The notes under the pieces were generated by a model, which saw only the letters and a program-made list of their open reading frames with translations, searched no databases and was not told where the DNA came from. Made by a program: the position numbers and the translations under genes. From contig NZ_FWXN01000007.1 of NCBI RefSeq assembly GCF_900176385.1, positions 62,001-126,000 on the forward strand: a DNA stretch of 64,000 bases, read 5' to 3'. Of the stretch, positions 1 through 64,000 are shown piece by piece. Each line of letters begins with the position of its first letter. Position 1 is the first letter of the stretch. This DNA is from Janibacter indicus (GTDB taxonomy: Bacteria; Actinomycetota; Actinomycetes; Actinomycetales; Dermatophilaceae).

Positions 1-639
1 TGCGCGGGCTACTGCCACGCGATCTCCGTGGCCAACGACATGGTGCGGGTCGGCACCGCCGAGCACGTCCTCGTCGTCGGGGTCGAAAAGCTGCTGGACT
101 TCACCGACCCGCAGGACCGCGGCTCCGCCTTCATCTTCGGCGACGGCGCCGGGGCGGCCATCGTCTCCCGGAGCGAGACACCGGGCATCGGGCCCACCGT
201 GTGGGGCAGCGACGGCGACAAGCACCGCTTCATCACCCAGCGCGACGCGTGGACGCAGCTGCGCGACGACCGCGACCTGCGCTGGCCGGCGATCATCATG
301 GAAGGCCCGAGCGTCTTCCGCTGGGCCGTGTGGTCGATGGCCAAGGAGGCCCAGCGCGCCCTCGACGCCGCCGGGGTGCGTGCCGACGAGCTCGCCGCCT
401 TCATCCCCCACCAGGCCAACGTGCGGATCATCGACCAGATGGCCAAGACCCTCGGCCTGCCCCCGGACCTGCCGATCGCCCGCGACATCGTCACCACCGC
501 CAACACCTCGGCCGCCTCGGTCCCCCTCGCCATGGAGCGCATGCTCCGCGAGGGCGAGGTCGAGCCCGGCGGTCTGGCACTGCAGATCGGCTTCGGCGCC
601 GGTCTCGTCTGGGCCGCGCAGGTCGTGACCCTCCCCTAG
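1..639 (+). CDS. fabH: beta-ketoacyl-ACP synthase III (FabH), C-terminal part
   Basis: Condenses acyl-CoA with malonyl-ACP to start each fatty acid chain (cytosolic FASII). The gene is cut by the window edge. The first codon in frame is the Cys of the CAGY stretch, the expected active-site Cys of the family, so everything N-terminal to the nucleophile is missing. The other two catalytic residues are visible: His in IPHQANVRI (near 409-435) and Asn in TTANTSAAS (near 493-519). It is followed by acpP, fabF and accD on the same strand, the usual actinobacterial fab cluster. It ends at a TAG stop 69 bases before acpP. The identification is secure; only the start is unseen. Confidence 0.93.
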   Translation, partial: CAGYCHAISVANDMVRVGTAEHVLVVGVEKLLDFTDPQDRGSAFIFGDGAGAAIVSRSETPGIGPTVWGSDGDKHRFITQRDAWTQLRDDRDLRWPAIIMEGPSVFRWAVWSMAKEAQRALDAAGVRADELAAFIPHQANVRIIDQMAKTLGLPPDLPIARDIVTTANTSAASVPLAMERMLREGEVEPGGLALQIGFGAGLVWAAQVVTLP

Positions 640-708
640 TTCACCCGTCGGTCCGACGGGTCATCGGGCCAGCACACCGCCCCAACCGCACACACAAGGA
701 GCAGTTCC

Positions 709-960
709 ATGGCATTCAGCGACCAGGAGATCCTCGACGGCCTCGCCGAGATCGTCTCGGAGGAGACCGGTGTCGACGCGTCCGAGGTGACCGCCGACAA
801 GACCTTCACCGACGACCTCGACGTCGACTCGCTGTCGATGATGACGATCGCCGTCACCGCCGAGGAGAAGTTCGGGGCCAAGATCCCCGACGAGGAGGTC
901 AAGAACCTCAAGACCGTCGGCGACGCCGTCAACTTCATCAAGGCCAACCAGGCGGCCTGA
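709..960 (+). CDS. acpP: acyl carrier protein
   Basis: Small acidic 83-residue carrier that holds growing acyl chains on a phosphopantetheine arm for the FASII enzymes. The attachment Ser lies in the DLDVDSLSMM stretch (residues about 40-49), and the acidic helix II after it is typical. An AAGGAG ribosome site at 696-701 sits 7 bases before the ATG. It lies between fabH and fabF. Length and motif match the family fully. Confidence 0.97.
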   Translation: MAFSDQEILDGLAEIVSEETGVDASEVTADKTFTDDLDVDSLSMMTIAVTAEEKFGAKIPDEEVKNLKTVGDAVNFIKANQAA

Positions 961-973
961 CCACGGTGACGTT

Positions 974-1000
974 CCCCCCTTCGTCATGAGCGAAGGGGGG
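974..1000 (+). terminator. hairpin between acpP and fabF
   Basis: A 10-bp perfect inverted repeat (arms 974-983 and 991-1000, CCCCCCTTCG / CGAAGGGGGG) with a 7-base loop lies 14 bases after the acpP stop. There is no T-run after it, so it may act as a partial terminator or mRNA stabiliser that keeps acpP transcript above fabF. The arms are copies of the CGAAGGGGG word that recurs across the window. Confidence 0.55.
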
Positions 1001-1040
1001 AGCCGCCCGGTCCTCGTCCACCGACCCACAGGAGCCCCGC

Positions 1041-2291
1041 ATGTCCTCTCCCCGACCCACCGTCGTCGTCACCGGTCTCGGCGCCACGACCCCGCTCGGC
1101 GGGACCGCCGAGGAGACCTGGCAGTCCGTCCTCGCCGGTCGTTCCGGCGCGAGCACGCTCGATGCCTCCTGGGTCGAGGAGTACGAGCTCCCGGTGACCT
1201 TCGCCGCGCAGCTCGCCGTCCCGGTGACCGAGGTGCTCAAGAAGGTCGAGACCAAGCGCCTCGACCCCTTCGCCCAGTACGCGCTCGTCGCCGCACGTGA
1301 GGCCTGGGCCGATGCCGGCTCGCCCGAGGTCGAGCCGGAGCGCCTCGCCAGTGCCGTCGGCACCGGCATCGGTGGCGTGCAGACCCTGCTCACCGCGTGG
1401 GAGGCGCTGCGCACCAAGGGTCCTCGCCGGGTCTACCCGCTGTCGATCCCCATGCTCATGCCCAACTCCGCGTCGGGCACGGTCTCGCTCGAGTTCGGTG
1501 CCCGGGCCGGCGCCCACACCCTCGTCTCGGCCTGCTCCTCAGGCGCCGAGTCGATCGGCTACGGCGCCCACCTCATCCGCGAGGGACTGGCCGACGTCGT
1601 CATCGCCGGCGGCTCCGAGGCCTCGATCCACCCGCTGCCCATCGCCGGCTTCGCCGCGATGCAGGCCCTCTCGACGCGCAACGACTCCCCCCGGACCGCC
1701 TCGCGGCCCTATGACACCGACCGCGACGGCTTCCTCCTCGGTGAGGGCGGGGCGATCCTCGTCCTCGAGTCGGAGGAGCACGCCCGGGCACGCGGCGCCA
1801 ACATCATCTGCACCCTCGCCGGCTTCGGCGTGAGCGCCGACTCGCACCACATCGCCGCGCCCGAGCCCGAGGGCGCCGGGGCCTCCCGCGCCATGGCCGA
1901 CGCGGTGCTCGACGCCGGCGCGACGCCTTCCGACGTGTGCCACATCAATGCCCACGCGACGTCGACCCCCGTCGGCGACGTCGCCGAGGTCGCGGCGATC
2001 CGCCGGGCCTTCGGCAAGGACGCCGACCACATGGCCATCAGCGGGACGAAGTCGATGACCGGTCACCTGCTCGGCGCTGCCGGCGCCCTCGAGGCCGTCT
2101 TCGCCGCCCAGGCCGTGCGCGACCGGCTCGCTCCCCCGACGATCAACATCGACAACCTCGACCCGGCGGTCGACCTCGACATCGTGCGCGACACACCGCG
2201 CCCGCTGGGTGACGGCGACCTGCTCGTCCTCGACAACAGCTTCGGCTTCGGCGGGCACAACGTCGCCCTGGCCTTCGGGACGCACTCGTGA
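1041..2291 (+). CDS. fabF: beta-ketoacyl-ACP synthase II (FabF)
   Basis: Elongating condensing enzyme of FASII, which extends acyl-ACP with malonyl-ACP. The thiolase-fold triad is visible: Cys in SACSSGAES (about residue 161), His in INAHATSTPVGD (about 300) and His in SMTGHLLGAAGA (about 335). The C-terminal glycine-rich FGFGGHN is typical. At 416 residues it has the family's length. An AGGAG site precedes the ATG. Its TGA overlaps the GTG of accD (GTGA), suggesting translational coupling. Confidence 0.97.
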   Translation: MSSPRPTVVVTGLGATTPLGGTAEETWQSVLAGRSGASTLDASWVEEYELPVTFAAQLAVPVTEVLKKVETKRLDPFAQYALVAAREAWADAGSPEVEPERLASAVGTGIGGVQTLLTAWEALRTKGPRRVYPLSIPMLMPNSASGTVSLEFGARAGAHTLVSACSSGAESIGYGAHLIREGLADVVIAGGSEASIHPLPIAGFAAMQALSTRNDSPRTASRPYDTDRDGFLLGEGGAILVLESEEHARARGANIICTLAGFGVSADSHHIAAPEPEGAGASRAMADAVLDAGATPSDVCHINAHATSTPVGDVAEVAAIRRAFGKDADHMAISGTKSMTGHLLGAAGALEAVFAAQAVRDRLAPPTINIDNLDPAVDLDIVRDTPRPLGDGDLLVLDNSFGFGGHNVALAFGTHS

Positions 2292-3727
2292 CGCGCCAGC
2301 CCAATGCGGCCTCCGCATCGGTGTCGACGCGGACCAAGGTCCCGCGCGAGCAGGACCCGCGCAACCCCAACCACCGCATCGCTGACTTCCTCGACGACGG
2401 GTCGGTCGAGCTGATCACGGCCGACGACGACTCGGGCATGCTCGCCGCCACGGGCACCGTCGGCGGTCAGCCCATCGTCGTCTTCGCCTCCGACGCGACG
2501 ATCATGGGCGGCGCGATGGGCGTCGCCGGGTGCAGGGTCGTCGTGGCAGCCTACGAGCGGGCCCTCGCCGACGAGGTCCCGGTCGTCGGCCTGTGGCACT
2601 CCGGTGGCGCCCGCCTGCCCGAGGGTGTCGTCTCGCTGCACGCCGTCGGCGAGGTCTTCGCGATCATGACCCGCGCCTCGGGCAAGATCCCCCAGATCTC
2701 GGTCGTCATCGGTGCCGCCGCCGGCGGTGCCGCCTACGGCCCGGCCCTGACCGACATCGTCATCCTCGCCCCGGAGGGGCGCATCTTCGTCACCGGTCCC
2801 GACGTCGTCCGCTCGGTCACGGGTGAGGACGTCGACGCCCTTCGCCTCGGTGGACCCGAGCCGCACGGTCGCCGCTCCGGCGTGGTCCACGTGCTCGCCG
2901 AGTCGATCGACGACGCCTACGGTCGGGCCGGCACGCTGTGCCGGCTGCTGAGCAGCCAGGGCGACTTCGACCTCGACGCGGTGACCGACGTCGACCTCGC
3001 CGAGCAGCTGCCCGAGTCGGCCAAGCGCGCCTATGACGTGCACCCGCTCGTCGAGCAGCTCCTCGACAGCGGCGAGGTGCAGGAGCTCCACGGCCGCTGG
3101 GCACCCAACATCGTCACCACCCTCGGCCGCATGGGGGGACGCACCGTCGGCGTCATCGCCAACAACCCCATGCGCCTGGGCGGCTGCCTCGACTCCTCCT
3201 CCGCGGAGAAGGCGGCGCGCTTCGTGCGCATGTGCGATGCCTTTGGTGTCCCGCTCGTCGTGCTCGTCGACGTGCCCGGGTACCTGCCCGGCGTCGGCCA
3301 GGAGTGGGACGGCGTCGTGCGCCGCGGGGCCAAGCTGCTGCACGCCTTCGCCGAGGCCGTCGTGCCGCGGGTGACGGTCGTGACGCGCAAGACCTACGGC
3401 GGCGCCTACATCGCGATGAACTCGCGCTCGCTCGGCGCGACAAAGGTCTTCGCCTGGCCCGACGCCCACGTCGCGGTCATGGGGTCGGTCGCGGCGATCC
3501 GGATCCTCCACCGCCGCCGGCTCGCGGAGGTCGACGAGGCCGAGGTCGCCGAGGTCGAGCAGCAGCTCGCCGACGAGCACGACCGCCTGTCGGGTGGGCT
3601 GCCGCGCGCGGTCGAGATCGGTGTCGTCGACGAGATCGTCGAGCCGAGGCTGACGCGCTCGACCGTGGCGTCCGCCCTGGCGCAGGCTCCCGCTCGACGG
3701 GGTGAGCATGGGAACATTCCCCTGTGA
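2288..3727 (+). CDS. accD: acyl-CoA carboxylase carboxyltransferase (AccD-type beta subunit)
   Basis: A 479-residue carboxyltransferase that moves the carboxyl group from biotin to an acyl-CoA (acetyl or propionyl), giving malonyl- or methylmalonyl-CoA for lipid synthesis. The crotonase-like N half carries HSGGARLPEG and GAAAGGAAYGPAL (oxyanion glycines). The C half carries VDVPGYLPGVGQEWDGVVR and KTYGGAYIAMNS, hallmarks of the biotin-dependent carboxyltransferase family. GTG start inside the fabF stop (4-base overlap). Its place beside fabF suggests it supplies malonyl-CoA for FASII. Substrate preference cannot be told from sequence alone. Confidence 0.93.
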   Translation: MTRQPNAASASVSTRTKVPREQDPRNPNHRIADFLDDGSVELITADDDSGMLAATGTVGGQPIVVFASDATIMGGAMGVAGCRVVVAAYERALADEVPVVGLWHSGGARLPEGVVSLHAVGEVFAIMTRASGKIPQISVVIGAAAGGAAYGPALTDIVILAPEGRIFVTGPDVVRSVTGEDVDALRLGGPEPHGRRSGVVHVLAESIDDAYGRAGTLCRLLSSQGDFDLDAVTDVDLAEQLPESAKRAYDVHPLVEQLLDSGEVQELHGRWAPNIVTTLGRMGGRTVGVIANNPMRLGGCLDSSSAEKAARFVRMCDAFGVPLVVLVDVPGYLPGVGQEWDGVVRRGAKLLHAFAEAVVPRVTVVTRKTYGGAYIAMNSRSLGATKVFAWPDAHVAVMGSVAAIRILHRRRLAEVDEAEVAEVEQQLADEHDRLSGGLPRAVEIGVVDEIVEPRLTRSTVASALAQAPARRGEHGNIPL

Positions 3728-4149
3728 GCTTCGAACCGCCGCAGTCGCTGTCGACCGCCCAGTGCTGGGACCTGCTCGCCGCCCACGAGTTCGGGCGGCT
3801 CGCCTTCCCCCTCGTCGGCGACGTGCAGATCACCCCCCTCAACTACGCCGTCGACGGTGATCGACTGCTCTTCCGCACCGCCGAGGGCAACAAGCTGCTC
3901 GGCGTGGTCATGCATGCGCGTGTCGCGCTCGAGATCGACGAGCTGACGCAGGAGAGCGCATGGTCGGTCGTCGTGCGGGGGTCCGCGCGGGTGCTCGAGG
4001 GCGCCGAGGCCGATCGTGCCGAGCAGGTGCCGTTGCGGCCCTGGGTCGGCGACGACAAGCACCACGTCGTCGAGATCGCCCCCGACGAGGTGAGCGGTCG
4101 CCGCTTCCACCTGCACAAGCCGTGGGAGCACATGCGCGCCACCGACTGA
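3724..4149 (+). CDS. pyridoxamine 5'-phosphate oxidase-fold protein
   Basis: A 141-residue protein of the split-barrel flavin-binding (PNPOx-like) fold. The N-terminal run LAAHEFGRLAFPL, then PLNYAVDGDRLLFRT and the SAWSVVVRGSARVL strand, is the usual pattern of the small 'pyridoxamine 5'-phosphate oxidase family' proteins that bind FMN, F420 or haem. The reaction is unknown. The GTG start overlaps the accD stop by 4 bases, so it is the last gene of the fab operon. A link to lipid synthesis is positional only. Confidence 0.8.
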   Translation: MSFEPPQSLSTAQCWDLLAAHEFGRLAFPLVGDVQITPLNYAVDGDRLLFRTAEGNKLLGVVMHARVALEIDELTQESAWSVVVRGSARVLEGAEADRAEQVPLRPWVGDDKHHVVEIAPDEVSGRRFHLHKPWEHMRATD

Positions 4150-4154
4150 CGCAT

Positions 4155-4173
4155 CGGCGCCCGACAGGCGCCG
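4155..4173 (+). terminator. hairpin after the fab operon
   Basis: A 7-bp perfect stem (4155-4161 CGGCGCC, 4167-4173 GGCGCCG) with loop CGACA starts 5 bases after the stop codon and is followed by a mildly T-rich stretch. It is a likely transcription end for the fatty-acid operon. Confidence 0.5.
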
Positions 4174-4245
4174 GTTGTGTCTCGCTCCGGTCACACTCGC
4201 CGTTCCCGCGTCCCCTGACACTTGCGGGCCAGTAGGTTCTGCGTC

Positions 4246-5004
4246 ATGCCGAGCGACACCACCACCCACGAGCCCCTCGTCGTGCTCACCGACGTCAACA
4301 AGCACTTCGGGCAGCTGCACGTGCTCCAGGACATCAACCTGACCGTCGGCCGCGGCGAGGTCGTCGTCGTCATCGGTCCGTCGGGCTCGGGCAAGTCGAC
4401 GCTGTGCCGCACGATCAACCGGCTCGAGACCTACGAGTCCGGCAGCATCACCATCGACGGCCAGCCCCTGCCCGAGGAGGGCAAGGAGCTGGCCCGGCTG
4501 CGCGCCGACGTCGGCATGGTCTTCCAGTCCTTCAACCTCTTCGCCCACAAGACGATCCTCGACAACGTCACCCTCGGGCCGATGAAGGTGCGCAAGAAGT
4601 CGAAGGCGGACGCACAGCAGCGGGCCCGCGAGCTGCTCACCCGGGTCGGCGTCGAGGCCCAGGCGGACAAGTACCCGGCCCAGCTCTCCGGTGGCCAGCA
4701 GCAGCGCGTGGCGATCGCCCGCTCCCTCGCGATGGACCCCAAGGTCATGCTCTTCGACGAGCCGACCTCGGCCCTCGACCCCGAGATGATCAACGAGGTC
4801 CTCGACGTCATGGCGCAGCTGGCGCAGACCGGCATGACGATGATCGTCGTCACCCACGAGATGGGCTTCGCCCGGCGGGCGGCCGACCGCGTCGTCTTCA
4901 TGTCCGACGGGCAGATCGTCGAGACCGCCACCCCCGAGGAGTTCTTCACCAACCCGCGCAGCGACCGCGCCAAGGACTTCCTCGGCAAGATCCTCAGCCA
5001 TTGA
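4246..5004 (+). CDS. gluA: glutamate ABC transporter ATPase (GluA-like)
   Basis: ATPase subunit of a polar amino acid importer. At 252 residues it shows Walker [11 protein letters not shown]-loop MVFQSFNLF, signature LSGGQQQR, Walker [15 protein letters not shown] and H-loop VVTHEM. The gene order gluA-gluB-gluC-gluD is that of the corynebacterial glutamate uptake system. The ATG at 4246 was chosen over an in-frame TTG at 4222 because TAGGTT (4233-4238), a good -10, ends 7 bases before it and there is no Shine-Dalgarno: a probable leaderless start. Confidence 0.93.
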
Positions 5005-5067
5005 CCAGCACGACAGCTCGACCGCGGCGCACAGGGTGTGGGTCGTGACAACCAGGAGGAGAACACC

Positions 5068-5904
5068 ATGACCATGCGACGTCTCGGCGCAGCCTCAGCC
5101 GCACTCGTCCTCACCCTCGGTCTCGCCGCGTGCGGCAGCGACGACGGCGGCGGTGACGGCGGGTCCGGCGGTGACGGCGGCGACAGCATCAAGATCGGCA
5201 TCAAGTTCGACCAGCCCGGCCTGGGGCTGAAGGAGGGCAACACCTACACCGGCTTCGACGTCGACGTGGCCAACTACGTCGCCAAGGAGATGGGCAAGAC
5301 CGACGTGCAGTTCGTCCAGGCCCCGAGCAAGCAGCGCGAGGACCTCATCGCCACCGGCCAGGTGGACCTGATCTTCGCGACCTACTCGATCACCGACGAG
5401 CGCAAAGAAAAGGTCTCCTTCGCCGGCCCCTACTTCATCGCCGGCCAGGACCTCCTCGTCGCCACCGACGCCAAGATCACCGGGCCCAAGGACCTCGACG
5501 GCAAGAAGCTGTGCTCCGTCACCGGCTCCACCTCCGCGGACAACGTCAAGAAGGAGGTCCCGGGCGTCAACCTCCAGGAGTTCGACACCTACTCCAAGTG
5601 CGCGGAGGCGGTCTCCAAGGGCCAGCTCGACGCGCTGACGACCGACGACACGATCCTCGCCGGCTACGCGGCCCAGGACCAGTACAAGGGCAAGCTCAAG
5701 GTCGTCGGTGCGCCCTTCTCCGAGGAGCGCTACGGCGTCGGCCTGAAGAAGGGCGACACCGAGCTGTGCGAGCAGGTCAACGAGGCGCTGACCAAGATGG
5801 TCGACGACGGCGAGTGGGACAAGGCGGTGGAGAAGAACTTCGGGCCCGCCGGCTTCGAGGTCGACTCCGAGACCAACCCGCCGAAGCTCGACACCTGCTC
5901 CTGA
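5068..5904 (+). CDS. gluB: glutamate-binding lipoprotein (GluB-like)
   Basis: Extracytoplasmic solute-binding protein (278 residues) that delivers the ligand to GluCD. The N-terminal signal ends in the lipobox LGLAAC and is followed by a Gly/Asp linker. The mature part is a family-3 periplasmic binding fold (KFDQPGLGLKEGNTYTGFDVDVA, FAGPYFIAGQDLLV, CSVTGSTSADNVKK). AGGAGG at 5054-5059 sits 8 bases before the ATG at 5068. A second ATG at 5074 is possible. It resembles the orphan lipoprotein at 15243-16196. Confidence 0.92.
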   Translation: MTMRRLGAASAALVLTLGLAACGSDDGGGDGGSGGDGGDSIKIGIKFDQPGLGLKEGNTYTGFDVDVANYVAKEMGKTDVQFVQAPSKQREDLIATGQVDLIFATYSITDERKEKVSFAGPYFIAGQDLLVATDAKITGPKDLDGKKLCSVTGSTSADNVKKEVPGVNLQEFDTYSKCAEAVSKGQLDALTTDDTILAGYAAQDQYKGKLKVVGAPFSEERYGVGLKKGDTELCEQVNEALTKMVDDGEWDKAVEKNFGPAGFEVDSETNPPKLDTCS

Positions 5905-5912
5905 CCGACGAG

Positions 5913-5963
5913 GACGAAGGGGGCCGGCCCACCTGCGCGTGGCGGGCGTCGGCCCCCTTCGTC
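5913..5963 (+). terminator. long-arm hairpin between gluB and gluC
   Basis: A 14-bp perfect inverted repeat (5913-5926 and 5950-5963; GACGAAGGGGGCCG and its complement) with a 23-base spacer lies just after gluB and before gluC. Inside an operon such a stem usually damps read-through, so that binding protein is made in excess over permease. No poly-T follows. Confidence 0.6.
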
Positions 5964-5995
5964 CCGCCGCTGACGCCATCGACAAGGAGTAGTGG

Positions 5996-6676
5996 ATGAG
6001 CGAGCTCTTCCAGCAGTTCGACGTGTGGGGCGCCTTCTGGCTCACCATCAAGTTGGCGGTGTTCTCCCTCGCGGGGGCACTCGTGCTCGGCACGATCATC
6101 GCGATCATGCGGGTCTCGCCGGTCGCGGTCTTCCGCTTCGCCGGGAGCGCCTACGTCAACATCGTGCGCAACACCCCGCTGACCCTGATCCTCACCTTCA
6201 CGATCATGGTCATGCTCTACGACCTGGGCATCAACCTCGCCGACGAGAACAGCCCGACCTCGATCACCGACAACGGTGTGCGCTGGGCGATCGTCGGCCT
6301 GGCCGTCTACCACGCAGCCTTCGTCTGCGAGGCGATCCGCAGCGGGATCAACACCGTGCCGCCCGGACAGGCAGAGGCGGCGCGCTCGATCGGCCTGGGC
6401 TTCACCCAGAACCTGCGCCACGTCGTGCTCCCCCAGGCGATCCGCGGTGCCATCGCCCCGCTCGCCTCGGTGACCATCGCCCTGATCAAGAACACGACTG
6501 TCGCTGCGGCCATCGGCGTCGCCGAGACCGCCGCCCTCATGAGCGAGGCGATCGAGCTGCGTGCCGACCTCAACTACGTGACCTTCGCCCTCGTGGCCGG
6601 GTTCTTCCTGCTCCTCACCCTGCCGATCGGCATCGGGCTGACGAGCCTGTCGCGGCGGATGGCGGTCAAGCGATGA
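5996..6676 (+). CDS. gluC: glutamate ABC transporter permease (GluC-like)
   Basis: Membrane subunit (226 residues) of the glutamate importer, HisM/PAAT permease family. Several hydrophobic helices are visible from residue about 14 on. The EAA loop appears as EAARSIGLGFTQNLRHVVLPQA, the contact site for the ATPase. AAGGAG (5984-5989) precedes the ATG. The stop overlaps the gluD start (ATGA). Confidence 0.92.
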   Translation: MSELFQQFDVWGAFWLTIKLAVFSLAGALVLGTIIAIMRVSPVAVFRFAGSAYVNIVRNTPLTLILTFTIMVMLYDLGINLADENSPTSITDNGVRWAIVGLAVYHAAFVCEAIRSGINTVPPGQAEAARSIGLGFTQNLRHVVLPQAIRGAIAPLASVTIALIKNTTVAAAIGVAETAALMSEAIELRADLNYVTFALVAGFFLLLTLPIGIGLTSLSRRMAVKR

Positions 6677-7551
6677 GCACCCAGACCGTCCTCTTCGACA
6701 ACCCCGGCCCCCGGGCGCGGATGCGCTACCGCATCATCGCCGCGCTCGGTCTGCTCGTCGCCGCGGCGCTCGCATGGGTCGTCGTCGGCAAGCTCAACGA
6801 GTACGAGGAGTTCTCCGGCGCGAAGTGGTCGCCGATGGCGACCTGGGAGACCTGGCGCTACTACCTGCTCATCGGCCTGTGGAACACCGTCAAGGCGGCT
6901 GCCCTGTCGGTCGTCGGCGCGAGCATCTTCGGCTTCGTCTTCGGCGCGGGCCGGCTCTCCGGCAACCGGGTCGTCCGCTGGGTCAGCGGTGCGGTCGTCG
7001 AGTTCTTCCGCGCGATCCCGGTGCTGATCATGATGATCTTCTTCTTCGGGATCTACGCCTACAACGGCGTCTTCTCCGCCGACCTCAACCCGCTCGCCGC
7101 GGTCGTCACTGCACTCACCCTCTACAACGGGTCGGTCATGGCCGAGCTGCTGCGCTCGGGCGTGCACTCCCTGCCGAGCGGCCAGAGCGAGGCCGGGCTG
7201 TCGGTCGGGCTCGCCCCCGGCCAGGTCCTGCGCTCGATCCAGATCCCGCAGGCGGTCACCGCGATGCTGCCGGCCCTGGTCAGCCAGCTCGTCGTGATCC
7301 TCAAGGACACGGCGCTCGGCACGGTCATCACCTACCCGGAGCTGCTGCAGCAGGGGCAGAACCTCTCCTCGCTGCACTCCAACATCTTCGCGGCGCTGGT
7401 CGTCGTGGCGATCGTCTTCATCATCGTCAACTGGACGTTGACCTCGCTGGCCGGGCTGCTCGAGCGGCGGCTCAACCGGCGTGGTCGCACCGCGGGTGAC
7501 GCCATCGCCGCCGCCCCGACGGTGGTCGGTGCCGAGGCAGACAAGCCCTGA
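6673..7551 (+). CDS. gluD: glutamate ABC transporter permease (GluD-like)
   Basis: Second membrane subunit (292 residues), partner of GluC. It has a longer N-terminus with one extra helix (about residues 18-38), then the permease core. The EAA loop is EAGLSVGLAPGQVLRSIQIPQA, and the following segment LPALVSQLVVILKDTALG is typical of PAAT permeases. Start ATG at 6673 overlaps the gluC stop. The open frame extends upstream inside gluC, but coupling and family length favour 6673. Confidence 0.92.
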   Translation: MSTQTVLFDNPGPRARMRYRIIAALGLLVAAALAWVVVGKLNEYEEFSGAKWSPMATWETWRYYLLIGLWNTVKAAALSVVGASIFGFVFGAGRLSGNRVVRWVSGAVVEFFRAIPVLIMMIFFFGIYAYNGVFSADLNPLAAVVTALTLYNGSVMAELLRSGVHSLPSGQSEAGLSVGLAPGQVLRSIQIPQAVTAMLPALVSQLVVILKDTALGTVITYPELLQQGQNLSSLHSNIFAALVVVAIVFIIVNWTLTSLAGLLERRLNRRGRTAGDAIAAAPTVVGAEADKP

Positions 7552-7589
7552 CGAACCCCTGTCGACCTGGCGTGGGTCCGGTGCCCCGC

Positions 7590-8651
7590 TCAGGTGCGCG
7601 CGTCGCCCCGAACGCCCCCCGGAGCCGGCAGGTCCAGCACTTTCGATCGATTCAGCCGATGGACGAGGAAGGCGGTGCCGAGCCGGGTGCGCCCGAACCC
7701 GTGCAAGGGATCGAATCCGATCTCGGCCCGGATGGTGTCGACGCGGGCCTGGAGCGTGCTGTGGTGCACGTTCAGGACGCGTGCGGCCTCGCGCACGGTC
7801 TGCGTGGTGACGAGGGCGGCGACGGTCTCGAGGGCCCACGGATGGTGCGCGACCCCGCGCAGCGTGTCGGTCTGGCCGCGCTGGGCGTCGTCGGTCTCGG
7901 CCAGGAGCTCGATCAGTCCGCCGTAGGCCTCTGCCTCGACGAGCGGCTCTCCCGGCGGGTCGCACAGACGCAGCGCAACGAGGGCACTGCGGAAGGAACG
8001 ATCGAGCTCGTGTGCGGGCACGGCCACGCCCACTCCGCACGGCGACGCCATGAAGGACTCGTGGGACTCCCGGACGACGATGGTGTGGATGGGACCGAAG
8101 CGGGTGGCGATGACGTCCTCGGGTCCGGGCGGTCGTCCGTCCCAGACGGCGAAGAGGGGCGCAGCGAGGATCCGGTACTGCCCCGATGACACCAGCCCGA
8201 TGGCTGCGGCTGCCTCCAACCGTTCCTCGGGCGTGCTGCTCCGCTCGGTGAGGACGCCGAGGTGGCGGCGGTTGTCCATCGCGCGCCGCCCGTCGCCCTG
8301 CCGAATCTGAACGGCCAGGGCGAGCCGTTCCAAGATGATGGCGTCGTTGGCCCAGGGGTCGTCGTCTCGTTCGAGCCACACGGACATCTCGTCGCCGACG
8401 GACGCCGTGAGATCCTCACGGACCGAAGGTGTCGGCCCCTCGGCGACCTGCCCCTTCGCCGTGATCCGCAGCGATCGCCCGGAGTCGGGATGGGCGAACC
8501 CAGCCGTGCACCCGGCCAGGGACGCAGCGGCAGCAAGCAGGGCACGGGTGTTGACGTTGCCCACGACCAGCTCGTCGAAGCACGCGATGACACGAAGCCC
8601 CAAGCTCGCGCTGGGGTCGAGCCGAGCGATCCGCCCCAGGAGTTCCTGCAT
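7590..8651 (-). CDS. PucR/CdaR-type HTH regulator
   Basis: A 353-residue DNA-binding regulator. The C-terminal 65 residues (HPWALETVAALVTTQTVREAARVLNVHHSTLQARVD...) form the PucR C-terminal helix-turn-helix. The N-terminal 280 residues are a sensory region without a domain I can name. ATG at 8651 is preferred over the adjacent GTG (8654) because GGGAG lies 6 bases upstream of it. It follows the hydrolase gene (8691-9659) in the same direction with a 39-base gap, so it probably controls that gene and perhaps the divergent hydrolase at 9839. Confidence 0.8.
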   Translation of the reverse strand: MQELLGRIARLDPSASLGLRVIACFDELVVGNVNTRALLAAAASLAGCTAGFAHPDSGRSLRITAKGQVAEGPTPSVREDLTASVGDEMSVWLERDDDPWANDAIILERLALAVQIRQGDGRRAMDNRRHLGVLTERSSTPEERLEAAAAIGLVSSGQYRILAAPLFAVWDGRPPGPEDVIATRFGPIHTIVVRESHESFMASPCGVGVAVPAHELDRSFRSALVALRLCDPPGEPLVEAEAYGGLIELLAETDDAQRGQTDTLRGVAHHPWALETVAALVTTQTVREAARVLNVHHSTLQARVDTIRAEIGFDPLHGFGRTRLGTAFLVHRLNRSKVLDLPAPGGVRGDART

Positions 8652-8690
8652 CACCGTCTCCCTTTCGACGTCACCCCCGCACCGGTGACC

Positions 8691-9659
8691 CTAGTCCCCG
8701 AGGATCTTCTCGACCCATGCGTTGCGGGTCCGGATCATCGAGCGACCGACGCTGGTGTGTGGGGCAAAGATGTCACAGGCGTGGAAGGCGCCCGACCACA
8801 CGTGCAGCTCGGCATCTCCGCCGGCCTGCCAGATCCGGTCCGCGTAGGCGATCGCCTCGTCCCGGAAGATCTCCGCGGCGCCGACGTCGATGAAGGCCGG
8901 CGGCAACCCGCCCAGGTGCCGAGCCCGCGCGGGGGCGGCGTACGGCGAGACGGAGTCGCCGCCGCGCCGGTCTCCGAGCAAGGCGTGCCACCCGGTCTCG
9001 TTGCTGATCCGGTCCCAGACGCCGACACCGTCGAACTGGTTCGTCGAGGCAGTGACCAGCCGGTCGTCGAGCATCGGGTAGTCCAGGACCTGGCCACACA
9101 GCCGGGGTCCACCGCGATCGCGGGCAGCGAGGGCGATGCCCGCGGCGAGGCCACCCCCGGCACTCGCGCCCGCCACCATGATCCGGTCACGGCGAATGCC
9201 GAGGTCCTCGACGTGTGCTGCCACCCACTCCACCGCGGCGTACATGTCCTCCAGCGGATACGGGTCGGGAAATTCCGGCGCCAACCGGTAGTCGACGGTG
9301 ATCAGGGTGGCGCCCAGCTCGGTGACCCAGTCCAGCACCAGGTCCAGCCCGCTGAACTTGTCGCCGAACATCAGCCCGCCCGAATGGGCGTAGACCACGG
9401 CGGGGCGGGCTCCGCCGACCCCCATCGGGCGAAGCACGGCGGCCGTGAGGTCAGCGCCCTGGTACCCGGGGATCACCACGTCCTGGACGGAGACGCCGCG
9501 CTCCCTGAACGCCTCCGCCATGGGCGGCGAGGCGTACGAGACCCGCATGAAGTCGACGAGCTCAGGGGTGATCGTCGGTGGAAACATCCCCCCGACCACC
9601 GCCAGACCGGCTCGCAGCTCGGCATCGAAGGGCGGTCGAGGCATCCCATCCGTCGACAT
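8691..9659 (-). CDS. alpha/beta hydrolase (lipase/esterase, HSL-like)
   Basis: A 322-residue hydrolase of the hormone-sensitive-lipase group. The oxyanion motif reads [10 protein letters not shown] (HGG variant). The nucleophile motif GASAGGG follows near residue 165, with the acid in [12 protein letters not shown] and the His in [22 protein letters not shown] lies just before the ATG at 9659; longer upstream frames lack this site and enter the shared intergenic region. Likely substrate is a short ester; not determinable. It is co-directional with the PucR-type gene and divergent from another esterase-like gene. Confidence 0.85.
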
Positions 9660-9838
9660 GGCGCTCTCCTCCAATCGGCACGCAGGGTGTGGCGTCCGTC
9701 TCCCTCGAAGCCTATTCGGGCGCTCCGCCCGGGTCTCCCGCCATGTGGCGGGGCACGGGTGGTGAATTGCGCCGTCGCGTCGGTTGTGGTGCTCACCACA
9801 CGGCCGGGAGAGTGGAGGTCCTGACGAAAGGAACACCC

Positions 9839-11041
9839 ATGAACGACAAGCTGACAGCCGCAGTGGACGCCGTCGTCCAGTCCGCGTCACAGGGACCCGC
9901 CTCCGGCGAGGAGCGGGTTCCGGGGGTCGTGGCCGGCGTCACCGATCGCCACGAGGACGTCTACCTCGGCGTCTCCGGCATGCGTGACCTGTCCGGCGAC
10001 ACCGCCATGACCACGGACACGGTCTTCAACATCTGGTCCACGACCAAGGCGATCACCGGCACCGCCTGCCTTCAGCTGGTCGAGTCGGGTGACCTCGACC
10101 TGCACGCTCCGGCCAAGGAGTACGCCCCTGCCATCGGCGAGCTCCAGGTCATCGACGGATTCGACGGCGACGGCCAGCCCATCCTGCGGACGCCCACCAG
10201 TGATGTCACCACCCATCACCTGCTGACCCACACCGCCGGGTTCGGTTACGACTTTTTCAACGAGAAGTACAAGCGGCTCGCCGAGGAGCACGGCCAGCCC
10301 AGCGTCGCCACCGCCAGCCGCGCCGCCCTCCGGACCCCGCTGCTCTTCGACCCCGGGACGCAGTGGGAGTACGGCAGCAACATCGACTGGGCGGGTCAGG
10401 TGGTCGAGGGCATCACCGGCAAGAGGCTCGGCGAGGTCTTCGCCGAGAAGATCTTCGCGCCGTTGGGCATGGACTCCTCGACCTTCGCCCCGTCCGAGGA
10501 GATGCTCGCCCGCAAGGCGCGACACCACCAGCGTGAGGAGGACGGCACGCTCACCCCGAGCGACTTTGAGACACCCCCGGTCCCGGAGGTCGACTTCGGT
10601 GGCCACGGGCTGTTCTCGACGGTGCCCGACTACCTCAAGTTCATCCGCATGTGGCTCAACGAAGGACGCAGTGCGACGGGTGAGCAGGTGCTCTCGCCGG
10701 CTTCGGTCGACCTCGGCTTCACCAACCAGCTTCCCGACCACCTGCAGGTAAAGCTGCTACCCGGGGTCATCCCTACGCTGTCCAACGACGCCGAGTTCTT
10801 CCCCGGCCTCAAGAAGACCTGGTCCTACACCTTCCAGTACGGCGAGGAGCCGTTCCCGACGGGACGTCCCGCAGGCGCCATCGGCTGGGCCGGCCTGGCG
10901 AACCTGTACTACTGGATCGACCGCGACAACGGAATCGGTGGCTACTGGGCCACGCAGATCCTGCCCTTCGCGGACGCCACGTGCTTCACCCGCTTCGTCG
11001 AGTTCGAGACCGCCGCCTACCAGGCCCTCACCACCAGCTGA
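9839..11041 (+). CDS. serine hydrolase, beta-lactamase/esterase VIII fold
   Basis: A 400-residue member of the class C beta-lactamase-like fold. The nucleophile motif S67-T-T-K70 ([12 protein letters not shown]) is present, with YGSN at about 178-181 and GGHG near 260 at the third catalytic site. There is no signal peptide, which argues for a cytosolic esterase rather than a cell-wall peptidase or secreted lactamase. GAAAGG precedes the ATG by 8 bases. It is divergent from the hydrolase/PucR pair across a 179-base shared promoter region and ends at a strong terminator. Confidence 0.85.
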
Positions 11042-11050
11042 GGGCACGAC

Positions 11051-11090
11051 CGAAGGGGGCTGCGCCAAGGAGGGTGCGCAGCCCCCTTCG
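11051..11090 (+). terminator. strong hairpin terminator after the serine hydrolase
   Basis: A 15-bp perfect inverted repeat (11051-11065, 11076-11090; CGAAGGGGGCTGCGC and complement) with a 10-base loop, lying between convergent genes. It can serve both directions. It again uses the CGAAGGGGG word. Confidence 0.75.
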
Positions 11091-11115
11091 TGCATGGGGC
11101 GGTGGTGGGTGCCGG

Positions 11116-11628
11116 TCAGCCGACCTTGTGCAACCAGCGGACGGGGGCACCGTCGCCGGCGTGGCGGAAGGGCTCGAGCTCGGCATCCCAGGCGTCGCCG
11201 AGGAGCTCGCCGAGCATGTCCTCGACGGCCTCGCCGGCGCCCTGGGCGAGGGTCATGACCTCACGCAGGCGGTTTTCGTGGAGGACGACGTCGCCGGACG
11301 CGCTGATCGTCGCGTGGTGGATGCCGAGCGTGGGCGTGTGGCTCCAGCGGGAACCGTCAAGACCCGGCGTGGGCTCTTCGGTGACCTCGTAGCGCACGTT
11401 GTCCCAGCCGCGCATGGCGGAGGCGAGCTTGGCGCCGGTGCCGGGCTCTCCGGTCCAGGAGAACTCGGCACGCTTGAGCGACCGGCCGAGCTGCTGCTCG
11501 GTCCAGTCGAGGGTGACGGACTGCCCCAGCACGGACTCGAGCGCCCACGTGATGTGGGGGCACAGGGCCGTCGGGGTGCTATGGATGAACACCACACCTC
11601 GAGTGGTGACGCGCTTACCTGCAGACAT
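11116..11628 (-). CDS. DUF3145 family protein
   Basis: A 170-residue protein of a family restricted to Actinobacteria. The opening TRGVVFIHSTPTALCPHITWALE and the later GWDNVRYEVTEEPTPG and SRWSHTPTLGIHHATI segments match my memory of DUF3145. Function unknown, no signal peptide. AAGGAGG lies 7 bases before the ATG at 11628, deciding the start against a longer open frame (to 11772). Confidence 0.85.
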   Translation of the reverse strand: MSAGKRVTTRGVVFIHSTPTALCPHITWALESVLGQSVTLDWTEQQLGRSLKRAEFSWTGEPGTGAKLASAMRGWDNVRYEVTEEPTPGLDGSRWSHTPTLGIHHATISASGDVVLHENRLREVMTLAQGAGEAVEDMLGELLGDAWDAELEPFRHAGDGAPVRWLHKVG

Positions 11629-11993
11629 CCTGATCCTCCTTGAGTGCGATGGACGTCTTCCCCAACGCCATGCACTTCCGTGGGACCGAACGGCTGCTGC
11701 GCGATGACTCTGCGGCGTGCTGCTCGAGCGATATGTGCACGCGAACGCGCTTGTGCGGCCATTGTGCCCCAACTACCACAGGAGCACCAGCCCTCACCGT
11801 GGCCACTCCCTCATCACCCACCGCTCGTGCAGTCCCGCCTCTGCCGGTCGACGTCATGATTCGCACAGGGCATCGGACCACGCGGCCGCGCGCTGGGCCC
11901 GCAGCGACTCGCCGGGTGTGCGCTCCGGCACCATCCCGCTGTCGTGCGGCGTTGATCCGACGGGGTAACCTCACGCCGTCGCCCTCGGGCGAA
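11629..11993. other. gene-free region upstream of DUF3145 and tRNA
   Basis: 365 bases without a convincing gene. The open frames that cross it lack ribosome sites and are rich in Arg/Pro/Ser. It must hold the promoters for the leftward DUF3145 gene and the rightward tRNA. I see no repeats or strong hairpins. Confidence 0.5.
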
Positions 11994-12067
11994 GGGGCTA
12001 TAGCTCAGTCGGTCAGAGCAGCGGACTCATAATCCGTCGGTCCTGGGTTCAAGCCCCAGTGGCCCCA
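11994..12067 (+). tRNA. tRNA with CAT anticodon (Met, elongator)
   Basis: A 74-base cloverleaf. Acceptor GGGGCTA pairs with TGGCCCC, the D arm contains AGCTCAGTCGGTCAGAGC, and the anticodon arm GCGGA-CTCATAA-TCCGT has anticodon CAT. The T arm is CTGGG-TTCAAGC-CCCAG, with discriminator A. CCA is not encoded. It has the elongator Met layout, but a CAT tRNA modified to read Ile (AUA) cannot be excluded by eye. Confidence 0.93.
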
Positions 12068-12132
12068 CCCTGCCGCCAACGAACCGTTCGGCGACAGCCT
12101 CTCGCGTGACCCCACTCCCGGGAGGATCCTAG

Positions 12133-12759
12133 GTGGATCGCGGCGACACCGGAGCCGCCGCCCGATCAGGGGATGTGGGCACCATGAGCAGGACCATGAA
12201 GGCGCGGCTTGCGGCCGCGACGTGTGCGGCGGCGATGACGGTCGCGGGAGGTGCTTTGGCGAGCGCGCCCGCCCAGGGATCGACCGGCGCCGCTGCGGCA
12301 GGCACCGCCTGCGCGACGGACTGGGGTTCGGGCGCCAAGAGCGCACCGACGATGTCGTGGTCGCAGATCACCAACGCGCGGGCGGGGCGGCACACGTGCT
12401 ACGACCGTTTCGTCGTCGACCTGCGGGGCACGCTGCGCGGCTACGACGTGCGCTACGCGCCCGTCTACACCGAGGGGCAGGGCAAGCGGGTCTGGCTCAA
12501 GGGTGGAGCCGACCTGCGCGTCATCGTGCGGGGCCCGGCCTACGACAGCCGCGGCCGGGCCACCTACAACCCCCGCTCGAAGCTCAACGCGGTCGACGTC
12601 ACCGGCTTCCGAACCTTCCGCCAGATCGCCTTCGCGGGCAGCTTCGAGGGGCAGAGCACCTTCGGTGTCGGCACCCGTGCGCGCCTGCCGATGCGGGTCT
12701 TCATCATCAAGACCACGGGCGGGTCGCGCCTCGTCGTCGACGTCGCACACACCTGGTGA
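12133..12759 (+). CDS. secreted AMIN-like domain protein
   Basis: A 208-residue exported protein. A hydrophobic signal (RLAAATCAAAMTVAGGALASAPA) is followed by a domain like the actinobacterial 'AMIN-like' family: paired cysteines (CATDWGSGAKS and RHTCYDRFVVDL), GYDVRYAPVYTEGQG, and the C-terminal SRLVVDVAHTW. Such domains are thought to bind cell-wall polymers; the role here is unknown. GTG at 12133 has GGAGG 7 bases upstream. An ATG at 12184 would give a more ordinary signal peptide but has no ribosome site. Confidence 0.75.
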   Translation: MDRGDTGAAARSGDVGTMSRTMKARLAAATCAAAMTVAGGALASAPAQGSTGAAAAGTACATDWGSGAKSAPTMSWSQITNARAGRHTCYDRFVVDLRGTLRGYDVRYAPVYTEGQGKRVWLKGGADLRVIVRGPAYDSRGRATYNPRSKLNAVDVTGFRTFRQIAFAGSFEGQSTFGVGTRARLPMRVFIIKTTGGSRLVVDVAHTW

Positions 12760-12772
12760 CGCCGAGGGGTGA

Positions 12773-12800
12773 CCGGGCTCTGGTGGTTGTCGGAGCCCGG
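12773..12800 (+). terminator. hairpin after AMIN-like gene
   Basis: An 8-bp perfect stem (12773-12780 CCGGGCTC, 12793-12800 GAGCCCGG) with a 12-base loop begins 13 bases after the stop. Confidence 0.55.
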
Positions 12801-12869
12801 CCCTAGTCTTCTCCTCGGTCGGGGGGCTGCCCCGCCACACTCCCTTCGCTCACCCGAGGTCATCCACCC

Positions 12870-13541
12870 ATGCTCAAGCGCGTCGCGGCTGCCGCCGCTC
12901 TCTCCCTCGTCCCCGTCGCGGTCACCGCGGTGCCCGCCCAGGCGGCGTACTCGTGCTCGGTCTCCACCCCGAGCAAGGTCTCGATCACCAGCCCCTACAA
13001 GGCCATCACGGCGAAGTTCAGCAGCGGCTGCCTGCGCTACGCCGATTGGGCCTCGTGGAGCGTCATCCACCCGACCCAGGGTTCCTTCGAGTACCTCTAC
13101 TTCGACGACTCCACCTCGAGCGACACGATGGACTGGTACGACTGGAACCCCATGGGGACCTACACCGTCCGACCGGAGGGCGCGTACGACTACAACTACA
13201 ACGCCATGACGCAGAACTCCCGGAAGATGACGGTCAAGCTCGGCGCCCGCCAGAGCATCAGCACCAGCCGTTCCGGCCGCTACGTCACGGTCAAGGGCAC
13301 CTCGACGCGCTACTCGCGCACCTCCTACCCCAGTGGCTTCCGCGCCTGGCCGGGCACCAAGGTCGCCCTCCGGCAGAAGACCTGCTCCTCCTGCTCGTGG
13401 AAGTGGGTCAAGTCCGGCACCACCGACCGCTACGGCCGGGTCACGCTCAAGGCCTACGCCTCGACCACCCGCTACTGGCAGCTCGCGACGGTCGACAGCA
13501 GCACGACGTGGGGCCGCGCCTCGACGTCCGCGCGCCGCTGA
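12870..13541 (+). CDS. secreted protein of unknown function
   Basis: A 223-residue protein with a clear Sec signal peptide ending at PAQA (about residue 25). The mature part is rich in Ser, Thr, Tyr and Trp. It seems to have two halves: a first beta-rich part (residues about 26-120, with one Cys near each end), and a second part starting at RQSISTSRSGRYVTVKGTSTRYS that resembles small Ig/SH3-like repeats of actinobacterial surface proteins and contains CSSCSW. I do not recognise a named family. No partner gene overlaps it. Confidence 0.75.
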   Translation: MLKRVAAAAALSLVPVAVTAVPAQAAYSCSVSTPSKVSITSPYKAITAKFSSGCLRYADWASWSVIHPTQGSFEYLYFDDSTSSDTMDWYDWNPMGTYTVRPEGAYDYNYNAMTQNSRKMTVKLGARQSISTSRSGRYVTVKGTSTRYSRTSYPSGFRAWPGTKVALRQKTCSSCSWKWVKSGTTDRYGRVTLKAYASTTRYWQLATVDSSTTWGRASTSARR

Positions 13542-13558
13542 CCCGGGCGACCGGACCC

Positions 13559-14092
13559 TCAGTCCTCGTCGTCGTGGGGGCTGAGGGTCAGGTCGACCAT
13601 GATCTCGGTGGCCAACCGCTCGAGGTCACCCTGCACGGCGTCGAGATCGGTGCCAGCCGGCACCGTCGCGACCGCGATCGCCTCGAAAAGACGTCCGCCC
13701 GCCATGGGGGCGTCGCTCGTGGTGCTCACCAGCTCGGCGACGCTCAGCCCGTGCTGTGCGAGCACGCCGGAGACCGCACCGACGATGCCGGGTCGGTCGT
13801 TGCCGAGCAGCTCGACGCGCACCTCCTGGCCGCCCTCGATGAGGTCCTCGACGGCCGTCGCGTCGTGCACCGCGACGTCGAGCAGGCCCTGGAGCGGCTC
13901 GAGCGCGGCCCGCAGGCCCTCCGCCCGCTCCGACGGCACCGTGACGACGACGATCCCGGCGAACTTGCCGGCCAGCTCGCTCAGGTGACTGCGCTCCCAG
14001 TTGCCGCCCTCCTGCTCGATGACGTCGGCCAGTGCCTTGACGAGGCCGGCGCGGTCGTTGCCGATGACGGAGAGGACGAGTGTCGTGGTCAC
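13559..14092 (-). CDS. tandem ACT-domain protein (GcvR-like)
   Basis: A 177-residue cytosolic protein with two ACT domains. Residues 1-80 (LVLSVIGNDRAGLVKALADVI) and 90-170 (RVELLGNDRPGIVGAVSGVLA) carry the same D-R-x-G start. GcvR-type proteins sense amino acids, mostly glycine, and modulate other regulators; the ligand here is unknown. GTG at 14092 follows TAGGCT (complement of 14099-14104) by 6 bases with no Shine-Dalgarno, a probable leaderless start. Confidence 0.88.
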   Translation of the reverse strand: MTTTLVLSVIGNDRAGLVKALADVIEQEGGNWERSHLSELAGKFAGIVVVTVPSERAEGLRAALEPLQGLLDVAVHDATAVEDLIEGGQEVRVELLGNDRPGIVGAVSGVLAQHGLSVAELVSTTSDAPMAGGRLFEAIAVATVPAGTDLDAVQGDLERLATEIMVDLTLSPHDDED

Positions 14093-14135
14093 GTCGGCAG
14101 CCTAGCCACGCCGACCCTCCCGCGTCAGGCGCAGG

Positions 14136-14597
14136 TCACCGGGCGTCCTGCGTGATGACCAGCCACCACCCGGACCCACTCCCCACCCGGTCGGCGTCTC
14201 GCGCGGTGTGCAGGTGGAGCCGGCGCCCGACGCGCGCGTCGGAGACGGTGAGCATCGTGCGCGGGCCACCTCCTGAGGCGCCGGCCGTGAGTCCACGGCC
14301 GGCGGCGGCCTCGTCGGGTGTGACGACGATGCTGATCACCGGGTTGTACGCGTGCCGCACGGTGATCCGACCCCGGTCATCGACCCAGGCGCTCGTGACC
14401 CCCGCGCACCCACTGCCCTGCGACCGGTCGAGGACGGGTGAGCGGGTCCGGGCATCCCAGGCGACGTGGCAGGCGAGCACCCCGACCTCCTCGGGGGCGA
14501 TGCTTCCCGGTCGTGACGACAGGCCGGCGTAGGACGCTGTGCCGCCGACGAGCATCGCGGCAACCGCGAGGCCCGCGGCCAGCGGCGACCGCCTCAC
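14136..14597 (-). CDS. secreted protein, paralogue of next gene upstream
   Basis: A 153-residue exported protein: signal RRSPLAAGLAVAAMLVGGTAS, then a compact domain with two Cys and a C-terminal RRLHLHTARDADRVGSGSGW. The GTG start at 14597 overlaps the TGA of the upstream gene (GTGA), so the two are translated together. Its last 70 residues align with those of the upstream protein (AGRGLTAGASG/AGRGIQVGVDG; VGRRLHLHTARDADR/LKRRLNLARTTDYR), indicating tandem duplication. Family unknown. Confidence 0.75.
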   Translation of the reverse strand: MRRSPLAAGLAVAAMLVGGTASYAGLSSRPGSIAPEEVGVLACHVAWDARTRSPVLDRSQGSGCAGVTSAWVDDRGRITVRHAYNPVISIVVTPDEAAAGRGLTAGASGGGPRTMLTVSDARVGRRLHLHTARDADRVGSGSGWWLVITQDAR

Positions 14598-15064
14598 GAC
14601 GTCGCCTTGACCGTGCCGAACCACACGTTCGACGAGGAGCCCGCAGCCCGCCGGTAGTCGGTGGTCCTCGCGAGGTTCAGACGCCGCTTGAGCTTGGTGT
14701 CGTAGAGAGTCATCGTCGCGTAGCTCGAGGTCCCGTCGACGCCCACCTGGATGCCGCGCCCGGCCAGCGTCTCGTCTGCCCCCGCGCTCAGCCCCACGAC
14801 ATCGGACGCCGCCGTGTAGCGCACACGCAGCCGGCCCATCGACGTGACATCGACGCTGCGGACGCCCACGCAGGTGTGCGTGGAGTTGGCGTGCAGCTCC
14901 GGCCCCGCGGTGTAGAGCCGGATGACGCAGCCACCGACACTCACCGACGACTGCGTCGGTGCGAGCTGTGGCGTCGAAACTCGTGCGGAGTTCGCCGCAG
15001 CTCCTCCGATGGTTCCCACCAGCAGCGCTGCGGTCACGACCGCAGCCCTCGTCGTCATCCCCAT
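14594..15064 (-). CDS. secreted protein, paralogue of the downstream gene
   Basis: A 156-residue exported protein. Signal MTTRAAVVTAALLVGTIGGAAANS, two Cys (GGCVIRLYT and HTCVGVRSV), then RVRYTAASDVVGLSAG and a C-terminal LKRRLNLARTTDYRRAAGSSSNVW. ATG at 15064 has GAGGAGA upstream. A much longer open frame exists, but it enters the divergent lipoprotein gene and is not credible. It shares its C-terminal pattern and gene architecture with 14136-14597. Function unknown. Confidence 0.75.
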   Translation of the reverse strand: MGMTTRAAVVTAALLVGTIGGAAANSARVSTPQLAPTQSSVSVGGCVIRLYTAGPELHANSTHTCVGVRSVDVTSMGRLRVRYTAASDVVGLSAGADETLAGRGIQVGVDGTSSYATMTLYDTKLKRRLNLARTTDYRRAAGSSSNVWFGTVKATS

Positions 15065-15242
15065 GATGTTTCTCCTCTGCTTCCGGTCGCCGTGCTGACA
15101 CGACACAGGCAACCGCTCCCGGATGAAGTATGGATGAGACCGCGATGAGATTGGCCTCATCCGTGCGCCCGACTCGGCTGACACCCCCTTCGCCATCGGC
15201 CGCGGGCTGCGAGGATGGTGCCGTCCGACGAAGGGGGACGAC

Positions 15243-16196
15243 GTGCGCCGGGTCCGAGCGCTGGCTGCTGCCGCCGTGGGAGCTGCCCTGCTCGCCGGAT
15301 GCGTCCGGCCGGTCGACGTCGCGCCCAGCACCACCGCCGAGCCGGCCGTGACCTCGACGGTCGCGCCCTCGGGCACCGCGTCCGCGTCGTCGCGCACCAG
15401 CCCGCACCGGACCGACCTGCCGCGCACCCTGCGGGTGGCGGTGTCCTTCGACCAGCCGGGCATCGGTCTGCGACAAGGGAACTCGTACACGGGGCTGGAC
15501 GTGGACGTGGCCGAGCACATCGCGCGCTACCTCGGGATCCCACGCATCAGCTTCGTCGAGGCGGTGACCGACCAGCGGCGCACGCTGCTGGAGACCGGGC
15601 AGGTCGACCTCGTGCTCGCCGCCTACTCGATGACGCCCGAGCGGGCCGACGACGTGACCTTCGCCGGCCCCTACCTGACCACCAGGCAGGACCTGCTGGT
15701 CCCGGCACGCAGCCGGATCCGCTCCGTCGGACAGCTGCAGGGGGCCACCCTGTGCAGCGTGCAGGGGTCTCGTTCGACCGACGAGCTCGTCGACGACCAC
15801 CCGGGGCTGCACCTGACCGTCGAACCCAAGATCTCCGACTGCGTCGCCCTGCTGCGCGAGGGCACGGTCGACGCGGTGACGTCCGACGCGGCGGTGCTGC
15901 TCCCCTTCGTCCGTGGGTCGTCGGGCGCTGACCGGCTGCGGCTGGTCGGCCGGCCCTTCACCCGCGAGCGGTGGGGCGTAGCGATGCGCCCCGAGGACAC
16001 GGCCGTGTGCGAGGACGTCAGCGACGCCCTGGCGGACATGGTCGAGACCGGCGCGTGGAAGCGCGCGGTCACTGACAACCTCGGCCCCGCCCGCAGCCTG
16101 CCGCGGGGCACCGCCACTCCCCAGCCGCTCGTCGACTGCCCGGCCCCACGCGGCCCGAGCACACGCACCACCGGGCCCGCTCCGGCCTCGAGCTGA
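15243..16196 (+). CDS. orphan GluB-like solute-binding lipoprotein
   Basis: A 317-residue family-3 binding protein with lipobox LLAGC and a long Ser/Thr/Pro linker (residues about 25-58). The core aligns with GluB at 5068: SFDQPGIGLRQGNSYTGLDVDVAEH, FAGPYLTTRQDLLV, CSVQGSRSTDELVD. Ligand is therefore probably glutamate or a related acidic amino acid. No permease or ATPase lies nearby, so it may feed GluACD or act as a sensor. GTG start; a hairpin terminator follows. Confidence 0.85.
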   Translation: MRRVRALAAAAVGAALLAGCVRPVDVAPSTTAEPAVTSTVAPSGTASASSRTSPHRTDLPRTLRVAVSFDQPGIGLRQGNSYTGLDVDVAEHIARYLGIPRISFVEAVTDQRRTLLETGQVDLVLAAYSMTPERADDVTFAGPYLTTRQDLLVPARSRIRSVGQLQGATLCSVQGSRSTDELVDDHPGLHLTVEPKISDCVALLREGTVDAVTSDAAVLLPFVRGSSGADRLRLVGRPFTRERWGVAMRPEDTAVCEDVSDALADMVETGAWKRAVTDNLGPARSLPRGTATPQPLVDCPAPRGPSTRTTGPAPASS

Positions 16197-16209
16197 GCCC
16201 GGGCAGACC

Positions 16210-16242
16210 AGAGGCCCAGGTCCGTGCGGACGCTGGGCCTCT
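16210..16242. terminator. bidirectional hairpin terminator
   Basis: Arms AGAGGCCCAG (16210-16219) and CTGGGCCTCT (16233-16242) pair perfectly, and an inner GTCCG/CGGAC extends the stem to a 2-base loop with one bulge. It lies between the rightward lipoprotein gene and the leftward tRNA-Asn. Confidence 0.75.
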
Positions 16243-16250
16243 CGTGGTGG

Positions 16251-16323
16251 CTCCCCCGGTTGGACTCGAACCAACAACCCTCCGGTTAACAGCCGAATGC
16301 TCTGCCAATTGAGCTACAGGGGA
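16251..16323 (-). tRNA. tRNA-Asn (GTT)
   Basis: A 73-base cloverleaf on the minus strand. Acceptor TCCCCTG pairs with CGGGGGA (one G-T), the D arm is AGCTCAATTGGCAGAGC, and the anticodon loop CTGTTAA has anticodon GTT. The T arm contains GGTTCGAGTCC, with discriminator G. CCA is not encoded. Confidence 0.95.
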
Positions 16324-16386
16324 TCGCGCCGAAGCGCTGCGCCACCATAGCAAGAAGGTGGCCGGGATACGAAAACGGGGCGGCGG

Positions 16387-17385
16387 TCAGCCGGCGCCGC
16401 CCACGAGGTCGGCGTGATGGCGGGCCGCGACGTCCGGGTGGGCCCGCAGCCGTGCCTTGAGGAGGTTGTCTCCGTAGCGCGCCGAGATGACGTTGGCGGC
16501 GTCCTGGGTGACCCCTCGCGCTCGCTCCGCGTACTCCGGACGAAGGGGGACGACCGGCGCCTCCGCGTCGAGAGCGGGGTTGAAGAAGAAGGGGATCGAC
16601 AGCCGCTCGGAGCCCACGGCCGGCGCCGTCACCCGGTGCGAGGTGGCCCGCAGGTAGCCGTCGGTGACCGCCTCCATGAGCTCGCCGATGTTGACGACGA
16701 AGCAGTCGTCGGTCGGTGGCACGTCGATCCACCCGTCGTCGGTCTGGACCTGCAGGCCGGACTTGCCCGGCTCGATGAGCAGCAGGGTGAGGAAGCCGGG
16801 GTCCTTGTGGTCACCGACCCCTTGGGAGGTCTGCTCCGTCCCCGGGTAGCGCACGATCTTCAGCAGCGTCGACGCGTCGTCGAAGGTCGAGGTGAAGTGT
16901 TCGGCGGAGGCGCCGAGCGACAGCGCCCACTGCGCCATGAGGTCGCGCCCGATGACCCCGAGCCGGTCGGTCCACGCCTCGATGAGCGTGCGCAGCTGCG
17001 GCAGGGCCGCGGGCCACTGGTTGGGCCCGTCGAGCCGCAGGTAGGGCGGATCGACGTCGACCCGCAGCGGCCTCTCGGGGCCGATGTCGATCTGCTCGCG
17101 GTAGTCGACCTGGCCCTGGGTGAGCTCGCCGCCCAGGCGCGTCCAGCCGCGGAACTGCGCGCTGTTGGTCATCTCGATGACGCGCTTGTCCTCCTCGGGG
17201 AGGGCGAAGAAGGCCCGTGCGGTCGCGAAGAGCTCGTCGACGACGGCACGGTCGATGCCGTGCCGCAGGTGGAAGAAGCCGACCTCGTGGGTCGCGACCC
17301 GCAGCTGCTCGCGGAAACGCTCGACGGCCTCGGGGCCGGCGTGGAGATCAGCCAGGTCGAGCACGGGCAGGGCATCGTGGGACAT
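16387..17385 (-). CDS. isopenicillin-N-synthase-like 2OG/Fe(II) dioxygenase
   Basis: A 332-residue non-haem iron oxygenase. DIOX_N-like N-terminus (LPVLDLADL, VGFFHLRHGI), then the iron triad H193-x-D195 (GDHKDPGFLTLL) and H250 (ATSHRVTAP), with the oxoglutarate-binding R261-x-S263 (RLSIPFFFNP). The plant/bacterial IPNS family covers many hydroxylations and desaturations; the substrate is unknown. The start ATG overlaps the upstream stop by one base (TGATG). No antibiotic genes are nearby, so true isopenicillin N synthesis is unlikely. Confidence 0.88.
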   Translation of the reverse strand: MSHDALPVLDLADLHAGPEAVERFREQLRVATHEVGFFHLRHGIDRAVVDELFATARAFFALPEEDKRVIEMTNSAQFRGWTRLGGELTQGQVDYREQIDIGPERPLRVDVDPPYLRLDGPNQWPAALPQLRTLIEAWTDRLGVIGRDLMAQWALSLGASAEHFTSTFDDASTLLKIVRYPGTEQTSQGVGDHKDPGFLTLLLIEPGKSGLQVQTDDGWIDVPPTDDCFVVNIGELMEAVTDGYLRATSHRVTAPAVGSERLSIPFFFNPALDAEAPVVPLRPEYAERARGVTQDAANVISARYGDNLLKARLRAHPDVAARHHADLVGGAG

Positions 17386-17897
17386 CAGGCCTCCCTCCCG
17401 ACCTGCTCGGCGAGTCGCTGCGCGACGGCCTCGGTCGCAGCGACGAGCTCGTGGTCGTCGGGGTCGCACCCGCGACCGACGATCGTCTGGGCGATCACCC
17501 GGTCGCTCGTGAGGTCCTTGCGCAGGACGACCCGCGCCCGTCGAGCACGGTCGAGGGTGACCTCCTCGACGAGCACGACGCTCGCCTGCACCCGCTCATG
17601 GAAGGCGTCGGGGACGCCGCCGGGCTCGCTGAGGGTCCACGTGCCGGCCGGGCCGCCGTCGACCCAGGTCACGGTGAGCACGTCGGTCTCGGGGTCCCAC
17701 CGACCGCGGTCGACGAGGTGCCACGGCCGCCCCTCGGCCAGCTCGCCGCCGGGCACGACGAGTCGGTGCGAGGTGATGACGACGACCTCGTCGCCGGCTG
17801 CCGCCGTCGCGAGGACCCGCTCACCGCGAGCGAGCTCGACACCGTCGGGAACGGGCACCGCGCGTGCCCGCTGGCGCCGGGACCACATGGGGCTCAC
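17385..17897 (-). CDS. hypothetical protein between dnaG and dioxygenase
   Basis: A 170-residue soluble protein. The segment LARGERVLATAAAGDEVVVITSHRLVV resembles the short PH-like 'membrane protein/regulator' domains seen near actinobacterial dnaG, but I cannot name the family. GTG start overlaps the dnaG TGA (GTGA) and its TGA overlaps the next ATG, so dnaG, this gene and the dioxygenase form one coupled operon. Confidence 0.75.
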   Translation of the reverse strand: MSPMWSRRQRARAVPVPDGVELARGERVLATAAAGDEVVVITSHRLVVPGGELAEGRPWHLVDRGRWDPETDVLTVTWVDGGPAGTWTLSEPGGVPDAFHERVQASVVLVEEVTLDRARRARVVLRKDLTSDRVIAQTIVGRGCDPDDHELVAATEAVAQRLAEQVGREA

Positions 17898-19816
17898 TGG
17901 GCCTCCTCACGCAGGGCGGCCCGCTGCCGCTGCAGGTCGTAGAGCGCCTGTCCCAGCTGACGGCGCTGGTCAGGGTCGGACTGCGGGTCGGTGTCGAGCT
18001 GCCGCAGGCGCGAGGTGGCCTCGGCGATCCGATGCTGCAGGGCCACCTCGCGGACCCGCACGAGGAGCGAGCGGGTGTAGTGCGGCGGCGGTAGACCGGT
18101 CGAGGAGTCGTGGACGACGGGCAGGGGTGCGACCGACAGCTCGGCGAGGAGCGCCGAGGCCGCCAGAGGGGTCGCCTCGTCGACCCGGGCGTGCCACGCC
18201 GTCTGCGTCAGCCCCTCGACGAGTGGGCCCACGGAGCGGATCGCGTCGAAGACCGCCCGGTGGGCAGGCGCGGAGAAACCCTGCGGGTCGACCTCGTCGA
18301 GGTCCTGCGAGGTGAAGAGCGATGGGTGCTGGAGCATCGACTGGAGGAGCTGGCGCTCGGTGAGCACCACCGGGTCGCGCAGGTCGGGGGCGGGCACCCC
18401 GCCAGCCGCCTCGGCCGCCGTCGGCTCCGGGGCGTCGACCTGGGTGCGGTGCTCCCCCTTCGCCTCGTCGCGCGCCTGGACCCGCCCGGCACGGGTCACG
18501 GCCTCACGCATCTGCTCGACCTCGACCCCGACCCAGCCGGCGACGGTGCGCACGTACTCCGGGCGCAGGGCGCTGTCGCGGATGCTGTTGATGATCGGCG
18601 CGACCGCGCCCATCCCCCGCACCCGCCCCTCGGCGGTGTCGAGGTCGAAGCGGCCCAGCGTGGTGCGGACGGCGAACTCGAACATCGGCACCGCGTCGGC
18701 GACGAGCTCGCACACGGCGAGGTCACCCTCACGCAGTCGCAGGTCGCAGGGGTCCATGCCGTCCTTGGCCACGGCGACGTAGCTCTGGCTGGCCCACTTG
18801 TCGTCCTGGGCGTAGGCCTTCATCGCGGCCTCCTGGCCCGCCTTGTCTCCGTCGAAGGTGAAGACGACCTTGGCCGGGGCCTGGTCGGCCTCGTCGCGCA
18901 CGATGCGCCGCAGCACCTTGATGTGGTCGGCGCCGAAGGCCGTGCCGCACGTCGCGACCGCGCCCTCGACCCCTGAGAGGTGGGCGGCCATGACGTCGGT
19001 GTAGCCCTCGACGACGACGGCCAGGCGCTCGTCGCGGATCGACTTCTTGGCCAGGTCGAGGCCGTAGAGGACGCTCGACTTCTTGTAGATCGGCGTCTCG
19101 GTGGTGTTGAGGTACTTGGCGCCGATGCGGTCGTTGTCCCACAGGCGGCGGGCACCGAAGCCGATGGTGTCGCCGGTGATGTCGCGGATCGGCCAGACGA
19201 GCCGGCCGCGGAAGCGGTCGTAGAGGCCCCGCGAGCCCTTGCCGCACAGGCCACCGATGGTCAGCTCGTCGTCGGTGAAGCCCTTCGCGCGAAGGTGCCG
19301 GGCCAGCTCCTCACCGCCGCGGGGTGCGTAGCCGATGCCGAAGAGCTTGGCCTCGGGCGAGGCAAAGCCCCTCTCCCGCAGGAAGTCCCGCCCGATGCGC
19401 GCCTCGGGCGAGCCGAGCAGCCGCTCGTGGTAGAACTCCGCGGCGGCTCTGTGCGCCTCGAGCAGACGACCCCGCTTGCCCAGCCCCACGCCGTCGCGGG
19501 GGCCGCCGCCCTCCTCGTAGCGCAGCTCCATGCCGAGCTTGCCGGCGAGTCGCTCGACGGCCTCGGCGAAGGTCAGGTGGTCGAGCTTTTGCACGAAGGA
19601 GATGACGTCGCCGCCCTCGCCGCAGCCGAAGCAGTGGTAGGCACCGACGGTCTCGCGCACGGTGAAGCTCGGCGTCTTTTCGTCGTGGAAGGGGCACAGA
19701 CCCTTCATCGAGCCGATGCCGGCCGGGCGCAGGCTCACGTGCTCGCGGACGATGTCGGTGATCGACGAGCGCTCCTTGACCGCCTGCACGTCCTCGGCGC
19801 GGATCCGTCCCGCCAC
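17894..19816 (-). CDS. dnaG: DNA primase
   Basis: A 640-residue primase that makes RNA primers at the replication fork. CHC2 zinc finger at residues 41-65 (C41-P-F-H44 ... C62-F-G-C65). Catalytic TOPRIM core with VVVEGYTDVMAAH and VFTFDGDKAGQEAA. The C-terminal third is the DnaB-helicase-binding region. GTG at 19816 gives the usual actinobacterial opening (AGRIRAEDVQAVKER) and has a purine-rich GGAGCGAGG upstream; the 6-residue longer frame to 19834 is less likely. Its probable -10 (TAGACT, complement of 19851-19856) is overlapped by an IS target site. Confidence 0.96.
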   Translation of the reverse strand: MAGRIRAEDVQAVKERSSITDIVREHVSLRPAGIGSMKGLCPFHDEKTPSFTVRETVGAYHCFGCGEGGDVISFVQKLDHLTFAEAVERLAGKLGMELRYEEGGGPRDGVGLGKRGRLLEAHRAAAEFYHERLLGSPEARIGRDFLRERGFASPEAKLFGIGYAPRGGEELARHLRAKGFTDDELTIGGLCGKGSRGLYDRFRGRLVWPIRDITGDTIGFGARRLWDNDRIGAKYLNTTETPIYKKSSVLYGLDLAKKSIRDERLAVVVEGYTDVMAAHLSGVEGAVATCGTAFGADHIKVLRRIVRDEADQAPAKVVFTFDGDKAGQEAAMKAYAQDDKWASQSYVAVAKDGMDPCDLRLREGDLAVCELVADAVPMFEFAVRTTLGRFDLDTAEGRVRGMGAVAPIINSIRDSALRPEYVRTVAGWVGVEVEQMREAVTRAGRVQARDEAKGEHRTQVDAPEPTAAEAAGGVPAPDLRDPVVLTERQLLQSMLQHPSLFTSQDLDEVDPQGFSAPAHRAVFDAIRSVGPLVEGLTQTAWHARVDEATPLAASALLAELSVAPLPVVHDSSTGLPPPHYTRSLLVRVREVALQHRIAEATSRLRQLDTDPQSDPDQRRQLGQALYDLQRQRAALREEAQ

Positions 19817-19857
19817 TGGCCACCTCGCTCCCACGTCGATCGTGGTCCCGAGTCTAG

Positions 19858-19869
19858 GGCGTGTTGCTA
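19858..19869 (+). repeat. left terminal inverted repeat of the IS5-family element
   Basis: Twelve bases GGCGTGTTGCTA, exactly complementary to 21147-21158. It starts directly after the CTAG duplication. Confidence 0.9.
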
Positions 19870-19904
19870 AAGGTCCGATCGCAGTGATCGGTCACGCTTG
19901 AGGC

Positions 19905-20809
19905 ATGTCGCGTGACGTGGTCTCCGATGATGCATGGGCTGAGATCGAGCCGCTCTTCCCGCGAGCGAAGCCGAGAGGGCGTCCGCCGGCGGATCGTCGG
20001 GTCGTGGTGGAGGCGGTGGCGTGGCGGTTCCGGACAGGGGCTCCGTGGCGGGACCTGCCGGAACGGTTCGGCAACTGGAACACGATCTACAAGAACTTCA
20101 ACCGGTGGTCCGAGCAGGGGGTGTGGGCGCGGGGTGTTGGAGAAGACGCAATCCCTCGCACGCGAGTCCGGGGATCTGGACTGGGTCGCGTCGATCGATT
20201 CGACGATCGTGCGCGTACACCAGCACGGTGCGACACTTCCGCGCACCACAGGGGGATCAGTCGAACTACAAAAAGTTCGGTGAGGAACCGCCCGACCACG
20301 CAATCGGCCGATCCCGCGGTGGGCTGACGACGAAGAATCACCTGGTCTGCGACGGGAAGGGCCGAGCCCTCGCGTTCATCCTCACTCCCGGGCAGGCTGC
20401 GGACACCAGCATGCTGAGCGCGACGCTGAGCGAGATCCGCGTCCCAGGCGCGAGGGGCAGGCCACGGTCAAGGCCGGACCGGGTGCTCGCGGATAAGGGC
20501 TACCCGTCCAAGGCGAACCGGGCGTGGCTGCGTCAGCGCGGGATCGCGGCGACAATACCCGAGCGCGACGATCAGATCGCTCGCCGCCGCAAGCGCCGCG
20601 GGCGACCGATCGACTTCGGCGAGCAGCAACGGGACCGCTACCGTGATCGCAACGTCGTCGAGAGATGCTTCAACAAACTCAAGCAGTGGCGCGGAATCGC
20701 GATGCGCTCAGACAAGACCGCCCGCAACTACCACGCCGGACTCTGCCTCGCCGCGACGCTCCACTGGATCTGCACTGGCAGGGGGTCGCACCCTAGGATC
20801 GGCAAATGA
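19905..20809 (+). pseudogene. IS5-family transposase, frame-disrupted
   Basis: The homologous reading moves through three frames. Frame one from ATG 19905 gives the N-terminal DUF4096-like part (DDAWAEIEPLFP ... NWNTIYKNFNRW) to about 20133. Frame two gives EKTQSLARESGDLDWVASIDSTIVRVHQH with the first catalytic Asp (to about 20275). Frame three gives PDHAIGRSRGGLTTKNHL, VLADKGYPS (second Asp) and RDRNVVERCFNKLKQWRG (catalytic Glu region) to the stop at 20809. Each step is +1, the first at an extra G in GCGGGGTG. A single programmed -1 shift would skip the first catalytic segment, so I call it broken; sequencing error is the alternative. Confidence 0.75.
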
Positions 20810-21105
20810 CCAACGACATCGAGATCGAGCTCTGCTGCTTTCTATGGGCGCACGAAGGCGAGGCCCTCAGCCTTTCTGCCTATGAGGACCGGGTGCTCGC
20901 CCTTGTTCCCGCCCATGGTGGAGAGGTCATCCGCCGCGCTGTGAGCGATGGATCGAATGGTCGACCGCACGAGGTCCAGCTCTACCGCTTCCCGAATCAG
21001 ACCGCGCTTGACGCGTACCTCGCCGATCCCGCACGCCTGGCCCTCGCAAACGACCGAGACCAGGCCATCGCCCGAACCGAACTGTTCCCCGTGTCGCTTC
21101 GCTGA
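20806..21105 (+). CDS. IS cargo protein, DUF1330-like ferredoxin-fold
   Basis: A 99-residue protein encoded inside the IS, between the transposase and the right repeat. ATG overlaps the transposase stop (ATGA), so it would be coupled to it. The pattern EIELCCFLWAHEGEALSLSAYEDRVLALVPAHGGEVIRRA ... LYRFPNQTALDAYLADPARLALAND is that of small dimeric alpha/beta-barrel proteins such as DUF1330. Role unknown; it is not a transposition protein I recognise. Codon use is slightly less GC-extreme than neighbours. Confidence 0.7.
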   Translation: MTNDIEIELCCFLWAHEGEALSLSAYEDRVLALVPAHGGEVIRRAVSDGSNGRPHEVQLYRFPNQTALDAYLADPARLALANDRDQAIARTELFPVSLR

Positions 21106-21146
21106 CCGGCCGCGCTGTCCCTGCCACTCCATCGCCAACTCGGATA

Positions 21147-21158
21147 TAGCAACACGCC
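21147..21158 (-). repeat. right terminal inverted repeat of the IS5-family element
   Basis: TAGCAACACGCC, exact complement of the left end, followed by the second CTAG. Confidence 0.9.
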
Positions 21159-21190
21159 CTAGGTCGCGCCACCGACGCCAGCGGCCCCGG

Positions 21191-21631
21191 TCACCAGGGG
21201 ATCGGCCGCAGCCCCTCGACGAAGGGGGTGAAGCCGGCGGTGACGCGGGTGGCCGCCTCCTCCTCGTGGGCCCACGACCACACCGACCCCGGGGCCTCGC
21301 CCGCGATCGCGAGGCAGACGAGGTCGCCGGCGTCGTTGGTGCCGATGGGCGTCAGGTCGTCCGGGACCCGGCCGGCGTAGACCTTGCGCGAGCGGAGCAG
21401 GTCGAGCTCGGCGTGCTCGACGCCCAGCCCGAAGAAGATCGTCACCACCGGGTGGGTGGCCTCGTCGACGTCCAGGTCGTCGGTGCCGTACTTGAGGTCG
21501 TCCTCGGTGACGCCACCACCGTTGGCGCGCAGCCACTCCCGGTAGTCGCCGGGCAGGGGTGAGCCGATCTGCGCCTCGAGCGCCGCGAGCGCGGCGTCGT
21601 CGGGTGCGGCGTAGCGGGTGCGGAAGTCCAT
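21191..21631 (-). CDS. SMI1/KNR4-type immunity protein
   Basis: A 146-residue protein of the SMI1/KNR4 (SUKH) superfamily, the commonest immunity fold of polymorphic toxins. The hallmark is LEAQIGSPLPGDYREWLRANGGG near residues 20-42, followed by VVTIFFGLG and the C-terminal VTAGFTPFVEGL. ATG at 21631 overlaps the toxin stop (TGATG). Tight coupling to a nuclease toxin gene indicates it neutralises that toxin. A TTG at 21634 is an alternative start. Confidence 0.88.
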   Translation of the reverse strand: MDFRTRYAAPDDAALAALEAQIGSPLPGDYREWLRANGGGVTEDDLKYGTDDLDVDEATHPVVTIFFGLGVEHAELDLLRSRKVYAGRVPDDLTPIGTNDAGDLVCLAIAGEAPGSVWSWAHEEEAATRVTAGFTPFVEGLRPIPW

Positions 21632-22548
21632 CAATCGCTCGTCTCGGCTCCGTTGTGCTTGTGCAGTGACCGTCCCCCAGCATGCTTGACCGCCGCGTGC
21701 AGGTCACGCGGGATGAGGATCAGCTCACCGCGCCCGGTCTCGGGGTCGTAGGCGTGGGTGTGGTGCCACACCCAGTCCTCCTGCAGCTCCTTGGCCGTGT
21801 CCTTGTCGATGCCGGCGGCCTCGTAGGCCAGTCGGATGTCCTTGCTCGACGTCGTGGTCAGCTCGACGAGCACCGGCGGGTACTCCGTGCTGGCATAGGG
21901 GTAGAAGTTCGGGAAGCCGAACTCGTCGATCTCGACGCCGTCGGGGTAGGCCTCCTGCAGCTCCTCGCTCCACTGCGGCCCGTGCTCCTCGGACGTCTCC
22001 TCGCTCCAGTCCGGCCCGCCGTAGGTCTTCCCGGCGAAGTCGCCATTGGGCACCCCCCGCCCGCTGACGACCGCCGTCCCGTCCTCCGGGTCGACGTCCC
22101 ACGCGGGGTTGACCCCGTCGGTGTGCTCATCGCGCCACCGCTGCGCCGCGTCCCGGGTCATCGCCCCGGTCTCGGGGTCGACGTCGGCGAGCGCCTCGCG
22201 CGGCGCCGGGTTGGTGTCCTCGGCGACCTTGAGCGGCGTCGTCGAGGACGCGAGGACGAAGGGTGCGGCCCCTCCCCCTTCGTCGGAGGCCGTCTCCTGA
22301 TCGGCGGCCTGACGCAGCAGGGTCGCGCTCGCCTCCTCGAGCGCCGCCCCGGCGCCGACGAGCGCGGGCGTCAGGTCCGCCCACGAGCGCAGGAGGAACT
22401 CGGCATCACCTCCCCACCAGACCTCCCCGAGCACGCCCGCGCTGGCCGTCCCCGCGACACGGACCTCCTCGACGTCGCCGGCGCAGCCGCGCAGCGCCTG
22501 CGCGACCTCGCGGACCCGCGCCGCGTCCATCCCCTGCATGACCGTCAC
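21631..22548 (-). CDS. WXG-type polymorphic toxin with WHH/HNH-like nuclease end
   Basis: A 305-residue toxin. Residues 1-85 are a helical WXG-type trafficking domain (GMDAARVREVAQAL, W44-x-G46) shared with the proteins at 59007 and 62447. The middle (100-200) is acidic linker. The C-terminus is a treble-clef nuclease of the WHH group: GFPNFYPYAS at 211-220, W261-H-H263, IPRDLHAAVKHAGG at 279-292. It probably cuts DNA or RNA of competitor cells after export by a type VII-like system; no export genes are in this window. The start is a GTG without a clear ribosome site. Confidence 0.85.
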   Translation of the reverse strand: MTVMQGMDAARVREVAQALRGCAGDVEEVRVAGTASAGVLGEVWWGGDAEFLLRSWADLTPALVGAGAALEEASATLLRQAADQETASDEGGGAAPFVLASSTTPLKVAEDTNPAPREALADVDPETGAMTRDAAQRWRDEHTDGVNPAWDVDPEDGTAVVSGRGVPNGDFAGKTYGGPDWSEETSEEHGPQWSEELQEAYPDGVEIDEFGFPNFYPYASTEYPPVLVELTTTSSKDIRLAYEAAGIDKDTAKELQEDWVWHHTHAYDPETGRGELILIPRDLHAAVKHAGGRSLHKHNGAETSD

Positions 22549-22620
22549 GCGCCCGACCGTGGCAGGACCCGGCGGGCCGCGGGAATGGGGAGGACTCCCC
22601 TGTCACCGGGAGTTCACCCG

Positions 22621-23853
22621 TCAGTCGCAGTGCGCCGCGTGCAGGGCGAGGGCACGCACGTCGGTCAGGCTCGCCACCTGGTCGACGACGACCCGCAGCC
22701 GGGCCGAGTCGTCCTGCGCCGCAGCGAGATCGGGGCGCAGGTCGGCGTCGACCCGCGCCGCGGGGTCCGCGGCGAACCATCGGGCGAGGTCGGCGACGAC
22801 CGCGCGCTGGTGCGCATACTCGTCGTCACGCTCGCCGGAGAACATGACGAAGTGCGCGGCCACGGCCTTGAGCACCGCGACCTCGGCACGCGAGTCGTCG
22901 GGGACGACGAGACGGGCGTCGTAGCGCCCGAGGTCGCCGGGCCCGTGCACGGCGCGGGTCGCCTGCTCGGCGGCGTGGACGAAGCGTCCGATGATCCGTG
23001 AGGTCATGTCCTTGAGCCCCGCGAGGCCGGCGCGCGACCCGTCGTAGTGCTCGGGCACGGCACCGGTGGCGAGGATCCGCTCGAGCCCCTCGCCGACGGC
23101 GTCCCGACCGAGGTCGGCGGCGAAGAAGCGCACCGCCATGTCGAGCACCGCCTCGGTGTCCTCCGCGTCGCGCAGCCGGCGCAGGTCCAGCCGGCCGGAG
23201 GCGACGGCGTCCTCGACGTCGTGGACCGAGTAGGCGACGTCGTCGGACCAGTCCATGACGTCGGCCTCCAGGCAGCGCACGAGGCCACCGGGGCTCCCTT
23301 CGCGCATCCAGTCGAAGACGGGCAGGTCGTCCTCGTAGACGCCGAACTTCGGTGTGGGAGCGGGGCCGCGACCCCGCCGCCACGGGTACTTCGTGGCCGC
23401 GTCGAGGCTCGCGCGGGTGAGGTTGAGGCCGGCGGGCCGCCCGTCGGGGTGGACCCGCTTGGGCTCGAGCCGGGTGAGGATGCGCAGCGTCTGCGCATTG
23501 CCCTCGAAGCCGCCGATGTCGGCCGCGACCTCGTCGAGCGCCGTCTCGCCGTTGTGACCGAAGGGGGGATGCCCCAGGTCGTGCGCGAGGCAGGCGACCT
23601 CGACGACATCGGCCGCGCACCCGAGCGCACCGCCGAACTCGCGGCCGATCTGGGCCACCTCGAGGCTGTGCGTCAGCCGGTTGCGCACGAAGTCGTCGCT
23701 GCCCGGGCCGAGCACCTGGGTCTTGGCCGAGAGGCGTCGCAGAGCCGCGGAGTGGATGAGCCGCCCGCGGTCGCGCGCGAAGTCGTCACGGTCGGCGCGC
23801 TTGTGCACCGGGTCCTCGGAGACCCACCGCTCCCGGTCGCTGCTCTCGCTCAC
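22621..23853 (-). CDS. dgt: dGTP triphosphohydrolase-like HD protein
   Basis: A 410-residue HD-domain phosphohydrolase that removes triphosphate from dNTPs. The metal site is clear: RNRLTHSLEVAQIGRE (H), VACLAHDLGHPPFGHNGE (HD), and MDWSDDVAYSVHDVED (D). This matches the actinobacterial deoxyguanosinetriphosphate triphosphohydrolase-like family normally near dnaG. GTG at 23853 lies 7 bases after TAGGCT (complement of 23861-23866) with no Shine-Dalgarno, so leaderless translation is likely. Confidence 0.92.
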   Translation of the reverse strand: MSESSDRERWVSEDPVHKRADRDDFARDRGRLIHSAALRRLSAKTQVLGPGSDDFVRNRLTHSLEVAQIGREFGGALGCAADVVEVACLAHDLGHPPFGHNGETALDEVAADIGGFEGNAQTLRILTRLEPKRVHPDGRPAGLNLTRASLDAATKYPWRRGRGPAPTPKFGVYEDDLPVFDWMREGSPGGLVRCLEADVMDWSDDVAYSVHDVEDAVASGRLDLRRLRDAEDTEAVLDMAVRFFAADLGRDAVGEGLERILATGAVPEHYDGSRAGLAGLKDMTSRIIGRFVHAAEQATRAVHGPGDLGRYDARLVVPDDSRAEVAVLKAVAAHFVMFSGERDDEYAHQRAVVADLARWFAADPAARVDADLRPDLAAAQDDSARLRVVVDQVASLTDVRALALHAAHCD

Positions 23854-23969
23854 GCGGGTGAGCCTACGTCGGCCGGGGCGGACCCAGCTTGCGGAACACC
23901 CCCTGTGCCGGGAGCGGCATCGCGACTAGCGTTGGCACGACCCATGGCCGACACACCCCGGAGGCTCCC

Positions 23970-26900
23970 ATGTTCCGCAAGATCCTCGTCGCCAACCGAG
24001 GCGAGATCGCCATCCGCGCCTTCCGCGCGGCCACCGAGGTCGACGCGACGACCGTCGCCGTCTACCCGGTCGAGGACCGCCTCTCCGAGCACCGGATGAA
24101 GGCCGACGAGGCCTACGTCATCGGCGAGGAGGGCCACCCGGTCCGCGCCTACCTCGACCCCGAGGAGATCGTGCGGGTGGCCCGCGAGGCCGACGTCGAC
24201 GCGATCTACCCGGGCTACGGGTTCCTCTCCGAGAACCCGCAGCTCGCCGAGGAGTGCGCGCGCCACGGCATCACCTTCATCGGTCCCCCGGCCGAGGTCC
24301 TCGAGCTCACCGGCAACAAGGCCCGCGCGATCGCCGCGGCGAAGGAGGCCGGCCTGCCGACCCTCGACGGCGCCGAGGCGACGACCGACCTCGACGCCCT
24401 CGAGCGCGCCGCGGAGGAGATCGGGTTCCCCGTCTTCGTCAAGGCGGTGAGCGGCGGCGGTGGCCGCGGCATGCGGCGCGTCGAGCGCCGCGAGGACCTG
24501 CGCGGGGCCCTCGAGGCCGCCCAGCGCGAGGCCGAGTCGGCCTTCGGCGACCCGACCCTCTACCTCGAGGAGGCGGTCGTCAACCCGCGGCACATCGAGG
24601 TCCAGGTCGTCGGTGACGCCAGCGGTGAGGTCCTCCACTTCTTCGAGCGGGACTGCTCGGTGCAGCGGCGCCACCAGAAGGTCGTCGAGATCGCCCCGGC
24701 GCCCAACCTCGACCCCGACCTGCGCGAGCGGATGTGCGCCGACGCGGTGCGTTTCGCGAAGTCCATCGGCTACGTCAACGCCGGCACCGTCGAGTTCCTC
24801 CTCGGAGAGGACGGCCGCTACGTCTTCATCGAGATGAACCCGCGCATCCAGGTCGAGCACACCGTGACCGAGGAGGTCACCGAGGTCGACCTCGTCGTCA
24901 TGCAGCTGCGGATCGCGGCCGGCGCGACCCTCGCCGAGCTCGGCATGCGCCAGGAGGACATCGGCACGCACGGCTTCGCCCTGCAGTGCCGGATCACGAC
25001 CGAGGACCCGGCCAACGGGTTCCGCCCCGACTCGGGCACGATCTCCGCCTACCGCTCCGCCGGCGGCTCCGGGGTGCGCCTCGACGGCGGCACGACCTTC
25101 GTCGGGGCCGAGGTGAGCGCCCACTTCGACTCGATGCTCGTCAAGCTCACCTGCCGCGCCCGCACCTTCCCGCTCGCGGTCCGCCGGGCCCGACGGGCGC
25201 TCGCCGAGTTCCGCGTCCGCGGGGTCGCGACCAACCTCCCCTTCCTCGAGGCGGTGCTCGCCGACCCCGACTTCCAGGCCGGCCGGGTCACGACGAGCTT
25301 CATCGACGAGCGCCCCGAGCTGCTCGAGGCCCCGACGGGCAAGGACCGGGCGACCAAGCTGCTCACCTACCTCGCCGACGTCACGGTCAACCAGCCGCAC
25401 GGCCCGCGCACGAGCGACCTGCGCCCGAGGACCAAGCTGCCGCAGCTGCCGCAGGGCGAGCGCCCCGAGGGCAGCCGTGACCGCCTCCTGCGGCTCGGCC
25501 CCGCCGGCTTCGCCGCCGACCTGCGCTCCCGCACCGACGTCCCGGTGACCGACACGACCTTCCGCGACGCCCACCAGTCGCTGCTCGCCACCCGCGTGCG
25601 CACCCGCGACCTGCTCCACGTCGCCGAGCACGTCTCCCGGCTCACCCCCCAGCTGCTGTCCGTCGAGGCCTGGGGCGGCGCGACCTACGACGTCGCCCTG
25701 CGCTTCCTCCACGAGGACCCGTGGGAGCGGCTCTCGGCCCTGCACGAGGCGATGCCCAACGTCGCCCTCCAGATGCTCCTGCGCGGGCGCAACACCGTCG
25801 GCTACACGCCCTACCCGACGAGCGTCACCGACGCCTTCGTCGCCGAGGCCGCCCGCAGCGGCTTGTCGATCTTCCGCATCTTCGACGCGCTCAACGACGT
25901 CGACCAGATGCGCCCCGCGATCGAGTCGGTGCTCGCGACCGACACCGCGGTCGCCGAGGTCGCCCTGTGCTACACCGGCAACCTCCTCGACCCGGGCGAG
26001 GAGATCTACACGCTCGACTACTACCTGCGCCTCGCCGAACGGATCGTCGACGCCGGCGCGCACGTCCTCGCGATCAAGGACATGGCCGGGCTGCTGCGCG
26101 CCCCCGCGGCGGCCCGACTCGTGACCGCGCTGCGCGACCGGTTCGACCTCCCGGTGCACCTGCACACCCACGACACCGCGGGCGGCCAGATCGGCACCCT
26201 CCTCGCGGCGATCGGGGCCGGCGTCGACGCCGTCGACGCGGCGAGCGCGACGATGGCCGGCACCACCTCGCAGCCCTCGCTGTCCGCCCTCGTCGCGGCG
26301 ACCGACGGTACCGACCGGCCGACCGGCCTGGACATCGAGCAGGTCTTCGCGCTCGAGCCCTACTGGGAGGGCGTGCGGCGCCTCTACGCGCCCTTCGAGT
26401 CCGGGCTGGCCTCCCCCACCGGCCGCGTCTACCGGCACGAGATTCCCGGCGGGCAGCTGTCCAACCTGCGCCAGCAGGCGATCGCCCTCGGCCTCGGCGA
26501 GCGCTTCGAGGAGGTCGAGGACATGTACGCGGCCGCCGACGCGATGCTCGGCCACATCGTCAAGGTGACGCCGAGCAGCAAGGTCGTCGGCGACCTCGCG
26601 CTCTCCCTCGTCGGCCTGGGCGCCGACCCGGCGCAGTTCGAGGCCGACCCGGCCCGCTTCGACATCCCCGACTCGGTCATCGGGTTCCTCCGCGGCGACC
26701 TCGGCGACCCGCCCGGCGGGTGGCCCGAGCCCTTCCGCAGCAAGGCGCTCGAAAGCCGCCGCGAGCACCCGCCGACCGCCGATCTCACCCCCGAGCAGGA
26801 GCAGGCCCTGCGCGACGCCCCGCGCGAGACGCTCAACGAGCTGCTCTTCCCCGGCCCGACCCAGGAGATGCGCACCGCCCGGGCGAGCTTCGGCGACACC

Positions 26901-27344
26901 TCGGTGCTCGACACCGGCCTCTTCCTCCACGGCCTGGAGCAAGGGCGCGACGACGAGGTCGAGATCGAGCCGGGCAAGACCCTGACGATCGGCCTGAGCT
27001 CGGTGAGCGAGCCCGACGAGCACGGCATGCGCACCGTCATGGGGACGGTCAACGGTCAGCTGCGCCCCGTCCAGGTCCGCGACCGCGGCGTCGACGCGGA
27101 GGTCGTCGCGGCCGAGAAGGCCGACCCGGGCGCCTCCGGTCAGGTCGCGGCCCCCTTCGCCGGGGTCGTCACGGTCCAGGTCGCCGAGGGCGACGAGGTC
27201 GAGGCGGGCGCCACCGTCGCGACGATCGAGGCGATGAAGATGGAGGCCGGCATCACGACCCCCGTCGCGGGCACGGTGCGCCGGCTCGCGGTCGGCGCGC
27301 GCCAGCAGGTCGAAGGGGGCGACCTGCTCGTCGTCGTGGAGTGA
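23970..27344 (+). CDS. pyc: pyruvate carboxylase
   Basis: A 1124-residue biotin enzyme that makes oxaloacetate from pyruvate, bicarbonate and ATP. Order: biotin carboxylase (FRKILVANRGEIAIRAFRA, then VSGGGGRGMRRV), carboxyltransferase of the HMG-lyase type (VTDTTFRDAHQSLLATRVRT near 520-540, LSVEAWGGATYDVA, and CYTGNLLDPG), a PC-tetramerisation part, and a biotinyl domain with EAMKMEAG, biotin on K1090. ATG at 23970 preceded by GGAGG. Length and order match full-length single-chain enzymes. Confidence 0.96.
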   Translation: MFRKILVANRGEIAIRAFRAATEVDATTVAVYPVEDRLSEHRMKADEAYVIGEEGHPVRAYLDPEEIVRVAREADVDAIYPGYGFLSENPQLAEECARHGITFIGPPAEVLELTGNKARAIAAAKEAGLPTLDGAEATTDLDALERAAEEIGFPVFVKAVSGGGGRGMRRVERREDLRGALEAAQREAESAFGDPTLYLEEAVVNPRHIEVQVVGDASGEVLHFFERDCSVQRRHQKVVEIAPAPNLDPDLRERMCADAVRFAKSIGYVNAGTVEFLLGEDGRYVFIEMNPRIQVEHTVTEEVTEVDLVVMQLRIAAGATLAELGMRQEDIGTHGFALQCRITTEDPANGFRPDSGTISAYRSAGGSGVRLDGGTTFVGAEVSAHFDSMLVKLTCRARTFPLAVRRARRALAEFRVRGVATNLPFLEAVLADPDFQAGRVTTSFIDERPELLEAPTGKDRATKLLTYLADVTVNQPHGPRTSDLRPRTKLPQLPQGERPEGSRDRLLRLGPAGFAADLRSRTDVPVTDTTFRDAHQSLLATRVRTRDLLHVAEHVSRLTPQLLSVEAWGGATYDVALRFLHEDPWERLSALHEAMPNVALQMLLRGRNTVGYTPYPTSVTDAFVAEAARSGLSIFRIFDALNDVDQMRPAIESVLATDTAVAEVALCYTGNLLDPGEEIYTLDYYLRLAERIVDAGAHVLAIKDMAGLLRAPAAARLVTALRDRFDLPVHLHTHDTAGGQIGTLLAAIGAGVDAVDAASATMAGTTSQPSLSALVAATDGTDRPTGLDIEQVFALEPYWEGVRRLYAPFESGLASPTGRVYRHEIPGGQLSNLRQQAIALGLGERFEEVEDMYAAADAMLGHIVKVTPSSKVVGDLALSLVGLGADPAQFEADPARFDIPDSVIGFLRGDLGDPPGGWPEPFRSKALESRREHPPTADLTPEQEQALRDAPRETLNELLFPGPTQEMRTARASFGDTSVLDTGLFLHGLEQGRDDEVEIEPGKTLTIGLSSVSEPDEHGMRTVMGTVNGQLRPVQVRDRGVDAEVVAAEKADPGASGQVAAPFAGVVTVQVAEGDEVEAGATVATIEAMKMEAGITTPVAGTVRRLAVGARQQVEGGDLLVVVE

Positions 27345-27347
27345 GGG

Positions 27348-28583
27348 TCAGCCGCCGTCGGCGACGGACTGCTCGGCGGCGGCGACCTGCGCCCGCTGGT
27401 CCTCGTCGAGCTCGCGGGAGGCGAGCCAGTTCTCCGGCAGCGCCACGACGCGCGAGGACCCGGCCCGACCACGCTGACCCTCGGCGGCAGCGCCGGGCCA
27501 CGGGCTCGTCGGGTCCATCGTCTCGATGAGCCGGTCGAGGGCGGCGAGCGAGTCGACGAGCGCGAGCTGGTTGCGCACCGTCGACCCGGCGGGGAAGCCC
27601 TTGAGGTACCAGGCGATGTGCTTGCGGATGTCGCGGCAGGCGCGCAGCTCGTCGCCGGCGTAGAAGTCGGTGAGCAGCTCGGCGTGCCGGCGCAGCGTGG
27701 CCGTCACCTCACCCAGCGTCGGTGTCACGCGCACTTCGGCCCCGGCGAAGGCGGCCGCGAGGTCGGCGAACAGCCACGGCCGACCGAGGCAGCCGCGACC
27801 GACGACGACGCCGTCGCAGCCGGTCTGCTCGACCATCGCGAGGGCGTCCTCGGCCGACCAGATGTCGCCGTTGCCGAGCACCGGCACCGAGGTGATCGTC
27901 TCCTTGAGCAGCTTGATCGCCGACCAGTCCGCGTGACCGGAGTAGGCCTGGCTCGCGGTGCGGCCGTGCAGCGCGACCGCGGCGACACCCTCCTCGACGG
28001 CGGCGGTGGCCGCCTCGAGGTAGGTGAGGTGCTCGTCGTCGATGCCCTTGCGCATCTTCACGGTGACGGGGACGTCCCCCTTCGCCCCCTCGGTGACGGC
28101 CGCGGAGACGATGGCGCGGAAGAGGTCACGCTTCCACGGCAGTGCCGCTCCCCCGCCCTTGCGGGTCACCTTGGGCACCGGGCAGCCGAAGTTGAGGTCG
28201 ATGTGGTCGGCGCGGTCCTCGCTGACGAGCATCCGCACGGCGGCAGCGGTCGTCGCCGGGTCGACGCTGTAGAGCTGCACGCTGCGCGGCCGCTCGTCCT
28301 CGTCGTGCGCGATGAGTCGCATCGACTCCGGCGTGCGCTCGACGAGCGCGCGCGAGGTGACCATCTCGTTGACGTAGAGGCTGCTCGCGCCGGTGAGCCC
28401 GCTCGCGGCGAGCCCGGCGTCGCCAGCCTCGCGGCACAGGCGACGGAAGGCGCGGTTGGTGATGCCGGCCATCGGTGCCAGGACGACCGGTGAGTCGATG
28501 ACGTGCCGGCCGATGCGAAGGGGAGGCAGCACGCGCTCCCCCGTGGTCGCCGGGGTGGTGGGGGCAAGGGTGGAGGACGTCAT
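27348..28583 (-). CDS. dusB: tRNA-dihydrouridine synthase
   Basis: A 411-residue flavin enzyme that reduces uridine in the tRNA D-loop. TIM barrel with VVLAPMAGITNRAFRRLCRE, DLNFGCPVPKVTRKGGGAAL (the catalytic Cys of the family is in NFGCP), VALHGRTASQAYSG and GNGDIWSAEDAL. The C-terminal helical part (EVTATLRRHAELLTDFYAG) completes it. GGGAGG precedes ATG 28583. It is divergent from the cation efflux gene, with 49 bases between them, and convergent with pyc. Confidence 0.95.
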   Translation of the reverse strand: MTSSTLAPTTPATTGERVLPPLRIGRHVIDSPVVLAPMAGITNRAFRRLCREAGDAGLAASGLTGASSLYVNEMVTSRALVERTPESMRLIAHDEDERPRSVQLYSVDPATTAAAVRMLVSEDRADHIDLNFGCPVPKVTRKGGGAALPWKRDLFRAIVSAAVTEGAKGDVPVTVKMRKGIDDEHLTYLEAATAAVEEGVAAVALHGRTASQAYSGHADWSAIKLLKETITSVPVLGNGDIWSAEDALAMVEQTGCDGVVVGRGCLGRPWLFADLAAAFAGAEVRVTPTLGEVTATLRRHAELLTDFYAGDELRACRDIRKHIAWYLKGFPAGSTVRNQLALVDSLAALDRLIETMDPTSPWPGAAAEGQRGRAGSSRVVALPENWLASRELDEDQRAQVAAAEQSVADGG

Positions 28584-28632
28584 CGCGCCTCCCAGTGTCG
28601 CACCGGCGGGGCCGGCAGGGACAATCGTGGGC

Positions 28633-29592
28633 GTGACCACCCGAGCCTCCTCATCGCGCAGCCGTCTGGAGAGGTTCGCGTGGCTCTCGATCGCCGCGGC
28701 CCTCGCGACGATCGCACTGAAGACCGGCGCCTGGTGGGTGACCGGCTCGGTCGGCCTGCTCGCCGACGCCGCCGAATCGATCGTCAACCTCGTCGCGGCC
28801 GTGGCCGCGCTTGTCGCCCTGCGGGTCGCGGCTCGCTCTGCGGATGACAACCACCACTTCGGCCACAGCAAGGCGGAGTACTTCTCCGCGGCGATCGAGG
28901 GCGGGATGATCTTCGTCGCCGCGAGCTTCATCATCTGGCAGTCGATCGGTCGCTTGCTCGACCCGCAGCCCGTCGAGCAGGCCGGCGTTGGTCTGGCGAT
29001 CTCGGTCATCGCGTCGGTCATCAACGGCGCGGTGGCGTGGGTGCTTCTGCGCGCCGGCCGCCGCCACCACTCGATCACCCTGCGGGCCGACGGTCAGCAC
29101 CTGCTCACCGACGTGTGGACCTCCGTCGGGGTCGTCGTCGGCGTGCTTCTCGTCGTCGTCACCGGCATCGACCGGCTCGACCCGGTCGTCGCCCTGCTCG
29201 TCGGGGCCAACATCATCTGGACCGGGTGGAAGCTCGTCAGCGAGTCCGGCCGCGGCCTCATGGACGAGGCGCTCGACCCGGAGACCAATGCCCGCATCGC
29301 CGACGCGCTCTCCCGGCACCGTACCGACGAGGTCGACATCCACGGCCTGCGCACCCGGGGTGCCGGCCACCTGTCCTTCGCCGAGATGCACGTCCTCGTC
29401 CCCGGCGCCTGGTCCGTGCGCCGCGCCCACGACATCGTCGAGGGGATCGAGCGCGCGCTCGAGGACGAGTTCGACGACCTCACGGTGACGACCCACATCG
29501 AGCCGCGCGAGGACCCGCGCGCCTACGACGACTTCGGTGACTACGAGGTCCCGATCCAGACCCTGCCCCACGACCCCGAGGAGCCCGCATGA
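28633..29592 (+). CDS. cation diffusion facilitator transporter
   Basis: A 319-residue membrane exporter of divalent metals (Zn, Fe, Co or Mn). About six helices. The CDF signature SVGLLADAAESIVNL near residue 35 and the HHFGHSKAEYFSA motif after helix 2 are present, and helix 5 carries the second metal site (RADGQHLLTDVWTSVGV). The cytosolic ferredoxin-like end has HIEP. GTG at 28633 is 7 bases after GACAAT (28620-28625), probably leaderless. It is coupled to the sulfurtransferase (ATGA). Confidence 0.92.
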   Translation: MTTRASSSRSRLERFAWLSIAAALATIALKTGAWWVTGSVGLLADAAESIVNLVAAVAALVALRVAARSADDNHHFGHSKAEYFSAAIEGGMIFVAASFIIWQSIGRLLDPQPVEQAGVGLAISVIASVINGAVAWVLLRAGRRHHSITLRADGQHLLTDVWTSVGVVVGVLLVVVTGIDRLDPVVALLVGANIIWTGWKLVSESGRGLMDEALDPETNARIADALSRHRTDEVDIHGLRTRGAGHLSFAEMHVLVPGAWSVRRAHDIVEGIERALEDEFDDLTVTTHIEPREDPRAYDDFGDYEVPIQTLPHDPEEPA

Positions 29593-30437
29593 CCGCCCTG
29601 ATCACCGCCGACGGCCTACTGCACGAGATCGACGAGAAGGACCTGCTCGTCCTCGACGTCCAGTACACGCTCACCGGCGACGGCCCCCGCCTGTACACCG
29701 GGGGCCACGTGCCGGGCGCTCCCTTCGTCGACCTCGACACGGTCCTCGCCGGCCCCGCGGGCGAAGGGGGGCGGCACCCCCTGCCCGACGTGGAGACGCT
29801 GCAGGCCGGACTGCGCGCGGCCGGTCTCGACGACGACTCGCGCGTCGTCGTCTACGACCAGGGCACCTCGCTCGGCGCCGCCCGGGCGTGGTGGGTCCTG
29901 CGGTGGGCCGGGGTCGAGGACGTGCGCGTCCTCGACGGCGGGCTGGCCGCGTGGCGTGCCGCCGGCGGCACCGTGGTCACCGAGCCGGTGAGCCCGGAGC
30001 CGGGCACGGTCCACCTCGAGGCCGACCAGCTCGTGGCGCTCGACGCCGAGGACGCCGTCGCCACGGCCAAGCTCGGGGTGCTCGTCGACGCCCGCTCGCC
30101 GGAGCGCTATCGCGGCGAGGAGGAGCCGATCGACCCGGTCGCGGGCCACATCCCCGGTGCGGTCAACGTACCGATGAGCGACCTCGTGCAGCCCGACGGG
30201 CGACTGCGGCCGGCCGACGAGCTGCGCGAGCGCTTCGCCCGCGAGGACATCGACGAGGTGACCGTCGTCGGCACCTACTGCGGGTCGGGCATCACCGCGG
30301 CCCACACCGCCCTCGCCCTGCACGAGGCGGGCGTCGACGCCGACGTCTACATCGGCAGCTGGAGCGAGTGGATCACCGACCCGAGCCGCCCGATCGCCAC
30401 CGGCGCCTGCCCGTTACCTTCTTCGTGCCCTCGATGA
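29589..30437 (+). CDS. thiosulfate/3-mercaptopyruvate sulfurtransferase (rhodanese)
   Basis: A two-domain rhodanese. The N-terminal domain (residues 1-135) is inactive; the C-terminal one has the active loop GTYCGSGITA, Cys near residue 239. It moves sulfane sulfur from thiosulfate or mercaptopyruvate to an acceptor. The family normally ends soon after a 'GSWSEWITDPSRPIATG' segment. Here about ten extra residues (ACPLPSSCPR) follow, which look like read-through into the IS110 element, so the native stop may have been displaced. Confidence 0.88.
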   Translation: MTALITADGLLHEIDEKDLLVLDVQYTLTGDGPRLYTGGHVPGAPFVDLDTVLAGPAGEGGRHPLPDVETLQAGLRAAGLDDDSRVVVYDQGTSLGAARAWWVLRWAGVEDVRVLDGGLAAWRAAGGTVVTEPVSPEPGTVHLEADQLVALDAEDAVATAKLGVLVDARSPERYRGEEEPIDPVAGHIPGAVNVPMSDLVQPDGRLRPADELRERFAREDIDEVTVVGTYCGSGITAAHTALALHEAGVDADVYIGSWSEWITDPSRPIATGACPLPSSCPR

Positions 30438-30650
30438 TGGGGGTGTTGGTCGCTGGGCTCGGCATGACTTACTGCCCCTGTCGCGTGGATGATCCGGGGG
30501 GTGTTGTCACCGGGCCTGGTGGCGTCGGTCTGACCGCTGATAGGGACACGGCCCCCGCTTGGGTGGTCTCTTCGTAACGTGGCTGCCGGCTGCTGACGCC
30601 AGACCGCGGCCGGCGTGACCACTGTCTGCGCGTGGGCAAGGAGGCCCGTC
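30438..30650 (+). ncRNA. candidate bridge-RNA region of the IS110 element
   Basis: 213 bases with no gene between the sulfurtransferase and the transposase start. In the IS110 group the 5' non-coding end encodes a structured bridge RNA that guides recombination. The region has the right place and size and contains GC-rich inverted segments. It also shares ATAGGGACAC with the sequence just after the transposase, as expected if a guide loop matches the element end. Predicted from family knowledge, not from a covariance match. Confidence 0.4.
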
Positions 30651-31859
30651 ATGGAAGAGCCATCAGCACGCCGCGGGTACGCGGTGTTCCTCGGGTTGGA
30701 CGTCGGCAAGGGCGAGCACCACGCCACCGCCCTCGACCCCGAGGGCCATCGGATGCACGACCGACCTTTGCCGCAGGACGAGCACGCACTGCGGGCCCTG
30801 TTCGAGCAGTTGAGCGAGCACGGGCGCGTGCTCGTGGTCGTCGACCAGCCCGCCTCGATCGGCGCGCTGCCCGTGGCTGTGGCACGCGATGTGGGGGCGG
30901 ACGTGGCCTACCTGCCCGGACTGGCCATGCGCCGCATCGCCGACCTGCACCCGGGCAACGCTAAGACCGACGCCCGCGATGCGTATGTCATCGCTGAAGC
31001 AGCACGGACGCTGCCGCATGCCCTGCGCCGCGTCGACACCGGCGACGAAGCGCTGGCCGACCTGGAAGTGATCGTCGGCTTCGACGACGACCTCGCAGCC
31101 GAGGTCACCCGGGTGACCAATCGCATCCACGGGCTGCTGACCCAGATCCACCCGGCCTTGGAACGGGCCATCGGCGGCAAGCTGCACCACAAGGCGATCT
31201 TGGAACTGCTCCACCGCTACGGCGGCCCCACTGGACTGCGCGCAGTCGGCAAGAAGCGGATCGCCAACGTCGTCAGGCCACGGGCTCCGCGCTCCCACCA
31301 CGCGATCGTCGACGCGATCATGGCCGCGCTGGACGAGCAGAGCGTGACAGTTCCCGGCACCCGGGCCGCCGAGCTGGTCCTGCCCCAGCTGGCCGACCAG
31401 CTGACCGCGCTGCTGGCGCAACGCGAGCAGGCCGCGGCCCAGGTCGAGGAGATGCTCGATGCACACCCTCTTGCCGCGGTCCTGACCTCGATGCCCGGCA
31501 TCGGGGTCAGGACCGGAGCACGCATCCTGCTCGAAGTCGGCGACGGAACCACATTTCCCACACCCGGGCACCTGGCCGCCTACGCCGGACTGGCCCCGGT
31601 CACCCGTCGATCCGGATCCTCCATCCGCGGCGAACACCCCTCACGCGGAGGCAACAAGAACCTCAAACGCGCGATGTTCCTGTCCGCGTTCGCCGCGCTG
31701 TCCGACCCGACCTCACGCGCCTACTACGACCGCAAACGCGCCCAGGGCAAGAAGCACAACGCCGCTCTGATCTGCCTGGCCAGACGCCGCTGCGACGTCA
31801 TCTACGCCATGCTCAGAGACGGCACCCCCTACCAACCCGGCCCAGCCACAGCCGCTTGA
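30651..31859 (+). CDS. IS110-family DEDD transposase
   Basis: A 402-residue intact recombinase. The N-terminal RuvC-like DEDD domain shows FLGLDVGKGEHHATAL (first D), VVVDQPAS and NAKTDARDAYVIAEAAR (last D). The C-terminal Tnp_20 domain shows TSMPGIGVRTGARILLEVG, YAGLAPVTRRSGSS and GGNKNLKRAMFLSA, whose Ser supplies strand exchange in this family. CAAGGAGG lies 7 bases before ATG 30651, which is why this start was chosen over 30615. Confidence 0.95.
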   Translation: MEEPSARRGYAVFLGLDVGKGEHHATALDPEGHRMHDRPLPQDEHALRALFEQLSEHGRVLVVVDQPASIGALPVAVARDVGADVAYLPGLAMRRIADLHPGNAKTDARDAYVIAEAARTLPHALRRVDTGDEALADLEVIVGFDDDLAAEVTRVTNRIHGLLTQIHPALERAIGGKLHHKAILELLHRYGGPTGLRAVGKKRIANVVRPRAPRSHHAIVDAIMAALDEQSVTVPGTRAAELVLPQLADQLTALLAQREQAAAQVEEMLDAHPLAAVLTSMPGIGVRTGARILLEVGDGTTFPTPGHLAAYAGLAPVTRRSGSSIRGEHPSRGGNKNLKRAMFLSAFAALSDPTSRAYYDRKRAQGKKHNAALICLARRRCDVIYAMLRDGTPYQPGPATAA

Positions 31860-31892
31860 CGGAACCCATAGGGACACCCCCCCGCCCACTCC

Positions 31893-31948
31893 GCATTGCC
31901 CTACGGCAATGCAGATCCTTCATTGCCGTAGGGCAATGCACATCCTTC
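31893..31948. repeat. palindromic repeat pair downstream of the IS110 transposase
   Basis: GCATTGCC-CTAC-GGCAATGC (31893-31912) is a hairpin. CATTGCC-GTA-GGGCAATGC (31921-31939) is its near reverse complement, so the two can also pair with each other. Each is followed by a GCA(G/C)ATCCTTC direct repeat (31911-31921, 31938-31948). It sits between the convergent transposase and alpha/beta hydrolase genes and may terminate both. Confidence 0.6.
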
Positions 31949-31955
31949 GGCGGGC

Positions 31956-32702
31956 TCAGGCCGGCAGGCCCGACACGAACTCCGCGATCGCCCGGGCCAC
32001 GGGCGCCGGGTGGGTCATCGGGGCGAAGTGCGTGGCTCCGGGCACGTGGACGATCTCGAGGTCCTGACGCAGGCGACGGGCCCTCCCTTCGCCCACCCGG
32101 AACTGGTCGAACTCACCGTTGATCGCGAGGATCGGCACGTCGACCTCGGTGAGCGAGCGCAGGTCGACCTCGTCGATGACGGCATCCCAGGCATCGGGGA
32201 TCGCCGCAAGGCCGGGGCCGCGCTCGAGCACCGCGTCGGCCGTGCGCTCACCGATGATGCGGCGCAGCGACGCCGCATCGGTCTCGCGGAGCTGCGAGGC
32301 CCGACGCTCGTCACCGAGCCCGGCCCGCAGCGCGGACCCCATCGCCCGGTAGACGCCCGCGAGCCGAGAGCTCGGCTGGGCCGTCGAGCCCATGAGCACC
32401 AGACCGGACAGGACCATGTGGTGCTGTGCCGCCCACTCCATCGCCACGTAGCCGCCGAGGCTGTGGCCGGCGAGCACGACCCGGTGCCGACCGGGGTCGA
32501 GCTCGGCCACGCCGCCGCTCACGGCCTCGAGCGCACCCTCCATCGTGAAGGGCAGCTCGGTCGCGAGTCCGTGCCCGGGCAGGTCGACGTGGTGGCAGAC
32601 GATCCGCCCGAGGAGGGCCTCCTCGAGGGGGATCCAGGACGCGGAGTTGAGCCGGCTGCCGTGGACGAGCAGCAGCCGGATCGGCGCGCCCGCCCGGGTC
32701 AT
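31956..32702 (-). CDS. alpha/beta hydrolase
   Basis: A 248-residue hydrolase with the classical triad: nucleophile in GHSLGGYVAMEW (Ser near residue 80), acid in NGEFDQF (near 197), His in PGATHFAPM (near 221). The lipase-like core LLLVHGSRLNSASW supplies the oxyanion hole. Substrate unknown. It begins 4 bases after the glyS stop and is probably co-transcribed with it. Confidence 0.88.
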   Translation of the reverse strand: MTRAGAPIRLLLVHGSRLNSASWIPLEEALLGRIVCHHVDLPGHGLATELPFTMEGALEAVSGGVAELDPGRHRVVLAGHSLGGYVAMEWAAQHHMVLSGLVLMGSTAQPSSRLAGVYRAMGSALRAGLGDERRASQLRETDAASLRRIIGERTADAVLERGPGLAAIPDAWDAVIDEVDLRSLTEVDVPILAINGEFDQFRVGEGRARRLRQDLEIVHVPGATHFAPMTHPAPVARAIAEFVSGLPA

Positions 32703-32706
32703 GACG

Positions 32707-34113
32707 TCAGGACCCGAGCAGCCTCGGCGCGAGCCACGCCTCGACCTGGTCGATCGAGACCCGCTCCTGCGCCATGGTGTCGCGCTCGCGGATCGTCACC
32801 GCGTTGTCCTCGAGGGTGTCGAAGTCGACGGTGATGCAGTAGGGCGTGCCGATCTCGTCCTGGCGGCGGTAGCGCTTGCCGATGGCCTGCGAGTCGTCGA
32901 AGTCGACGTTCCAGCTCTTGCGCAGCTGCGCCGCCAGGTCGCGCGCCTTGGGCGACAGGTCGGCATTGCGCGACAGCGGCAGCACGGCCGCCTTGACCGG
33001 GGCGAGCCGGTGGTCGAGGCGCAGGACGGTCCGCTTGTCGACGCCGCCCTTGGCGTTGGGCGCCTCGTCCTCGGCGTAGGCGTCGACGAGGAAGGTCATG
33101 ATCGAGCGGGACAGGCCGGCCGCCGGCTCGATGACGTAGGGGGTGTAGCGCTCGTTGTTGGCCTGGTCGAAGAAGGTCAGGTCGGTGCCCGAGTGCTTGC
33201 TGTGGCTCGTCAGGTCGTAGTCGGTGCGGTTGGCGATGCCCTCGAGCTCGCCCCACTCGCTGCCCGCGAAGTCGAACCGGTACTCGATGTCGACGGTGCG
33301 CTTGGAGTAGTGGCTCAGCTTGTCCTGCGGGTGCTCGAAGTGGCGCAGGTTGTCGGGGTTGATGCCCAGGTCCGTGTACCAGCGGGTGCGCTCGTCGATC
33401 CAGTACTGGTGCCACTCCTCGTCCTCACCCGGCTTGACGAAGAACTCCATCTCCATCTGCTCGAACTCGCGGGTGCGGAAGATGAAGTTGCCCGGCGTGA
33501 TCTCGTTGCGGAAGGACTTGCCGGTCTGCGCGATGCCGAAGGGGGGCTTCTTGCGCGAGGTCTGCAGGACGTTGTTGAAGTTGATGAAGATGCCCTGCGC
33601 GGTCTCCGGGCGCAGGTAGTGCAGACCGGACTCGTCCTCGATGACCCCGAGGTAGGTCTTGAGCATCATGTTGAACTCGCGGGCCTCGGTCCACTGGCCG
33701 CGCGTGCCGCAGTCGGGGCAGACGATCTCGCTCATCGGGATCGAGTCGGGGTCGATCTCCTCACCCTTCTTCGCCGCCTTGTCGGCCACGGCCTCCTGCA
33801 GGTGGTCCTGGCGGTGGCGCTTGTGGCAGCTGAGGCACTCGGTGAGCGGGTCGGTGAAGGTGCCGACGTGACCCGAGGCGACCCAGGTCTCGCGCGGCAG
33901 GATGATCGAGGAGTCGAGGCCGACGACGTCGTCGCGGCCGGTGACCATCGAGCGCCACCACTGACGCTTGATGTTCTCCTTCAGCTCGACACCGAGCGGC
34001 CCGTAGTCCCACGCGGAGCGGGTACCGCCGTAGATCTCACCGCACGGGAAGACGAAGCCCCTGCGCTTGCAGAGGTTGACGACGGTGTCCACGGTGGAGG
34101 TCTGCTTGGCCAT
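32707..34113 (-). CDS. glyS: glycyl-tRNA synthetase (dimeric)
   Basis: A 468-residue class II synthetase that charges tRNA-Gly. Motif 1 region [17 protein letters not shown], a zinc-binding insert (CLSCHKRH ... CPDCGTRG), motif 2 [25 protein letters not shown], motif 3 [14 protein letters not shown], and a C-terminal anticodon domain. ATG at 34113 follows TAACCT (complement of 34121-34126) by 7 bases and has no Shine-Dalgarno, so leaderless initiation is likely; 13 extra codons upstream are not conserved in style. Confidence 0.96.
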
Positions 34114-34173
34114 GTGGGAGAGGTTATCCGGCACCGTGCCGAGCAGCCGCATCGGCCCGCTTACCCTGTGGGG

Positions 34174-34482
34174 GTGTCCAGCAGCTCCTCCCGCCGCCCC
34201 GAGCCCGTCGCGACCAATGCCTTCGAGCGCGCGAGCCTGCCGCTGACCCGTGTCATCGCGGGCCTGCCGCCGGCCGTGCCGATCGTCGTCGTCTTCGCCC
34301 TCGTGCTCGTCGGCGCCTTCCTCGGTCCGTGGGGAGCGATCCCGCTCGGCATCGTCGTGCTCTTCCTCGCGTGGATGCTCGCGCTGAGCTGGCCGCGGCT
34401 GACGTCGAGCGAGCGTCTCATGCGCGTCGCCGTGATCCTCCTGGTCGTCGGCGTGACGGCCGTGCGGCTCTTCCCCCGGTAA
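34174..34482 (+). CDS. small membrane protein, DUF6703-like
   Basis: A 102-residue protein with a charged N-terminus and three hydrophobic segments (about residues 33-50, 53-70, 85-97). The small [20 protein letters not shown]-type proteins next to actinobacterial glyS are annotated DUF6703; the fit is from memory. GTG at 34174 follows TACCCT (34162-34167) by 6 bases, so it is probably leaderless and shares a 60-base divergent promoter with glyS. Confidence 0.75.
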
Positions 34483-34495
34483 TTCGCCCGTGGTT

Positions 34496-34510
34496 TGACA
34501 ACGGTTCTCA
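34496..34510 (+). promoter_or_regulatory. Zur box 1 of the zinc uptake operon
   Basis: TGACAACGGTTCTCA, an imperfect 7-1-7 palindrome fitting the Fur/Zur-type site. It lies 22 bp (centre to centre) upstream of box 2 and just before the znuA-like gene. Confidence 0.75.
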
Positions 34511-34517
34511 TTTCATC

Positions 34518-34532
34518 TGAGAATCGTTCTCA
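34518..34532 (+). promoter_or_regulatory. Zur box 2 overlapping the start codon
   Basis: TGAGAATCGTTCTCA, a near-perfect palindrome. Its last base is the A of the ATG at 34532. Repression by Zur with bound zinc would block both promoter and start. Confidence 0.8.
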
Positions 34533-35488
34533 TGCCGATGCGCCACCGCCTCCCCCTCACCGTCTCCGCCCTCGTCCTCGCCCTCACCGGGTGCGGTTCC
34601 GCCGACGGTGGCGAAGGGGGTTCCGCCGACGGTGACGCCTCGCTCACGATTGCCACCTCCTTCTACCCGCTGCAGCACGCGGCCGAGCAGGTCGGCGGCG
34701 ACCACGTCGCCGTCACCAACCTCACCAAGCCCGGCGCCGAGCCCCACGACCTCGAGCTGACGCCCAAGCAGGTCCTCGAGGCCACCCGCGCCGATGCCCT
34801 CGTCTACCTGAAGGACTTCCAACCGTCGGTCGACGACGCGGCCAAGGAGGCCGGCGACAGCGCGATGGACGTCTCTCCCTTCGCCCGTCTGGACATCGAG
34901 ATCGACGAGCACGAGGGGCACGACCACGAGGAAGGCGAGGAGGGCCACGCCGGACATGATCACGGCGCCACCGACCCGCACTTCTGGCTCGACCCGACGC
35001 GCTACGCCGAGGTCGTCGAGGCCCTCGGCGAGCGCTTCGCCGAGGCCGACCCCGACCACGCCGCCGACTACCGCGCCAACGCCAAGGAGTTCGCCGGCGA
35101 GCTCACGGCTCTGGACGAGGACCTCACGGCCGGGCTCGACGACTGCACGAGCACCGACCTGGTGACCGGGCACTCCGCCTTCGCGTACTTCGCCGACCGC
35201 TACGGCTTCCACCAGGAGTCGGTGAGCGGGCTGACCCCCGGCGCCGAGCCGAGCCCGACGGCCCTCGCCGACCTCGTCGAGCACATCGAGGATGAGAAGA
35301 TCACGACCGTGTACGCCGAGACGCTCGTCCCCCAGGACACCGCCGACACCATCGCCCGCGAGACGGGCGCCGAGGTCGCCGTGCTCGACCCGATCGAGGG
35401 GCTCACCGACGCGTCCGCCGGCGACGACTACGTCTCGGTCATGCGCAGCAACCTCGAGACCGTGCGTGAGGGGCAGGGCTGCTCATGA
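34532..35488 (+). CDS. znuA: zinc ABC transporter binding lipoprotein
   Basis: A 318-residue cluster A-I metal-binding protein that captures zinc outside the membrane. Lipobox LALTGC. A His/acid-rich loop (HEGHDHEEGEEGHAGHDHG, residues about 129-147) is typical of zinc- rather than manganese-binding members. Metal-ligand segments include GAEPHDLELTP, DPHFWLDP and GHSAFAYFADRYG. ATG 34532 has no ribosome site and overlaps a Zur box; ATG 34538 is an alternative. First gene of a four-gene zinc operon. Confidence 0.92.
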   Translation: MPMRHRLPLTVSALVLALTGCGSADGGEGGSADGDASLTIATSFYPLQHAAEQVGGDHVAVTNLTKPGAEPHDLELTPKQVLEATRADALVYLKDFQPSVDDAAKEAGDSAMDVSPFARLDIEIDEHEGHDHEEGEEGHAGHDHGATDPHFWLDPTRYAEVVEALGERFAEADPDHAADYRANAKEFAGELTALDEDLTAGLDDCTSTDLVTGHSAFAYFADRYGFHQESVSGLTPGAEPSPTALADLVEHIEDEKITTVYAETLVPQDTADTIARETGAEVAVLDPIEGLTDASAGDDYVSVMRSNLETVREGQGCS

Positions 35489-36282
35489 CCGGAGCGCCCC
35501 CCGTCATCGAGCTCGAGGGCACCGCCTTCGGCTACGAGGACCGCACGATCGTCAGCGACCTCGACCTCACCGTCCGCCGCGGTGAGGTCGTCGCCGTGCT
35601 CGGCCCCAACGGCTCCGGCAAGTCGACCTTGGTCAAGGGGCTGCTCGGCCTGTCCGAGCTGCACGCCGGCAGTGCGCGGGTCCTCGGTCACGAGGTCGGC
35701 TCCCCCGGCGCGCGCGCCGGGATCGGCTACGTGCCCCAGCGGCACACCCTCGCCTCGGCCGTGCGGGCCACCGCCGCCGAGATCGTCACCATGGGCCGCA
35801 CCGTGCGTACCCCGTGGTGGGCGCCGTGGCGCATCCGCGACGCCGCCGGGCGCGACCTCGTCCACGAGTCGCTGTCGGTCGTCGGCCTCGCCGACCTGGC
35901 CACGCACGACGTCGCCACCCTCTCGGGCGGCCAGCAACGCCGGGTCCTCATCGCCCGCGCCCTGGCCAGCCGGGCCGACGTCTTCCTCATGGACGAGCCG
36001 ACCGCCGGAGTCGACCGCGGGCACCAGGCGGTGCTCGTTGCCGTCATGCGCCGCCTCGTCGAGCGGGGCGCGACCCTGATCATCGTCACCCACGAGCTCG
36101 ACGCCCTCGCCGAGATCGTCACCCGCACGATCGTCGTGCGGGGCGGCGGCATCCGGCAGGACTGCGCCCCGGGCGAGCTGGCCGCCGGCGAGGAGGCCCA
36201 CACCCACCACGCCGGCGAGGAGGCACCACCCCCTTCTACCGTGCCGACCACGATCATCACGTCCACGGGAGGGCACCGCTGA
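35485..36282 (+). CDS. znuC: zinc ABC transporter ATPase
   Basis: A 265-residue ATPase for zinc import: Walker A GPNGSGKST, signature LSGGQQRR, Walker B VFLMDEPTAGVD, H-loop VTHEL. A His/Glu-rich tail (EEAHTHHAGEEA) follows the core. It overlaps the znuA stop by 4 bases (ATGA) and the permease start by 1 base (TGATG). Confidence 0.93.
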   Translation: MTGAPPVIELEGTAFGYEDRTIVSDLDLTVRRGEVVAVLGPNGSGKSTLVKGLLGLSELHAGSARVLGHEVGSPGARAGIGYVPQRHTLASAVRATAAEIVTMGRTVRTPWWAPWRIRDAAGRDLVHESLSVVGLADLATHDVATLSGGQQRRVLIARALASRADVFLMDEPTAGVDRGHQAVLVAVMRRLVERGATLIIVTHELDALAEIVTRTIVVRGGGIRQDCAPGELAAGEEAHTHHAGEEAPPPSTVPTTIITSTGGHR

Positions 36283-37280
36283 TGGACCTGCTGGCCCTGG
36301 ACTTCATGCGCAACTCGCTCATCGCCGCCCTGCTCGTGGGGGCGTCGGCACCGCTCGTGGGTGTCTTCCTCGTGCAGCGGGGCATGTCGCTCGTCGGCGA
36401 CGGCATGGGGCACGTCGCCCTCGCCGGCGTCGGCATCGGGGTGCTCACGAGCACCTCCCCCGTGCTCACCGCCCTCGTCGTCGTCGTCCTCGCGGCGGTC
36501 GCCATCGAGCTGCTGCGCCACCTCGGCCGCACCGGTGGTGACCTCGCGCTCGCCGTGATGTTCTACGGCGGCCTCGCCGCCGGTGTGGTCATCATCGCCA
36601 AGGCCCCCGCCGGGTCGGCCAACAACCTGCAGGGCTACCTCTTCGGAGCCCTGACGACCGTCTCGCCCAGCGACCTCGTCCAGTTCGCCGTGCTCGCGGC
36701 GGCCGTGGTCGTCACGGTGATCGTCCTGCGCGAGCGGCTCTTCGCAGTCGCCCAGGACGACGAGTACGCCCGCGCCTCGGGCCTGCCCGTGCTCGCCACC
36801 AACATCCTGCTCGCCGTGCTCACCGGCGTCACCGTCGTCATCTCGATGCGGGTCATCGGGCTGCTGCTCATCAGCGCCCTGATGATCCTGCCCAATGCCA
36901 CCGGCCAGTACCTCGGACGTTCCTTCCGCGGGAGCCTGGTCTGGGCGGTTCTCGTCGGCACGCTGACGAGCGTCGGCGGCGTCGTCACGAGCTTCTACGT
37001 CGACACCCCCTCGGGCGCGACGATCGTCCTGCTGGCCATCGCCGTCTTCGTCGTCGCCGCTGCGGGCATGACGCTCGTGCGGGCCCTCGGCCACCGACGA
37101 CACCGCACCGCCGAGGCGCACGAGCACGTGCACTGGGAGGACTGCGGTCACGAGGTCGTCCTGCACGGCGACCACGTCGACTACCTGCACGACGGGCGCC
37201 GGCACGCCCGCCACGGCGACCACTGGGACGAGCACACCCCCGACCCCGCAGGCCCCACCCTCGAAGGGAGCCCCCGATGA
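36282..37280 (+). CDS. znuB: zinc ABC transporter permease with His-rich tail
   Basis: A 332-residue ABC-3 family permease with about eight helices (LVGVFLVQRGMSLVGDGMGHVALAGVG is the usual first loop). After the last helix at about residue 268 there is a 60-residue cytosolic tail with many His and Asp (HEHVHWEDCGHEVVLHGDH), longer than in ordinary ZnuB and likely to bind zinc. The open frame extends upstream within znuC, but ATG 36282 is coupled to the znuC stop. Confidence 0.92.
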   Translation: MDLLALDFMRNSLIAALLVGASAPLVGVFLVQRGMSLVGDGMGHVALAGVGIGVLTSTSPVLTALVVVVLAAVAIELLRHLGRTGGDLALAVMFYGGLAAGVVIIAKAPAGSANNLQGYLFGALTTVSPSDLVQFAVLAAAVVVTVIVLRERLFAVAQDDEYARASGLPVLATNILLAVLTGVTVVISMRVIGLLLISALMILPNATGQYLGRSFRGSLVWAVLVGTLTSVGGVVTSFYVDTPSGATIVLLAIAVFVVAAAGMTLVRALGHRRHRTAEAHEHVHWEDCGHEVVLHGDHVDYLHDGRRHARHGDHWDEHTPDPAGPTLEGSPR

Positions 37281-37669
37281 CCGACACCCGCACCCGCCGC
37301 CCCACCCGCCAGCGCACGGCGATCGAGGCCGACGTCGACCGGTCCGACGAGTTCCGCTCGGCGCAGGAGGTCCACGCGAGCCTCGCCGCCGGCGGCGACA
37401 AGATCGGTCTGGCGACCGTCTACCGGACCCTGCAGGCCATGGTCGACGAGGAGGCGCTGGACTCCCTTCGCACCGACGACGGGGAGATCGTCTACCGCCG
37501 CTGCAGCACCGGGCACCACCACCACCTCGTCTGCCGCGACTGCGGCCGCACCGTCGAGGTCGAGGGCCCGGCGGTCGAGCGGTGGGCCGACAAGGTGAGC
37601 GCCGAGCACGGCTTCACCGACGTGTCGCACACCCTCGAGCTCTTCGGCCGCTGCGTGGACTGTGGCTAG
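37277..37669 (+). CDS. zur: zinc uptake regulator (Fur family)
   Basis: A 130-residue Fur-family repressor. Winged helix RTAIEADVDRSDEFRSAQEVHASLAAGGDKIGLATVYRTLQ, then the sensing motif HHHHLVCRDCGRTVEVEG and the structural CxxC pair (CRDC, CVDC). Its position in a zinc transport operon, with Zur boxes upstream, marks it as Zur rather than Fur. ATGA overlap with znuB; its own operon is probably autoregulated. Confidence 0.93.
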   Translation: MTDTRTRRPTRQRTAIEADVDRSDEFRSAQEVHASLAAGGDKIGLATVYRTLQAMVDEEALDSLRTDDGEIVYRRCSTGHHHHLVCRDCGRTVEVEGPAVERWADKVSAEHGFTDVSHTLELFGRCVDCG

Positions 37670-37678
37670 GCGATCCGG

Positions 37679-38644
37679 CTACGGCGCGGCGGGCAGGGCG
37701 AGCCCGCGGACCGACCGGGTGATGCGGCCGTCCTCCTGCTTGGCGAGGAACATCATCGAGCCGTACTCCAGCGGCAGCCAGCCCTCGCCGTCCTCGGTGA
37801 GGGGCTCGGAGGCGAAGACGGCCGCGGTGGCGTCCTCCTCGGTGCACTCCTCGAAGCCGTAGGTCCCCTCAGCCTGCTCGAAGTTGCGTCCCAGCAGCAG
37901 GTACATCGGCTCGAGGAGCATCCCGAGGTCGAAGTCGTCGCTGCCTGCGGGAGCCTTGCGCAGCTCGCGCCAGTCTCCCGGCGGGTCCACCTCGCCGTGG
38001 TGCCCGAGACCCCAGTTGATCCCGATGATGCGTCCCGGCGAGACCAGGGCCATCTTGAGCTTGGTCAGGCCCGGGAGCTGCAGGGTCTCCATGGCATCGG
38101 CCACGAGTCGGACCAGTCGCTCGACGGCACGCTGGACGTCCTCGTCGCTCTCACCCTCCAGCAAGGACAGCAGGAGCACGGCGAGGAACTCGGTGTCGGT
38201 CGTGCCGCGCATCTGCTGGAGGTACTCGTCCGTGCAGTGCTGCAGCAGCTCGCGCTGCAGGATCTGCCAGCCGGGCAGGTAGCCGTTCTGCGCGACGAGC
38301 CACGGCGCGCCCTCGAAGAAGAAGGGGTGGCAGTTCTCGTCGGCCAGGACGACCTGGGAGTCGTAGGCCGCCGCCCGCACGTGCGCGAGGAGGGTGTTGG
38401 CCTGGAGGCTGGGGATGATACTTGCGGCATTGTCGTCGTAGAAGGCCGCCATCGGCCGGCGGTAGATGAGTGGCTCGTCGGGCTTGAGCAGGTGGTCACC
38501 CCACGCGCCGAAGCCCCACCCCGCGAGCTGCAGCTCGGGGTGACGCTCCGGGTCGAGCGCCTGGTTGATCAGGCTGTTGTCCGGCGTGAGCAGCAGGCTC
38601 TCCAGCGGGGTCTCCGGCCCGATGTAGGCAAGGACTCGACACAT
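37679..38644 (-). CDS. class II glutamine amidotransferase (YafJ/EgtC-like)
   Basis: A 321-residue Ntn-type amidotransferase. Cys2 in MCRVLAYIG is the nucleophile after Met removal. NTLLAHVRAAA and NCHPFFFEGAPWLVAQNGYLPGW are the glutaminase strands. No synthase domain is attached, as in YafJ and EgtC, but no ergothioneine genes are nearby, so the substrate is open. GGAGAGG precedes the ATG. It is convergent with zur with only 9 bases between stops. Confidence 0.88.
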   Translation of the reverse strand: MCRVLAYIGPETPLESLLLTPDNSLINQALDPERHPELQLAGWGFGAWGDHLLKPDEPLIYRRPMAAFYDDNAASIIPSLQANTLLAHVRAAAYDSQVVLADENCHPFFFEGAPWLVAQNGYLPGWQILQRELLQHCTDEYLQQMRGTTDTEFLAVLLLSLLEGESDEDVQRAVERLVRLVADAMETLQLPGLTKLKMALVSPGRIIGINWGLGHHGEVDPPGDWRELRKAPAGSDDFDLGMLLEPMYLLLGRNFEQAEGTYGFEECTEEDATAAVFASEPLTEDGEGWLPLEYGSMMFLAKQEDGRITRSVRGLALPAAP

Positions 38645-38707
38645 GTGCGACCTCTCCGTGACGGCTCACCGTGCGTCGGTGCACGGTCTCGCCAGCGTAG
38701 GTGACGC

Positions 38708-39496
38708 TCAGACGATCCCCGGGGTGGGGGCGTCCACCGCTCCGCCGTACCGGCGCTCGCGCCGGGCATACGTCTCGATGGCCTCCCACAGGTGGCGGCG
38801 GTCGTAGTCGGGCCACAGGGTGTCCTGGAAGACCATCTCGGCGTAGGCCGACTGCCACAGCAGGAAGTTGCTCGTGCGCTGCTCCCCCGAGCTGCGCAGG
38901 AAGAGGTCGACGTCGGGCATCGTCGGCTCGGTGAGGTAGCGCGCGATGGTGCGCTCGTCGATGCCCGAGCCCTTGAGCCGGCCGGCCTTCACGTCGTCGG
39001 CGATGCGCCGCACCCCGTCGACGATCTCGGCGCGGCCGCCGTAGTTGACGCAGAAGTACAGCGTCATCGCGTCGTTGTCGCGGGTCATCTCCTGGGCGAT
39101 CTCGAGCTCCTTGATGACCGAGCTCCACAGCCGCGGCCGGCGGCCGACCCAGCGCATGCGCACGCCCCACGCGTGCAGCTGGTCGCGGCGGCGCCGGATG
39201 ACGTCGCGGTTGAAGCCCATGAGGAAGCGGACCTCCTCGGGCGAGCGCCGCCAGTTTTCCGTCGAGAAGGCATAGGTCGACAGGTGCTTGACGCCGATGT
39301 CGAGCGCGCCGGCGACGACGTCGAGCAGCGCACCCTCGCCGGCCTCGTGCCCCTTGGTCCGCGGCAGGCCGCGCTGGTTGGCCCAGCGGCCGTTGCCGTC
39401 CATGACGATCGCGACGTGCCCGGGGACCAGGTCGGCGGGCACCGGCGGCGGCGTCGCTCCGCTCGGGTGGGCGAAGGGGGTCTCGTAGCGGCTCAT
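38708..39496 (-). CDS. uppS: cis-prenyltransferase (undecaprenyl/decaprenyl diphosphate synthase)
   Basis: A 262-residue enzyme making the long Z-prenyl carrier of cell-wall precursors. [27 protein letters not shown] holds the catalytic Asp and the DGNGRWA motif. [33 protein letters not shown] and the C-terminal [10 protein letters not shown] complete the family pattern. ATG 39496 overlaps the recO stop (ATGA), which overrides the longer frame to 39577. Confidence 0.95.
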
Positions 39497-40254
39497 CCGG
39501 TCCTCTGCGATGGGGTGGGGTGGCTGGTCGTGCGGTCGACGTGACGAAGGGAGAGCACCCCGCGCTCGAGGTGCCACTGGAGGTAGGCGGCGGTCAGGCC
39601 GGACCCCTCACGTCGATGGCGTGGGTCGGAGGCGTCGGCGACGACCCAGTCACCGACGAGCAGCGCAGCGAGGAGCTCGAGGGTCTCGGTCGCGGGGGCC
39701 GACGAGCCCGGGACCCGACAGCTGCGGCACAGGACCCCGCCGTGGGCGACGTGGAAGGCGCGGTGCGGCCCCGGCTCGCCGCACTGGGCGCAGTCGTGGA
39801 AGCTCGGTGCCCACCCCGCGACGGCCAGCGCCCGCAGGAGGTAGGCGTCGAGGACGAGCTCGGCGGCGTGGTCGCCCTGGGCCAGGGTCCGCAGGGCTCC
39901 GGCGAGCAGGAGGTACTGCTGCACCGAGGGCTCGTGCTCCTCGCTGAGGCGGTCAGCCGTCTCGAGGATCGCCGTGCCTGCGGTCCAGCGCGAGTAGTCG
40001 CGCGCGATCTGGTCGCCCCACGGGTCGAGCGACTCGGCCTGCGTCACGGTGTCGAGGTTGCGGCCCTCGTAGCACTGGAGGTCGACGTGCATGCCCGGCT
40101 CGAGGCGGGCGCCGAACTTGGACTTGGTGCGGCGCACCCCCTTGGCCACCGTGCGAATCTTGCCCCGGCCCCGTGTGAGCACGGTGATGATCCGGTCGGC
40201 CTCACCCAGCTTGTGGGTGCGCAGCACGACTCCGGAGTCGCGGTAGAGGGGCAT
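39493..40254 (-). CDS. recO: DNA repair protein RecO
   Basis: A 253-residue recombination mediator that loads RecA with RecR. OB-fold start [35 protein letters not shown], helical middle, and a zinc site CAQCG ... CRSC. ATG 40254 has GACAAT (complement of 40261-40266) 6 bases upstream, so it may be leaderless, though the spacer GGAGCC could also serve as a weak ribosome site. Operon with uppS. Confidence 0.94.
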
Positions 40255-40316
40255 GGCTCCATTGTCTCCCTTCGCCCTGACAGCGCGCCGACCCCACGCC
40301 GCGCCCGCACGACCTG

Positions 40317-40332
40317 TCGAACAGTTGTTCGA
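40317..40332 (+). promoter_or_regulatory. SOS (LexA) box
   Basis: TCGAACAGTTGTTCGA matches the actinobacterial LexA consensus TCGAAC-N4-GTTCGA exactly. It lies 8 bases before a -10 (TATGGT, 40341-40346) and 20 bases before the AlkB-like start. Confidence 0.9.
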
Positions 40333-40352
40333 CCCACTGCTATGGTCTAAAC

Positions 40353-40976
40353 ATGCAGGCGCTCCAGTCCTCGCTCTTCGACACCGCCGACTCCCCCACG
40401 CTCGGTGATCTCGGGCGGCGCCATCGGCGCTACCTCGACGGCACGGCGTGGGTCGACCTGCTGCCAGGCTGGGCGTGCGGCAGCGACGAGGTCCTCGACG
40501 CCCTGCTCCACGACGTCCCGTGGCGGGCCGAGCGCCGTCGGATGTACGACTCGGTCGTCGACGTCCCTCGTCTGACCTGCTTCTACGCCGCAGGCGAGAG
40601 CCTTCCCCACCCGCTGCTGACCGACATGCGTGAGCAGCTCTCGGCGCACTACGCGACGGAGCTGGGTGAACCCTTCGTCACCGCCGGGCTGTGCCTCTAC
40701 CGCGACGGCCAGGACTCCGTGGCCTGGCACGGCGACCGCATCGGCCGCAGCCGCGAGCAGGACACGATGATCGCCATCGTCTCGCTCGGCTCGGCGAGGC
40801 ACCTGTGCCTGCGCCCTCGCGATGGCGGTGTCTCGCAACGGGTCTCGCTCGGTCACGGCGACCTCGTCGTCATGGGCGGCGCCTGCCAGCGCACCTGGGA
40901 CCACGCCGTGCCCAAGACGAGCGCCCGGGTCGGGCCCAGGGTGTCCATCCAGTTCCGCGTGGCCGGGGTGCGCTGA
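40353..40976 (+). CDS. AlkB-like 2OG/Fe(II) DNA repair oxygenase
   Basis: A 207-residue oxygenase expected to repair alkylated bases by oxidative demethylation. Iron ligands H-x-D in VAWHGDRIGR and the distal His in RTWDHAVPK; the Arg finger is in RVSIQFR. The NxYxDGxD-like segment is GLCLYRDGQDSVAWHGD. It is preceded by a perfect SOS box and starts without a ribosome site 6 bases after TATGGT, so it is a leaderless, damage-induced gene. Confidence 0.9.
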   Translation: MQALQSSLFDTADSPTLGDLGRRHRRYLDGTAWVDLLPGWACGSDEVLDALLHDVPWRAERRRMYDSVVDVPRLTCFYAAGESLPHPLLTDMREQLSAHYATELGEPFVTAGLCLYRDGQDSVAWHGDRIGRSREQDTMIAIVSLGSARHLCLRPRDGGVSQRVSLGHGDLVVMGGACQRTWDHAVPKTSARVGPRVSIQFRVAGVR

Positions 40977-40983
40977 CAGCGCC

Positions 40984-42795
<1,812 letters not shown>

Positions 42796-42837
42796 TCAGG
42801 CCTCGCCGCGGCAGAGAAGGAGGAGGTCCGTCCGCAT
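42796..42837 (-). CDS. leuL: leucine leader peptide
   Basis: A 13-residue open frame MRTDLLLLCRGEA with four consecutive Leu codons, 69 bases before leuA. The ATG at 42837 is 7 bases from TAGGGT (complement of 42845-42850), so it is translated leaderless. Stalling at Leu codons under starvation would change folding of the following RNA and allow leuA transcription. Too short for ordinary gene finding. Confidence 0.8.
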   Translation of the reverse strand: MRTDLLLLCRGEA

Positions 42838-42892
42838 GCCCAGCACCCTACCCCTCACCCCGGACGGTCATGACGGCGGTCACCATGCGGAC

Positions 42893-42951
42893 GAAACACG
42901 ATCGTTTCACCCGGAAACAGTCCTGCATTCCGAGTGAAACCACTCCGAAAC
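42893..42951 (+). promoter_or_regulatory. phased GAAAC repeats upstream of the nitrilase cluster
   Basis: GAAAC occurs at 42893, 42914, 42936 and 42947, spaced 21, 22 and 11 bases, i.e. on one face of the helix; an inverted GTTTC is at 42904. GlnR sites are built from GTnAC and GAAAC half-sites 11 bp apart, so this may be the nitrogen control region for the downstream cluster. The GTnAC half is not clear. Confidence 0.5.
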
Positions 42952-42973
42952 GGGCCGCCCGTGTACTTGCCGC

Positions 42974-44059
42974 ATGGCCCCGAACCCGACACCGAACCCC
43001 GACCGCGTCTCCACTCGTGTCGACATCGCGATCCTCGGCGTCCGTAGCGACGCATCGGTCCGCCGTACGGGCGGTGCGGGCCCGAGCGATGACGGACATT
43101 TTGCCATCGATGGCCTCGGAGCCGCACTCCGGCTCGACAGCAGCAGCCCCTACGTCGTCGATCCGGCCGGCCGTCTGACGCTTGACGGCGCGGACCTGGG
43201 CCTCGACATCTCCCCCGTCGCCCGCCCCCGCTTCTACGACCTGTCGACGGCGGACGGCGTCGCCTACGACAAGATCGCCAAGCTCCACGGAACCAACGTG
43301 CTCGCCACCACCGTCGTGCAGACGTGCGTGCGGTATGCGGAGAGCGAGCGGTGTCGCTTCTGCGCGATCGAGGCCTCCCTCGACGCCGGCTCGACGATCG
43401 CCGTCAAGACCCCGGCGATGCTCGCCGAGGTCGCCGAGGCGGCGGTCCGCCTCGACGGCGTGACGAGCATGGTGATGACCACCGGGACGTCGAACGGGTG
43501 GGACCGCGGCGCCAAGCACCTCGCCCGATGCGTCCGGGCGGTCAAGGACGCGGTGCCCTCGCTGGAGATCCAGGTCCAGTGCGAGCCACCCGCGGACCTG
43601 CAGGCGATCACCGACCTCTACGACGCCGGCGCCCGATCCATCGGCATCCACGTCGAGTCGATGGACGACGCCGTACGGTCCCGCTGGATGCCGGGCAAGT
43701 CACGCGTGACCATGGCCGAGTACCGCACGGCCTGGCGGGAGGCGGTGCGGGTCTTCGGCCGGAACCAGGTCTCGACCTACCTGCTCGTCGGGCTCGGGGA
43801 GGACCCGGACGAGCTCGTCGACGGCGCACGGGAGCTCGTCGACATCGGCGTCTACCCCTTCGTCGTCCCCTTCCGCCCGCTCGCTGGGACCCTCGCGACC
43901 GACGTCGACCACGTCCCGGCCCCCGACCGACAGGTCGTCAACGACGTCACGGCCCGCGTGGCGACACTGCTGCGGGACGCCGGGATGCGCGGCGCCGACC
44001 AGCGAGCCGGGTGCGCCGCCTGCGGCGCCTGCAGCGCCCTGCAGACGGCAGGTGCCTGA
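42974..44059 (+). CDS. radical SAM protein, MSMEG_0568 family
   Basis: A 361-residue radical SAM enzyme and first gene of the nitrilase cluster. The cluster motif is C118-x8-C127-x2-C130 (TCVRYAESERCRFC), wider than the usual CX3CX2C. A second Cys group C347-x2-C350-x2-C353 lies at the C-terminus. The SAM-binding glycine region and barrel follow. The reaction is unknown. The start has no ribosome site. Its stop overlaps the next start (TGATG). Confidence 0.88.
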   Translation: MAPNPTPNPDRVSTRVDIAILGVRSDASVRRTGGAGPSDDGHFAIDGLGAALRLDSSSPYVVDPAGRLTLDGADLGLDISPVARPRFYDLSTADGVAYDKIAKLHGTNVLATTVVQTCVRYAESERCRFCAIEASLDAGSTIAVKTPAMLAEVAEAAVRLDGVTSMVMTTGTSNGWDRGAKHLARCVRAVKDAVPSLEIQVQCEPPADLQAITDLYDAGARSIGIHVESMDDAVRSRWMPGKSRVTMAEYRTAWREAVRVFGRNQVSTYLLVGLGEDPDELVDGARELVDIGVYPFVVPFRPLAGTLATDVDHVPAPDRQVVNDVTARVATLLRDAGMRGADQRAGCAACGACSALQTAGA

Positions 44060-45462
44060 TGCGGCTCGAGATCCCCTCGCTCATGGGGCCGACGGTGGCC
44101 CCCGACACGGGAGCCTGGACCATCGGCCGTGCCGACCCGCGCGAGACGGCGGACTACCGGGCCCTGCGCCGCGAGGTCTTCGTCGCCGAGCAACGCGTCC
44201 TCGACGTCGACCACGACGATCTCGACGACGACCCGCGCACGATCGTCCTCGTCGCCCGCGGCGCGGACGGCCGAGTGCTCGGCGGCGTCAGGCTGGCCCC
44301 CGCCACCCCGGGGCGCGACATCGGCTGGTGGACGGGCAGCCGGCTCGTGGTCCGTCGGGACGCTCGCCAGTCCGGTGGCATCGGGCCCGCCCTCGTCCGC
44401 GAGGCCTGCGCCACCGCGTTGCGCATGGGCGTGTTGCGCTTCGAGGCGACCGTTCAGGAGCCCAACGAGGTCCTCTTCCGCAGACTCGGGTGGACGGCCT
44501 GGGGGGCGACGCGCATCCAGGGCACGCCGCACGTGCGGATGCGCTGGCCCATCACCCGGATCCGCGACCTCGTGGCGTCCACCAAGAGCGAGCTGGGCTC
44601 TCTCGTCGGCGACCTGCGGCAGGACAGCCCGTTCGCCCTCGGCGGGGCCGAGTTCCTCGGCGACGACGGAGCCCCTGTCCCCGGCACCGACGTCGTCGCC
44701 GCCTGCGACGCGATCCTCCCGGCCCTCGTCGACCGGGACCCCGAGTGGGCTGGCTGGTGCGCCGTGCTCGTCAACGTCAACGACCTCGCCGCGATGGGCG
44801 CCTCGCCGGTCGGCCTCCTCGACGCGATCGGCGCCCCCTCCCCCGAGATCGCCCGGCGCGTCGTCGGTGGCATCCGCAGCGCCGCACAGGCGTGGGGTGT
44901 GCCCGTCCTGGGCGGCCACACCCAGATCGGTGTGCCCTCCGCGCTCACCGTCACCGCCCTCGGCCGGACGGACGCCCCGGTCCCAGGTGGTGGCGCGCGC
45001 CGTGGGGACGACATCTCGCTCACCGTCGACCTGCACGGTCGCTGGCGTCCCGGATTCGAGGGCCGTCAGTGGGACAGCACCTCCACCCGCACCGGCGCCG
45101 ACCTGCGCGCACTGGGGTCGCTCGTCGCGGGTGCTCGTCCCGCAGCGGCCAAGGACGTCAGCATGGCCGGCATCGTCGGCACGGCCGCGATGCTCGCCGA
45201 GGCGTCGGCGATCGGGACAACCCTCGAACCGGACTCGATCCCCGCACCGGACGGCGTCCCCTTCGGCGACTGGCTCACCTGCTTCCCCGGCTTCGCCATG
45301 CTCACCGCCGACCGCCCCGGGCAGGGGCGGATGACCTCCCCGATCGCGCGGACCGCGCGCATCGGCACCGCCACCGCCGAGCCCGGCGTGCGCCTCCTCT
45401 GGCCGGACGGCGTCGAGACCGACGCCGTCGGTCCCACAGCCACCGGGCTCCTGCCCGGTTGA
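44059..45462 (+). CDS. GNAT acetyltransferase-AIR synthase fusion, MSMEG_0567 family
   Basis: A 467-residue two-domain protein. Residues about 15-165 are a GNAT fold (REVFVAEQRVLDVDHDDLDDDPRTIVLV, RQSGGIGPALVREA). Residues about 180-467 resemble AIR synthase/PurM, the ATP-grasp-like FGAM cyclo-ligase fold (VNVNDLAAMGASPVGLLDAIG, GVPVLGGHTQIG). The same fusion is seen in mycobacterial nitrilase clusters, while cyanobacteria keep two genes. Substrate unknown. Confidence 0.85.
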   Translation: MRLEIPSLMGPTVAPDTGAWTIGRADPRETADYRALRREVFVAEQRVLDVDHDDLDDDPRTIVLVARGADGRVLGGVRLAPATPGRDIGWWTGSRLVVRRDARQSGGIGPALVREACATALRMGVLRFEATVQEPNEVLFRRLGWTAWGATRIQGTPHVRMRWPITRIRDLVASTKSELGSLVGDLRQDSPFALGGAEFLGDDGAPVPGTDVVAACDAILPALVDRDPEWAGWCAVLVNVNDLAAMGASPVGLLDAIGAPSPEIARRVVGGIRSAAQAWGVPVLGGHTQIGVPSALTVTALGRTDAPVPGGGARRGDDISLTVDLHGRWRPGFEGRQWDSTSTRTGADLRALGSLVAGARPAAAKDVSMAGIVGTAAMLAEASAIGTTLEPDSIPAPDGVPFGDWLTCFPGFAMLTADRPGQGRMTSPIARTARIGTATAEPGVRLLWPDGVETDAVGPTATGLLPG

Positions 45463-45494
45463 CCACCCACCGCACCCCCACGAAAGGCACCACC

Positions 45495-46022
45495 GTGACC
45501 AACGACATCGACGCCCAGATCGCCGACAACATCGCCAAGTCGCTCGGCGAGATCCCCCACCCCGCCCTGCCCAAGGGCAGCAACGTGTACGGCTCGACGA
45601 AGATCTTCCCCGACTATCAGGCCGAGGACGGGGAGAGCTACTTCACCCTCATCCACGGGATCCCGCACGAGTCGTCGGTGAGCTTCGTCGCCGTCCTCCA
45701 GGCCACCCGCGCCCTGCGCAAGGGCTTCGAGTCCGCGATCTACCTCTACGGACCGGGCACCCTGGCGGCCACCGCGAACCGAGGGTTCCCGACCTCGGGT
45801 GACTCGGGCTTCCCGGGTGAGCTCAACATGAACGACTCGCTCGAGACCTTCATCAAGGAGGGCGGCACGGTCTACTGCTGTCGCTTCGGGCTCGCGCTCC
45901 ACGGCATCCGCGAGGAGGACCTCATCGAGGGCGTCATCCCCGCGCACCCCCTGGACGTGCAGGACGCCCTCATCCACTACGCCCGCAAGGGCGCCATCAT
46001 CAACTCCACCTACAACCTCTGA
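45495..46022 (+). CDS. MSMEG_0572/Sll0783-type nitrogen-starvation protein
   Basis: A 175-residue soluble protein of a family found only in nitrilase clusters. The run NVYGSTKIFPDYQAEDGESYFTLIHGIPHESSVSFVAVLQATRALRKGFESA matches my memory of Sll0783/MSMEG_0572. It has a Cys pair (VYCCRFGLALHG) and a DsrE-like alpha/beta look. GTG start with a weak CGAAAGG site. Immediately precedes the nitrilase. Confidence 0.85.
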   Translation: MTNDIDAQIADNIAKSLGEIPHPALPKGSNVYGSTKIFPDYQAEDGESYFTLIHGIPHESSVSFVAVLQATRALRKGFESAIYLYGPGTLAATANRGFPTSGDSGFPGELNMNDSLETFIKEGGTVYCCRFGLALHGIREEDLIEGVIPAHPLDVQDALIHYARKGAIINSTYNL

Positions 46023-46030
46023 GGCCTGCG

Positions 46031-46933
46031 ATGACCATCAAAGTCGCGTCCGTGTCCGCGAACTTCACCCGGGACCTGGAGCAGAACTACGCCCTCATCG
46101 CCCAGCTGCTCGACGACGCCCGCGCCGAGGGGGTCTCCTTCGTCGCCTTCCCCGAGGCCGCGATCGGCGGCTACCTCTCGTCGCTCGGCAACCACGGGGA
46201 CACCCTGCAGACGACCAGCAGGTCCCTGCCGCCGGCGATCCGGCTGGACGGACCGGAGATCCGACGCGTGCAGGAGCTCGCGGGTGACATCGTGCTGACG
46301 ATCGGCTTCTGCGAGCTCGCCGACGACGGGAGCACCCGCTACAACGCCGCGGTGTGTCTCGACGGCAGCACGATCTACGGCTCCTACCGCAAGGTGCACC
46401 AGCCGCTCGGCGAGAACATGTCCTACTCCGCGGGTGACAGCTACCGCGCGTTCGACACCCCGGTCGGCCGCGTCGGCATGCAGATCTGCTACGACAAGGC
46501 CTTCCCCGAGGCCGCCCGCATGCTCGCCCTCGACGGTGCCGAGATCGTCGTGAGCATGTCCGCGTGGCCCGCCGCCCGGACCGCGACGGCGGACAACCTG
46601 CAGGAGGACCGCTGGACCTACCGGTTCAACCAGTTCGACATCGCGCGTGCCCTGGACAACCAGGTCTTCTGGATGGCGTCGAACCAGTCCGGCACCTTCG
46701 GCTCGCTGCGCTACGTCGGCAACGCCAAGGTCGTCGACCCGGGCGGCAACATCCTCGCCACCACCCTGCTCGGGACCGGGCTGGCGATCGCGGAGATCGA
46801 CGTCGACGCGACCTTCCGGACCATGCGTGCCGGGATGTTCCACCTGCGCGACCGGTGCCCGCACGTGTACGGCCCGGTGGCCGCGGTCTCGGCGCCGCAC
46901 GTCGACCGGTGGCGGGAGCTCGCCCATGCCTGA
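46031..46933 (+). CDS. nitrilase-family carbon-nitrogen hydrolase (Nit1-type)
   Basis: A 300-residue nitrilase superfamily enzyme. Catalytic triad intact: E42 (AFPEAAIGGY), K121 (YRKVHQPLGE) and C153 (MQICYDKAFPEAAR). Members of this cluster type have been tied to nitrile or cyanide use and nitrogen starvation; the substrate here is not shown by sequence. The last 8 bases overlap the next gene. Confidence 0.92.
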   Translation: MTIKVASVSANFTRDLEQNYALIAQLLDDARAEGVSFVAFPEAAIGGYLSSLGNHGDTLQTTSRSLPPAIRLDGPEIRRVQELAGDIVLTIGFCELADDGSTRYNAAVCLDGSTIYGSYRKVHQPLGENMSYSAGDSYRAFDTPVGRVGMQICYDKAFPEAARMLALDGAEIVVSMSAWPAARTATADNLQEDRWTYRFNQFDIARALDNQVFWMASNQSGTFGSLRYVGNAKVVDPGGNILATTLLGTGLAIAEIDVDATFRTMRAGMFHLRDRCPHVYGPVAAVSAPHVDRWRELAHA

Positions 46934-47240
46934 GATGACCTTCTCCGTGCGCTGGCCGGACGGCGCCGAGACCTCGCACTACTCCCCCAGCCTGGTGATG
47001 CACGACCACCTCGAGGCGGGTGCCCGGTACCCGCTTGCGGACTTCGTCGCCCGGACGGGCGCGGCCTTGGGCGAGGCCAGCGAGCGCGTGCGCGCGAAGT
47101 ACGGCATGGCCTGCACCTCGGCCATGCAGTCGCAGCAGACGATCGCGGCCACGGCCGCCCACTACCCGGCCGACATCCACCCCACGGCCGAGGTCGAGGT
47201 ACTCACCATGGAACCGCAGCTCGAGAGGACCGGATCATGA
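46926..47240 (+). CDS. MSMEG_0570-type nitrogen-starvation protein
   Basis: A 104-residue protein. Short family associated with the cluster: TFSVRWPDGAETSHYSPSLVMHDHLEAGARYPLADFVART, ending SERVRAKYGMACTSAMQSQQTIAATA. Role unknown; Cys in GMACTSA may matter. It overlaps the nitrilase end (8 bases) and the flavoprotein start (4 bases, ATGA). Confidence 0.85.
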   Translation: MPEMTFSVRWPDGAETSHYSPSLVMHDHLEAGARYPLADFVARTGAALGEASERVRAKYGMACTSAMQSQQTIAATAAHYPADIHPTAEVEVLTMEPQLERTGS

Positions 47241-48490
47241 TCCCGACCCCAGTCGTCGCAGGTGACCACTTCGACGCCGTCATCGTGGGAGGCGGGCAGG
47301 CCGGCCTCTCGCTCAGCCACCACCTCGTCGAGAGGGACATCCGGCACATCGTCATCGAGCGTGACGAGGTCGCCCACGAGTGGCGCGACGGCCGGTGGGA
47401 CGCCTTCACGCTCGTCACGCCGAACTGGCACTGCCGGCTCCCGGGATACGCGTACGACGGCCCGGACCCCGACGGGTTCATGACGCGCGACGAGGTCCAC
47501 GCCTGGGTGCGGGCGTATGCCGACACCTTCGACGCTCCCGTCGCGCAGGGCGTCGAGGTCGTCCGGGTCGAGCAGCGGCCGGAGGGCGGCTTCACCGTCG
47601 TCACCTCGGCCGGGGTGATCACCGCCGACACCGTCACCTCCGCCACCGGTGGGTACCACGAGCCCGTGGTGCCCGACTGGGCGAAGGACGTCCCGGCGTC
47701 GGTCACGCATGTGCACTCGCACGAGTACCGCAACGCGCGCCAGCTCCCGGAGGGGCCGGTGCTCGTCGTCGGCACCGGGCAGTCGGGCACCCAGATCGCC
47801 GAAGACCTGCACATCGAGGGCCGCAACGTGCACCTCGCCGTGGGCCGGGCACCCCGTGTCGCCCGGTTCTACCGGGGCAGGGACTGCATGACCTGGCTCG
47901 CCGAGATGGGCCTGTACGACGTGCCGGTCACGACGCGCGGCCTCACCAAGCGGGAGTCCACCAACCACTACGTCACGGGGCGCGACGGCGGCCGCGACAT
48001 CGATCTGCGGCAGTTCGCCGTCGGCGGCATGACGTTGCACGGCCGGGCGCTCGCGGTCGTCGACGGGGCAGTCCACTTCGACGACTCCCTGGCGAGCAAC
48101 CTCGACCACGCCGACTCGGTCGCCGAGTCCATCAAGGACGACATCGACCGGTACATCGAGCGGGAAGGGATCGACGCCCCGGTGGAGGCACGCCACGCCC
48201 CCGTGTGGCAACCACGGCCCGGGGGCAGCAGCCTGGACCTCCGCGACATCGGCAGCATCGTCTGGGCCGTCGGCTTCCGGGCGGACTGGGGCTGGCTCGG
48301 CGAGCTCCGCGTCCTCGACGAGGACGGCCACCCGAGGCACGAGCGCGGTGCCACGTCCGTGCCCGGTTTCCACTTCCTCGGTTTGCCGTGGCTCCACACA
48401 TGGGGCTCCGGGCGGTTCCACGCGATCGCCCGCGACGCGGAGCACGTGGCATCGCTCGTCGCCGAGGGCGCGGCCGCCCGCGCGGCCTGA
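47237..48490 (+). CDS. flavin-dependent oxidoreductase, MSMEG_0569 family
   Basis: A 417-residue FAD/NAD(P)H-binding protein like flavin monooxygenases. FAD Rossmann motif AVIVGGGQAGLSLSHHL near residue 15, NADPH motif LVVGTGQSGTQIAEDL near 175, and VWAVGFRADWGWL in the C-terminal third. In these clusters it may oxidise the product made before or after nitrilase action. ATGA overlap with the gene before. Confidence 0.88.
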   Translation: MIPTPVVAGDHFDAVIVGGGQAGLSLSHHLVERDIRHIVIERDEVAHEWRDGRWDAFTLVTPNWHCRLPGYAYDGPDPDGFMTRDEVHAWVRAYADTFDAPVAQGVEVVRVEQRPEGGFTVVTSAGVITADTVTSATGGYHEPVVPDWAKDVPASVTHVHSHEYRNARQLPEGPVLVVGTGQSGTQIAEDLHIEGRNVHLAVGRAPRVARFYRGRDCMTWLAEMGLYDVPVTTRGLTKRESTNHYVTGRDGGRDIDLRQFAVGGMTLHGRALAVVDGAVHFDDSLASNLDHADSVAESIKDDIDRYIEREGIDAPVEARHAPVWQPRPGGSSLDLRDIGSIVWAVGFRADWGWLGELRVLDEDGHPRHERGATSVPGFHFLGLPWLHTWGSGRFHAIARDAEHVASLVAEGAAARAA

Positions 48491-48510
48491 CACGTCCCTA
48501 GTCTGGGCCG

Positions 48511-49371
48511 ATGAGCACCGTGACGATGGCGGCCGTGGCCGCACACTTCGGACGCGACGTCGAGCGCACCCTCACCAAGCTGTCCGGCATCGTCCAGCAG
48601 GCCCGCGAGCGCGGCGTCGATCTGCTCGTCCTCCCGGATGCCACGATCGGCGGTTACCTCGGCGATCTGAGGCATCCGGGAGGTACGGGGGCCGACCTGC
48701 CTCCGGCCATCGCGCTCGACGGGCCCGAGGTCGCCGCCGTCGTGTCGCTGGCGGGCGGGATGACGGTCTGCTTCGGCCTCACGGAGCGCGCCGTCGTCGA
48801 CGGCGAGGAGGTGCGCTTCAACACCGCGGCCTGCGTGAGCGGCGACGGCCTGCTCGGCGTGCACCGCAAGGTGCACCTACCGCTCGGCGAGGCCGAGGCC
48901 TATCGCTCCGGCGACAGTTTCCGGGCCTTCGACACCCCGGTCGGACGGATCGGCATGCTCATCGACTTCGACAAGACCTTCCCCGAGGCCGCCCGCACGC
49001 TGGCCCTCGACGGCGCCGAGGTGGTGACCTGCCTCAGCGCGTGGCCCGCCAGCGTCACAGACCGGTCGGACCGGATCCGCAACGACCGCCAGGCCCACCT
49101 CTTCGACCTCTACGACTGCGCCCGGGCCGCCGAGAACCAGGTGTACCTCGTGTCGTCGAACCAGACCGGGGTGCTCGGGGGCCTGCGCTTTCTCGGTCAG
49201 GCCAAGGTCGTCGACCCCGCCGGCGAGATAGTCGCCAAGACCTGGGCGAAGGGGGGACTGGCCGTCGCCGGGGCCGATGTCAGCACTGCCGTGGCGCGGG
49301 CCCGCCGCTCCCTCGACCACATCCACCAGCGGGTGGAGCACGCCTACCGACTCACCACCACCAGCGCCTGA
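48511..49371 (+). CDS. nitrilase-fold paralogue lacking catalytic Cys and Glu
   Basis: A 286-residue homologue of the nitrilase at 46031 (LDGPEV, VHRKVHLPLGEAEAYRSGDSFRAFDTPVGR, FPEAARTLALDGAEVV). The catalytic Cys is replaced by Asp (D152 in MLIDFDKTFPEA versus ICYDKAFPEA) and the Glu by Asp (D43 in LPDATIGGY); Lys120 remains. It is therefore probably not an active nitrilase. It starts 6 bases after TAGTCT (48499-48504) with no ribosome site: an own, leaderless promoter. May be a partner subunit or regulator. Confidence 0.88.
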   Translation: MSTVTMAAVAAHFGRDVERTLTKLSGIVQQARERGVDLLVLPDATIGGYLGDLRHPGGTGADLPPAIALDGPEVAAVVSLAGGMTVCFGLTERAVVDGEEVRFNTAACVSGDGLLGVHRKVHLPLGEAEAYRSGDSFRAFDTPVGRIGMLIDFDKTFPEAARTLALDGAEVVTCLSAWPASVTDRSDRIRNDRQAHLFDLYDCARAAENQVYLVSSNQTGVLGGLRFLGQAKVVDPAGEIVAKTWAKGGLAVAGADVSTAVARARRSLDHIHQRVEHAYRLTTTSA

Positions 49372-49402
49372 CCGTCACCGGCGGCGCACGATCGGACCAC
49401 CC

Positions 49403-50524
49403 ATGCGTATCGCCCAGCTCACCTACTCCACCAAGCCCCGTGGCGGGGTCGTCCACACGCTCGCCCTGTCAGAGGCACTCGCGGCCCGCGGGCACGACAT
49501 CGAGATCTGGACCCTGGGACGGGGCGGTGACCGCGCCTTCTTTCGGGACCTCGACCCGCGCGTGCAGGTGCGGGTCGTCCCCTTCGTCTCCCGCGAGGAC
49601 GAGAGCGTCGGTGACCGCATCGAGCGGTCCATCGCGGCTCTGGCCGCGGCCTTCGACACCGGCGCGGACGTCGTGCACGCGCAGGACTGCATCTCGGCCA
49701 ATGCCGTGCTCGACGCCGGCGTCGCGCCCATCCGCACCATCCACCACCTGGACGCCTTCACGACACCTCGTCTGGTCTCCTGCCACGAGCGCGCCATCCA
49801 CGCCCCGGCCGCGCGCATCTGCGTCTCGCGGGCGGTTGCCGACGAGGTCGAGGCCGCCTACGGCTACCGCGCGGCGGTGATTCCCAACGGGGTCGACGCG
49901 GGCCGGTTCGCCCGCGCTGCCGGCCCCGCGGGTGCGCCCGCCCGCGACGCCTGGACCGCCCAGCTGGGCGGCTACGTCCTGGCGCTCGGTGGCATCGAGC
50001 CACGCAAGGGCACGATCGACCTGATCGAGGCCTTCGCCCGGCTCGACCGCCGCGATCTGCAGCTCGTCATCGGTGGTGGGGAGACGCTCTTCGACTACCG
50101 CGACTACCGCGCCCGATGTGACGCCCGCGCCCGCGAGCTCGGCGTCAGCCCGCTCGTGCTGGGGCCGGTCGAGGACGACGAGCTGCCAGCACTCGTCGCC
50201 GGCGCACAGGTGCTCGGCTTCCCCTCGACGAAGGAGGGGTTCGGACTCGCGGCGATGGAAGCACTCGCCGCCGGGGTCCCTGTCGTCGCCCGTGACCTGC
50301 CGGTGCTGCAGGAGGTCTTCGGGGACACCGTGCGCTACGGCAGCGACGTCGACGGTCTGGCGGCGGCGCTCGACGCTGCGCTGTCCGACCCCTCTGGCCA
50401 CGCCGAGTCCGGGCGGGAGCTGGCGGCCGGCTACACCTGGGCCGCGGCGGCCTCCGCGCACGAGGACTTCTACGTCCGCCACCTCGACGCGACGACGGCC
50501 CGAGCGGTCCTCCCTTCGCGCTGA
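49403..50524 (+). CDS. family 4 glycosyltransferase, MSMEG_0565 type
   Basis: A 373-residue GT-B glycosyltransferase and last gene of the cluster. N-terminal MRIAQLTYSTKPRGGVVHTLALSEALAARGHD and C-terminal LALGGIEPRKGTIDLIEAFARL, then GFPSTKEGFGLAAMEALAAGVPVVA with the donor-binding Glu pair. Suggests the cluster product or a carrier is glycosylated; acceptor unknown. ATG at 49403. Confidence 0.9.
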   Translation: MRIAQLTYSTKPRGGVVHTLALSEALAARGHDIEIWTLGRGGDRAFFRDLDPRVQVRVVPFVSREDESVGDRIERSIAALAAAFDTGADVVHAQDCISANAVLDAGVAPIRTIHHLDAFTTPRLVSCHERAIHAPAARICVSRAVADEVEAAYGYRAAVIPNGVDAGRFARAAGPAGAPARDAWTAQLGGYVLALGGIEPRKGTIDLIEAFARLDRRDLQLVIGGGETLFDYRDYRARCDARARELGVSPLVLGPVEDDELPALVAGAQVLGFPSTKEGFGLAAMEALAAGVPVVARDLPVLQEVFGDTVRYGSDVDGLAAALDAALSDPSGHAESGRELAAGYTWAAAASAHEDFYVRHLDATTARAVLPSR

Positions 50525-50532
50525 GCAAGAGA

Positions 50533-50577
50533 AACCCCAGCTTCGCAGGAGTACCAAACCCTTGCGAAGCCGGGGTT
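50533..50577. terminator. bidirectional terminator after the nitrilase cluster
   Basis: 15-base arms AACCCCAGCTTCGCA (50533-50547) and TGCGAAGCCGGGGTT (50563-50577) pair with one A-C mismatch around a 15-base loop. It lies between the glycosyltransferase and the convergent asd gene. Confidence 0.75.
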
Positions 50578-50622
50578 CATCGGGTGACCCGAGAATCGGG
50601 TGACGGGTGGGACGAGGCGCCG

Positions 50623-51702
<1,080 letters not shown>

Positions 51703-51728
51703 TCAGGCCCCGGACGCGGTGGAGCACG

Positions 51729-53555
51729 TCAGGCGGTCGGCGTGTCGTCCGTCCGCGTGTCCGTGTCGCCCTGCTCGGTGGTCGTCGAGGAGCCACCGTT
51801 GGCGACGACCGGCACGACCTTGTCGCGGTCGATGCCCGCGCCGGGCTCGGCATGGTCGATCGACAGGACGAAGTCGTCGCCGTGCTCCTTGACCCCCGCG
51901 ACGACGGCCTGCTTGAGGGCCTCGCGGGCGTAGGCGCGGCGCACCGCCATCGGGTCGGTCTGCAGGTCCTTGACCAGTGCGACCGCCATGCCGATCATGA
52001 TCAGCACGAAGGGCAGGGCCGCGATGATCGTGATCTGCTGCAGACCGGTCAGCGAGTCCTCGCCGCCGATCGTGAGCATGATCGCCGCGGCAGCACCCGT
52101 GGCGACACCCCAGAAGACGACCGTGAACTTGTTGGGCTCGAGCGTGCCGCGCTCGCTCAGCGAGCCCATGACGATCGAGGCCGCGTCGGCACCCGAGACG
52201 AAGAAGATCGCCACGAGGACCATGACGAGGATCGAGGTGACCCCCGCCCAGGGCATCGAGTCGAGGAGCGCGAAGAGTGTGCTCTCCTCGCCGTCGCCGA
52301 ACTTGTCGAGCGTCGCGCCCATCTCCTGCGCCTTGATGGCGGCGCCACCGAAGATCGCGAACCAGATGAGGCTCACCGTGCTCGGGACGAGCAGGACGCC
52401 GGTGACGAACTCACGGATGGTGCGGCCGCGGGAGATGCGGGCGATGAACATGCCGACGAAGGGGGTCCAGCTGACCCACCAGGCCCAGTAGAAGATCGTC
52501 CATCCGGACAGCCACGACTTGATGCCGTGCTCGCCCTGCGCGTTGGTGCGCGCGGAGTACTCCATGAGGTGGTGGAGGTAGGTGCCGAGCGAGGTCGGGA
52601 CGAGGTTGAGGATGAAGATCGTCGGGCCGAGGACGAAGACGAAGAGCGCCAGGACGAAGGCCAGCACCATGTTGGTGTTGGACAGCCACTGGATGCCCTT
52701 CTCGACGCCGGACACGGCGGAGAAGATGAAGCAGATGGTCAGCACCACGATGATCAGCACGAGCACCGTGTTGGTCACGTCGTCGGCCCAGCCGACGATC
52801 TTGGCACCGGAGGCGATCTGCAGGGCGCCCAGGCCCAGCGAGGTCGCCGAGCCGAAGAGCGTGGCGAAGATCGCGAAGATGTCGATGACCTTGCCCACCG
52901 GGCCGTTGACCTGGCGCTTGCCGATGAGCGGCTCGAAGACCGCGCTGATCGTCAGGCCGCGGCCCTTGCGGAAGACGCCGTAACCGATGGCCAGACCGGC
53001 CACCGTGTAGATCGCCCACGGATGCAGGGTCCAGTGGAAGAGCGTGGTCGCCATCGCGGTGCGGGTCGAGCTGTCGTTGCCCGCCTCACCGGTGCCGGGC
53101 GGCGGGGTGATGTAGTGGGCCAGCGGCTCGGCCGCACCCCAGAACATCAGGCCGATGCCCATGCCGGCGGAGAACATCATCGCGATCCACGAGATGGTGC
53201 GGAACTCCGGCTCCTCGCCGTCGGCGCCGAGCGGGATGTTGCCGTACTTGCTCGCCGCGAGCCAGATGACGAAGAAGACGAAGCCGGTGGACGCGAGGGC
53301 GAAGAGCCAGCCCGTGTTGGTCACGACCCAGTCCAGGCCGCTGGCCGAGGCATCGGACAGCGACGAGGTGCTGATGACGCCCCAGAGCACGAAGGCGAGG
53401 GACAGCACGGCGGTGATGCCGAAGACGATCCAGTCGATCCCGAGCTTGTCCTGCTTGCGGATGATCCGCGGCTCGAGAGCCGGGTGGTCCACCCGGCGGG
53501 TGTCACGCGGCGGGGCGTTCTTGCCAGAGGCTGGTGGTTGCGCGGTGTCTGTCAC
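51729..53555 (-). CDS. BCCT family betaine/choline transporter
   Basis: A 608-residue sodium-coupled transporter with twelve helices. The Trp-rich signature FYWAWWVSWTPFVGMFIARI marks BCCT proteins, followed by SRGRTIREFV. Substrate expected to be a quaternary ammonium compound (betaine, choline, carnitine). Hydrophilic N-terminus (about 45 residues) and a charged C-terminal tail that in BetP senses osmotic stress. GTG 53555 chosen because upstream codons overlap an A/T-rich promoter-like stretch; no clear ribosome site. Confidence 0.9.
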   Translation of the reverse strand: MTDTAQPPASGKNAPPRDTRRVDHPALEPRIIRKQDKLGIDWIVFGITAVLSLAFVLWGVISTSSLSDASASGLDWVVTNTGWLFALASTGFVFFVIWLAASKYGNIPLGADGEEPEFRTISWIAMMFSAGMGIGLMFWGAAEPLAHYITPPPGTGEAGNDSSTRTAMATTLFHWTLHPWAIYTVAGLAIGYGVFRKGRGLTISAVFEPLIGKRQVNGPVGKVIDIFAIFATLFGSATSLGLGALQIASGAKIVGWADDVTNTVLVLIIVVLTICFIFSAVSGVEKGIQWLSNTNMVLAFVLALFVFVLGPTIFILNLVPTSLGTYLHHLMEYSARTNAQGEHGIKSWLSGWTIFYWAWWVSWTPFVGMFIARISRGRTIREFVTGVLLVPSTVSLIWFAIFGGAAIKAQEMGATLDKFGDGEESTLFALLDSMPWAGVTSILVMVLVAIFFVSGADAASIVMGSLSERGTLEPNKFTVVFWGVATGAAAAIMLTIGGEDSLTGLQQITIIAALPFVLIMIGMAVALVKDLQTDPMAVRRAYAREALKQAVVAGVKEHGDDFVLSIDHAEPGAGIDRDKVVPVVANGGSSTTTEQGDTDTRTDDTPTA

Positions 53556-53723
53556 GTTATGTATGGCCCGGTGGACAAGGCCTCCGGGGCCACTCCTCCC
53601 GAAATCGAGTTGGTGGCGGTCTCTGGGCAGCATGCTGCCAACCACCCACTTTGACCCACGGGCGCACGGCCGCCCAAATGGTCGTGACCGACTCGTGACC
53701 TGGGGTCGGGTGATCCGACCCGG

Positions 53724-54656
53724 TCAGAAGCCCAGACGCTGCAGCTGCTTGGGGTCGCGCTGCCAGTCCTTGGCCACCTTGACGTGCAGGTCGAGGAAGA
53801 CCTTGTGGTCGAGCAGCCTTTCGATGCCCGCCCGCGCCGTCGTGCCGACCTCGCGCAGCCGTGACCCGCCTCGTCCGATGATGATCGCCTTCTGGCTGTC
53901 ACGCTCGACGTAGACGTTGACCCGCACGTCGAGCATCGGGTCGTCGGCCGGGCGCCCCTCGCGCGGGACGATCTCCTCGACGACGACGGCCAGGCTGTGC
54001 GGCAGCTCGTCGCGCACCCCCTCGAGGGCCGCCTCGCGGACGAGCTCGGCGATCATCCGCTCGTCGTCCTCGTCGCTCAGCTGGTCCTCGGGGTAGAGCG
54101 GCGCCGGCGACGGCGGCAGGTGCTCGGCCAGGACGCGCAGCACGTCGTCGACCTGGTCGCCGCGCACCGCGGAGCAGGGCACGATCGCGGCCCAGTCGCC
54201 CAACTGGTCGATGGCGATGAGGTGCTCGGCCAGCCGGTCGCGGTCGACGGCGTCGCTCTTGGTCGCGATCGCGACGACGGGCACGCGCTTGGCCCGCTGC
54301 AGCTCCGCGAGGTCCTTGGCGATGAAGGTGTCGCCCGGACCGATCTTCTGGTCGGCCGGCAGGCAGAAGCCGATGACGTCGACCTCGAGGAGAGTCTCGC
54401 GTACGAGGTCGTTGAGCCGCTCCCCCAGCAGGGTGCGGGGCTTGTGGAGGCCGGGGGTGTCGACGAGCACGACCTGCTGGTGGTCGCGTGTGACGATGCC
54501 GCGGATCGTGTGCCGCGTCGTCTGCGGCTTGCTCGAGGTGATCGCGACCTTGTCGCCGACGAGGGCATTGGTCAGGGTCGACTTGCCGGCATTGGGCCGG
54601 CCGACGAGGCAGGCGAACCCGGCGCGCCACTCGGTCTGCGTCTCGTCCATCGTCAT
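53724..54656 (-). CDS. era: GTPase Era
   Basis: A 310-residue ribosome-assembly GTPase binding the 3' end of 16S rRNA. G1 GRPNAGKSTL, G2 TTRHTIRG, G3 VDTPGLHK, G4 TKSD, then the C-terminal KH domain with IIIGRGGSRLREVGTTARAGIE. Start ATG overlaps the stop of the CBS-domain gene (ATGA). End of the ybeY-phoH operon. Confidence 0.96.
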   Translation of the reverse strand: MTMDETQTEWRAGFACLVGRPNAGKSTLTNALVGDKVAITSSKPQTTRHTIRGIVTRDHQQVVLVDTPGLHKPRTLLGERLNDLVRETLLEVDVIGFCLPADQKIGPGDTFIAKDLAELQRAKRVPVVAIATKSDAVDRDRLAEHLIAIDQLGDWAAIVPCSAVRGDQVDDVLRVLAEHLPPSPAPLYPEDQLSDEDDERMIAELVREAALEGVRDELPHSLAVVVEEIVPREGRPADDPMLDVRVNVYVERDSQKAIIIGRGGSRLREVGTTARAGIERLLDHKVFLDLHVKVAKDWQRDPKQLQRLGF

Positions 54657-55945
54657 GCCCCGATCTCCTCGTGCTCGCTCTGCCGGATGTCGACGGGCTC
54701 GACCCGCTCGACGATGACCGTCGCGATGCGGTGCTGTCGTCCGGACATCTTCTCAGCCGTGAGGGAGAGGCCGGCGACCTCGCAGTGGGCCCCGACGATG
54801 GGGACGCGCCCGGAGATCTTGCCGATGAGGCCACCGACGGTGTCGACCTCCTCCTCGTCGATCGTCACGCCGAAGTGCTCGGCGAGGTCGTCGACGTGCA
54901 ACCCCGCGGGCACCCGCGTGCGTCCGTCGTCGAGCTCCTCGATGCCCGGCCCCTCGCGGTCGTACTCGTCGGTGATCTCGCCGACGATCTCCTCGAGGAT
55001 GTCCTCGATCGTCACCAGGCCGGCCGTGCCGCCGTATTCGTCGACGACGATCGCCGCGTGGATCTGGTCGCGCTGCATGTCGCGCAGCAGCTGGTCGACG
55101 GGCTTGCTCTCGGGGACGAAGGGGGCCGGCCGCATGAAGTCCGCGACGGGCAGGTCGCGTCCCTCCTCGTCGGCGAGCAGGCGTCGCACGACGTCCTTGA
55201 GGTAGAGCAGGCCGACGATGTCATCGCTGGACTCCCCCACGACCGGCACCCGCGAGAAGCCGGACCGGATGAAGAGATTGAGCGCCTTGCGCGCCGGCTT
55301 GTCCGACTCGATGGTGATCATGTCGGTGCGGGGCACCATGACCTCGCGCGCCAGGGTGTCGCCCAGCTCGAAGACGGAGTGGAGCATGTCGCGCTCATCG
55401 TCCTCGATGATCGACGACTCCCCCGCGAGGTCGAGCAGGTCACGCAGCTCGGCCTCGGAGCGGAAGGGCCCGTCGCGGTAGCCGCGCCCCGGCGTCACGG
55501 CATTGCCGAAGGTGACGAGCAGCCGCGCCACCGGCCCGAGGACCCGCCGGACCCCGACGACGAAGGGGGCGGACGCCAGGGCGATCGCGGTGCTGTGCTG
55601 CCGCCCGAGGGTCCGCGGGGAGACCCCGACGAGCACGAAGGTCACGACGACCATGATGGCGGCGGAGATGAGCAGGGCCACCCAGGTGCGCTCGGCCTGC
55701 TCCACGACGACGAGTGTGATGAGCACCGCCGCGGTCGCCTCGGCGATCGCCCGGAGGAAGGCCAGCACGGAGATCGGACCGGCGCTGTCGGCGAGGATCG
55801 TCCGCAGCGCGCTGGCCCCGCGGCGACCCTCCGCCTCGGCCTCGTCGGCGGCCACCCGGGAGGCGGATCCGATCGCCGCGTCGACGAGTGTGAGGACGAA
55901 GGCGGCGACGATCGAGACGACCGCGCCGATGATCAGCGTCGTCAC
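54653..55945 (-). CDS. DUF21/CBS/CorC-HlyC domain membrane protein
   Basis: A 430-residue 'hemolysin family' protein. Residues 1-150 form a DUF21 (CNNM) membrane part with several helices, then two CBS domains ([20 protein letters not shown], and [38 protein letters not shown]), then a CorC/HlyC transporter-associated domain. Likely in magnesium or other metal export. In a four-base-overlap operon with ybeY and era. Confidence 0.93.
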
Positions 55946-56412
55946 GCGCCGCTCTCCCGGCCCCGCCCGGCGAGGAAGGTGAGCAGGAGCTGGCGCTGCA
56001 GCTCGAACATCTCACGCTCCTCCTCGGGCTCGGCGTGGTCGTAGCCGAGCAGGTGGAGGATGCCGTGCGTGGTGAGCAGCAGCATCTCCTCGATCGGGGC
56101 GTGCCCGGCCGTCGCGGCCTGGCGTTCGGCGACCGAGGGGCACAGCACGATGTCTCCGAGGACGCCCTCGAGCGGGGCCTCCCCCTCGCGCCCCGGTCGC
56201 AGCTCGTCCATGGGGAAGCTCATGACGTCGGTCGGGCCGGCGAGGTCCATCCACTGCTCGTGCAGCACCGTCATCGTCGCCTCGTCGACGAAGCGGATGC
56301 ACAACTCTGCCTGCGGGTGCACGCGCATCTGCGCGAGCACGTAGCGGCTGATCTCGACGAACTCGGCCTCGTCGACGACGTGGTCGGTCTCGTTGAGCAC
56401 GTCGATGCTCAT
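55942..56412 (-). CDS. ybeY: endoribonuclease YbeY
   Basis: A 156-residue zinc RNase for 16S rRNA 3'-end maturation. The metal motif [21 protein letters not shown] is H-x3-H-x5-[22 protein letters not shown] and the LGDIVLCP strand are typical. ATGA overlaps on both sides. Confidence 0.96.
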
Positions 56413-57461
56413 CGGCCGGCTCCCTTCGTCGCGTCGTATCGGTCGTAGGCGCTCACGATCTCGCCGACGAGTCGGTGGCGCACCACGTCGGCGGCGTCGA
56501 GGTGGGCGAAGTGCACACCGTCGACGTCGGTGAGGATCCGCTGGACCACCTTGAGGCCGGACTCGATGCCGCCGGGCAGGTCGACCTGACTGGTGTCGCC
56601 GGTGACGACCATCTTGGAGCCGAAGCCCAGGCGGGTGAGGAACATCTTCATCTGCTCGGGCGAGGTGTTCTGCGCCTCGTCGAGGATGATGAAGGAGTCG
56701 TTGAGCGTGCGCCCGCGCATGAAGGCCAGGGGCGCGACCTCGATGGTGCCGGCGGCCATGAGCCGCGGGATCGACTCGGGGTCGATCATGTCGTGCAGCG
56801 CGTCGTAGAGCGGTCGCAGGTAGGGGTCGATCTTGTCGTTGAGCGTCCCGGGCAGGAAGCCGAGCTTTTCCCCCGCCTCGACGGCCGGGCGGGTGAGGAT
56901 GATCCGGTTGACCTGCTTGGCCTGCAGGGCGGCGACCGCCTTGGCCATCGCGAGGTAGGTCTTGCCGGTGCCGGCGGGCCCGATGCCGAAGACGACGGTG
57001 TTGTCGCCGATGGCGTCGACGTAGTGCTTCTGGCCGAGCGTCTTGGGGCGGATCGTGCGCCCGCGGTTGGAGACGATGTTGGTCGTCAGCACGTCGGCGG
57101 GGCGCTCGCGGGTCTGACCGCGCAGCATGGTGATCGAGCGCTCGACGGCATCCTTGTTGAGCGGCTGCCCGGCCTCGAGGATTTCGAGCAGCTCGTCGAG
57201 CAGCCGGTCGAGGACCTCGAGGTCGCCGGCCGGCCCGTGGAGACGGAACTCATTGCCTCGGACGAGGATCTCGGTGCGCGGGAAGGCCCTCTCCATGGTC
57301 CGCAGCAGCTCGTCGGTCGGGCCGAGCAGGCTGACCATCGGGATGTTGTCGGGCAGGACGATCGTCTGCTGGACCCGGGGCGCCGGGCCGGACGCGGCCG
57401 CCCGCGGGTCGTCGGAGATCGCGTCGAGGGCGCGCAGGTCGGGGTGGTCTGATGGAGGCAT
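56409..57461 (-). CDS. phoH: PhoH-like ATPase
   Basis: A 350-residue P-loop NTPase with Walker [19 protein letters not shown], Walker [25 protein letters not shown] and [10 protein letters not shown] (sensor). An N-terminal KH-like segment (residues about 50-90) is present. PhoH-YbeY pairs act in RNA processing. First gene of the phoH-ybeY-CBS-era operon, 13 bases after the membrane protein gene before it. Confidence 0.94.
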
Positions 57462-57474
57462 CGTGCTCCCGATT

Positions 57475-58227
57475 CTACGGGCGCGAGCGCGGTCCCACTC
57501 CCAGAGGCGGATCGGTGGTCGACCGCGGGGCCACGAGCGGGGGGTGGGCCACGCTCCACGTCGGGGTGATCGCGCGGTGGGCCAGGACGTCCTGGGCCAG
57601 ACCGGTCGCGGCCGTCAGGCCCTGCCCAAGCATCGCCTGCTCCAGCGCCGCGAGGAAGGCGCGGCGGTTGCGCGCCCCCAGCAGGTACCAGCCGAAGACC
57701 GATCGGCCGGGGTCCGGTGCTCCCGCCACGTTGGCCGACAGCATCGATCGCTGCCATCCGTTGACCACGACCATGGGCCCGGCGGTGCCGCGCGTCGCGC
57801 CCGCAGGAGCCGCCACATTCCGGGTGAGGAAGAGCGCTCGGGACACGTAGACCCGCCCCGGGTCGATGGTCTCCAGCGGGATCGCTGTCTGGCCCCGGAA
57901 GCCCAGGACCAGGGCCCGCTCGTGGACCCTGATGCGGTCCAACGCCCCGGCGACGACGAAGATCGCCGCAGCACCGAGGCCGATCGCCAGCGGGACCACC
58001 GCGATGGCGGGGTCGGGCGCGATCACGGCCGCGAGAACCGCGACGAGGACGAAGGGCAGGACGAGTGCCGTGAGGAAGCCCGCGGTGGGGCGGGCACGGA
58101 AGGTCGCCAGCTCGCGACCGGGGTCGGCCTGCGCCGCGGCGACGAGCTGCTCGAGGTGCGCCTGGGCCGCTGGGCTGCCGTCGTGGTGGAAGAGAGGTCG
58201 CACGTGGGGAGCAGCCGGTCCGGTCAC
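57475..58227 (-). CDS. two-helix membrane protein of the duplicated module (C2)
   Basis: A 250-residue protein with two adjacent membrane helices at about residues 50-70 and 76-98. The C-terminal half shows ETIDPGRVYVSRALFLTRN, MVVVNGWQRSML, FGWYLLGARNRRAFLAALEQAML, then GLAQDVLAHRA. It aligns with the C1 protein at 60858 (MDPGRMVWATSARAARSV, VWWVLGPRDVGGFVRDLEAAMA, LADHLTRHRA). GTG overlaps the B2 stop (GTGA). Function not recognised; a membrane partner of the WXG-type export substrate is a guess. Confidence 0.8.
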   Translation of the reverse strand: MTGPAAPHVRPLFHHDGSPAAQAHLEQLVAAAQADPGRELATFRARPTAGFLTALVLPFVLVAVLAAVIAPDPAIAVVPLAIGLGAAAIFVVAGALDRIRVHERALVLGFRGQTAIPLETIDPGRVYVSRALFLTRNVAAPAGATRGTAGPMVVVNGWQRSMLSANVAGAPDPGRSVFGWYLLGARNRRAFLAALEQAMLGQGLTAATGLAQDVLAHRAITPTWSVAHPPLVAPRSTTDPPLGVGPRSRP

Positions 58228-59006
58228 GACGCGGCGCCCTCGCTCCACTGCGTCCACAGGTCGATGACGGCCGACTGGGCCACGGGCGTGTAGGTCACGG
58301 AATCTGCCCCGGGCTCGGCCACGTAGAGCTCCGACGGAGAGGCGTGGACGACCTTGAGGTCACCCGCCTCGCCCAGCTGCCGCGCCAAGGTCGTCACGTG
58401 GGTGATCCCCGCGAGGAAGTCCAGCCGCTCACCACTCGCCAGGTCCGACTCCCCGACGGAGCGGGGCTCGCCACTCGAGGCAGAAGTCTCGGAGACCCCG
58501 AGAAAGCGCAGGAACTCGGCCATCTCGTCGGCATCGGACCGGGTCAGCACGAAGGCGTGGTACCCCTGCGGGCTCACGACCTCTCGCAGGAGCACGCCGT
58601 CGCCGGCGGGCCGATAGCTCAGCCACGACTGGCCGTCCTCGGTCATCCGCTGCGCGACGAGCGAGGCGTCGACGCGTCGCAGGTGCAGAGCGGCCAGGAG
58701 GGACTCGGCCACCTCGTACTCGTTGTCGCCGTCCTCGCGCTCGGCCACGAGCGCAAAAGCGTCGAAGGTCGTCAGGGTCCGCAGAGCGGCCGACTGGGCG
58801 AGCTGCTTGTCCTCGGGCGACAGGCCGCGGTACCACTCACCGAGAGGGCCCGCGAGCTGTGCATCGCCGACGAGCGCCACCATGGCCTCGTCGGGCAGCG
58901 CACCGAGGGTGAGTCGCGCGTCGCCGCCCAGCGCCGCGAGCGCCTGCGCGGCTGCCTGCTCCGCTGCGGGTGAGTCGATGATTCCGGGTGTCTTGAGCTC
59001 AGGCAC
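58224..59006 (-). CDS. soluble protein of the duplicated module (B2)
   Basis: A 260-residue soluble protein. Shared with B1 (61610) and B0 (63541): a Pro/Asp-rich start, LGxWYRGLSPEDKQ/VGQWYPGLGEHPQ, an AALRTL/ATALRSL helix, LREVVSPQGYHAFVL/LREVVTAQGFHAFDL, an FLAxxxxVTxLA strand, and a terminal helix with two Trp (LWTQWSEG/YRAWRGAW). Begins with GTG right after the TAA of the WXG gene. Could be an export chaperone in the style of EspG, or an immunity protein; not proven. Confidence 0.8.
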   Translation of the reverse strand: MPELKTPGIIDSPAAEQAAAQALAALGGDARLTLGALPDEAMVALVGDAQLAGPLGEWYRGLSPEDKQLAQSAALRTLTTFDAFALVAEREDGDNEYEVAESLLAALHLRRVDASLVAQRMTEDGQSWLSYRPAGDGVLLREVVSPQGYHAFVLTRSDADEMAEFLRFLGVSETSASSGEPRSVGESDLASGERLDFLAGITHVTTLARQLGEAGDLKVVHASPSELYVAEPGADSVTYTPVAQSAVIDLWTQWSEGAAS

Positions 59007-60014
59007 TTAGAACAGGCCTCCGATGGCGCCGACAGGGTCGGACAGGACACTACCAACGCCGTCGGCAACTGCCTTGGCTCCGTCGGCCACCGCACCGGCG
59101 CCGTCCGCGATCGCCCCACCGACGGCCTTGGCGCCGTCGACGATGGCGCCGCCTGCGTCGGAGAGCGCCCCCGAGATGGCATCCCAGTTCTGGTAGATCG
59201 CGATGCCCGCAGCGGCGATGCCGGCCACGGCCATGACGCCGATCCCCACCGGGCCCAGCGCGACACCGAAGGCCGCCGCCGTGGCCAGGCCACCGCTCAG
59301 GGCTCCCAGACCGCCGCCCGCTGCCCTCAGGTAGTCACCCTCGCGGATGCCCTGCACGAGGTCGATGCCGCCGGTGATGACGCCCAGCGGCCCGAGGACC
59401 TTGCCGAGGGTCGGCCCGGTCGCCCGCAGCAGGCCACCCAGCTTGGAGCTGATCTTGGCCGGGATCGTGCCGCGGAAGAGATCGTCCATCTGACTCGCCG
59501 TCGCACCGAGCATGCTCTGCAGGCGAGCCTCCGGCATCAGTGCCTGGTACATCTTGAAGGTGTTGCCGGTGAGGGCGGCGAGCAGGCGCGGGCCCTTGGT
59601 CACCAGTGCTGCGATACCCGACCCCAGCGGGCCGAGCGCGGCCAGGTCGTCGAACCCGAAGCCGTCGTCCCCTCCGCCGCCTCCGGGGGCACCCGACCCT
59701 CCCGGGCCACCGGGCTGGCCCCCGCCACCGGGTGCACCTCCCCCGCCCTGAGAGGCCTGGTCCTGGTCGGACGCCTGCTGCTGCAGGCCCTTGCCCAGCG
59801 CCTGCACCGTCTGGCTGGCCGCGGCGAGGGACTTCTCCGCACCTCCCCACGAGCCGCTGAAGCTCTCGAGATCCGGACCCTCCCACGCACCCGACAGGAC
59901 GGACAGCTGACCGCGCCCCTGGCTGCCGATGTTGCTCAGCGTCTCGCCGTTGCGCAGCAGATCGCTCGCGATCTGCCGGACGCGCTCGACGTCCATGCCC
60001 TCCTGCACGCTCAT
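59007..60014 (-). CDS. WXG-type protein with hydrophobic C-terminus (A2)
   Basis: A 335-residue protein. N-terminal domain (residues 1-90) with GMDVERVRQIASDLLRNG and W44-E-G46, the same frame as in the nuclease toxin and A1. Then a Gly/Pro linker (about 92-115), a helical middle, a strongly hydrophobic glycine-zipper pair (about 237-280, then IYQNWDAISGAL) and Ala/Gly/Asp-rich repeats (AVGGAIADGAGAVADGAKAV). Looks like a type VII export substrate with a membrane-active C-terminus. First gene of a coupled A-B-C set. Confidence 0.8.
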   Translation of the reverse strand: MSVQEGMDVERVRQIASDLLRNGETLSNIGSQGRGQLSVLSGAWEGPDLESFSGSWGGAEKSLAAASQTVQALGKGLQQQASDQDQASQGGGGAPGGGGQPGGPGGSGAPGGGGGDDGFGFDDLAALGPLGSGIAALVTKGPRLLAALTGNTFKMYQALMPEARLQSMLGATASQMDDLFRGTIPAKISSKLGGLLRATGPTLGKVLGPLGVITGGIDLVQGIREGDYLRAAGGGLGALSGGLATAAAFGVALGPVGIGVMAVAGIAAAGIAIYQNWDAISGALSDAGGAIVDGAKAVGGAIADGAGAVADGAKAVADGVGSVLSDPVGAIGGLF

Positions 60015-60097
60015 CCGTGGCCCTCCTGCTCGATGGTCCTGTCTCGACCCCCGAGCCTAGGCACCATTCGTGGATCGTGACATGGGGAGCACTCCCC

Positions 60098-60838
60098 TCA
60101 GCGCCACCGATCCCGTGCGCTGAGCACGGAGACGGCCGCCGGACCGGCCGTCGAGGCCCGCAGCACCTGGGTGCCGAGGCGGACCGGGACACCGCCGGCG
60201 GCCACGAAGCGCTCCAGCTCCTGCGGCGAGATCCCACCCTCGGGACCGACGACCAGGAGGACCTCCCCTTCGGTGGGCAGGTCGGCGGTGGCCAGCGGGG
60301 TCGTGGCGTCCTCGTGGAGGACGAAGGGGGTCGCCCCGGCGAACCGCTCGGCGAGCCCCTGGCTCGTCACCAGCTCGTCCAGCCGCGGCCACCGACCGCG
60401 CCGGGACTGCTTGGCGGCGCGCTCGATCACGTTGGCCCACTTGCGCAGGCCCTTGTCGACCTTCGGTCCCTTCCACCGCACGATCGAGCGGTCGGCCTGC
60501 CAGGGGACGACCCCGTCGACGCCGAGCTCGGTGGCCGCCTCGACGGCGTCCTCGTCGCGGCCGTCCTTGGACAGTGCCTGCACGAGCGTCAGGCGAAGGG
60601 AGGGCTCCTGCTCGTCGGCGCGCTGCCGCACCCGCAGCCGCACGAGGTCGCGGCCGACCTCGGCCGCCTCGGTGAGCACACGCGCGCCCTGCCCGTCGGC
60701 GACGAGCACCTCCTCCCCCACCTCGAGCCGCACGACGGTGGCGGCGTGGTGCGCCTCGGGCCCGACGAGGTCGACGGCGTCGTCGACCCCGAGCCCGTCG
60801 AGGTCACCGGGGTCGACGAGGAAGAGCGGCGCGGTCAT
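60098..60838 (-). CDS. rsmE: 16S rRNA (uracil-1498-N3)-methyltransferase
   Basis: A 246-residue SPOUT-knot methyltransferase. PUA-like start APLFLVDPGD, then VGPEAHHAATVVRLEVGEEVLVADGQG, KGPKVDKGLRKWANVIERAAKQSRR, and the knot VLLVVGPEGGISPQELERF with RASTAG near the end. ATG at 60838; the longer frame to 60910 is not supported. It sits between two copies of the A-B-C module, in the same direction. Confidence 0.95.
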   Translation of the reverse strand: MTAPLFLVDPGDLDGLGVDDAVDLVGPEAHHAATVVRLEVGEEVLVADGQGARVLTEAAEVGRDLVRLRVRQRADEQEPSLRLTLVQALSKDGRDEDAVEAATELGVDGVVPWQADRSIVRWKGPKVDKGLRKWANVIERAAKQSRRGRWPRLDELVTSQGLAERFAGATPFVLHEDATTPLATADLPTEGEVLLVVGPEGGISPQELERFVAAGGVPVRLGTQVLRASTAGPAAVSVLSARDRWR

Positions 60839-60857
60839 GCGCCCATCCTGCCTCGCG

Positions 60858-61613
60858 TCAACCCCGCCAGAGCGGCGGGTCGTACGGCGCGCGGCGCGGG
60901 TAAGCCTCACGTCCGGTCGGGACGTCGGCGCGGTGCCGCGTCAGGTGGTCGGCGAGACCCCGCACGGGGTAGCCGTCGGCGGCCATCGCGGCCTCCAGAT
61001 CACGGACGAAGCCGCCGACGTCGCGCGGCCCGAGCACCCACCAGACGAAGGGGGTGTCCAGCCGGGGAGCGGTGGAGAGCGGGTCGTACTTGGTGCCCAG
61101 CCCCCGCCAGTCCTCGACCGCGTCAGGGCCGTCGGTGCCGTTGAGCAGGAGGCACTCCCCGCCGGCGACCCGACGGCGCCGGTTGAGCGTCACGACCGAC
61201 CGAGCGGCGCGCGCCGAGGTCGCCCACACCATGCGGCCGGGGTCCATCGTCGCGTAGGGCACGGGGCGCGAGGCGACGAGCAGGCCGTGCTCACGCACCT
61301 CGATGGTCCGGCTGCCGCGGGTGGCGAGCATCGCCGGGAGCAGGAGCGCCGCGACGACCACGCCGACGCCGAGGGGGCAGAGCACCGCGACCAGAGGAAT
61401 GGCCCCGACCGCGGCCAGCACGCCCATGACGACGACCAGTCCCACGAGGAGCAGCGCCACGAGTCCGAGGAGGACCGCGACGGGGCGGGAGGCCGCGGGC
61501 ACCGTGTGGCGCGTCCGGACCTGGCCGAGGTGCTCGGGTCCGAGGCGCAGCCAGGCGTCGAGGTCCGCCGCCGAGCGGGCGGAACCGTCGAGGCGGACGA
61601 AGCCGCGGGTCAC
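60858..61613 (-). CDS. two-helix membrane protein of the duplicated module (C1)
   Basis: A 251-residue paralogue of C2 (57475). Two helices at about residues 45-68 and 72-95, then VREHGLLVASRPVPYATMDPGRMVW, LLLNGTDGP, FVWWVLGPRDVGGFVRDLEAAMA and LADHLTRHRA. GTG at 61613 overlaps the B1 stop (GTGA). It is followed 19 bases later by rsmE. Unrecognised family. Confidence 0.8.
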   Translation of the reverse strand: MTRGFVRLDGSARSAADLDAWLRLGPEHLGQVRTRHTVPAASRPVAVLLGLVALLLVGLVVVMGVLAAVGAIPLVAVLCPLGVGVVVAALLLPAMLATRGSRTIEVREHGLLVASRPVPYATMDPGRMVWATSARAARSVVTLNRRRRVAGGECLLLNGTDGPDAVEDWRGLGTKYDPLSTAPRLDTPFVWWVLGPRDVGGFVRDLEAAMAADGYPVRGLADHLTRHRADVPTGREAYPRRAPYDPPLWRG

Positions 61614-62437
61614 CAGGCGCCGCGCCAGGCCCGGTAGCGCTCGAGGACGTCCTGCGGCGCGGTGCCGGCGTAGACGAGCCCGTCGCCCTCGACGGTGCCG
61701 ACGGTCGTCCCGCCCTGCTCGTCCACGGCGACGACGCACGCCTCGGGCTCCGCGTCCTCCCCCGGCGGCACGAGGGCCAGCTGGGTGACGTTTCGCTGGC
61801 GGGCGAGGAAGGTCATGACCTCGCCCGGCGCCGGCGCCCCGCCACCCGGCTGGCGCAGCCCGTCGACGGACGACGCGGTGGCGTGGTCGAGCAGGCCGAG
61901 GATGCCGCGGAAGAAGAGCTCCTCGTCGTCGTCGAGCCGCACGAGGTCGAAGGCGTGGAAGCCCTGGGCGGTGACGACCTCGCGCAGCCAGAGGTCACCG
62001 GCCCTCCGCAGGACGTACCAGGACGGCCCCTGCCGGGTCATCGACTGCGCCGAGAGCCCGACCGGCTCGAAGCGCATCCGCAGCAGGGCCATGAGGCGAC
62101 GGGAGACGCGGGCGCTGAGGTCGCCCTCGGCGTCCTGGGTGACGATGACCTCCTCGCGGGAGGTCAGCGAGCGCAGGGCCGTGGCGCGGCTGACCCGCTG
62201 GGGGTGCTCACCGAGCCCCGGGTACCACTGCCCCACCGGCTCGACGGCCTCGATGCCACCCATGAGGACGACGAGCTCCTCGTCGGTCAGCGAGCCGAGG
62301 TGGCTGGTGTCGGACGACTTCGCGTACTCGGCCAGAACCTCCTCGACGGCCTGAGCCGCCTCATCGGAGGCGATGATCGGTCGCAGGTCCGGCAGGTCGT
62401 CGGCAGCGGGGGGCGTGTCGGTCGGCGTCGTCGTCAT
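61610..62437 (-). CDS. soluble protein of the duplicated module (B1)
   Basis: A 275-residue paralogue of B2 and B0: VGQWYPGLGEHPQRVSRATALRSL, SWYVLRRAGDLWLREVVTAQGFHAFDLVRLDDDEE, and a terminal VYAGTAPQDVLERYRAWRGAW. An N-terminal acidic, Pro/Thr-rich lead of about 20 residues. It starts 9 bases after the A1 stop. No signal or membrane segments. Confidence 0.8.
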   Translation of the reverse strand: MTTTPTDTPPAADDLPDLRPIIASDEAAQAVEEVLAEYAKSSDTSHLGSLTDEELVVLMGGIEAVEPVGQWYPGLGEHPQRVSRATALRSLTSREEVIVTQDAEGDLSARVSRRLMALLRMRFEPVGLSAQSMTRQGPSWYVLRRAGDLWLREVVTAQGFHAFDLVRLDDDEELFFRGILGLLDHATASSVDGLRQPGGGAPAPGEVMTFLARQRNVTQLALVPPGEDAEPEACVVAVDEQGGTTVGTVEGDGLVYAGTAPQDVLERYRAWRGAW

Positions 62438-62446
62438 GGGTCAACC

Positions 62447-63544
62447 TCACCACAGTCGGGGCATCGGGATGCCCGGGAAGGACGGCTTGGGCAGGCCGGG
62501 CAGGCTCGGCAGACTCGGGAAGGTCGGCGTCGGGATCCCCGGCAGGTTGGGGATGGGCAGCTGCGGGACCGTCGGTGTGGGCGCGCCCGGCCAGTCCGGT
62601 AGCCCGGGGACGGGGATCGTCGGCGGCGGGAACTGCGGCAGGGGCAGCGGCAACCCGGGCAGCGGGCTGTTGGGGTTGAGCGGGCCACCGATGAGCCCGT
62701 TGTCCCAGGCCCACTTCGCCGCGGCGTCGATCTCGTCGTCGAACTCGCGGTAGATGCCGATGCCGATCGAGATCCCACCGAAGACGAGCGCCAACCCCCC
62801 GAGCACGAGCCCGGCCGGCGCCCCGAGGATCGTGCCGGTCGCAAAGAGGGCCGCGATGCCCAGGCCACCGGCGATCGTGCCGGTGAGCCCCTGGAAGAAC
62901 TGCAGCACCGAGTCCTTGGAGAAGCCCTCGGTGAACCAGCGGTAGATCGACTCGCCCATGTCCCACAGCCCGAGGATCGCCCCGAGGAAGGGGGTGACCT
63001 TGCCGAGGAGCTTGAGCGGAAGGGAGAGCCACTTGAGCCACTTGAGGTTCTTCAGCACCTGGAAGGCCTCGTCGGCCCAGGCGAGGGCATCGGCGAGGAG
63101 GGCCGGGATCGAGTAGGCGAAGCTGCGCAGGAAGTCCCACGCCCCCTTGAGCAGGTCGCCGATGACACCGAAGATGTCGGGGAAGGACGGCAGCTTCGGG
63201 AGGCCGGGCAAGCCCGGGAAGTCCGGGAGGCCCGGCAGCTTGGGCAGCTGTGGGCCCCCGGGACCGATGCCCGAGCCCTCGGAGGCACGGTCCTGGTCCT
63301 CGGCCTGGCGCGCGAGCTCCTCCCCCATGTCCCGCACCAGCTGCTCGGCGCGATCGAGCTGCGGCCGGGCACTGCCCCACTCGCGCGCGAACTGCTCGAC
63401 GTCGGGCCCCTGCCAGACGTCCTCGAGCACGCTCATCATCGCGCTGCCGCGCGCGGCGACGTCGCCGATCACGGAGCCCTGCGACCTGAGCTGGTCGGCG
63501 ATCGACCGGGCCCTGCCGGTCTCCATCCCCTCTGCGACGCTCAC
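62447..63544 (-). CDS. WXG-type protein with proline-rich blocks (A1)
   Basis: A 365-residue paralogue of A2. N-terminal GMETGRARSIADQLRSQG with W44-Q-G46; then a GLP/PKLP-rich block (residues about 96-122), a helical middle, a hydrophobic glycine-zipper pair (about 222-262, then IYREFDDEIDAAAKWAWDNG), and a long Pro-rich tail built of GLP, PTPT, PSLP-like units. GTG 63544 overlaps the B0 stop (GTGA). Export substrate by analogy; role unknown. Confidence 0.8.
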   Translation of the reverse strand: MSVAEGMETGRARSIADQLRSQGSVIGDVAARGSAMMSVLEDVWQGPDVEQFAREWGSARPQLDRAEQLVRDMGEELARQAEDQDRASEGSGIGPGGPQLPKLPGLPDFPGLPGLPKLPSFPDIFGVIGDLLKGAWDFLRSFAYSIPALLADALAWADEAFQVLKNLKWLKWLSLPLKLLGKVTPFLGAILGLWDMGESIYRWFTEGFSKDSVLQFFQGLTGTIAGGLGIAALFATGTILGAPAGLVLGGLALVFGGISIGIGIYREFDDEIDAAAKWAWDNGLIGGPLNPNSPLPGLPLPLPQFPPPTIPVPGLPDWPGAPTPTVPQLPIPNLPGIPTPTFPSLPSLPGLPKPSFPGIPMPRLW

Positions 63545-64000
63545 TGGTCGGTCCTCCACGTGGTCCAGACGGCCCGCAGTTCGTCGGTGCTCGCCCCGGT
63601 GAAGTGCACCGAGCCGTCCTCCGCCGGGCGGCCGAGGGTCAGCGCACCATCGGCACCCACCGCCACGACGAGCCCGGTGGTCTCCCCTTCGGCACTGGTG
63701 AGCGTCACCTGCGCGACGTGCTCCTGCGCAGCGAGGACCTCGCGCACCGCGGCCGGGGCTTCGCCGTCGGCCGGCTGGACGAGGTCGACATCGCTCGGGG
63801 CGGCCCCGGCGCCCACACCCAGCGCGGCCGCGAAGGTGTTGATCTCCGTGTCGTCGAGCTCGAGCAGGTCGAAGGAGTGGAAGCCGTCCGCGCTCACGAG
63901 CTCACGCATCCACCCTGCTGAACCCTGGCGCAGGACGTAGAAGGCGGGGCCGGAGCCGACGACGGACTCGACGACGAGGCGAGCCGGCTCGAGGCGCAGG
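63541..64000 (-). CDS. soluble protein of the duplicated module (B0), C-terminal part
   Basis: The reading frame is open to the right edge. Visible are LRLEPARLVVESVVGSGPAFYVLRQG, MRELVSADGFHSFDLLELDDTE and a terminal FTGASTDELRAVWTTWRTDQ, aligning with B1 and B2. Stop TGA overlaps the A1 GTG start. It shows that the array of modules continues beyond 64000. Confidence 0.8.
   Translation of the reverse strand, partial: LRLEPARLVVESVVGSGPAFYVLRQGSAGWMRELVSADGFHSFDLLELDDTEINTFAAALGVGAGAAPSDVDLVQPADGEAPAAVREVLAAQEHVAQVTLTSAEGETTGLVVAVGADGALTLGRPAEDGSVHFTGASTDELRAVWTTWRTDQ

Follow-up and report, generated by a model that had tools for sequence, protein, structure and literature searches.

Gene sets flanking rsmE in Janibacter indicus resemble type VII effector modules with a predicted EspG-fold partner and a candidate membrane immunity protein

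What is the function of the two related sets of three genes that flank the core gene rsmE in Janibacter indicus? We analyzed the 64-kb stretch of DNA (the window; 64,000 nucleotides) that contains both sets. Each set encodes a protein with a WXG-type N-terminus (A), a partner (B), and a membrane protein (C). A first-pass annotation had proposed a type VII-linked export or self/nonself system in which B is a chaperone-like or immunity partner and C is a membrane adaptor. Judging from sequences and structure models, the most likely arrangement is that A is exported against neighbors, B is its escort inside the cell, and C is a membrane shield, often retained alone in related bacteria. Stated more fully, we lean slightly toward the view that the A-B(-C) set is a type VII effector module, with A a membrane-acting antibacterial effector, B an EspG-fold chaperone, and C a membrane immunity protein.

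All six genes are on the minus strand, where the first-pass annotation had placed them. A1 (62447..63544), B1 (61610..62437) and C1 (60858..61613) lie on one side of rsmE (60098..60838, minus strand; 16S rRNA m3U1498 methyltransferase), the core gene separating the modules, and A2 (59007..60014), B2 (58224..59006) and C2 (57475..58227) lie on the other. The core gene phoH (56409..57461, minus strand) closes the variable slot. B1 and C1 overlap by 4 bases, as do B2 and C2. The two sets pair off by sequence as proposed: B1 and B2 are 32-35% identical and C1 and C2 27-32% (both varying with the alignment), and the likeness of A1 and A2 is mainly in the N-terminal ~95 residues (44% identity). The description as a duplicated module holds for the two A-B-C sets but is incomplete. 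A third pair, A0-B0, without its own C, lies directly upstream of A1-B1-C1 and continues past the window edge. The 3' part of B0 (63541..64000, minus strand) overlaps A1 by 4 bases and is cut by the window end; the complete gene is L009:1542-2351, and its partner A0 is L009:2366-3322, outside the window together with most of B0. The slot order is dnaJ-A0-B0-A1-B1-C1-rsmE-A2-B2-C2-phoH. In addition, a fourth A-B pair, without C, is on another contig (C28) of the same genome.

The A proteins have related N-termini and different tails. For WXG100 (PF06013, cut-off 27.3), A0 scored 34.3 bits, above the cut-off, and A2 (about 22.2-25.8) and A1 (16.9) scored below it. No LXG domain was found in 20 A members (E<=0.01); their matches were to WXG100 (12), WXG100_2 (1) and AbiEi_4 (1). 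Both A1 (residues ~224-264, followed by a Pro-rich tail) and A2 (residues ~235-274, with the tail ending in GGLF) have a Gly-rich hydrophobic hairpin. These ends had been described as glycine zippers. The hairpin is present in A1 and A2, but A0 is Pro-rich behind its WXG domain and has none, and GxxxG was not in excess in 34 A-type tails (163 observed, 175.7 +/- 10.1 expected from composition-preserving shuffles). That count rules out a glycine zipper as a statistically supported motif. From sequence, we describe the A tail as a conserved Gly-rich hydrophobic domain and nothing beyond that. Across genera, the A2-type tail is conserved and follows differing N-termini.

The B proteins are most likely EspG-fold proteins, based on a structure predicted for B2 (pLDDT 82.3, pTM 0.82). 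All 12 of the PDB matches to this model at E<=0.001 were EspG1, EspG3 or EspG5 (best E 1.4e-5), with TM-scores of 0.39-0.51 by query length; these values are for the B2 model alone. These matches support the proposal of a chaperone-like partner. B1 would belong to the same chaperone family through its identity to B2, whose model was the one searched. Pfam searches of 39 B members gave zero matches to EspG (PF14011) at E<=0.1 and only weak matches otherwise, none convincing (best DUF7162, 0.013). The B profile had no match among PDB sequences at E<=10, and hhalign of the 39 B against 22 PF14011 sequences gave a weak probability of 28.6 across only 28 columns. Nine of ten B copies have no predicted membrane segment.

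We found that B accompanies A in other genomes. A search with the A tail gave 49 matches, 30 of which became loci that were inspected. B was directly downstream of the A2-type tail in 25 of the 30, including 3 that were absent from the matches of the B search; this count is biased by the tail alignment (A14), which was built from B-linked proteins. The five inspected loci without B were L191, L195, L198, L203 (at a contig end) and L204, and two of these (L195 and L204) had weak matches to an EspG model. Eight inspected loci were outside the earlier B matches, and B was present in three of them (L190, L193 and L201). By coordinates, 8 of the remaining 19 tail matches were beside a B match and 11 were not. 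We also surveyed the neighborhoods of 30 B loci, omitting short partial B-like proteins beside dxr (L021, L022 and L023) and duplicates of the genome's own or G037 loci (L030, L031 and L058). Automatic picking found no convincing upstream ORF at L051 and L054; L054 has an A-type ORF further upstream. The C family set used in this survey contains the C proteins of L018/L060, L059/L063 and L035/L064, which match by construction. The association of A and B exceeds chance: other genomes pair B with A-type tails whether the search starts from A or from B.

The constancy of this pairing bears on a second reading, in which B is primarily a cytoplasmic antidote of A, using its EspG fold for immunity much as the GyrI-like ExiB counters EsxX; C would then have an accessory role or work outside the cell interior. 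B stays with the A2-type tail in the 25 loci while C varies and, in staphylococci, exiAB is downstream of all esxX genes analyzed and exiCD is often orphan (PMC12744356). Against this, A0 is paired with a B as well although it lacks the hairpin. In addition, the EspG proteins known to date serve PE/PPE substrates as chaperones, as PDB titles indicate. We regard B as primarily an antidote as somewhat unlikely, and this reading overlaps with the effector module that we favor.

Support for that effector module comes from a second WXG protein in the same genome (at L014). The C-terminal part of this protein is an RNAse_A_bac toxin domain (E 3e-26) of the CdiA-CT RNase A type. By BLAST, its WXG domain is 41%, 42% and 30% identical to the N-termini of A2, A1 and A0, respectively, and sequence comparison thus gives the A N-terminus shared ancestry with a toxin-carrying protein. 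The gene behind the toxin gene encodes a CdiI_2 immunity protein (E 2.1e-12), and the gene before it encodes an EspG family protein (PF14011, 23.8 bits, under the cut-off of 27). Because its N-terminus is common to a CdiI-flanked RNase toxin, A resembles a type VII effector. The genome also encodes an FHA-FtsK ATPase of 1470 aa that adjoins two WXG100 genes and scores 329 bits against the EccC model, below the cut-off of 509. Taken with the EspG fold predicted for B, the shared WXG domain and this ATPase support the type VII-linked export or self/nonself system first proposed. A comparison of the co-occurrence of secretion systems and modules based on EccC was dropped because the model does not discriminate: it matches 294 of 297 genomes of the order at E<=0.001, and 74 exceed the cut-off, the J. 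indicus genome not among them.

The toxin-bearing relative also bears on whether A is antibacterial at all. It could instead be a PPE-like secreted or surface protein that functions in nutrient uptake, at the surface or in signaling; B would then be the EspG chaperone of such a protein, and C would serve as a regulator or as a membrane anchor. PDB titles place the EspG fold among partners of PE/PPE proteins, A0 is merely Pro-rich behind its WXG domain, and the tail domain is conserved, not hypervariable. However, elsewhere in the same genome the N-terminal domain of A is joined to an RNase toxin that has an adjoining CdiI, and the patchy gain and loss, together with lone C genes, resemble effector-immunity evolution. 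We judge a PPE-like role unlikely.

The C proteins are often solitary. The model of C2 (pLDDT 80.7, pTM 0.79) has two long hydrophobic helices, and C2 contains a DPGR motif; C1, also a membrane protein, has a soluble domain at its C-terminus. Each is a candidate immunity protein, C1 of A1 and C2 of A2. The C2 model had no PDB matches at E<=0.001, only weak PH/PTB-like ones. A PH-domain identity was considered from sequence and model; no significant fold match backs it. Pfam gave only weak matches for 7 C members (best DUF6585, 0.0054), and Pfam and NCBIfam gave no family name to B or C among the window proteins. Among 16 genomes from the genus, 7 had C without a B match, one of the seven having only a fragment, and 1 had B without C. 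These lone C genes were defined by the absence of B, and A was looked for directly only in the slots that were retrieved. Conversely, A-B pairs without C include A4-B4, the G037 pair and two pairs in G349 (a genome that is 90% complete), as well as A0-B0. The dN/dS among solitary C genes was 0.24-0.51 (six pairs), indicative of purifying selection.

These observations bear on the membrane adaptor proposed at first, in which C would be a receptor or adaptor that docks A-B complexes onto the secretion machinery, and lone C genes would be relics. The 4-base overlap of C with B fits such a role, and so does the co-variation of all three proteins where modules are complete. However, 6 of the 16 genus genomes hold a full-length C and no detectable B (one of them, G353, is 79% complete), dN/dS in the measured pairs points to purifying selection on lone C, and several A-B pairs are without C. 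Because C stands alone where B is undetected, the adaptor is less likely than membrane immunity, and we consider it quite improbable.

Within complete modules, A, B and C co-vary. Distances between A proteins correlate with those between B proteins (r=0.77, 12 pairs, p 5e-5) and C proteins (r=0.82, 7 pairs, p 0.003). The truncated A fragment of G344 C11 was omitted from the sequence comparison of the modules. Among 297 genomes, 28 have B, 14 have C, and 8 have both (Fisher p 4.7e-6; 2.8e-5 without the J. indicus genome); the C profile was seeded partly from B-adjacent C genes, which favors this co-occurrence. Because the multi-genome searches scored only a handful of proteins in each genome (8 in the B search, 9 in the C search and 13 in the A-tail search), absences are soft. 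The first-pass annotation took independent occurrence of the parts as counting against a module. The A2-type tail and B are mostly found together; C does occur independently. The same is partly true of the A N-terminus, with which other proteins begin whose EspG-like neighbors are of a different kind, and of B-like proteins, which are also found beside other substrates.

Based on these results we infer the following mechanism. A would be exported via its WXG-type N-terminus, and the C-terminal hairpin of A1 and A2 would insert in the membrane and harm competitor cells, probably by depolarization. Cytosolic B, translationally linked to its neighbors, would keep A soluble and pass it to the secretion ATPase; B may also mask the hairpin and so shield the producer from inside. 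Integral membrane C would guard the cell against A coming from outside. The dnaJ-rsmE-phoH interval would be a hot spot of module gain and loss, with C retained once A and B are lost.

By analogy, the overall organization is best read as resembling staphylococcal EsxX-ExiAB-ExiCD. As published, EsxX-ExiAB-ExiCD of Staphylococcus aureus (PMC12744356) and TelE-TipE of Streptococcus gallolyticus (PMC10434224) also combine a type VII substrate domain with a C-terminal hydrophobic Gly-rich region and a soluble partner that stays with the substrate, and the ExiCD membrane partner also occurs as orphan genes. In contrast to EsxX and TelE, A has a WXG-type rather than an LXG N-terminus, the host is actinobacterial, and the glycine zipper is without statistical support. 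The soluble partner has a predicted EspG fold instead of the GyrI-like DUF5085, and where those systems have two membrane proteins with six hydrophobic helices, a single one with about two is present here. TspA-TsaI of S. aureus (PMC7456083), as discussed in PMC12744356, is alike by description in its proposed roles, a membrane-acting type VII toxin and a membrane immunity protein. Likewise by description, the EsaE chaperone (TsbG) and TscG (PMC11217815) have EspG folds predicted at very low or no recognizable sequence identity, and belong to Bacillota systems.

B can also be compared with the EspG chaperones of ESX-1/3/5 (PF14011). Alike are the predicted fold over ~260 residues, the gene adjoining a WXG-type substrate gene, and the lack of a predicted membrane segment in most copies. 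Unlike them, B has no detectable Pfam similarity, is encoded 3' of a substrate gene whose product mostly has a hydrophobic hairpin, and lies away from the secretion-ATPase locus. The L014 locus shares the homologous N-terminal WXG domain and an EspG-family neighbor and differs in its enzyme toxin domain, its CdiI-type immunity protein, and its EspG gene upstream instead of downstream.

More tentatively, it is possible that an EspG-fold B doubles as secretion chaperone and cytoplasmic antidote, and that the C proteins form a new family of membrane immunity proteins, retained as orphans at the dnaJ-rsmE-phoH hot spot, making this an actinobacterial counterpart of EsxX-ExiAB-ExiCD that would mediate kin discrimination via type VII secretion. 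The literature matches and passages surveyed contained no precedent for such dual use of an EspG fold. The antibacterial type VII papers among the matches listed concern Bacillota, judging by titles and abstract openings. The locus would add a case from actinobacteria other than mycobacteria, with cognate pairs open to testing and natural strains that have the presumed immunity gene alone. Through it the EspG fold is also tied to a probable membrane toxin, a link relevant to what chaperones of this type protect. Since B and C have no convincing Pfam match, genomes probably carry both unannotated.

One pair of C genes stood apart. The dnaJ-adjacent C genes of G344 and G347 have a dS of 0.009, compared to 0.24-0.39 in dnaJ, rsmE and phoH, a difference that speaks for the effector module reading but might come from a cross-contaminated assembly. 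The dN/dS of this near-identical pair was 1.46, from very few changes. The G344 copy sits at a contig end.

We found that the A-B-C genes on either side of rsmE belong to a longer array. The six genes lie where the first-pass annotation placed them. A third B gene (B0) straddles the end of the window, and A0-B0, followed by dnaJ and hrcA, are on the adjoining stretch of the same contig, giving the order hrcA-dnaJ-A0-B0-A1-B1-C1-rsmE-A2-B2-C2-phoH-ybeY, with 4-base overlaps at B2/C2, B1/C1 and B0/A1. All three members had been said to pair off by sequence. This held for B, C and the N-terminus of A, but not for the rest of A, where the copies diverge. B2 and B0 were 35% and 42% identical to B1 (32% for B1/B2 in a second alignment), C1 and C2 were 32% identical (27% in a second alignment), and the WXG-type N-termini were 44% (A1/A2) and 52% (A0/A1) identical. 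Syntenic loci were present in J. massiliensis (G049, grouped under a different genus than our J. indicus genome), J. anophelis and one Janibacter metagenome-assembled genome (MAG).

A and B travel together. Among 297 genomes of the order, the B profile had matches in 28 and the A-tail profile in 38. At 25 of the 30 loci retrieved via the A tail, a B match started 0-414 nt past the tail. Judged by coordinates, 8 of the 19 other A-tail matches were beside a match from the B profile search and 11 were not. In addition, A and B distances were correlated (r 0.77, p 5e-5, 12 pairs), and A1-like, A2-like and A4-like proteins each grouped with their own B clade, with one exception (G354). A fourth A-B pair in the J. 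indicus genome, without C, is on another contig (L010, C28, 8840-11977). Divergent proteins lie on either side of it, each having by eye one hydrophobic segment; one of them matches PEGA weakly. In four genera of the family, a short B-like protein (L021, L022, L023 and L057) is located between what we take to be a large WXG-like protein and dxr.

B is predicted to be an EspG-fold protein. The model of B2, built from five sequences, had pLDDT 82.3 and pTM 0.82, and all 12 of its PDB matches at E<=0.001 were EspG chaperones of ESX-1, ESX-3 or ESX-5, with 9-14% identity. Sequence methods alone did not reveal this likeness. EsaE and TscG are also described as predicted EspG-fold proteins with very low or unrecognisable identity (PMC11217815).

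By its sequence, A looks like a type VII-type effector. The A2-type tail is a Gly-rich hydrophobic hairpin with an amphipathic end and, in many members, an Asn-Trp-Asp or Asn-Arg-Glu-like motif. It was found across genera behind varying N-termini, and the ORF upstream of B had hydrophobic tail segments (by hydropathy) at 25 of 30 loci. A0 is Pro-rich and lacks the hairpin. The tail had been described as a glycine zipper; GxxxG spacing was no commoner than composition gives, and we therefore do not use that term for it. The J. indicus genome contains a candidate type VII core (L016, C8, 2-8506) with a 1470-aa FHA and FtsK ATPase (329 bits against the EccC model, under the cut-off of 509), then two WXG100-type genes; genes that we take to be DUF58-like and transglutaminase-like are also there. 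The A-type N-terminal domain heads two further proteins of this genome. One (L014, C20, 7059-10826) has a CdiA-CT RNase A toxin domain (E 3e-26) at its C-terminus. Its gene is preceded by an EspG-family gene (23.8 bits, cut-off 27) and followed by a CdiI_2 immunity gene, which makes this a clear effector-immunity set. The other (L011, C11, 7417-10299), whose PGAP1-like match was weak (E 0.0043), is overlapped by an EspG-like gene that is 36% identical to that of L014. It is followed by a presumably lipoprotein-like small gene, and genes upstream are presumably for pilus assembly.

In contrast to A and B, C is distributed more freely. It followed B at 7 of 30 B loci at E<=1.1e-15 (three of the seven being seeds of the C profile) and at 11 of 30 at E<=1e-3, and some A-B pairs lacked C. 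In the 297 genomes, C was in 14, B in 28 and both in 8, a significant co-occurrence (Fisher p 4.7e-6; 2.8e-5 leaving out our own genome). In the 16 genomes of the genus, C was in 12 and B in 6; five had both, seven only C (a C fragment in one, G331), one only B and three neither. The dnaJ-rsmE-phoH interval was arranged as rsmE-A-B-C-phoH (G348, G354 and J. massiliensis), dnaJ-C-rsmE-C-A-B-phoH (G343), dnaJ-A-B-rsmE-phoH with an A-B pair at another site (G349), C on either side of rsmE (G347), or a single C between rsmE and phoH (G342, G345, G346, G352 and G353). G344 had dnaJ-C at a contig end, rsmE-C-phoH on a second contig and A-B-C at another site. As read from this interval, G038, G350 and G351 had none of A, B or C. 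The lone C of J. anophelis (L061) and of the MAG (L062) starts within the final 4 bases of rsmE. Outside the genus, G240 had C without B, near a gene that we take to be integrase-like. G160 has a short ORF, by eye a fusion of B-like and C-like pieces, in front of a full-length C, an arrangement that would follow from A and B decaying earlier than C. G344 also has decayed A and B fragments (L106, C11, 5436-6327), with full-length C genes elsewhere in the genome. Where C was absent or weak, A-B was accompanied by RDD-like membrane proteins (a weak Pfam match at L040 only) or by what we take to be small PH-like proteins (L040, L041, L055 and L056). It is possible that the RDD-like or PH-like proteins are alternative membrane partners of A-B. 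C had no secure fold match.

The nearest worked-out case is EsxX, a Staphylococcus aureus type VII toxin. EsxX has a glycine zipper, exiAB (soluble partner) is downstream of every esxX gene analysed, and genomes that lack esxX often carry the membrane proteins ExiCD as orphans (PMC12744356). In both systems the soluble partner is fixed and the membrane partner is free, as judged for B and C from our counts. They differ in that ExiB has a GyrI-like fold and B a predicted EspG-like fold. The most likely mechanism is that A2 would be held by B2 in the cytosol, targeted by its WXG-type domain and exported, after which its hairpin would insert into the membrane of any neighbour that lacked a matching C. 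No actinobacterial A-B-C module was among the matches listed in our search of published work, a scope that left out many subscription papers and bioRxiv preprints.

Six pairwise comparisons between C genes that stand alone at the rsmE-phoH site gave dN/dS values of 0.24, 0.29, 0.32, 0.39, 0.42 and 0.51, compared to 0.08-0.11 for dnaJ and 0.21-0.32 for rsmE in the same pairs. C was therefore at or above rsmE and under 1. Between G344 and G347, dS was 0.24-0.39 for dnaJ, rsmE and phoH and 0.009 for the dnaJ-side C (dN/dS 1.46, on very few changes). Provided that the assemblies are clean, this C was recently exchanged. The rsmE-side C of the same two genomes had a dS of 0.99, exceeding that of the flanking genes, which suggests that it was swapped for a different version.
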